This document shows positions 1-34,502 of a stretch of 34,502 nt of DNA, piece by piece. The translations under genes were made by a program, and so were the position numbers. This stretch comes from Actinomycetota bacterium. Lineage in GTDB: Bacteria; Actinomycetota; Humimicrobiia; Humimicrobiales; Humimicrobiaceae. The stretch is from the NCBI GenBank assembly GCA_004376325.1, contig SOKC01000021.1, forward strand, positions 1 through 34,502, in the 5' to 3' direction. The notes beneath the pieces are model-generated. The model saw nothing but the letters and a program-made list of their open reading frames with translations. It was not told the DNA's origin and made no database searches. Position 1 is the first letter of the stretch; every line of letters starts with the position of its first letter.

Positions 1-29
1 ATAAACATGGGTTTCAAATAAACAAAAAG

Positions 30-212
30 GTGGTAGTGGATATAATGAAAAATCCTGATACAATAATCAATGGTTACAAAGACAGAAAAATAGCACAAAA
101 GATTATCAGTGACAGACATTTTATTAGAATAATTTTTATAGAAGATCTGAACTCTAAAAGGATAATAACAGTTTATCCGGTAAAAAGGAGTAGATATGAA
201 AATAAGGTATAG
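30..212 (+). CDS. DUF4258-like small protein (putative toxin-like partner)
   Basis: 60 aa ORF with C-terminal pattern HFIRIIFIEDLNSKRIITVYPVKRSRY, resembling the DUF4258 'vIT.yPtkR.RY' ending; overlaps the next ORF by 17 nt. Start uncertain (GTG at 30 or ATG at 45). Confidence 0.55.
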   Translation: MVVDIMKNPDTIINGYKDRKIAQKIISDRHFIRIIFIEDLNSKRIITVYPVKRSRYENKV

Positions 213-414
213 TAAAAATGAAGATATCTTAATTATAGAACTATCAAACGAAAAAATAGATCATGCTGAGGAAACAGGCCCTATTATTATTCACTTTTCA
301 GTTGATAAAAAACCTGTGCTTTTAGAAATTCTGGAAGCCAGTGAATTCTTATCAGGAGTCATGAAGCTTACAATGAAAACTAAAAGTCATAAACATTCGG
401 AAATGATAATATAG
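196..414 (+). CDS. DUF2283-like small protein
   Basis: MKIRYSKNEDILIIELSNEKIDHAEETGPIIIHFSVDKKPVLLEILEASEFL matches the DUF2283 pattern (Y.kedDil.I.ls.....e......i..d....v..EIl.AS). Confidence 0.7.
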   Translation: MKIRYSKNEDILIIELSNEKIDHAEETGPIIIHFSVDKKPVLLEILEASEFLSGVMKLTMKTKSHKHSEMII

Positions 415-465
415 CTAGCTGATATTTAAAAAATATTCCAAATCTAAAAGTAAAAGGAGTTTATT

Positions 466-990
466 ATGGCTAAAAAAGTACTGTTACTGATAGAAAACGA
501 ATTCAGGGATGAAGAGGTAATCTATCCATATTACAGGTTTAAAGAAGCCGGTTATGATGTAAAAGTTGTAGGCCCGGAAGCAGACAAAGAGTATAAGGGT
601 AAATTTGGGGTGGTCTTTAAATCAGACCTTTCTGCTTCACAGATCAGTTTAGATGATGTAGTTGCATTAATTATTCCCGGCGGAAACGCACCTGATAAAA
701 TGAGGATTCAAAAGAATATGGTTGACCTGGTTAAAAGAGCTTCCCACCAGCAAAAGATTATTGCAGCAATATGTCATGGTGGATTGATGCTGGTTGAAGC
801 CGATATAGTCAGGAACAGGAAAGTTACCGGTTACAGGTCAATAGCTACAGATCTTAAAAATGCCGGGGGGCAGTATCTGGATAAAGAAGTTGTGGTTGAT
901 GGTAACCTGGTAACCTCCAGAATTCCTGATGACCTTCCTGCATTCTGCAGGTCAACTCTGGAGCTGATAGAGACTTACAATAAAAAATAA
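466..990 (+). CDS. DJ-1/PfpI family protein (type 1 glutamine amidotransferase-like)
   Basis: Nucleophile elbow AAICHGG; VVVDGNLVTSRIPDDLPAFC is typical of the PfpI subfamily; SD aaaggag upstream. Confidence 0.9.
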   Translation: MAKKVLLLIENEFRDEEVIYPYYRFKEAGYDVKVVGPEADKEYKGKFGVVFKSDLSASQISLDDVVALIIPGGNAPDKMRIQKNMVDLVKRASHQQKIIAAICHGGLMLVEADIVRNRKVTGYRSIATDLKNAGGQYLDKEVVVDGNLVTSRIPDDLPAFCRSTLELIETYNKK

Positions 991-1008
991 CATATTTTAC
1001 CTATTCTT

Positions 1009-3564
1009 CTAATTTTTAACTACAATATTAATAAGCTTGTTGGGCACTACTATTTTTTTAACAATCTCTTTGCCTTGAGTGAAATTTTTTACCTTTCTAG
1101 AGGAAAGGGCATATCTTTCAATTTCTTCAGGAGGAGTACCTATCGGCAGGTCTATCCTGTCTCTGAGCTTTCCATTAACCTGAAATACAATAGTAACCAG
1201 TTCTTCCCTGGCAATTTCATGGTCATAATCCGGCCATGGAACTTTATGAATACTTCTCTCATTTCCAGCCTCAAGCCATAATTCTTCAGCAATAAACAGG
1301 GTAAATGGGGAAAGAAGTATCAGTAATTTCTCAGTTACTTCTTTTACCAGAGCAACATTTTTCTTACTGGCTGTAACTTCTTCCTGGTATTTATACATTA
1401 AATTAACCAGCTCCATAATAGCGCTTATAGCAGTATTAAAATTAAACCTGACCAGGATATCTTCAGTCACCTTCTTTATGGTTTGATGTAATTTTCTACA
1501 TAATTCCCTTTCCAGGCTACTTAATTTCCCATTTTTAAATTCATCCTTTATATCCTTACCAGGATCTTTTAAAACTTTAGTCTTACTGTTAGCCCACTTA
1601 CTGCTGCCAGCCAGCTCAATATTTTTAACTACAAGTCTCCATACCCTGTTTAGAAATCTGCTTGCTCCTTCTACTCCGCTGTCGCTCCAATCTACCGGGC
1701 TGTCAGCAGGCCCTACAAAAAGTATATATAGTCTTAATGTATCTGCGCCATACCTGTTGTAAATTTCAGATGGATTGACAATATTGCCTTTGGATTTTGA
1801 CATTTTTTGACCACCTAAATTTACTACGCCATGGGGAAAATATTTTATAAAAGGCTCCTTGAATTTTATCAGTCCTTTATCATACAGGACTTTAATAAAA
1901 AATCTCGCGTATATAAGATGCATGGCAGCATGTTCTATTCCGCCTATGTATTGATCCACCGGCATCCAGTAATCTACTTCTTTGCTGTCAAAAGCAACCT
2001 TATCATTATGCGGACTGCAGTATCTTAAAAAATACCACGACGAGCAAACAAAAGTATCCATTGTATCTGTTTCCCTCTTTGCTTTGCCACCACACCCGGG
2101 ACAGGCAGTATTTACGAACTCGTCACAATAAAATAACGGGGATAAGCCTTTTGGCCTAAAATCTATATCATATGGAAGAAGTACCGGTAAATCTTCCTCC
2201 GGTACCGGAACCATCCCGCACTTTTCACAGTAAATAATAGGAATTGGCGCGCCCCAATATCTCTGTCTTGAGATCAGCCAATCTCTTAATTTATAATTCA
2301 CATAAAATTTCCCCATATTATTTTCTTCAAGGTAGGAAGTAACATCCTTTTTACCTTTTTCTGAACTGGTGCCGCTGAACTTTCCGGAATTTATCATTAT
2401 CCCTTCACCGTCATACGCTGCACTCAGCTTTTGGTGATTTTTCCCATCAGGGGAGATTACTTCTTTTATGGGAATGCCATATTTTGATGCAAATTCAAAG
2501 TCTCTCTGGTCATGAGCAGGAACTGCCATTATGGCGCCAGTTCCATATTCCAAAAGGACATAGTTAGCAATCCATATGGGAACCTTTTGGCCATTTAAAG
2601 GATTTATAACATATCTCCCTGTAAAACAACCTATTTTTTCAATTTCAGCCGAGCCCCGCTCGATGTCGCTCTGTCCGGAGATTATATTTTTAATCTTTCC
2701 AATCTCCTTTTTATACTCTTCATCTACTACAATTTTATCTATAAGCGGGTGTTCAGGTGCAAGGATAAAAAAAGTAACTCCGAATAATGTATCCGGTCTG
2801 GTGGTAAACACCGGAATAGAAATATCTTCACTATCATCAAGCTTAAAATCAACTACAGCACCTTCGCTCCTCCCAATCCAATTCCTCTGAATGGTGAGAA
2901 CCCTTTCCGGCCAACCTTTTTCTAGAAGCTTCATATCATCCAGAAGTCTCTGGGCGTAATCGGTTATTTTAAAAAACCACTGGGATAGTACCCGTTTCTC
3001 AACCGGGCTTTCGCATCTCTCGCACCTGCCCGAAATAACCTGCTCATTTGCCAGAACAGTCTGACAGGAATTACACCAGTTGACCGCTGCTTCTTTTTTT
3101 TCCGCCAGACCCATCCTGTAAAACAGCAGGAAAAACCACTGGGTCCACTTGTAATAATCAGGATTGGAGGTTATTACTTCATCACCAAAATCATAACTAA
3201 TTCCCATTCGCTTAAGAGCTTTTCTCATTTTATCAATACTGGCTATAGTGCTTTCTTTAGGGTGCATTCCATCTCTTATGGCTGCATTTTCCGCAGGCAG
3301 TCCGAAAGAATCAAAGCCGATGGGGTGAAGAATATTGTATCCTTTCCTTGAAAGAACTCTTGCTATTACATCTCCAATAATATAATTTCTGGCATGGCCC
3401 ATATGAGGTTCCCCTGAAGGATAAGGAAACATTTCCAGTACATAATATTTCGGATCATTCTTATCAGACTTAAGAGAATATATTTTTTCTTTTTCCCATT
3501 TTTTAGTTAATTTTTCTTCTATTTCTCGCGGCTTGTAAAATTTATGCACCGCCATTTTCTTCAA
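1009..3564 (-). CDS. leuS: Leucyl-tRNA synthetase
   Basis: 851 aa; PYPSGEPHMGHARNY (HIGH-type motif), KMSKSKGN, DWLISRQRYWGAPIPIIYC. Confidence 0.97.
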   Translation of the reverse strand: MKKMAVHKFYKPREIEEKLTKKWEKEKIYSLKSDKNDPKYYVLEMFPYPSGEPHMGHARNYIIGDVIARVLSRKGYNILHPIGFDSFGLPAENAAIRDGMHPKESTIASIDKMRKALKRMGISYDFGDEVITSNPDYYKWTQWFFLLFYRMGLAEKKEAAVNWCNSCQTVLANEQVISGRCERCESPVEKRVLSQWFFKITDYAQRLLDDMKLLEKGWPERVLTIQRNWIGRSEGAVVDFKLDDSEDISIPVFTTRPDTLFGVTFFILAPEHPLIDKIVVDEEYKKEIGKIKNIISGQSDIERGSAEIEKIGCFTGRYVINPLNGQKVPIWIANYVLLEYGTGAIMAVPAHDQRDFEFASKYGIPIKEVISPDGKNHQKLSAAYDGEGIMINSGKFSGTSSEKGKKDVTSYLEENNMGKFYVNYKLRDWLISRQRYWGAPIPIIYCEKCGMVPVPEEDLPVLLPYDIDFRPKGLSPLFYCDEFVNTACPGCGGKAKRETDTMDTFVCSSWYFLRYCSPHNDKVAFDSKEVDYWMPVDQYIGGIEHAAMHLIYARFFIKVLYDKGLIKFKEPFIKYFPHGVVNLGGQKMSKSKGNIVNPSEIYNRYGADTLRLYILFVGPADSPVDWSDSGVEGASRFLNRVWRLVVKNIELAGSSKWANSKTKVLKDPGKDIKDEFKNGKLSSLERELCRKLHQTIKKVTEDILVRFNFNTAISAIMELVNLMYKYQEEVTASKKNVALVKEVTEKLLILLSPFTLFIAEELWLEAGNERSIHKVPWPDYDHEIAREELVTIVFQVNGKLRDRIDLPIGTPPEEIERYALSSRKVKNFTQGKEIVKKIVVPNKLINIVVKN

Positions 3565-3592
3565 TTCAAAGTCCTCCCTAAAATATCCTGAA

Positions 3593-3985
3593 TTAACTCC
3601 GTTTCCACTTTATTTCTTTAGAATCTCTCCATAGCCTTTCAAGCCTATAATATTCCCTGAACTCGTCTGTAAAAATATGGATTACAAAATCATCATAATC
3701 AACAAGAATCCAGTTTCCTTCAGCCAGCCCACTGACATTAATAGGATACCGGTTATTGTTTTTTAGATGAATACAAATTTCTTCCTCTATCCTTCTGGTT
3801 AATCTGGTATTTTTTGCGCTGATTATTATGAAGTAATCAGTTATGATTAATCTGGATCTCATATCCAGTATTTTTATATAATCCGCTTTTTTTTCATCTG
3901 CTATTCTGGCAACTGTCTTTACTGCTGTAATTATATCTTTCACTTTTGATTTCTGATTACCAGTCTCTGCTATTCTTTTTATCAC
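3593..3985 (-). CDS. rsfS: Ribosome silencing factor RsfS/Iojap
   Basis: Domain pattern ADYIKILDMRSRLIITDYFIIISAKNTR..., GNWILVDYDDFVIHIFTDEFREYYRLERLW; GTG start overlaps the upstream TGA (GTGA). Confidence 0.92.
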   Translation of the reverse strand: MIKRIAETGNQKSKVKDIITAVKTVARIADEKKADYIKILDMRSRLIITDYFIIISAKNTRLTRRIEEEICIHLKNNNRYPINVSGLAEGNWILVDYDDFVIHIFTDEFREYYRLERLWRDSKEIKWKRS

Positions 3986-5763
3986 TTATTTGTATAATCA
4001 CTCCCTAAAATTATACTTATATCCACATTGTCCACATTATTATCCGAATACTTTATTACCCCCACACCCAGCCTTTCCTGTAATTGCTGGGCTAATGTTT
4101 TTACTCCTTCCCCTGAGGTAAAAATTATTATTTCAGTCTGAGTATAATTCCAGTTATCGGCATTTTTGGTTTCAACAACCTCTAGAATTTTTCCGTCCTC
4201 ATTAAAATGACTTTCAATTATTCCCTTAACCGTAAGAGCTAGTTTTGCTGTGCCTTCTCCGTTTAAAATATTTATTTTTATAATCTCTTCAACTTCTTCC
4301 GAAACTGCTGTTTCTGCTGCCCTGGCTTCATAATCAGCTCCCAGAACTATAATAATATCTGAATTTGCGCTCTCATCCTCTCTTGGAATTATATTTCCAA
4401 CTTCCAGTATATTCTTTATATCATTTGCTGCTTCTATTACATAAGACTTGCCAGAATATACTAAAATCTCAGTGGTATCATAATTAAAATTATTTGCATC
4501 TCCTTTCTTAAGTATATTATATTTGCTCTTACCACTCTCAAATACCTCACTTTTTAAAAGTCCTGATACTCCTGCAGCCAGACCGGGGGTTCCTGCACCA
4601 TTTAATATGGTTAAATTAACTGTTTCCTCAACAGCAGCCACTTCTTCAGGTGCGGTCCCCTCTTTTTTAAAAATTTCGGCAAGTTTAGAAACATCCGGTA
4701 TATAGACAACGCCCTCTCCCTCCAGCTCTGTAGATGATACATCAAGGGCATAAATTTTATTTTTACCGGCTTCGATTATTGAAAATGTGGAGAATATTTT
4801 TAACCTTTCCTCCATACTTAAATCTGTATCAATAAAATCTTTAATTAAATTCAGGTTGGCAGAAAGTTTTTCATCATTTTCGCCTGCAATCTTACTGATA
4901 ATTGCATCCAGGAGTAATTTTTGTTTCGTAACATTTTCTATGGGGACTTCTATCTCCATACCACTAAAATATTTAAGGAAATTTACCGCTTCAGTTCCAT
5001 CAATTAAGTTTTCCCCTCTCTCCAGTATAAAAGTTGTGCCATCATCATAGTTTTTAACTGTAATTTCCTCATCTAACTCAAGGTCTATACCGCCTAATTT
5101 ATCGACTACATTGCAAACATCAAGAAGAATATAATAATCTACTTCCATATCCATACCTAAATTCTTTTCCAGGGTAAGGCTGAGCAAGTCCGGCCCCCCT
5201 ACCTTTACTGACTTGCCCACCAATTCCGCGCCAACACCCGGTATATCCATCAATGTTCTTACTGGAATACACAATGATATTAATTCCTCTTCACTGCTAT
5301 AATAACTTGAAAATATGATTGAGCTCACTTCAGGTTCCAGCAGATTTTCCCCCGCGCAGGCAATAACTATGTTAATATCCTGTCCCAATTCAAGGGATTC
5401 AGGTATACTTATTCTCTCTTCTTCTGTTATCTCCACTTCAGAGAAATATTTATTTTTAATATACCGGTAACCAAAAACTACCCCCACTGCAACTACAACC
5501 AGGGCAAGCATTATAGCAATAGTTCTAAAAATTATTTTCCCCTTCTTCCGCCTCTGCTTCATCCTTTTGATTCTGAGTCCCTCACTTTCTACTTCTTCAT
5601 CTTTATGACTTTCAAATTCAAAGTCTTCATCCTTAAAGAAGTCATCTCCAGAATTGCGAGGCTTTTTACCACCATTATCCATGTTATAAGAATCTCCCTC
5701 ATCAGGGTCTCTACCTTCAAATTTTTTTTCATCTTCATCGAAAGACATTTTAAATACCTCCAC
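3982..5763 (-). CDS. LCP (LytR-CpsA-Psr)-like membrane protein with two C-terminal LytR_C-like domains; LCP motifs degenerate
   Basis: 593 aa; N-terminal acidic cytoplasmic region, one TM (IIFRTIAIMLALVVVAVGVVFGY), LCP-like fold pattern, two LytR_C-like units (VNLTILNGAGTPGLAAGVSGLL; IKINILNGEGTAKLALTVKGII). Confidence 0.75.
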   Translation of the reverse strand: MEVFKMSFDEDEKKFEGRDPDEGDSYNMDNGGKKPRNSGDDFFKDEDFEFESHKDEEVESEGLRIKRMKQRRKKGKIIFRTIAIMLALVVVAVGVVFGYRYIKNKYFSEVEITEEERISIPESLELGQDINIVIACAGENLLEPEVSSIIFSSYYSSEEELISLCIPVRTLMDIPGVGAELVGKSVKVGGPDLLSLTLEKNLGMDMEVDYYILLDVCNVVDKLGGIDLELDEEITVKNYDDGTTFILERGENLIDGTEAVNFLKYFSGMEIEVPIENVTKQKLLLDAIISKIAGENDEKLSANLNLIKDFIDTDLSMEERLKIFSTFSIIEAGKNKIYALDVSSTELEGEGVVYIPDVSKLAEIFKKEGTAPEEVAAVEETVNLTILNGAGTPGLAAGVSGLLKSEVFESGKSKYNILKKGDANNFNYDTTEILVYSGKSYVIEAANDIKNILEVGNIIPREDESANSDIIIVLGADYEARAAETAVSEEVEEIIKINILNGEGTAKLALTVKGIIESHFNEDGKILEVVETKNADNWNYTQTEIIIFTSGEGVKTLAQQLQERLGVGVIKYSDNNVDNVDISIILGSDYTNK

Positions 5764-6361
5764 AAATATTGTTCCAAATTTTAACCGTATCAGGATGTAA
5801 AAACCTATCTCTCTTTATAATATACATTATATTATTTTTATAAACCTCTAATAAACATAAATTAATATTTTTTAAAGCAAGATCTCTAAGTTTTTTTATT
5901 CCATTATAATTCCTGCCTTTTTCAACTTTGTCAGCAATAAATAAAATCTTATCTTCCAGATTCATATTACAATATCCGATCGCATGGAATTTAATTGCTT
6001 TTAATATCTTACTGCCAGAAACATTAAAATCCCTTAAGACCAGATAATCACCTACGAAACTGTGCAATAATGGCGGGGAGTTTAATTCAAAACTACCAAC
6101 TTCAAGCTCATTTTCTTTCGCTATTTTCACCAACTCTTCATAACTAAATATTTTACCGTAATCATGCAGTATACACGCAACACCTAAATCAAAAAATTCT
6201 ATATCAGACAAATATTTCTGCGCGATAGTGTTTGCATATTCTAAAGTATTAATAGAATGCTGGTATAATGAAGAAGACATAATAGATTTAATCTTTTCAG
6301 TTAAATCTTTAAGATATTCTTTTTGCTTTCCAGTTAAAGTAAAACTATTTATAAAGTCCAT
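5750..6361 (-). CDS. yqeK: YqeK-type HD domain phosphohydrolase
   Basis: YQHSINTLEYA, CILHDYGK (HD), LLHSFVGDYL, AIKFHAIG, ILFIADKVEKGRNYNGIKKLRDLA; adjacent to nadD. Confidence 0.88.
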   Translation of the reverse strand: MDFINSFTLTGKQKEYLKDLTEKIKSIMSSSLYQHSINTLEYANTIAQKYLSDIEFFDLGVACILHDYGKIFSYEELVKIAKENELEVGSFELNSPPLLHSFVGDYLVLRDFNVSGSKILKAIKFHAIGYCNMNLEDKILFIADKVEKGRNYNGIKKLRDLALKNINLCLLEVYKNNIMYIIKRDRFLHPDTVKIWNNICGGI

Positions 6362-6980
6362 GTTTTAAAATATAATTGCTAACCCCCTCAGGAAGTAGGT
6401 AATCTATTGGTCTGTTATGCCTTACCCTATTTCTTATATCAGTTGAAGAAATAGAAAGAGCTGGTATCTCCATTACATATATTTTCTTATCAGCAGCCCC
6501 GGCTTTGCCAAAAAGTCTTTTTCTTAAATCTTCTATACGCGACAGGTTATACCCTGGCCTGGTTGCAGCTATAAACTTACAGAGTGAAACTATCTCACCG
6601 GTATTCTTCCAGGTAAGTATCTCTAAAATAGCATCAGCGCCGGTTATAAAATATAGTAACGAATTCTTGCCATATATTTTCCTCAGCTGCCGGGCCGTAT
6701 CTATAGTATATGACTTACCTTTCCTGTCTATTTCCATTCTTGAAACAAAAAAATTACTGTTTGAAGAAGTAGCAATAACAGTCATTATATACCTATCTTC
6801 AGCACTGGCTACTTCATTTTCAATTTTATGCGGTGGGTTACCGGTAGGTATAAAAATTACTTTATCCAGCTTAAATTGACTTAATGCTTCCTGGGCAGTA
6901 ACTAAATGACCATTATGGATGGGGTTAAATGTCCCTCCCATAATTCCAATTTTTTTATAAAATTTACCGCTTTTTTCCAT
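6345..6980 (-). CDS. nadD: Nicotinate-nucleotide adenylyltransferase
   Basis: IGIMGGTFNPIHNGHL, IFIPTGNPPHK, ISSTDIRNRVRHNRPIDYLLPEGVSNYI. Confidence 0.95.
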   Translation of the reverse strand: MEKSGKFYKKIGIMGGTFNPIHNGHLVTAQEALSQFKLDKVIFIPTGNPPHKIENEVASAEDRYIMTVIATSSNSNFFVSRMEIDRKGKSYTIDTARQLRKIYGKNSLLYFITGADAILEILTWKNTGEIVSLCKFIAATRPGYNLSRIEDLRKRLFGKAGAADKKIYVMEIPALSISSTDIRNRVRHNRPIDYLLPEGVSNYILKHGLYK

Positions 6981-6981
6981 T

Positions 6982-8238
6982 TTATTCCCTTATCTGACCC
7001 TCACCTAATACTATAAACTTATTGGTAGTAAGTTCTCTTAACCCCATAGGCCCACGCCAGTGAAGTTTCTGGGTGCTTATCCCGATTTCCGCTCCCATTC
7101 CAAACTGCTCGCCGTCTGTAAACCTTGTAGAAGCATTAACGAAAACAGCTGCCGAATCTATTTCCCTGGTAAAATAAATTGAATTCTGGTAGTTTGATGT
7201 AATTATAGTTTCAGTATGATTAGAGCCATATTTATTTATATGCATTACTGCCTCTTCAATGCTGTCAACCACTTTAACTGCCATTTTATAATCCAGATAT
7301 TCCTCATACCAGTCCTCTTCAGAAGCTATTCCGATAGATGAATATATTTTTTTAGATATGCTGCACCCCAGAAGCTTTACATTTTTTTCTTCAAGTTTTT
7401 TAAGCACTGCAGGCAGTATTTTTTTGGCAACATCTTTATGTACCAGTAATTTTTCAGCCGCATTACAAACGCTTGGCCGCTGTGTCTTTGCATTTATTAC
7501 TATTTCTGCAATTTTGTCCATGCTAATATTTTCCAATGCATTATCAATATAAACATGACAATTTCCAATACCTGTTTCAATCACAGGCACTTTTGAATTT
7601 TCTACCACACTTTCAATCAAGCTCTTACCCCCTCTTGGGATAAGAACATCTACATATTGCCGGAGCTGCATTAACCTGACCGCATCTTCCCTATCAGCGG
7701 AGGGGATAATCTGTATTATTCCATCCGGAAAATCATTATCCTTTAGAGCTCTGCCCATTACCTGAACCAATTTTTTGTTGGTATTAAGTGTATGGGAACT
7801 TCCCCTTAGAATAATACAATTTCCTGCTTTAAGGCACAGAACCGAAGCATCAATAGTAACATCAGGCCTGGCTTCATATATTATTCCCACAACTCCCAGA
7901 GGTACCCTGATATTCTTCAGAATCAAGCCATTTGGAAGATTATATCCAAAAACTACTTCCCCTACAGGATCAGTGAATTTGATAACCTTGTCTATACTTT
8001 CTGCTTTTTTTTCTATTCTTTTCCTGTCTAATTTTAACCTATCCAGTAAACTATCAGACATTCCTTCTTGTGTGGATATTTCTAAATCTTTTTTATTTTC
8101 TTTTATAATTTCCTCGGTACTGGCGATAAGATATTTTGAAATATCAGATAGTATTTTGTTTTTAATCTTCGTACTTGCATTAGAGATAAACTTTGTATTT
8201 TCTTTTGCTCTTTTTGCTATTTCTAAAACTACATCCAT
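6982..8238 (-). CDS. proA: Glutamate-5-semialdehyde dehydrogenase (gamma-glutamyl phosphate reductase)
   Basis: VPLGVVGIIYEARPDVTIDA, QRPSVCNAAEKLLVH, TRFTDGEQFGMGAEIGISTQKLHWRGPMGLRELTT. Confidence 0.96.
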   Translation of the reverse strand: MDVVLEIAKRAKENTKFISNASTKIKNKILSDISKYLIASTEEIIKENKKDLEISTQEGMSDSLLDRLKLDRKRIEKKAESIDKVIKFTDPVGEVVFGYNLPNGLILKNIRVPLGVVGIIYEARPDVTIDASVLCLKAGNCIILRGSSHTLNTNKKLVQVMGRALKDNDFPDGIIQIIPSADREDAVRLMQLRQYVDVLIPRGGKSLIESVVENSKVPVIETGIGNCHVYIDNALENISMDKIAEIVINAKTQRPSVCNAAEKLLVHKDVAKKILPAVLKKLEEKNVKLLGCSISKKIYSSIGIASEEDWYEEYLDYKMAVKVVDSIEEAVMHINKYGSNHTETIITSNYQNSIYFTREIDSAAVFVNASTRFTDGEQFGMGAEIGISTQKLHWRGPMGLRELTTNKFIVLGEGQIRE

Positions 8239-8286
8239 AAATTTCTCCAGTTTTTAGTTATTATAACACAAAACAGCAGGTTAAAA

Positions 8287-9423
8287 TTACTCCTTAAAAA
8301 CCACCAGACAATCTCTGTGGATTACTTCACTACACATCGAAGTATCAAATTCAGATAAAATCTTTTCTCTGTTTTTCCCTTTTATTTTTTCTATATCCTC
8401 ACTTGAAAAGTTGCTAATTCCCTTGGCAATCAATTTACTGTCAAGTGAAAATACCTTCAATGTATCACCTTTGTTAAACTTACCATCAACCTTTACCACA
8501 CCAACTGCCAGTATGCTTTTGCCTTTATTTAACACAGCTTCTTCTGCTCCTCTGTCAATAACTATACCCCCTTTGGTTTTCTTGCCGAAAGCTATCCATT
8601 TCTTTATACTTTTTACCTTCTTTGCAGTCTGCGGGGCAAAGAAGGTTCCTATATCCTCACCAGCAATAATTTTATCTAAAACATTTTTCCTTCTGCTATT
8701 TGCAATTATTGTTTTTATACCAGAAAAAGAGCAATTTTTTGCAGCTTTTATTTTGGATTTCATTCCACCAATGCCATAAGTTGAGCCGATTCCCTCTGCT
8801 GCTTTTTCAATATCTTCATTTATTTTATCTATATACGAAATTAGCTTCGCATTATTATAAATTCCAGGGTTTTTATCATACATTCCGTCAATATCAGTTA
8901 AAATTATTAAAACATCTGCTTCCGCCAGAATTGCAACCAGAGCAGCCAGCTGGTCATTGTCTCCAAATTTTATTTCATCTACGGCTACGCTGTCATTTTC
9001 ATTGATTACAGGGACGACATTTAAACCAATTAAATTTTTTATGGTATTCTTAATATTAAGATACTGCTTCCTTCTGGTAGTATCCTCATGAGTTAACAGT
9101 ATCTGGCCTATCTTTAAATTATTTTTTGAAAATAAATTACTATACAGCCTCATAAGCTCTACCTGACCTATAGAAGCAGCGGCTTGAAGAAGAGCTATAT
9201 CTTCCGGCTTTTTTTTGATATTTAAATTCTCCAGACCAGCAGCAATAGCTCCACTGGTAACTATTATCACTTCCATTCCCCTTTTGATCAGGGAGCTGAC
9301 TTCATTTACAAATCTCCTCATATTAACTTTATCCAGCCCGCCTGCTTTCGAAGTAAGACTGCTGGAGCCTATTTTTATGACCATTTTTTTAATATTTTCC
9401 AGGTACTTTTTTCTGTTTCCCAT
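8287..9423 (-). CDS. proB: Glutamate 5-kinase with C-terminal PUA domain
   Basis: MVIKIGSSSLTSKAGG, VTSGAIAAG, NENDSVAVDEIKFGDNDQLAALVA, GIGGMKSKIKAA; PUA-like C-terminus. Confidence 0.95.
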   Translation of the reverse strand: MGNRKKYLENIKKMVIKIGSSSLTSKAGGLDKVNMRRFVNEVSSLIKRGMEVIIVTSGAIAAGLENLNIKKKPEDIALLQAAASIGQVELMRLYSNLFSKNNLKIGQILLTHEDTTRRKQYLNIKNTIKNLIGLNVVPVINENDSVAVDEIKFGDNDQLAALVAILAEADVLIILTDIDGMYDKNPGIYNNAKLISYIDKINEDIEKAAEGIGSTYGIGGMKSKIKAAKNCSFSGIKTIIANSRRKNVLDKIIAGEDIGTFFAPQTAKKVKSIKKWIAFGKKTKGGIVIDRGAEEAVLNKGKSILAVGVVKVDGKFNKGDTLKVFSLDSKLIAKGISNFSSEDIEKIKGKNREKILSEFDTSMCSEVIHRDCLVVFKE

Positions 9424-9444
9424 TTATTACCCCGTAAGTAAAAT

Positions 9445-10758
9445 TTATTCAATAAGTGAAAAAACAAGGCTTCCAATAATTACAGTACTTCCTTCACTGA
9501 CACCCATCTTTTTTAGCCTGTCTGCAATCCCCATTTTTTTTAGTCTATATTTTAAATAATCTAATGCTTCTTCATTCTCTAAATCAGTCATAGCCACCAG
9601 TCTTTCTAATTTTTTATTCTTCACAATATATTCATTATTATTTTTTTCAATTTCAATTTTTTCCATCTCCAGATTTCTTTTATCCAGACTATAAACTTTT
9701 ACTCTCTCCTGTTTTTTAAGCTCCACACCTTTATCTTTCTTGAGCTCCTCTCTGCACCCGGCCACTTTCTTATATAAATCCCAGATTAACTTATCAAGAC
9801 CCTGCCCCGTAATTGCTGATGTTAAAAAAACACTCTTACCGCTCTTATTTTCAAGAACTTTCTTAATTTTATTTAACTTATCACTATCAGCAACCAGGTC
9901 AATCTTATTTATTAAAACTACATAATCTTTTTTATATACATCAATATTATATAGCCTTATCTCCTCTCTTAAAATATTAAAAGTCTCAATTATGTCCTGT
10001 CTCTCATCTATAATCCTCTGCCCGTCTAAAACTACTGCCAGCACTATGGATCTGGTTATGTGTCTTAAAAATTTATCCCCCAGACCCATTCCCTTATGCG
10101 CGCCTTTTATCAAACCCGGGACATCGGTAACCACAAAGTCTTCATCATCTACAGTCACCACGCCCAGATTAGGAGTTAAAGTGGTGAAAGGATAATCTGC
10201 TATTTTTGGCCTTGCCGCTGATATGCGGCTGATTATGGTAGATTTACCGGAATTTGGAAATCCAACCAGTGCCACATCCGCCACAAGTCTTAACTCAAGA
10301 TTAATCCAGAAATCTTCCGTTTTTTCCCCTATTTCCGCAAATGCAGGGAACCTTCTTTTTGAAGATACGAAACTTGAATTTCCCCTACCACCTATACCAC
10401 CTTCAGCTATAACAATTTCATCTCCGGGATTGTCCAGATCAGCAATTATATTTTCCCTGTCGTCTTTAATTATGGTTCCTGCAGGAACTTTTATAATCAA
10501 ATCCTTTCCGTCTTTACCATTTCTATTATTGGGCTCTCCATTCTTACCGTTTTCGGCTTTAAAATGTATCTTCTTTTTAAATCCATATAAAGTGCTTAAA
10601 TCCCGGGTGGCTTCTATTATTACATCTCCACCCTTTCCGCCGCTTCCCCCACTGGGAATTTTCCTGCCCCCGCTTTTTAATTTAAAAAAGGCAACTATAC
10701 CATTCCCACCGTTTCCTGATTTTATATTAATTTTTGCCTCATCTAAGAACATAGCCAC
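9445..10758 (-). CDS. obgE: Obg family GTPase with OCT domain
   Basis: FLDEAKINIKSGNGGNGIVAFFK (Obg fold), GFPNSGKSTII, DYPFTTLTPNLGVV, DVPGLIKGAHKGMGLGDKFLRHI; OCT-like C-terminus. Confidence 0.96.
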   Translation of the reverse strand: MAMFLDEAKINIKSGNGGNGIVAFFKLKSGGRKIPSGGSGGKGGDVIIEATRDLSTLYGFKKKIHFKAENGKNGEPNNRNGKDGKDLIIKVPAGTIIKDDRENIIADLDNPGDEIVIAEGGIGGRGNSSFVSSKRRFPAFAEIGEKTEDFWINLELRLVADVALVGFPNSGKSTIISRISAARPKIADYPFTTLTPNLGVVTVDDEDFVVTDVPGLIKGAHKGMGLGDKFLRHITRSIVLAVVLDGQRIIDERQDIIETFNILREEIRLYNIDVYKKDYVVLINKIDLVADSDKLNKIKKVLENKSGKSVFLTSAITGQGLDKLIWDLYKKVAGCREELKKDKGVELKKQERVKVYSLDKRNLEMEKIEIEKNNNEYIVKNKKLERLVAMTDLENEEALDYLKYRLKKMGIADRLKKMGVSEGSTVIIGSLVFSLIE

Positions 10759-10824
10759 TCTGAAAATAAATAATAATTATGCCTATTCTTTCCTGCTTAT
10801 AGTTTTTTAAGTTAAACTCTAAAA

Positions 10825-10833
10825 ATTATACCA
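10825..10833 (-). promoter_or_regulatory. Candidate extended -10 promoter for obgE (TGGTATAAT)
   Basis: Minus strand reads CTCTGGTATAATTTTTAG about 70 nt upstream of the obgE start; consensus TATAAT with TGn extension, no strong -35. Confidence 0.4.
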
Positions 10834-10846
10834 GAGCTATATTCTG

Positions 10847-11863
10847 CTACAGTTTAAATACTGCCTTATATATTTTCCTCTGAAGCATCAGGTCCAGGCC
10901 TTTTTTAAAATCTGAAAGCGACATTACTTCTGATATCAGGGGAGATAAATTTATTTTTTTACTGCTTATGATATCATAAGCACGCTTTAACGTCTCAGGA
11001 GTAGCAGAATAAGAACTCTTTATGGCCAGTTCTCTCTTATATACTTTTTCAAAATCAACTTTGATTTTACTTTCCTTCCCTGATACTCCAAAAATATTAA
11101 TTGTTCCTCCATCTCTAAGGTAGTTAAGAGCTTCACCCAGCGTATATTTATTGGTTACGGTAAGTATGGCAATATCAACACCTATATCTGTAATATCTTT
11201 AATTTCCCGGGCAACATTCTGGTTTGACGGATTTATGGTATAGTCTGCTCCCAGAAATCTGGCCATGGATAACCGGTCATTATCCAGTTCAATAGCCACT
11301 ACTCTTCCACCTGATAGTTTTATTAACTGGATAAAAAGCATTCCAATAACCCCGGTTCCTACTACAGAAAATATATCATCTTTCCGGAAAGTAACTCTAT
11401 CCACAGCCCTGATGCAGCAGGCCAGGGGTTCTACAAATAATGCTTCTAGAAGGTTGGAGTATGTGGGGATTTTAAAAGTAGTATACCTGATATGTTCTTT
11501 TGACAGCCTTATATATTGACAGAATGAACCTGGATATATATTGGTTTCTTTAAAGTGTCTGCACATTGAATGGTTACCATGTAAACAATAATGACACCGG
11601 TAACAGGGTATGTGATGAGATACCACTACTATATCATCCAGGCCAAACTTAGTTACATTCTTCCCAACTTCTACTACTCTTCCCACTACTTCATGTCCAT
11701 AAACTGCCGGCTTTTTTGCATCTGAATCAAGTATCTTTATAATATCAGAACCACATAGGCCGGTATATATCATCTCTATTAGCATCTCGTCTTTTTGTAT
11801 CTCTGGCTTATCTATTTCTTTCAGCTTAAATTCATTTTGATTGTAGCAAAGCAAAGCTTTCAT
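10847..11863 (-). CDS. Zinc-dependent MDR alcohol/polyol dehydrogenase
   Basis: YTGLCGSDI, YGHEVVGRVVEVG (catalytic zinc region), CYRCHYCLHGNHSMC (structural zinc), VVGTGVIGMLFIQL (Rossmann). Confidence 0.88.
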   Translation of the reverse strand: MKALLCYNQNEFKLKEIDKPEIQKDEMLIEMIYTGLCGSDIIKILDSDAKKPAVYGHEVVGRVVEVGKNVTKFGLDDIVVVSHHIPCYRCHYCLHGNHSMCRHFKETNIYPGSFCQYIRLSKEHIRYTTFKIPTYSNLLEALFVEPLACCIRAVDRVTFRKDDIFSVVGTGVIGMLFIQLIKLSGGRVVAIELDNDRLSMARFLGADYTINPSNQNVAREIKDITDIGVDIAILTVTNKYTLGEALNYLRDGGTINIFGVSGKESKIKVDFEKVYKRELAIKSSYSATPETLKRAYDIISSKKINLSPLISEVMSLSDFKKGLDLMLQRKIYKAVFKL

Positions 11864-11868
11864 AATGA

Positions 11869-12906
11869 TTAGGTTGTAATATTATATTTTATACCTTTCT
11901 GCTGACCCATGAGCTCCAGCGCACTTACCAGTTTTTCAAGGGGCATATCAGCAGTTATAAATTTAACAGTATCAATCTGCCTCGAGGTTATTAGGTCAAA
12001 TGCCTTTTTTACATAGTAAGGAGTATGATGGTATACTCCTTTTATAGTAAGCTCTGAGTAATGCAGTAGCTGAGTATCTATATTTACTGATGTACCTGAG
12101 ACACATCCACCAAATAAGTTAATGGTAGCTCCTTTTCTACCCATAAGGATAGTCATCTCCCATACTTCGGGGATTCCGGTAGCGTCAACTGCTACATCTA
12201 CTCCTTTTTTATCTTCAGTTAGCTCTTTTACTGCAGCAACCTGATCAGATTCTTTTGATGCATTAATGGTGTAATCAGCGCCAAAATCCTTAGCATATTC
12301 TAACCTTTCATCTGATAAGTCCACTGATATTACAAGTGCGCCTTTTAGCCTGGCTAGAGCAATAAACATAAGTCCAATAGGTCCTGCGCCGTTAATCACC
12401 ACCATATCATCAGTTTTAATATTGGACTCTTCTATGCCATGCGCCACACAAGCCAGTGGTTCCAACAGCGCAGCTTCCCTGTAATCTATTTTATCTGGTA
12501 TTATATATGTATTTTTTTTCAATATTTTTCCTGGTATCTTTATATACTCTGCATAGGCACCATTATTGTATATCAGATTCTCGCAAAGAGAGTATCTTTC
12601 AAGTTTACAGTAATAACATTCATAACAGGGAACACTATTTACTGCCACTATTCTATCGCCTACTTTGAAATTATCCACGTCACTACCTATTTCTACAATA
12701 TCGCCAGCCCATTCATGGCCAAAAACTGAAGCTTCTTTTATCATAGTAGGATGACCTCTTCTATATGTCTTTAGGTCTGAACCACAGGTAAGGGCACTTT
12801 TTATTTTAACCAGTGCTTCATCATCCCCTATCTCAGGTATATTTATATTTTCATATCTTACATCTTCAGGTCCGTAAAATAACTGAGCTTTCATTTTACC
12901 TTTCAT
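11869..12906 (-). CDS. Zinc-dependent MDR alcohol/polyol dehydrogenase (paralogue of the preceding gene)
   Basis: LTCGSDLKTYRRGHP, FGHEWAGDIVEIG, CYECYYCKLERYSLC, INGAGPIGLMFIALA. Start at 12906 or 12894. Confidence 0.88.
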   Translation of the reverse strand: MKGKMKAQLFYGPEDVRYENINIPEIGDDEALVKIKSALTCGSDLKTYRRGHPTMIKEASVFGHEWAGDIVEIGSDVDNFKVGDRIVAVNSVPCYECYYCKLERYSLCENLIYNNGAYAEYIKIPGKILKKNTYIIPDKIDYREAALLEPLACVAHGIEESNIKTDDMVVINGAGPIGLMFIALARLKGALVISVDLSDERLEYAKDFGADYTINASKESDQVAAVKELTEDKKGVDVAVDATGIPEVWEMTILMGRKGATINLFGGCVSGTSVNIDTQLLHYSELTIKGVYHHTPYYVKKAFDLITSRQIDTVKFITADMPLEKLVSALELMGQQKGIKYNITT

Positions 12907-12907
12907 C

Positions 12908-13087
12908 TTAAAAACATGGCTCGGAGACCCTTTCCGTAAGGGAGGGGAGGAGAGCCATCCTCCTTTCTATAAGTAAAGTTTTAGCACTTTCTAAAAGTTT
13001 TAGTTGACTGTATTTTACTGAAGCAGATAATTTTTCTCCAGTAAGCATTCTAATTGTGTATGTATTTCTTTCTTTTAACTTCTGCAT
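12908..13087 (-). CDS. Small 59-aa ORF of unknown function (possible leader ORF, or fortuitous within a palindromic element)
   Basis: Reading the minus strand: MQKLKERNTYTIRMLTGEKLSASVKYSQLKLLESAKTLLIERRMALLPSLTERVSEPCF*; AGGAGG 10 nt upstream (13098-13103); TAA ends 1 nt before the ATG of the downstream dehydrogenase (TAAGATG). Below the cutoff of the supplied ORF list. Confidence 0.3.
   Translation of the reverse strand: MQKLKERNTYTIRMLTGEKLSASVKYSQLKLLESAKTLLIERRMALLPSLTERVSEPCF
12916..12958. repeat. Nested hairpin ATGGCTC(12916-12922)/GAGCCAT(12952-12958) with inner CCCTT(12928-12932)/AAGGG(12938-12942)
   Basis: Perfect 7-bp outer and 5-bp inner inverted repeats read directly from sequence. 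Confidence 0.75.
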
Positions 13088-13103
13088 AGTTCTTATGCCT
13101 CCT

Positions 13104-13161
13104 AGTCAACCAGAGACTTTATTCAAGCCTCTTCCTTTAGGGAGAAGTAGTTGACTTGAAT
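13104..13161. repeat. Interleaved inverted repeats AGTCAAC(13104-13110)/GTTGACT(13150-13156) and ATTCAAG(13121-13127)/CTTGAAT(13155-13161)
   Basis: Both pairs are perfect 7-bp matches; arms interleave (pseudoknot topology or mutually exclusive) and share 2 nt. Confidence 0.75.
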
Positions 13162-13172
13162 ATGTTACTTAA

Positions 13173-13200
13173 ATATTACAGAAAGAATTTACCCAGTCAA
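13173..13200 (-). promoter_or_regulatory. Candidate promoter TTGACT-16-TAATAT
   Basis: Minus strand TTGACTGGGTAAATTCTTTCTGTAATAT; -35 at 13200-13195, -10 at 13178-13173; predicted start ~13166, just before the palindromic segment. Confidence 0.4.
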
Positions 13201-13281
13201 GCAAATAAAAACTGTGGATGTGTGAATAATAAATAAAATCTTTAAAAATTAAAAACATACAAATAGCCTCTCACCAAAGTT

Positions 13282-14088
13282 TTAACTCAAAAAAAATAAC
13301 TGCTTGCAGGTAAAACTTGAAAACAAATCCACTCCAACTCTAATGATTGTTATTGTCAGAAGTATTACAAAAATTACTCTAATAATTTGTGGTTTTATTT
13401 TTTTATTTATATATACTCCAATCCTGGATCCTCCAATTGCTCCCAGAGCCACAGAAAGTCCAATAAAGAAATCAAATCTAACCGCAAGTAGCTTTCCTGC
13501 AATTCCAAATATTGCATTACAAAATATAATCATAAGTGAGGTACCAATAGCAATTTTTAAAGGAAAGTCAAATAGGATTACGAGAAGTGGCACATAAAAG
13601 AAGCCTCCTCCAACTCCCAGTATGCCAAAAGCAAATCCTGCCACCAGAGAGATTGGGACTATTTTAAGGTAAGCTTTATTATCAGGAACAAGGTTTGCGA
13701 CAATCTTACTTTCCTTGCTGCTGTCACTGTTATTCCTTTTTATGAAAAATAATACTATAGCCAAAACTGCAGTACAAAGATAAATGACCTTTATGGTAGT
13801 ATCCGTAATATACTGGGTAAAATATGAACCAAAAAAATAGGTAACAGTACTGGATAGGCCGAAAATCAACGCATATCTAAAATTAATGGTTTTCTGCAGG
13901 TGATTAAATAATGTTCCGAAAGAGCTAGCAAAGAAAGTCTGTACTACTGAAATTGCTGTAGCAGCCTTTACTTCTACACTGGTAATATATAACAAAATCG
14001 GGATAATCAGTACACCACCACCTATACCCAGAAGCCCTGCTACTGCCCCACCTAAAATTCCAATTCCAAAAAACTTTAAATATTCCAT
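13282..14088 (-). CDS. TauE/SafE family (DUF81) sulfite/anion exporter-like permease
   Basis: 268 aa, multiple TMs; two GxxGGxxAGLLGIGGG-type repeats (GILGGAVAGLLGIGGGVLIIPILL; AGFAFGILGVGGGFFYVPLLVIL). Confidence 0.9.
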   Translation of the reverse strand: MEYLKFFGIGILGGAVAGLLGIGGGVLIIPILLYITSVEVKAATAISVVQTFFASSFGTLFNHLQKTINFRYALIFGLSSTVTYFFGSYFTQYITDTTIKVIYLCTAVLAIVLFFIKRNNSDSSKESKIVANLVPDNKAYLKIVPISLVAGFAFGILGVGGGFFYVPLLVILFDFPLKIAIGTSLMIIFCNAIFGIAGKLLAVRFDFFIGLSVALGAIGGSRIGVYINKKIKPQIIRVIFVILLTITIIRVGVDLFSSFTCKQLFFLS

Positions 14089-14117
14089 ATCTCTTTTCTA
14101 TTAAATCAATATTGCAA

Positions 14118-14537
14118 TCAAAATTCATCAAGGCTTTTAATAAAATCAAAATTACTTTTATTTTTCAGTATTTCTTTATCTTCCGTCAGAAGTAGAGCCT
14201 GCTCACTTATGGCCACAGAAATATAAAGAGAATCATAGAATGTTAATTTAGTTCTATCCGCTATATTAATTGATGTATCAATAATTTTTTTATTTGAGAA
14301 GATCACTTTCATGTTCATAAGATGTAAACTTTCTGAAGCTGAGTATATATCATCCACATTTAAGTATTTTTTACTAAGTAAGGTATTTATAATTTCGAAA
14401 AAGAATAGATCCGGCACAATAATTTCTATTTCATTTTGAAATTGTTGTTGCAATAATTTATTTGCCAGATCAGTGTTGCTTTCATTCTCATATCTGAACC
14501 ACTTCACTCCAATTGAAGCATCCAATACAATTTTCAT
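14118..14537 (-). CDS. PIN domain ribonuclease toxin (VapC-like)
   Basis: Acidic residues of the PIN fold: MKIVLDASIGVKWF, FFFEIINTL, LTFYDSLYISVA, LLLTEDKEIL; preceded by an RHH gene overlapping by 4 nt. Confidence 0.88.
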   Translation of the reverse strand: MKIVLDASIGVKWFRYENESNTDLANKLLQQQFQNEIEIIVPDLFFFEIINTLLSKKYLNVDDIYSASESLHLMNMKVIFSNKKIIDTSINIADRTKLTFYDSLYISVAISEQALLLTEDKEILKNKSNFDFIKSLDEF

Positions 14538-14821
14538 TTCTTCTTTAAATTCCTATCTCTCCATTCCCTTATTTCTTCTACAGCACTCTTTCCAGAAGGA
14601 AAATTCTTACTTTTAGCGCGAAGCTGCTCTTGTATTTTTATTGCCCGCTCAATATCTTTTCTCCTTTGCTCTTTTTTCTTCAGTTCTTTTATACTGGCAA
14701 TATATTGAGCAGTTGCTTCTCTAATTAACTGGCTTTTACCCATCTTCTCCGTTGCACAAAATTCATTAATCTCTTTGAGATTTTTTTCAGGGATAGTTAT
14801 ATTTATTCTCTTTACGCTCAT
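14534..14821 (-). CDS. Ribbon-helix-helix antitoxin (VapB/CopG-like); ORF track extends to 14851
   Basis: MSVKRINITIPEKNLKEINEFCATEKMGKSQLIREATAQYIASIKE is an RHH pattern; start assigned to the second Met at 14821. Confidence 0.85.
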   Translation of the reverse strand: MSVKRINITIPEKNLKEINEFCATEKMGKSQLIREATAQYIASIKELKKKEQRRKDIERAIKIQEQLRAKSKNFPSGKSAVEEIREWRDRNLKKK

Positions 14822-14823
14822 TT

Positions 14824-14846
14824 TATACTCACCATAAGTAAGTATA
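14824..14846. promoter_or_regulatory. Candidate autoregulatory operator: TATACTCAC-CATAA-GTAAGTATA
   Basis: Near-perfect 9-bp inverted repeat (8/9) overlapping the candidate -10 (14846-14841). Confidence 0.5.
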
Positions 14847-14868
14847 AACAATACATATTAAATGTCAA
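14841..14868 (-). promoter_or_regulatory. Candidate TA promoter TTGACA-16-TATACT
   Basis: Minus strand TTGACATTTAATATGTATTGTTTATACT, -35 at 14868-14863, -10 at 14846-14841; predicted start about 13 nt before the antitoxin ATG. Confidence 0.55.
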
Positions 14869-15018
14869 CTTCTTTGTAGCTTTTTATTTAAAAGATTAGT
14901 TATATAAAATGAAAATGTTATGTGTATTTTTATGGCTGGGATAATCATAAACAAAACAAATAGCATCAATCTTCTCTGCAAATTCGATTATCTTATTCTT
15001 ATTGGGGGAGGGGTGAGA

Positions 15019-15273
15019 TTACGCAGAAATTATATTTATTACTTTACCTTTTTTACTGTTTTTTATAAATTCAACTCTTCCATCAGCCCTGGCAAAAAGA
15101 GTATGATCCCGTCCTATGCCCACATTAAGGCCTGGTCTGTATCTAGTTCCTCTTTGCCTTATAATAATATTTCCTGCAGCCACAAGCTGTCCTCCGGCCC
15201 TTTTTATGCCCAAAAATTTTGGGTTGCTGTCTCTTCCATTTCTGGTGCTTCCTAAACCTTTTTTACTAGACAT
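15019..15273 (-). CDS. rpmA: 50S ribosomal protein L27
   Basis: [61 protein letters not shown]. Confidence 0.97.
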
Positions 15274-15290
15274 AAGTTTCTCTCCTGTTG

Positions 15291-15629
15291 CTATTGCTTT
15301 ACACTTATTTTATTCAAATGTAATATCGTAAGTAACTGCCTGTGCCCAACTTTTCTCCTATATCTTTTTTTAGGCTTATATTTAAAGGCAATTACCTTAT
15401 CTCCTTTTATTTGCTTCTTTATAGTAGCTTTTACCGCAGCCTTTGCCAATACCGGCTTTCCAATCTCTATTTTATCACCATTACTGATAAGATTGACTTC
15501 CGAAAGCGTGATCTTATCACCTTCTTTACCTTCAATTCTTTCCACTACTATATCTTTATTTTCTTCTACTTTATATTGTTTACCGCCACTGGTGATTATT
15601 GCGTAAATTTTTGCCTCCATAGCCATCAT
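15291..15629 (-). CDS. rplU: 50S ribosomal protein L21
   Basis: [33 protein letters not shown]...[26 protein letters not shown]. Confidence 0.97.
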
Positions 15630-15645
15630 CCAATTTCAGAGTGCA

Positions 15646-15675
15646 ATATTAACATACATAATATTGCCCTGTCAA
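15646..15675 (-). promoter_or_regulatory. Candidate promoter for rplU-rpmA: TTGACA-18-TAATAT with TGn extension
   Basis: Minus strand TTGACAGGGCAATATTATGTATGTTAATAT; -35 at 15675-15670, -10 at 15651-15646. Confidence 0.55.
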
Positions 15676-15766
15676 TTTAAAACATTTAAAGGAAAAATTG
15701 ATGTTTTAGAGGTGAGAAGAAAAATCACTCCCCGGAGCTTGTTTATTAAAACGTTTATTATTTACT

Positions 15767-17440
15767 TTAATTACGGATTTCTGCTACAGCGCTGGTTCTA
15801 GATATAGTTCTAATTTCTACTTTTAATCTCCGACCAATATATTTCCTTCCACCAATGATCTGCACAACACATCCATCAATCCTGGAAATAGCATCACTTT
15901 TATTATGCAGATATGGCTCTTCTACTAATAAAACCAGGGTATCACCAATTTTAAATGGTTTAGCGGCCTCTTTTATCTCGGCAATTGAACCCTCAGCAGC
16001 TACTAAAAAAGAATCAACAGGCAGTTTTGAATCACCCTGGATATCAATATATTTTTTGGTTATATTCTCAAGATGTTTTAAATTCCTTCCATCCGGACCA
16101 ATCACAAGCGCTGCAATAGCAGTGTTTAGTTTTATTAAAAAACCTTTAGCATCACTTCCCCTGGCAAGCTTCCTGATTTTTCTTTCAGTTTCAAGTCTTA
16201 TGGTCTCCTCAGACTTTATATAGCCTGAACCTCCACAATGGGAACAGGTTTTGCACATAGTACCAAGAATTCCGTCAGAGACGTTTTTTCTAGTCATCTC
16301 CAGAAGCCCCAGTTTTGAAAACTGTAAAACTTCAGTTTTGGTTTTATCACTTCCAAGACACTGCAGGAAACTTCCTAGAACTTTATTCCTGTCTTTTCCA
16401 CTGGCCATATCAATGAAATCAATTACTATTATTCCGCCAATATCCCTGAGTCTCAATTGGCTGGCAATAGTTTCCGCTGCCTCAAGATTTGTCCTTAATA
16501 TAGTTTGAGTCGAACTTTTACTTGAGGTATACTTACCTGTATTAACATCAATTGTAGTCATAGCTTCTCCGTGGTCTATTACTATAAAACCACCAGACTT
16601 CAGCCATACTTTTTTCCCCAGGGCGCTCTCTATCGCCTCATTGACATTGAAAGCTTCAAACAAATCTTCCTTGCCGTGATGGACTATTATATTGTTAAAT
16701 TTAATCCCGATAGACCACAGGTACCTTCCGATTTCCCTTTTAATTACCTTCTTATCCACATATATGGCGCTAAACTCTTCTGAAAATACATCCCGCATTA
16801 GTTTTATAACTATCGAATGTTCACTGAAAATTAATTTTGGACTGTTTAAATCAGAAGCCTTTTTCCTTATAAAATTCCACTTTTTTATAAGCTGTTTTAA
16901 ATCTTTTTTTAATTTAGCTTTATCTGTTTCTCTGGCAGCAGTCCTTACAATTAATCCATAGTCTTCTTTTTTTATCTCTTCTGCAAGCTTTCTTAAATTC
17001 TCCCTTTCTTCACCACCAAGTCTCCTGGAAACACCTATACCGCTATTAAAAGGTGCCAGAACAAGATATCTCCCCGGAATAGATATAAAAGTAGTAAGCC
17101 TGGCACCCTTTGTCTTCATTGGATCTTTTGTTACCTGAACCATTATCATCTGATCAGGCTTAAGGACATATTGTATCTTCTTTGGAATTTCTTCCCCATT
17201 ATCAGTATCCATATCAAGACCAACCTCATTAATATACAAGAATGCATTTCTATCTTCGCCAATATCTACAAAAGCTGCATCCAGACTGGGAAGGACATTT
17301 TTGACCTTCCCAAGATAGATATTTCCAATTAAGGACTTTTTACTTTTACGGTCAAAATAAAGCTCGGTAACCTGTTTTGACTCTAAAATAGCGACTCTTG
17401 TCTCATTTTTATCTGAACTTATTAACATTTCTTTATACAA
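15767..17440 (-). CDS. rng: Ribonuclease E/G family protein with TRAM-like C-terminus
   Basis: GNIYLGKVKNVLPSLDAAFVDIGEDRNAFLY (S1), GGFIVIDHGEAMTTIDVNTGKYTSSK, RLRDIGGIIVIDFIDM, CKTCSHCGGSGY (Zn-link). Confidence 0.94.
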   Translation of the reverse strand: MYKEMLISSDKNETRVAILESKQVTELYFDRKSKKSLIGNIYLGKVKNVLPSLDAAFVDIGEDRNAFLYINEVGLDMDTDNGEEIPKKIQYVLKPDQMIMVQVTKDPMKTKGARLTTFISIPGRYLVLAPFNSGIGVSRRLGGEERENLRKLAEEIKKEDYGLIVRTAARETDKAKLKKDLKQLIKKWNFIRKKASDLNSPKLIFSEHSIVIKLMRDVFSEEFSAIYVDKKVIKREIGRYLWSIGIKFNNIIVHHGKEDLFEAFNVNEAIESALGKKVWLKSGGFIVIDHGEAMTTIDVNTGKYTSSKSSTQTILRTNLEAAETIASQLRLRDIGGIIVIDFIDMASGKDRNKVLGSFLQCLGSDKTKTEVLQFSKLGLLEMTRKNVSDGILGTMCKTCSHCGGSGYIKSEETIRLETERKIRKLARGSDAKGFLIKLNTAIAALVIGPDGRNLKHLENITKKYIDIQGDSKLPVDSFLVAAEGSIAEIKEAAKPFKIGDTLVLLVEEPYLHNKSDAISRIDGCVVQIIGGRKYIGRRLKVEIRTISRTSAVAEIRN

Positions 17441-17469
17441 TTTTATCTCAATCTCCTTTACTGCGTTAC

Positions 17470-18177
17470 CTAAATTACCTCCATTGGTGTTTTAAGTGCA
17501 TTTCCTCTCACTACAAACAATTCTTCCTTTTCTACACCTTTAATATTAATCCTGTATTTTTTTAACCAATTTCCAAAAAAACTATAAAAATTATTGAATT
17601 TAAAAAATTCATTATTTTCCTCTTTAAAAATTTTAGCATATCCAAATAGTTTTAGAAGAATAATATCAGAAATTTCCTTATCCGGTTTTATTTTTAAATC
17701 AAATATTGAGCGGGAAAAATCAGATTTAACCCTTAATTCTTCTTCTATGTCCGCATAAAACTCCTTCAACAGATTTTCACTGGAAGAGGGAGTGCAAAGC
17801 TTGAAGCCATAAAGACTTATTGCTATATCATTCATAAGACTATCTGCTTTTACGGTTATCTTTTTAGCTTCAGTAATTTGCATCTGCGGTTTTAGCTTGA
17901 GGTTAACCCTTTTTTTAAATTCATTCTCCTCAATACCACCATCAAGTAATACATCGGCATATTCCGCCAAACTCACTACACCTAACGGAGTTGGGGGACT
18001 AAAATTTATTTTAGGCTTTGGATTATACCCCTGGCTATATTTTATTTCCAGTTCCGCTCTGCTTAAAGCCCGGGCTATTATCCTGGTAATATCCAGGTGG
18101 GATAGGTACTTAAATTCATCCTTTTTATAAAATTTAAATCTTATCCTGGTCTCGAAGGTATCTTTTTGATTTATCAT
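17470..18177 (-). CDS. TIGR03936/DUF2344 family radical-SAM-linked protein
   Basis: IRFKFYKKDEFKYLSHLDITRIIARALSRAELEIKYSQGYNPKPKINFSPPTPLGVVSLAEYADVLL; overlaps the TIGR03960 gene. Confidence 0.88.
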   Translation of the reverse strand: MINQKDTFETRIRFKFYKKDEFKYLSHLDITRIIARALSRAELEIKYSQGYNPKPKINFSPPTPLGVVSLAEYADVLLDGGIEENEFKKRVNLKLKPQMQITEAKKITVKADSLMNDIAISLYGFKLCTPSSSENLLKEFYADIEEELRVKSDFSRSIFDLKIKPDKEISDIILLKLFGYAKIFKEENNEFFKFNNFYSFFGNWLKKYRINIKGVEKEELFVVRGNALKTPMEVI

Positions 18178-19939
18178 ATTCTCTCAATAAAAACTTCTTA
18201 CTGACCCCGATATCAATAACATCCCATGGTAATATTTCATCATCAGCAAAACCTCTGGTTGTAAAGAAGCTAATATCCATACCAGCTTTCCTGAATTCTT
18301 TTTCCCAGACATGAAACTTAAAAAAATCTGTCCAATTGTCAAACCTGGCTCCACTTTTCCATGCACGTTCTATTACCTCGCCAACAAGTTCATTACCTCT
18401 GGCCAGGGCGCACTCTATCATACTTCTTCTGGAATCCGTCCAGCTTATATTTACATATCTTTTTGGTACATTTTTTAAAATATAATTAAATTTACTATCC
18501 AGGCTTGTGGTATTATCCTGGCTAGTCCATTGAAAGGGTGTAAAGGGTTTAGGACAAAACGCATTTACGCTGATGTTAATTTTTAATCTTGGTAGTTTCT
18601 TTTTAGAAAGCTCGTCTTTAGCTGCCATAATCACCTTTTCTATAAGTTCTACTATCTGACTGATATCTTCATCCTTTTCAAACGGTAATCCTATCATAAA
18701 GTAAAGCTTGATTTTTTCCCAGCCTCTACTGAAAGCCATTTTTACGCAATCAAGCATTTCCTTTTCTTTAATATTTTTATTGATTATATCCCTCATCCTC
18801 TGGCTGCCTGCTTCGGGAGCGAAAGTAAGTCCTGTTTTTCTTCCGCTTCCAATAAGCTCTATCAAATTTAAATTAAAACTGTCCAGTCTCATAGAAGGCA
18901 GTGAAATTGACAGCCTTCCCAGTTTTAAAGAACTGGTAATTTTATCCAGCAAATGCTCAATCCCACTATAATCTGACGAAGATAGCGATAGGAATGAAAT
19001 TTCATCGTAACCTGTATTTTTAATTCCTGCAGCACTCTGCCTGATTAGAGATTCAACTTCTCTCTTCCGTACCGGTCTATAGGTTATGCCTGCCTGACAG
19101 AATCTGCAGCCCCTGCCGCAGCCTCTCATAATCTCTACTGTAAATCTGTCGTGTACAGGTTTAATATTGGGTATTATAGGATTCTGGACTATTTCAAATT
19201 TATTTAAGTCTTTTAATATTGCTTTTCTTACTTTTTTATCTGGCCTGATACTTTCAATACTTCCATCAGGAAAGTAGTGAAATTTGTAAAATCCCGGAAT
19301 ATATATTCCATCCAGCCTGCTGATCTCTTTTAAAAACCACTCTTTATCTTTATTATTATCTTTGTAAATTTTAACTCTTTCCAGAATAGATATAATTACT
19401 TCTTCACCATCCCCGACAACAAAAAAATCCATAAATTTTGAAAGAGGCTGGGGATTTACAACTGCAGGACCACCGGCACATACCAGTGGAAATTTGTCTC
19501 TTCTGCGCCTCGAGCTTATATTTATTTTGCCAAGGTCCAGTATATTTAATATATTAGTATATAGAAGCTCATGCTGTACAGTAAATCCAATCAGGTCAAA
19601 GCAATCCAGAAATATCCTGTTTTCCAGTGAAAATATTTTTACGTTTTGCTCCCTGAGTTTCTTCTCAAAATCTATCCACGGAGAAAAAACCCTTTCAACT
19701 GTAAAATCTCTATGCCTGTTTACAATGTCATATAAAATTTGAAGCCCCAGATTGGACATACCAACTTCATATATATCCGGAAATACAAGAGCCATAGAAA
19801 TTAAATTGTAAAAATCGCTGGCTGGCTCCATGCTTTTGCTCCTGGCTCCAACTTCATTATTTATATACCTGCCCGGCTTTTGGATGTCTTTTAAAAGTTC
19901 TTCAAGCAGGTCAAAGTCCAGCTTTTTAATTTTATTCAT
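18134..19939 (-). CDS. TIGR03960 family B12-binding-domain-like radical SAM protein
   Basis: RPDKK...VEIMRGCGRGCRFCQAGITYRPVRKRE (CxxxCxxC), VFPDIYEVGMSNLGLQILYDIVN, LTFAPEAGSQRMRDIINKNI. Confidence 0.92.
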   Translation of the reverse strand: MNKIKKLDFDLLEELLKDIQKPGRYINNEVGARSKSMEPASDFYNLISMALVFPDIYEVGMSNLGLQILYDIVNRHRDFTVERVFSPWIDFEKKLREQNVKIFSLENRIFLDCFDLIGFTVQHELLYTNILNILDLGKINISSRRRRDKFPLVCAGGPAVVNPQPLSKFMDFFVVGDGEEVIISILERVKIYKDNNKDKEWFLKEISRLDGIYIPGFYKFHYFPDGSIESIRPDKKVRKAILKDLNKFEIVQNPIIPNIKPVHDRFTVEIMRGCGRGCRFCQAGITYRPVRKREVESLIRQSAAGIKNTGYDEISFLSLSSSDYSGIEHLLDKITSSLKLGRLSISLPSMRLDSFNLNLIELIGSGRKTGLTFAPEAGSQRMRDIINKNIKEKEMLDCVKMAFSRGWEKIKLYFMIGLPFEKDEDISQIVELIEKVIMAAKDELSKKKLPRLKINISVNAFCPKPFTPFQWTSQDNTTSLDSKFNYILKNVPKRYVNISWTDSRRSMIECALARGNELVGEVIERAWKSGARFDNWTDFFKFHVWEKEFRKAGMDISFFTTRGFADDEILPWDVIDIGVSKKFLLREYDKSKRYLRDQDKI

Positions 19940-19957
19940 ATTTAATTTTCCTAAAGA

Positions 19958-21154
19958 TTATTTAAACTCTTGATAAGCTATTTCATAGTCTTTTCTTACT
20001 TCTTTCCATATATAAACATTTTCTACAAGACCAATGCCAAGAAACAGACTTACAAGGCTAGAACCTCCAGAACTCAGGAAAGGCAGAGGAATTCCAATTA
20101 TGGGCATTATGCCTATGGTCATACCTATATTTATAACCACTTGCGATAGGATAATAAAACCTATTCCAGAGCTCAGAAGCATGGCAAAACTATCAGAAGA
20201 ATTTGAAGCTATATAAAAACATCTCCAGACAATCACAACAAGAACCAATAATACCACAACAGCCCCCAAAAATCCCAGTTCTTCTCCAATAACGGAAAAT
20301 ATAAAATCGGTATGGTGTTCCGGGACATAACTTAGATTCGTCTGTTTACCCAGAAAAAGGCCCTTTCCCAGGAAATCGCCGGAGCCAATTGCTAACCTTG
20401 ACTGATATAAACTATAGCCAGCACCTTCGCTTGACACTTCTGGCTTTAAAAAGACCAGAATCCTATCAAGTTGATATTGCTTTATTAAGCCGGCCTTAAG
20501 AGCTATAAAAAATCCCCCCGCTGTCAGCCCCAGTACTGACAGTAAATAAAGAAAATTAGCTCCGGATAAAAATAACAAGCCTATGTAGACTATAAAATAC
20601 ATTAAGGCAGTTCCATAATCCGGTTCCAGTAAGACCAACAATACAAATATGAGAGCTACTGTCGATGAAATGGCAACTTTTTTAAATGTAACCCGGTAAA
20701 CTTTTTCACCTTTCCATTTTGACATAACAGCAGCCAGGGATATTACCATAAAAACTTTTGAAAATTCTGAAGGCTGAATGGTAAAGAATTTTAAATCTAT
20801 CCAGCTTTTTGATCCATACACTTCATAACCAAAAAGAAACACAGCAGCAAGCGAAGAAATGCCTATAAAAAAAATTAGCCACCAATATCTTTGAATCTTT
20901 CTATAATTTATAAATTGAACTGCAACACATATAACAATTCCAGCTGCCAGCCAAATCGCCTGCCTTTTCAGATAATATTGAGGGTCAGTCACTCCTCCCG
21001 GCAGGGTTTCTCTTGTTGCGCTGTAAATTATTAGAACTCCAAAGGAAGAGATAGCAATCACCAGAAAAAATAATATAAAATCAAATTTGACTCTTCTCTT
21101 CTTTTTGTCAAGACTTTCAAAATCACTAAAACTTTTTTTTCTTCTTTTTATCAT
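19958..21154 (-). CDS. rodA: Rod shape-determining protein RodA (SEDS family)
   Basis: LLEPDYGTALMYFIVYIGLLFLSGA, VPEHHTDFIFSVIGEELGFLGAV, IGIPLPFLSSGGSSLVSLFLGIGL. Confidence 0.95.
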   Translation of the reverse strand: MIKRRKKSFSDFESLDKKKRRVKFDFILFFLVIAISSFGVLIIYSATRETLPGGVTDPQYYLKRQAIWLAAGIVICVAVQFINYRKIQRYWWLIFFIGISSLAAVFLFGYEVYGSKSWIDLKFFTIQPSEFSKVFMVISLAAVMSKWKGEKVYRVTFKKVAISSTVALIFVLLVLLEPDYGTALMYFIVYIGLLFLSGANFLYLLSVLGLTAGGFFIALKAGLIKQYQLDRILVFLKPEVSSEGAGYSLYQSRLAIGSGDFLGKGLFLGKQTNLSYVPEHHTDFIFSVIGEELGFLGAVVVLLVLVVIVWRCFYIASNSSDSFAMLLSSGIGFIILSQVVINIGMTIGIMPIIGIPLPFLSSGGSSLVSLFLGIGLVENVYIWKEVRKDYEIAYQEFK

Positions 21155-21175
21155 TTACAATTTTATAATTATTTT

Positions 21176-23029
21176 TTAATCAATATTAAATATATATCTG
21201 TATATTTTTTCTACAATAGGCGCTACATTGCTTCCACCAGAGCCAGCCTCCTCAAGCATTACCACTACCACATATTCAGGATTACCTACTGGAGCATAAC
21301 CTGCAAACCAGGCGTAGTCCTGTCTTCCATAGAATTCCGCAGTACCTGTTTTTCCTGCAACCGGTATCCTGTCCAGTGGAAAATCCCTGAAAACACTGGC
21401 TGCGGTCCCACCTGGACCAACCACCTGCACCAGGCCGTCTTCTATAATTTCAATAAAATATTCATTTAATTTTAAATCCTTATATTCCTCTCTTGAATTA
21501 TCTGGAAACAAATTGCCTTCAGTATCCCTGATCTCTTTAACTATATAAGGGGTGTACTGTATTCCACGATTTGCCAGGATTGAAAAAGCCTGAGCCATTT
21601 GAAGGGGGGTAACAAGCAAATCCCCCTGACCTATTGCCATATTGACGGTATCCCCTGGAAACCAGACAGAATATCCTGCCTGATCTTTAAAATAATCTTT
21701 TTTCCATTCCTTACCCGCAACCAGCCCTTCATCTTCATGAGGAAGATCAATTCCGGTCAACGAGCCAAACCCAAAAATCCTTAAATATTTTTGAAGAAGC
21801 TCTTCCATATTATTATATTTTGTAAAAAGCCCGTATCCTACCTGATAGAAATAAATATCACAGGAATTTTTGATGGCCCCTCTGATATCAAGACTTCCAT
21901 GACTTGACCAGCAACTTTTTGGAAAATCTTTCCCCAGTCCCAGCCACACTCCGGCACAATTCAACCTGCTTCTTTCACTGATTATATCTTCTGCAAGCCC
22001 TGCATAAGCCGGGACTATTTTTATTGCCGAACCTGGAGGAAAAGAAGACATAACCGCTCTATTAATTTGAGGGTAATAATTTTCCGGATTGTCTAAATAT
22101 TCCCAGTTGTCCTGTGATATCCCACCTACAAATAATTCCGGATTAAAAGTAGGATAACTGGCCATAGCCAGTATCTGGCCATTTTTTGGACTGAGCACCA
22201 CCACTGCACCTCCGGGTACTTTATAATACTCATCTGTATTTTTAATCTTTTTCTGCCTTACCTCGAGTATAGATTCATAAAGAATTTTCTCTACAACCCT
22301 CTGCAAGTCAATGTCAATAGTCAGGTACAAATCATTTCCGCTAATTGGATCAGTTTCTTCCAGTACATTTACCGGTCTCCCTAAAGGATCAACTTCATAT
22401 ACTATCCTGCCCTTTTTGCCTTTAAGAATACTCTCATAAGCCTCTTCCAGGCCGGTAAGCCCTATCTGGTCTCCGCCTTCATAACCCTTTTCATATTTTT
22501 TTGATTTTAATCTATCCTCATCAATCTCTACTGTATATCCCAGCAGGTGTGAGGCCAGAGAATCAAAATTGTATTCTCTCAGGTACACATCAATTACTTC
22601 CACTCCCGGAAATTTACTGCTGTTCTCTTTAAGATATATAATAGCAGCAGTATCTATATCCTGTTTTAAAATAACCCTATCAATATAAGATACATCGCTT
22701 TTTTCTAGTTTTTCTTTTATATCCTGGTAAGACATATTCAGACAGTCACTCAATGCTTCCATTACATCTTCGTTCTTTAAAACAATACGGGGTTCTACAG
22801 CCACTGCAGTAACCGGAACACTCTTTACTATCAGTTTACCATTCTGGTCATAAATATTCCCCCTTGGAGCTGCCACTGTTTTTTCTCTGGTAATACTCTT
22901 AGATGCCAATTCCGCATACAGCTCACCACTCATTATCTGCAGGAAGTATAGCCTTAAAATAATCACTATCAATATCATTACCAGCAGATAGAGAATTATT
23001 TTAAATCTTATCTTTATATTTGAGCCCAA
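21176..23029 (-). CDS. mrdA: Penicillin-binding protein 2
   Basis: APRGNIYDQNGKLIV, NRAVMSSFPPGSAIKI (SxxK), KNSCDIYFYQVG, VAGKTGTAEFYG (KTG); adjacent to rodA and mreD. Confidence 0.95.
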   Translation of the reverse strand: MGSNIKIRFKIILYLLVMILIVIILRLYFLQIMSGELYAELASKSITREKTVAAPRGNIYDQNGKLIVKSVPVTAVAVEPRIVLKNEDVMEALSDCLNMSYQDIKEKLEKSDVSYIDRVILKQDIDTAAIIYLKENSSKFPGVEVIDVYLREYNFDSLASHLLGYTVEIDEDRLKSKKYEKGYEGGDQIGLTGLEEAYESILKGKKGRIVYEVDPLGRPVNVLEETDPISGNDLYLTIDIDLQRVVEKILYESILEVRQKKIKNTDEYYKVPGGAVVVLSPKNGQILAMASYPTFNPELFVGGISQDNWEYLDNPENYYPQINRAVMSSFPPGSAIKIVPAYAGLAEDIISERSRLNCAGVWLGLGKDFPKSCWSSHGSLDIRGAIKNSCDIYFYQVGYGLFTKYNNMEELLQKYLRIFGFGSLTGIDLPHEDEGLVAGKEWKKDYFKDQAGYSVWFPGDTVNMAIGQGDLLVTPLQMAQAFSILANRGIQYTPYIVKEIRDTEGNLFPDNSREEYKDLKLNEYFIEIIEDGLVQVVGPGGTAASVFRDFPLDRIPVAGKTGTAEFYGRQDYAWFAGYAPVGNPEYVVVVMLEEAGSGGSNVAPIVEKIYRYIFNID

Positions 23030-23519
23030 ACTCAGTCTCCCTCTTCATACCAGAACTTATAACAGGAAAGATAATAAACATTAAAATAATATTGCAAATT
23101 GGCTTTGTTATCATTTCTAGCCCCATCGTTAATATATTACTATCAAAATTAAATAAATAGCGGATTAAACTTACTATTAAAATATTTATTTCTGTAATCA
23201 GGAAAACAATAAAAGAATAAGTAAGAAGTTTATATCTAAATCCAGCTACAATTAGCCTGTCTACCACAAAGGCATTCATAGAATAAACAAATGCGCTTAT
23301 CCCCACCATACTACCCACCATAAGGTCCAATACCATTCCGACTATAAATCCAAATAGCATACCCCAAAAAACACCATCAAAAAGGGCAATTGCTATTATA
23401 ACTACCATAATTAAATCAAAGTCTACAGAAAATGACTTCAAGTTTTCAAAAAAAACTATTTGCAGCAGTAAACAAATTATTAGTATAAAGAAATGCAAGA
23501 TTTTATAAAAAATTTTCAT
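23001..23519 (-). CDS. mreD: Rod shape-determining protein MreD
   Basis: 172 aa multi-TM protein between mreC and mrdA; DGVFWGMLFGFIVGMVLDLMVGSMVGISAFVYS. Confidence 0.88.
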   Translation of the reverse strand: MKIFYKILHFFILIICLLLQIVFFENLKSFSVDFDLIMVVIIAIALFDGVFWGMLFGFIVGMVLDLMVGSMVGISAFVYSMNAFVVDRLIVAGFRYKLLTYSFIVFLITEINILIVSLIRYLFNFDSNILTMGLEMITKPICNIILMFIIFPVISSGMKRETEFGLKYKDKI

Positions 23520-23534
23520 AGCCTGGGTAGTATT

Positions 23535-24344
23535 TTATTTTTTTATCACCAGAACATACTCTATTTTTTTAAAATCAACAAAAGGCTCAATTTCAATTGC
23601 CTTATATGGATCGCCCATATTTTTGGTTACCTTGCTTACCCGTCCTATTAAAATTTCTTCAGGAAGCTTTCCATATTCCGATGTAATTATTATATCACCT
23701 TTAAATACCGGCTCTTCAATGGAAATATAATTCAATGTAATTTTTTTATCCTGGCTCCCCTGAATAATTCCCAGTTTTCTTGAAGATAAAATTCTTACTC
23801 CGATATTGCTCTGGGGATCATTAATAAGCCTCACGTTGCATGAATCATTTCCAGCTATTATAACCACTCCTATCAATCCATTCTCATCAATGACTCCCAT
23901 CCCTTCCAGTACTCCATCGCTCCTGCCCACATTTAAAACAACTTCAGACTGCCACTTGCTTTCATAATAACCTATTACTTTTGCAGGTATAGTTGCATAA
24001 TCTTTTCTTAGCTCTATACCCAGTAGCTTCCTCAACGAATTATTTTCAACCTTTAGATTTATATTCTCACTATATCCTCTTCTTAACTCTGAATTTTCCC
24101 TCTGAAGATCTAAGTACTTTCCCCTTAAATTTATATAATCTCTAATTGAATTTATAAAACGCGTTACAGGGCTAAAAAAAGAGTAAAACTTCTCCTGGAT
24201 GGGTTTGAAAAAATCAACAGTCTTAACTTTGATGTTATTAATTAAGTCGGATTGCCTAAAACTTACAGTAATAGCTACCAGACATAAAACAATTATTATA
24301 GCCAGAACAATAAAGTTTCTAAATCTTCTATTTAATATCACCAT
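23535..24344 (-). CDS. mreC: Rod shape-determining protein MreC
   Basis: N-terminal TM, coiled coil, IPAKVIGYYESKWQSEVVLNVGRSDGVLEGMGVIDENGLIGVV. Confidence 0.93.
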   Translation of the reverse strand: MVILNRRFRNFIVLAIIIVLCLVAITVSFRQSDLINNIKVKTVDFFKPIQEKFYSFFSPVTRFINSIRDYINLRGKYLDLQRENSELRRGYSENINLKVENNSLRKLLGIELRKDYATIPAKVIGYYESKWQSEVVLNVGRSDGVLEGMGVIDENGLIGVVIIAGNDSCNVRLINDPQSNIGVRILSSRKLGIIQGSQDKKITLNYISIEEPVFKGDIIITSEYGKLPEEILIGRVSKVTKNMGDPYKAIEIEPFVDFKKIEYVLVIKK

Positions 24345-24385
24345 CAGTAAATATTATAGGTATTATAGGTTGAATATAAAATCAG

Positions 24386-25420
24386 CTATATTGAATACTT
24401 GAGATATTTCTTCAAAGTATTAAAATCCTCAACACACTTTCCTGCTCCGATAGCTACTGCCGCCATTGGATCCTCAGCCAGGTAAACCGGACAATGCGTT
24501 TCCCTGCTGATTCTTTCGGTCAGTCCCTTAAGTAATGAGCCCCCTCCTGCTAAAAATATACCTCTTTTCATTATATCTGAAGAAAGTTCCGGTGGCGTGA
24601 TATCCAATACCTCAACAATAGAATTTACAATATCATTCAATATCTTCTCTAACGACTTTCTTATCTGCTGACTGGTGATAATAATTGTCCTGGGAAGTCC
24701 GGTTACCAGGTCTCTTCCGTTTATTTCCATTTTTTCCTCGTTCTCCAGAGGAAAAGCAGACCCGATTTCTATTTTTACTTTTTCAGCAGTTCTTTCACCT
24801 AAAAACAGGTTATGTTCCTTTTTTAAATAATAGATTATAGCTTCATCCAGCTCATTTCCACCAATTCGCAGTGATGAACTAACAACTATTCCCCCTAAAG
24901 ATATAACTGCTACTTCAGAAGTTCCTCCTCCTATATCGATAATCATACTGCCACTGGGTTCATCAATAGGCAGACCTGTACCTATTGCCGCAGCCAGAGG
25001 CTCCTCAATTATATAAGCCGCCCTGGCTCCAGCCTGTTCAGTAGTTTCAATAACTGCTTTCTTTTCAACTGGAGTAATTCCTGAGGGAACACAAATAACA
25101 ATTCTGGGTCTGGCAAAAGCTACATTCTTATGAACCTTTTGGATAAAATACCTTAGCATTTTTTCTGTGGTTTCAAAATCTGCAATTACTCCATCTTTGA
25201 GTGGTCTAACCGCTACTATGTTCTCAGGAGTCCTTCCCACCATTCTTTTGGCCTCTTTTCCTACTGCCAGTATCTTCTTTTTTTCTTTATCAATAGCTAC
25301 AACAGAAGGCTCCTCTAGAACTATCCCTTTACCCTTCACATATACCAGAGTATTAGCTGTTCCCAGGTCAATACCCATATCTCTGCCAATAACATTTAAG
25401 AAAAAATCAAACATCTGCAT
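24386..25420 (-). CDS. mreB: Rod shape-determining protein MreB
   Basis: [72 protein letters not shown]. Confidence 0.97.
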
Positions 25421-25423
25421 CTG

Positions 25424-25684
25424 TCAACTCCTTAATTTTACCAATAACATTAAATCCAAATCCTGTTTTTTTAAGCCATACTCTCTTATATAATTATAAA
25501 CATTCTTAGCTTTAACCATACTATTGCCGATAACAGTCTTGCAAGGATTTTTAAACCGCCTCTCTCCACAATTTTTCGGCTCAATCACCTCAAAATCCAG
25601 TTTTAAAAGCTTAAGTATTTTTCTTCTTCCTGGAGAAGCAGAAGCTAAAATAATTTTTTTTCTATAACCTTCTTCTTCCAACAT
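25424..25684 (-). pseudogene. Maf/YhdE nucleotide pyrophosphatase fragment (N-terminal region only)
   Basis: KKIILASASPGRRKILKLLKLDFEVIEP is the Maf N-terminus (SASPxR); ORF stops at 86 aa versus about 190 aa normally, with the remaining Maf motifs absent. Confidence 0.75.
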
Positions 25685-25916
25685 CAGCCAATAAAAAAGC
25701 TATAAGTAATCCTATTATGGCACCAAGTGTGATATTTATGTGAATACCAAAACTCATATCAATTAAATATAAATTAAGACTGAGAGAGTCTGTGCCTACC
25801 TTAAGCCCTTTGTCTAAAATCGGAACTATATCCTTCAAGATATGCCCTAAAATAGCTCCTATAATACCTCCAAGCAATACTATAAAGAAAACTACCTTTC
25901 CTCTTCTTCTACTCAT
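25662..25916 (-). CDS. DUF4321-like small membrane protein
   Basis: 84 aa, two TMs (GKVVFFIVLLGGIIGAILGHIL; INITLGAIIGLLIAFLLADV); position directly upstream of maf. Confidence 0.65.
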   Translation of the reverse strand: MSRRRGKVVFFIVLLGGIIGAILGHILKDIVPILDKGLKVGTDSLSLNLYLIDMSFGIHINITLGAIIGLLIAFLLADVGRRRL

Positions 25917-25954
25917 ATATCACCATTAAAATTGTTTTTTACTGACTCCTAAGT

Positions 25955-26377
25955 TTAATTAAAAAATAATTCAATTTCTCTTTTAGCACTTTCGGCGGAA
26001 TCTGAACCATGAATTACATTTGCAGTAATATCGGCGCCAAAATCCCCTCTGATGGTCCCTCCTTTTGCTTTTTTAGAATCAGTTGCCCCCATAAGCTCCC
26101 TGGCCCTGGCAATTGCGCCCTTCCCACTTATCACCATAACCACCACAGGACCTGAAGTTATATATTCAATTAACATGTTAAAAAAACTTTTATTTTTATG
26201 CTCCTGATAATTCTTGCAGGCAAGCTTCCGGTCAATTTTTATCATTTTTAATTTTTCAATAGTAAGATCCTTTTTTTCAAAACGGGATATAATCTCTCCA
26301 ACAATTTTTTTCTTCACGCCATCAGGTTTGATGATAATCAGGCTTCTTTCAAAGCTATCATCATTAGTATTAAGCAT
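25955..26377 (-). CDS. ndk: Nucleoside diphosphate kinase
   Basis: RSLIIIKPDGVKKKIVGEIISRFEKKDL, MGATDSKKAKGGTIRGDFGADITANVIHGSDSAESAKREIELFF. Confidence 0.96.
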   Translation of the reverse strand: MLNTNDDSFERSLIIIKPDGVKKKIVGEIISRFEKKDLTIEKLKMIKIDRKLACKNYQEHKNKSFFNMLIEYITSGPVVVMVISGKGAIARARELMGATDSKKAKGGTIRGDFGADITANVIHGSDSAESAKREIELFFN

Positions 26378-26429
26378 GTTTCCTTTCCCCTAATCCTTAC
26401 ATCTATTCATTTAAGCAACCGCTCCCCAT

Positions 26430-26900
26430 TTACTGAGTAGTCCTGCAATAAGGACAAACTTTCCAGTTTAGACTCAAGGGCTTGCCACAATTAATACAAG
26501 AATTTCTTAATTTCTTTCTGCAGTAAGGACATATTAAAAAATCATCTTTTATCAGACTCCTGCAGGCAGGGCAATTGGATTGTTTGCTATCAAGCAGTGT
26601 CTGCATCCTTTCAATTTCAAGATCCCTTTCAATCACATCATCTATAAATTCCGGGGGTCTTAATATTAAATATATTATTAATCCTAAAAAGTTTAGAACT
26701 AATACAACCAGCGCCCAGAAAACAGCGGAGACTACAGATTCACTTCTGAGTTTTGAGTCTCTGTAAGTCCAGTAAACAAAAGCAAGCCAGACAACAATTA
26801 AAATAAAAATAAAGCCATAAACAAAGCCATAAATGAGATTTCTCCATATAGGACGCTGAAAGAAAGCTACAATATCATTAATATATCCAAATAAATCCAT
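26430..26900 (-). CDS. Membrane protein with C-terminal double zinc ribbon
   Basis: Two TM segments then CPACRSLIKDDFLICPYC and CINCGKPLSLNWKVCPYC. Confidence 0.75.
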   Translation of the reverse strand: MDLFGYINDIVAFFQRPIWRNLIYGFVYGFIFILIVVWLAFVYWTYRDSKLRSESVVSAVFWALVVLVLNFLGLIIYLILRPPEFIDDVIERDLEIERMQTLLDSKQSNCPACRSLIKDDFLICPYCRKKLRNSCINCGKPLSLNWKVCPYCRTTQ

Positions 26901-26963
26901 TAATCCTCCGGGTAAAAATTTAATATATTTACAAATTTATTAATATACCAATATTAAAGACCT

Positions 26964-28280
26964 TTATTTAACTATATTCTCTAAATTAGTTATTGAACCA
27001 GTAATGCATATAATATCATTTCTACCAGAAATTTTTAAAGCAAATTTTATAGAATTTTCTATAGTATCTATCTTGTGCACTTTACCCGAAAGGCGGCCTG
27101 CATCTTTTAACCATTCTATTTTCCTTTTCACTACTTTTTCTAATTCACTGGTATCCAGGCTTCTGCTACTTAAACTTGAGGTTAAAATTAAAGTATCGCT
27201 TATGCCTATTATATTTTCAACCATACTTTCATAATCTTTATCTTTCAGGACGGCAAAAATTATTATTTTTTTTCTGTTACCAAAATACCTGTCGACATCA
27301 CGGGCGAAATTTTCCACTCCTTCAGGATTGTGACTTGCATCTGCAATTACCAGAGGCTTTTTTCTTATTATCTCAAACCTTCCCCTCACCCGGATACCGG
27401 ACATACTCTCTTTTATTTTTTTTTCACTTATCTCTTTTTTTCTGGTTCCCAGGTAAAGTTCTGCCAGTACTATTGCCAGAGATAGATTTAAAGGCTGATA
27501 CTGTCCAACAAGTTTTAGTGGCAGATTTTTGTAAACATTCTTTATTCCTTTGATATCAAGCAGCCACCCTTCCAGGCCAAGGTCCACTTTTCTTTGTATG
27601 TAAAAATCTTTTTCAAACAAAAAAAGTCTGGAACCAGTATCCTTTACTTTTCTGGTTAAAATTTCCAGGACTTCCCTATCGCAACTTGTAGTTGCAGCCA
27701 ACGCCTTTTCTTTTATAACTTCCACTTTCTCAGAGGTTATTTCTCTTATAGTACTGCCCAACATATCTGTGTGTTCAAGACTCACGCCAGTAAGTCCTAC
27801 AACCTTCGAATCAGCGATATTGGTGGCATCCCATCTTCCTCCCATTCCTGCTTCAAGCGCCATAACCTCAATACCTTCATTTTCAGCCAATTTGAATGCC
27901 ATAGCGGAAATTATCTCAAAATGGGTAATTGGGCCGCCCAGGTCCATTTTATTTACTTTCTGGATATAGGGGTATATCTGGTCAAAGACTTCAGTGAATT
28001 CTTTTTCTGAAACTTCCTTTCCACTTATCCACATTCTCTCAGTATAACTGTTTATATGAGGAGAAATATGATAACCGGTATGAATACCATGATAACTTAA
28101 TATGCCAGCAACCATTTTAGCAGTGGAAGTTTTGCCGTTTGTTCCCACAATATGAATAAAATCAACCTTTTTTTGAGGATTATCCAGAAACTGAAGTATT
28201 TTCTCTATTCTCACAAGGCTTGGTTTTATTCCAAAAATAAGGCAGCCATCTAAATATTTGCATACTTGCCTGTAGTTCAC
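26964..28280 (-). CDS. folC: Folylpolyglutamate synthase / dihydrofolate synthase
   Basis: FIHIVGTNGKTSTAKMVAGIL, HISPHINSYTERMWISGKEVSE, EAGMGGRWDATNI, ADASHNPEG. Confidence 0.94.
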   Translation of the reverse strand: MNYRQVCKYLDGCLIFGIKPSLVRIEKILQFLDNPQKKVDFIHIVGTNGKTSTAKMVAGILSYHGIHTGYHISPHINSYTERMWISGKEVSEKEFTEVFDQIYPYIQKVNKMDLGGPITHFEIISAMAFKLAENEGIEVMALEAGMGGRWDATNIADSKVVGLTGVSLEHTDMLGSTIREITSEKVEVIKEKALAATTSCDREVLEILTRKVKDTGSRLFLFEKDFYIQRKVDLGLEGWLLDIKGIKNVYKNLPLKLVGQYQPLNLSLAIVLAELYLGTRKKEISEKKIKESMSGIRVRGRFEIIRKKPLVIADASHNPEGVENFARDVDRYFGNRKKIIIFAVLKDKDYESMVENIIGISDTLILTSSLSSRSLDTSELEKVVKRKIEWLKDAGRLSGKVHKIDTIENSIKFALKISGRNDIICITGSITNLENIVK

Positions 28281-28305
28281 TATTTCTCACTTTGGTTACC
28301 AGTTG

Positions 28306-31005
28306 TTATTTACCAGTACTTTCCATTCTCGCTAGCTGCTCATTTAATACTTTCAACATCTTATCTGCCTGATAAAGCTTACCCTTTTCCTTTTGAATTA
28401 TTTCCTCTGGCGCTTTACTGGTAAAATCAGTATTTGATATCTTCTTTTTACTTTTTTCAATGTCTAGATTTACTCTTCTAATTTGATCTTTGATCCTCTT
28501 AATTTCTAATTTTATATCAACCAGGTCAAGAATATAAATAAATATATCTATATTCCCTATGGTAGTCTTAATATATCCTTTCTGACTGGTACAATCCTTG
28601 AATTCTACTTCACTTGTCTTTGCCAGTCTGCAAATATACTCCCTGTTTTTTTCCAGTACATCTTTGCAGCCATCTTCACCAGTCAGCAGGTTAACTTTTA
28701 CCCTGCTGGCCGGACTTAATTTAAGCTCAGATCTTATTTTTCTTATCTCTCTTATAACCTCAAAAAGTATTTTTATTTCATCTTCAATATCCTGGTTTAC
28801 CCGGGCCGGTTCAAATTCCGGAAAACTCTCCACCATTATGCTTTTACCCTTATGCGGGATATTCTGCCAGATCTGTTCTGTAATAAAAGGCATAAATGGA
28901 TGAAGAAGTTTAAGATATCTTTCTAAAACATACCATAATATAAATAATGCATTTTTCTTATCATCATTATTTTTTGAAAAGTAAATTCTAACCTTTGCTG
29001 ATTCAATATACCAGTCGCAATAGTCATTCCACAAAAAGTTATTAAGCAGCTTTGAAGCAAAAGAAAAATTATATTTCCTTAAGTTTTTTTCAACACCCTT
29101 TACTACCCGGTTTAATCTGGATAGGATCCATTTGTCCCAGAGACCCAGGCTTAACTGGTCTATATTTATATTGTCAATATTTCCGCTTTCACTCAAATTT
29201 GATATAACAAATTTAGATGCATTCCACAATTTATTTGCAAAATTTCTTACCCCTTCAATCTTCTCATCACCCAGAATTAAATTTCTTCCAGGAGTAGTTA
29301 AAGAGGTTAAAGTAAATCTTAAGACATCAGCTCCATTTTTCTTAATTATATCCACCGGATCTATCACATTGCCCATGGATTTACTCATTTTCCGCCCGAA
29401 TGCATCATTTACCAGAGGGTTGATAAAAACTTCCCGGAAAGGGGCATCCTTCTTAAAATACAGACTCATCATAATCATTCTGGCTACCCAGAAAAAGATA
29501 ATATCATGGGCGGTAACAAGGACAGCAGTAGGAAAAAAATGCTTGAGATCTTCAGTTTTTTCCGGCCATCCAAAAACTGCAAAGGGCCATAGACAGGAAC
29601 TAAACCATGTATCCAGAACATCCTGATCCTGTTCCATATTACTGCCACCGCATTTTGGACATCTTTCAGGGTTTTTTTCACTTACTATCATCTCATTGCA
29701 ACCTTTACAATACCACGCCGGAATCCGGTGTCCCCACCAGAGCTGGCGGGATATGCACCAATCCCTGATATCTTCCATCCAGTTAAAATATATCTTCTCC
29801 CATTTTTTAGGGATTATTTTAACCCTTCCTTCTTTTACTGCTTCTATAGCCGGCTTGGCCAGCCTCTTCATGGATACAAACCACTGCATTGAAATCCGTG
29901 GCTCTATTACAGTACTGCATCTTGAGCAAATTCCAATTGAGAAAGTGTGAATATTTTTACCCATTAAGTAGTCCTGCTTATCTAAATCGCCTAACACTTT
30001 TTGTCTTGCCGTGTTGCGGTCTAAACCCTCGTATTTCCCTGTATTGAAATTTAAGCTTGCATCTCTGTTAAATATATTAATCTCTTCCAGGTCATGTCTT
30101 TTCCCAATTTCAAAATCATTGGGATCATGAGCGGGTGTAACCTTGACAGCGCCGCTTCCAAATCCCATATCCACAAAAGCATCTTCTATTAGAGGTATTT
30201 TTCTTTCCACTAGCGGGAGATAGACAGATCTGCCTTTATATTTTTTATATCTTTTATCTCGCGGATTTACAGCAACTGCAGTATCACCAAGCATTGTCTC
30301 AGGTCTTGTAGTTGAAACGACTATATATTCATCATCACTGGGCTTACCGGTTTTTTTATCAATTAAAGGATATTTTATATCCCACAGATTTCCTTCTTTT
30401 TCGATATGTTCTACTTCAATATCTGAAATTGCAGTCTGACACCTGGGACACCAGTTAACCATATAATTTCCTCTGTAAATCAGCCCATTTCTATATAAGG
30501 TCACAAATTCTCTTGTGACCGCTTTGCAGTACTGACTATCAAGGGTAAACCTTTCCCTTTCCCAATCACATGAGCATCCCAGTAATTTTAATTGGGTTAC
30601 AATCCGGCTGCCATATTTTTCTTTCCAGCGCCATACTTCTTCTACAAACTTTTCTCTTCCAAGCTGAAATCTATTTATATTTTTTTCTCCCAGAGTTTTT
30701 TCCACTACATTTTGAGTTGCTATCCCTGCATGATCGGTCCCCGGTACCCAGGTAGTATTATATCCCTTCATCCTCTTATATCTTACAATTACATCCTGCA
30801 GGATATTGTTCAGGGCATGACCGATATGAAGATAACCGGTTACATTAGGAGGTGGTATTACTATACTGAATGGAATTTTTGATTTATCGATCTTCGCAAA
30901 AAAATATTTATTTTCAAACCAATGGCAGTAGATTTTCTGTTCAAATGCTAAAGGATTGTATTTACCTTTAATCTCACCAGGCATTTTAAGCTGACTTTTC
31001 CTCAT
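28306..31005 (-). CDS. valS: Valyl-tRNA synthetase
   Basis: [46 protein letters not shown]-terminal coiled coil. Confidence 0.97.
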
Positions 31006-32278
31006 CTTTCAAAAAGACTTTTTTGTTTGATCTACCAATTATCTCGGGCTCAGTTTTATTTTCTACAACCTCTCTGGTAATAATACATTTACTTATATCG
31101 TTGCGCTCAGGTATTTCAAACATTACATTCAGCATGATCTCTTCCATAATAGCCCTGAGTCCTCTTGCTCCTGTTCCTCTCTGTAAAGCACGTTTTGAAA
31201 TCTCTCTTAAAGCATCTTCTGTAAATTCCAGGCCAACTTTGTCCATCTTAAACATTTTAATATATTGCTTGACCAGGGAATTTTTTGGTTCAACTAGAAT
31301 TTTAATCAAATCATTTTCTGTAAGATTAGACAGGGTGCTAACTACAGGCAGCCTTCCAATGAGTTCCGGAATTAAGCCGTATTTTAATAAATCTTCCGGC
31401 ATTGTCCGGGGAAGAAGCATGTCAATTTTTTCAATTTTATCTGGAACTTTTCCTGAAATAAAGCCAACACTACTTTTATTTATTCTTCTCTCGATTATCT
31501 TTTCCAGTCCACTAAACGAACCTCCGCAGATGAAAAGAATATTGGTAGTGTTAATTTGTATAAAATCCTGATGGGGATGTTTTCTGCCTCCATGTGGAGG
31601 AACATTAGATTCGGTTCCTTCTAAAATTTTGAGCAGAGCTTGCTGCACCCCTTCTCCGGATACATCTCTGGTAATTGAAGGATTTTCAGATTTACGGCTA
31701 ATCTTGTCTATTTCATCCAGATAAATAATACCGGTCTCAGCTCTTTTAATATCAAAATCTGCAGCCTGTATCAATCTTAGTAATATATTTTCTACATCCT
31801 CACCAACATAACCTGCCTCAGTAAGCGACGTAGCATCTGCAATGCAAAATGGAACATTTAATATTCTGGCTAAGGTTTGAGCAAGAAGAGTCTTGCCACA
31901 ACCTGTTGGACCAATTAATAAAATATTGCTTTTTTGAATCTCTGTATCATCCTTGTTTAGCCTGTCTCCATATTTTACTCTTTTATAATGGTTGTACACC
32001 GCTACAGACAGTATCTTTTTTGCCCTTTCCTGGTCAATAACATACTCATTTAAAATTGAATATATTTCTTTAGGTTTGGGAAGATCCTTGAAGTCAACTT
32101 CTCTCTCCTCCTTTAATTCCTCATCTATAATCTCATTACACAAATCTACACATTCATTGCAAACGTAAACTCCGGGTCCCGCAATCAGTTTTTTTACCTG
32201 ATTTTGAGATTTACCGCAAAAAGAACATTTTAAAAAATCACTTTTTTTTCCGCTATTTGGTGACAAGTTTATACACAC
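30986..32278 (-). CDS. clpX: ATP-dependent Clp protease ATP-binding subunit ClpX
   Basis: [79 protein letters not shown]. Confidence 0.97.
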
Positions 32279-32289
32279 TCCTGGTAATA

Positions 32290-32889
32290 TTATTTTTTAT
32301 AAATAATTTCATCCACTATGCCGTATTCTTTGGCTTCCTTTGAATTTAATATAAAATCTCTTTCAGTGTCCTTCGCCACTTTTTTTACTTCCTGACCGGT
32401 ATGTTTGGCAATTATCTCATTTAGGAGAGCACGGATTCTCACCATCTCTTTTGCATGAATTTCCACATCAATAGTAGTTCCGGATACGCCTCCTGATGGC
32501 TGGTGAAGCATAACTCTCGAATTAGGCAGTATAAACCTTTTGCCTTTTTCCCCTGCCAGAAGCAAAACCGCAGCTGCACTTGCAGCCTGACCCATACAAA
32601 TAGTGGATACCGGGGATTTTATAAACTGCATTGTGTCATATACCGCCATGGCCGAAGTCACAATTCCACCAGGGCTATTTATATATAACTGTATATCTTT
32701 TTCCGGTTCTTCTGCCTCCAGATGGAGCATCTGTGCCATAACCAAATTGGCAATATTATCATCTACAGCTACTCCCAGAAAAATTATTCTTTCTTTTAGC
32801 AAACGTGAATAAATGTCAAAAGAGCGCTCTCCTCTATCAGTCTGCTCAATTACCATTGGAATTAAATAATTATTATACATTTTTACCAT
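32290..32889 (-). CDS. clpP: ATP-dependent Clp protease proteolytic subunit ClpP
   Basis: [38 protein letters not shown] (Ser), [10 protein letters not shown] (His). Confidence 0.96.
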
Positions 32890-32908
32890 CTCTCTTTTTT
32901 ATTTACTT

Positions 32909-34324
32909 TTAACCAGGAGTCCAAAGCCTTTTAGCTTTTTTTTCGGCTCTTGCCTTATCTTTATCAGGCGTCCATATATCTTCTTTACCTCTGCTGCCTG
33001 TATTTTTCTCCTCTATTACCTGCGCGCTGTTGATCAGCAAATCAATTATCTTCCTTCTCTTAATAGTCTGGGTTAGGGTCTTATTCCCTTCATGATTTTC
33101 AAAGAATTCTCTGATTTTTTTAATATCCTCTTCTTTTTTATATCTGCTAATGATATTATCTTTTTCTTTTTTTATTTCATCTTCTGAAGGTTCTATGTTT
33201 TTCTTTTCCGCCTTTTCCAATGCCTTAAAGATCAGATACTCTTTTACTTCTCTTACTGCTCTCTCCTTGATCTCTTCGTTTAGCTTATCTTCCGTAATAT
33301 TTATAGCCTTAAGATAATTATCCCTGTTTATCTTCTGCTTCTTTAAACCTTCATCAATCTCTTCATTAATCTGTTTTATTCTATCAGTTACCATCCCATT
33401 TGGAACATTAGACTTTATATTGTCTATAATATGATTAAAAATTTCTTCTATTATTTTTCCCCTCCTGACACTTTCTTTCTGCTCAATCAATCTCTTTTTA
33501 ATGTTATCTTTAAAGTCATCTGCATCTTTATAGTCACCTAAGTTTTTCAAAAACTCATCATTGATTTCAGGTAATACCTTTTTCTTTATCTCTTTTATAA
33601 AAATGCTAAAACTTGCCTGCTTTCCCGACAGATCCTTATTTTCAACATTCTCAGGCAATGTAAGTATTACATTTTTCTTGACACCTTTTTTCATTCCGAT
33701 AAGCGAATCTTCAAACTCAGCAAACAGAGTATTTGAGCCAACTTCTAAGAGATAATCTTCAGCACTGCCGCCTTCAAATGCTTTACCTTCAATTTCACCA
33801 TCAAAATCCAGTGTAACATAATCACCTTTAGATATTGGTTTATCGTCTTCAACCGGTTCAAGTGATGCAAAGTTATTTCTGATATTATCTATTTGCCGTT
33901 CTAATTCCTGGTCAGATACGTCCGTTGAAAGACCAGTAACCTTTATACCCTTATATCCGGGTAATTCTATTTCTGGTTCCAGTTCTAATTCTGCTTCAAA
34001 CCCTAAAGGTAAATCCTCTGCCAGCTGAGTAATTTTTATTTTCGGGTAGTCTATTGGTTTTAGATTAGATTCCATAATTATATCTGGATATAATTCAGAA
34101 ATTGAAAGACTGGCAGCTTCATTTAGTACATACTGTTTACCAAAATTTGCATCTATTATTTGATAAGGAATCTTCCCTTTTCTAAAACCGGGAATATTTG
34201 CTTTTTGAGATATATTTTTATAGGCTTTGCCAATATACTTTTTTAAATAATTATTTGAAATCTCTATATCTAATTTAACCTTATTTAAATCAATCTTCTT
34301 CTGGTTTTTTATCTCATAACTCAA
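32909..34324 (-). CDS. tig: Trigger factor (TTG start)
   Basis: IPGFRKGKIPYQIIDANFG, GDYVTLDFDGEIEGKAFEGGSAEDYLLEVGS; adjacent to clpP; SD GGGAGG upstream. Confidence 0.94.
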   Translation of the reverse strand: MSYEIKNQKKIDLNKVKLDIEISNNYLKKYIGKAYKNISQKANIPGFRKGKIPYQIIDANFGKQYVLNEAASLSISELYPDIIMESNLKPIDYPKIKITQLAEDLPLGFEAELELEPEIELPGYKGIKVTGLSTDVSDQELERQIDNIRNNFASLEPVEDDKPISKGDYVTLDFDGEIEGKAFEGGSAEDYLLEVGSNTLFAEFEDSLIGMKKGVKKNVILTLPENVENKDLSGKQASFSIFIKEIKKKVLPEINDEFLKNLGDYKDADDFKDNIKKRLIEQKESVRRGKIIEEIFNHIIDNIKSNVPNGMVTDRIKQINEEIDEGLKKQKINRDNYLKAINITEDKLNEEIKERAVREVKEYLIFKALEKAEKKNIEPSEDEIKKEKDNIISRYKKEEDIKKIREFFENHEGNKTLTQTIKRRKIIDLLINSAQVIEEKNTGSRGKEDIWTPDKDKARAEKKAKRLWTPG

Positions 34325-34383
34325 GTAAAATCCTCCCTAAAACATCGGTAGTAGGTCAGTTCTATTTCAACATTAAGACTCAT

Positions 34384-34389
34384 ATTATA
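34384..34389 (-). promoter_or_regulatory. Candidate -10 (TATAAT) upstream of tig
   Basis: Minus strand TTCTATTATAATATGAG; weak -35 match. Confidence 0.35.
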
Positions 34390-34502
34390 ATAGAAAATAA
34401 ATAAAATACAAACCAATCATGAAGACCTATTATGGAGATTTCTGAAAACAGACCTGCCGCACGAGAAGGGATTTAGTTTTTCGCTTCACTTCGCCGTTCG
34501 CT

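Follow-up and report, generated by a model that had tools for sequence, protein, structure and literature searches.

A probable IscB (HEARO) relic at the start codon of an alcohol dehydrogenase gene from an Actinomycetota bacterium

The 34,502-nt stretch of DNA analysed here (the window) carries a palindrome-rich segment in front of a dehydrogenase gene, which raises the question of what the segment is, on which strand it reads and how it came to lie there. In the preliminary description, it was placed at 12911-13161 and taken for a short non-autonomous relic of the IS200/IS605 superfamily with an omegaRNA-type end. All of the motifs quoted were present, i.e., ATTCAAG...CTTGAAT at 13122-13161, GCATAGTTCTTATGC at 13084-13098, AGTTGACT at 13002-13009 and the distal hairpin arms ATGGCTC (12916-12922) and GAGCCAT (12952-12958). 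The assignment itself was borne out by homology to intact IscB elements, with the boundaries shifted slightly to 12907-13157 (the left boundary being ambiguous by 2 nt). The relic occupies the minus strand from 13157 to 12907, approximately 251 bp, and runs from the 5' half of a HEARO/IscB omegaRNA, through an in-frame loss of approximately 421 codons, to the last 48 IscB codons and the right end. In this order, the features of the locus are as follows.

13173-13200, minus strand: sigma70-like promoter TTGACT-N16-TAATAT, just upstream of the element (promoter scan and conservation)
13158-13172, minus strand: host leader retained upstream of the left end, in the position of an IscB omegaRNA guide (aligned with empty sites; guide role putative)
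13055-13157, minus strand: left end, the 5' half of a HEARO/omegaRNA (Rfam HEARO match; 94% identity over 103 bp to G006:C158)
12908-13087, minus strand: 59-codon remnant ORF, the first 11 and last 48 IscB codons joined by an in-frame internal deletion (BLASTP and frame reading)
12907-12972, minus strand: right end, consisting of AAAGGAGG (Shine-Dalgarno sequence, SD), the ATGGCTC...GAGCCAT hairpin and GTTTTTAAG, flush with the start codon (covariance model and fold)
11869-12906, minus strand: zinc-type alcohol dehydrogenase gene with an ATGA start, the leader of which is the element (Pfam ADH_N and ADH_zinc_N)

The left end starts with AAGTCAACTACTTCTCCCTAAAGGAAGAGGCTTGAATAAAGTCTCTGGTTGACTAGGAGGCATAAGAACTATGCAGAAG and contains a GTCAAC...GUUGAC stem, two inner hairpins and a GCATA hairpin. 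In the Infernal/Rfam comparison that the preliminary description had proposed, the HEARO covariance model (RF02033) aligned with 13155-13075 of the minus strand at 31.2 bits and an E-value of 8.7e-5. Owing to the loss of roughly half of the RNA, this score lies below the curated HEARO gathering score of 83, and a scan of the window at Rfam gathering thresholds returned nothing. The HEARO of the intact element in a congener (G006:C158) scored 121 bits, and the E-value for the window together with 94% identity to that RNA indicates descent from HEARO. Weak Rfam matches unrelated to HEARO (rliE, IS009 and SAM-II) were discarded as chance. Predicted folding energies were -25.2 kcal/mol for the left end (minus strand, 13160-13075; z -2.2, with 3 of 200 shuffles equally good) and -20.9 kcal/mol for the right end (minus strand, 12965-12907; z -1.6). 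These folds are only moderately above chance, and their significance comes from homology.

Contrary to the earlier statement that the segment lacks a nuclease ORF, the 59-codon frame read from 13087 to 12908 holds the last 48 codons of IscB. This ORF starts at the same ATG as the IscB of G006 (MQKLKERNTYT) and then jumps to the IscB C-terminus IRMLTGEKLSASVKYSQLKLLESAKTLLIERRMALLPSLTERVSEPCF, where BLASTP identities were 59% to the G006 protein (E 6e-12) and 65% to that of G036:C70 (E 8e-17). The loss, reckoned against G006, retained the frame, and the TAA stop lies one nucleotide before the dehydrogenase ATG. An ORF bearing RuvC and HNH was not present, and since only the last 48 IscB codons remain, the segment is classed as a relic rather than as a functional member of HEARO/IscB. 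Judged from sequence, it is a non-autonomous IscB relic, neither a TnpB right end nor a complete omegaRNA.

DNA matches to the segment were noted in relatives (best E-value 7e-40). The left end most resembled G006:C158 and the right end G036:C70 (80% identity over 134 bp), both of which are intact elements at other genes. Further copies were thus found in relatives, at other genes. In the window's own genome (G000), a draft assembly of 140 contigs, the element was found only once; an intact HEARO with a 466-aa IscB ORF was found there on contig C80. A distant blastn comparison of the element with a plasmid collection gave no match, and the exact left-end string was absent from viral contigs. 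Y1 transposase (PF01797) was present in congeners and also, beside an IscB, in G036:C100, and a PF01797 search of G000 gave no match.

Several other loci with IscB-related ends were noted along the way. The intact element on C80 (L067, oriented minus, 1760-1820) adjoins the start of a dnaE-like gene, which in G005 has a T8 run and an open frame and in G000 a T7 run, a shifted frame and only a short fragment. In L058 and L064 (G038:C54 and G039:C78), an IscB right end appears to enter the middle of a DNA polymerase III alpha-like gene, and these are possible split genes. Four G035 contigs (C31, C88, C15 and C5; L070, L071, L072 and L073) carry mini-elements of approximately 280 bp with a HEARO-like left hairpin, a right-end hairpin and no ORF, all below Rfam detection; one adjoins the lepA start codon, another is found where a miaA-like reading frame begins, and they look like stand-alone omegaRNA elements. 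Lastly, a remnant of approximately 55 bp in L074 (about 740-810, minus strand; G001:C255), in which half of a left-end hairpin is joined to half of a right end, lies directly before the start codon of a prephenate-dehydrogenase-like gene.

The history of the insertion was examined by a comparison of dehydrogenase leaders. Orthologues in six congeners showed 75-97% DNA identity (the G006 copy being split over contigs), and none of the six carried the element at the orthologous site, which is the presence/absence pattern of a mobile element. The right end of the relic is flanked by ATGA without target duplication, in the manner of HEARO/IscB insertions next to ATGA/GTGA. The promoter hexamers were recognisable in all six element-free leaders (slightly altered in G005 and G002) at about 60-90 bp before the dehydrogenase ATG; in the window, the element begins about 20 bp downstream of the promoter, with approximately 15 nt separating it from the -10 box. 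The window has lost about 39 bp of leader, the native SD region among them, and the right end touches the dehydrogenase ATG, in agreement with the earlier view of the segment as the 5' leader of this gene. The left flank retained in the window, ATATTCAA, has ATGA after it in the empty site of G006 (G003 reads ATATCCAAATGA and G004 ATATTCGAATGA), and ATGA comes next in the empty sites of G003 and G004 as well. This is as expected if the element first inserted at the ATGA 39 bp upstream and the 39 bp between the two ATGA were then lost; alternatively, insertion at the start codon may have come first and loss of the leader afterwards. A model match, copies in relatives and element-free leaders were found where the preliminary description had named their absence as evidence against its reading. 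Elsewhere in the window (14118-14851, minus strand), a gene pair for a PIN-domain toxin-like and a ribbon-helix-helix antitoxin-like protein was noted beside a TauE gene.

The homology and orientation of the segment, its deletion and the empty sites, together with the promoter context, the fixed right-end position and the conserved hairpin, make it very probable that it began as an IscB (HEARO) element, a member of the IS200/IS605 superfamily, which inserted in gene orientation downstream of the dehydrogenase promoter and ahead of the coding sequence, shrank to approximately 251 bp by in-frame deletion and replaced the native leader with its right end at the start codon.

The right end was compared with others by means of a covariance model built from ten right ends. 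The window matched this model at an E-value of 1.3e-15, which is partly circular, the window itself being among the sequences used to build it. A further 27 places in four genomes of genus g17 matched at E<1e-3, and every one of the 27 matches that were read at this threshold, the window included, lay at the ATG of an ORF (27/27), in front of approximately 14 unrelated genes. These were abrB-like, iron-dependent-repressor-like regulator, EF-G homologue, iPGM, tadE, gltX, rfbA-like, rpmH, trigger factor (tig), gatC, cobO, amidase and enolase (eno) genes and the dehydrogenase of the window. Most identities were confirmed with Pfam; the ORF in G038:C71, of which 7 codons remain before the contig stops, was counted through its identity to the gatC copy. 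IscB parts were present only at the abrB copy and in the window among the matches read. Solo right ends in the related genus g17 stand before a dozen genes, mostly housekeeping ones. Weak model matches in G011, G019 and G031 (E 0.015-0.04) had no start codon there and were discarded. A right-end pattern with gaps capped at 30 was too short for the hairpin and did not recover even the window.

The right end carries, in order, an SD, a hairpin, a spacer and AUG(A), so that the hairpin shortens an SD-AUG spacing of approximately 50 nt to approximately 12 nt. The 53 nt of linear distance in the window become 12 nt across the hairpin, with a 9-nt spacer after it, and linear spacings of 49-62 nt among these right ends correspond to effective spacings mostly of 7-15 nt (mean z of the folded SD-to-AUG stretch, -2.9). 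In the stem arms, aligned by hand with iPGM, cobO and eno excluded for differing arm length or register, four pairs were changed on both sides, 88% of cells were paired and no shuffle reached the covariation score. A short SD-masking helix suggested by an RNAalifold alignment was rejected, since the sequence-based alignment misplaces the arms and folds of single sequences show the long bridging hairpin. An RNAfold prediction of the whole right end showed weak pairing between the SD and the U-rich spacer, which could mask some of the SD.

Right ends were also compared across phyla. With one genome scanned per species, 80 IscB loci were recovered, spread over archaea and many phyla of bacteria. 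The ATGA/GTGA of the right end could be placed by rule for 52 of them; it opened an ORF of at least 60 codons in 31 of the 52, compared with 27% of other such tetramers (p 1e-6). Ten of the ORFs were checked with Pfam and proved to be real genes, nearly all with a domain matched from profile position 1-3 near the N-terminus and one, an ATP-grasp protein, with a complete domain further in. The TGA stop of IscB often lies within an ATGA whose ATG opens the host gene. The order SD-hairpin-[AG]TGA was found at 22 of 51 right ends as against 3.1% of control sites (p 4e-20), and SD enrichment given a hairpin had an odds ratio of 13. IscB right ends in many phyla adjoin ATGA/GTGA, mostly, by this estimate, the start codon of a gene on the same strand, a pattern beyond the scope of the preliminary description. 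The figure is an estimate because some junctions are misplaced by the rule, and copies in Clostridia often lie off starts.

These results bear on whether the SD-hairpin-AUG leader might instead be a cis-regulatory RNA family of the host that IscB elements merely captured. Its place before many housekeeping genes of g17 with no left end nearby, and the compensatory changes in its stem, would suit such a family. Yet the same right end accompanies IscB at different genes and in different families (the window, G036:C70 and G143, a member of another family of the same phylum in which the IscB right end is flush with a flavoprotein-like gene start), and IscB elements from archaea and from other phyla show the architecture as well. 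Moreover, at rfbA, tig, tadE, gatC and cobO the module is present in some species and replaced by a plain leader in others, so it was gained or lost. A host origin of the leader is accordingly considered unlikely.

A second possibility is that the relic still works as a stand-alone omegaRNA guiding the IscB of C80 in trans. The 5' half of the scaffold and the leader in the guide position behind the promoter are intact, and the genome has an IscB ORF that could serve. Against this, approximately 103 of 220 nt of scaffold are kept and approximately 117 nt are missing relative to G006, so that the structured scaffold posited in the preliminary description survives in part and not as a whole, and the resident omegaRNA is only 68% identical. 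Such activity in trans seems very improbable, and the omegaRNA portion has probably lost its function as a guide RNA.

Orientation had been left undecided earlier between a TnpB-like element on the plus strand and a HEARO-like one on the minus strand. The HEARO match and the IscB remnant ORF settle it as the latter, and a TnpB-type right end or reRNA relic is highly improbable: the hairpins that appear on the plus strand too, as in any palindromic element, come with no Rfam match of note, whereas the homologues, read on the minus strand, carry IscB and not TnpB, and what is encoded upstream of the right end, where a reRNA would have TnpB, is the C-terminus of IscB. That the palindromes arose by chance in an ordinary AT-rich leader, for which fold z-scores of only -1.6 to -2.2 might speak, can practically be dismissed given the homology to intact elements at the covariance-model, DNA and protein levels and the six empty sites.

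IscB is a relative of the ancestors of Cas9. HEARO/IscB elements are already known, and the window element derives from this known kind by deletion. It shares with HEARO (RF02033)/IscB OMEGA systems the 5' omegaRNA half, an ORF that starts inside the RNA, the IscB C-terminus, a right-end hairpin and an ATGA flank, and differs in its internal deletion, truncated scaffold, lack of an intact nuclease and lack of a Y1 match in the genome. Like MITE-like non-autonomous IS200/IS605 derivatives, it retains both ends and has lost the coding region; unlike them, it derives from IscB rather than TnpB/TnpA, is single-copy and has its right end in the translation start of a gene. A hairpin between SD and AUG is known from phage T4 genes 38 and 25, where it shortens the spacing from 22 to 5 nt and from 27 to 11 nt (PMC3014915). 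The anatomy of the window right end fits this arrangement, a structural likeness, whereas here the module is a transposon end before many unrelated genes. A literature search that covered work other than the original HEARO and ISC descriptions found no link of the flank to start codons and no right end described as a ribosome-binding module.

By this account, a single mRNA would be made from the host promoter, starting with approximately 15 nt of leader and continuing through the truncated omegaRNA and the remnant ORF into the dehydrogenase. Initiation at the dehydrogenase might use AAAGGAGG of the element, the hairpin bringing the SD to within approximately 12 nt of the AUG, or might be coupled to the remnant ORF, whose stop lies one nucleotide before the AUG. 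The host leader would occupy the guide position, the guide of IscB omegaRNAs being 5' of the scaffold (PMC9640706).

Selection may have favoured right ends at start codons, and from sequence comparison we infer that right ends may act as portable translation-start modules. The 2009 HEARO paper reportedly noted the ATGA/GTGA flank of these elements. The present account offers a reason for this target motif: since ATGA/GTGA is a common coupled stop/start and Met-Lys start, an element that inserts there and brings its own SD could leave translation of the target gene in place. The account further outlines a route from transposon ends to ribosome-binding sites of core genes (rpmH, gatC, gltX, tig and the EF-G homologue) and makes the promoter and guide source for omegaRNA expression directly testable. 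With about even confidence, we propose that IscB/HEARO right ends are portable initiation modules (SD, bridging hairpin, spacer and AUGA) that may let elements lodge between promoter and start codon, even of essential genes, without silencing them, borrowing the host promoter for the omegaRNA and the host leader as guide, and that after decay of the element they may become domesticated ribosome-binding sites of many housekeeping genes.
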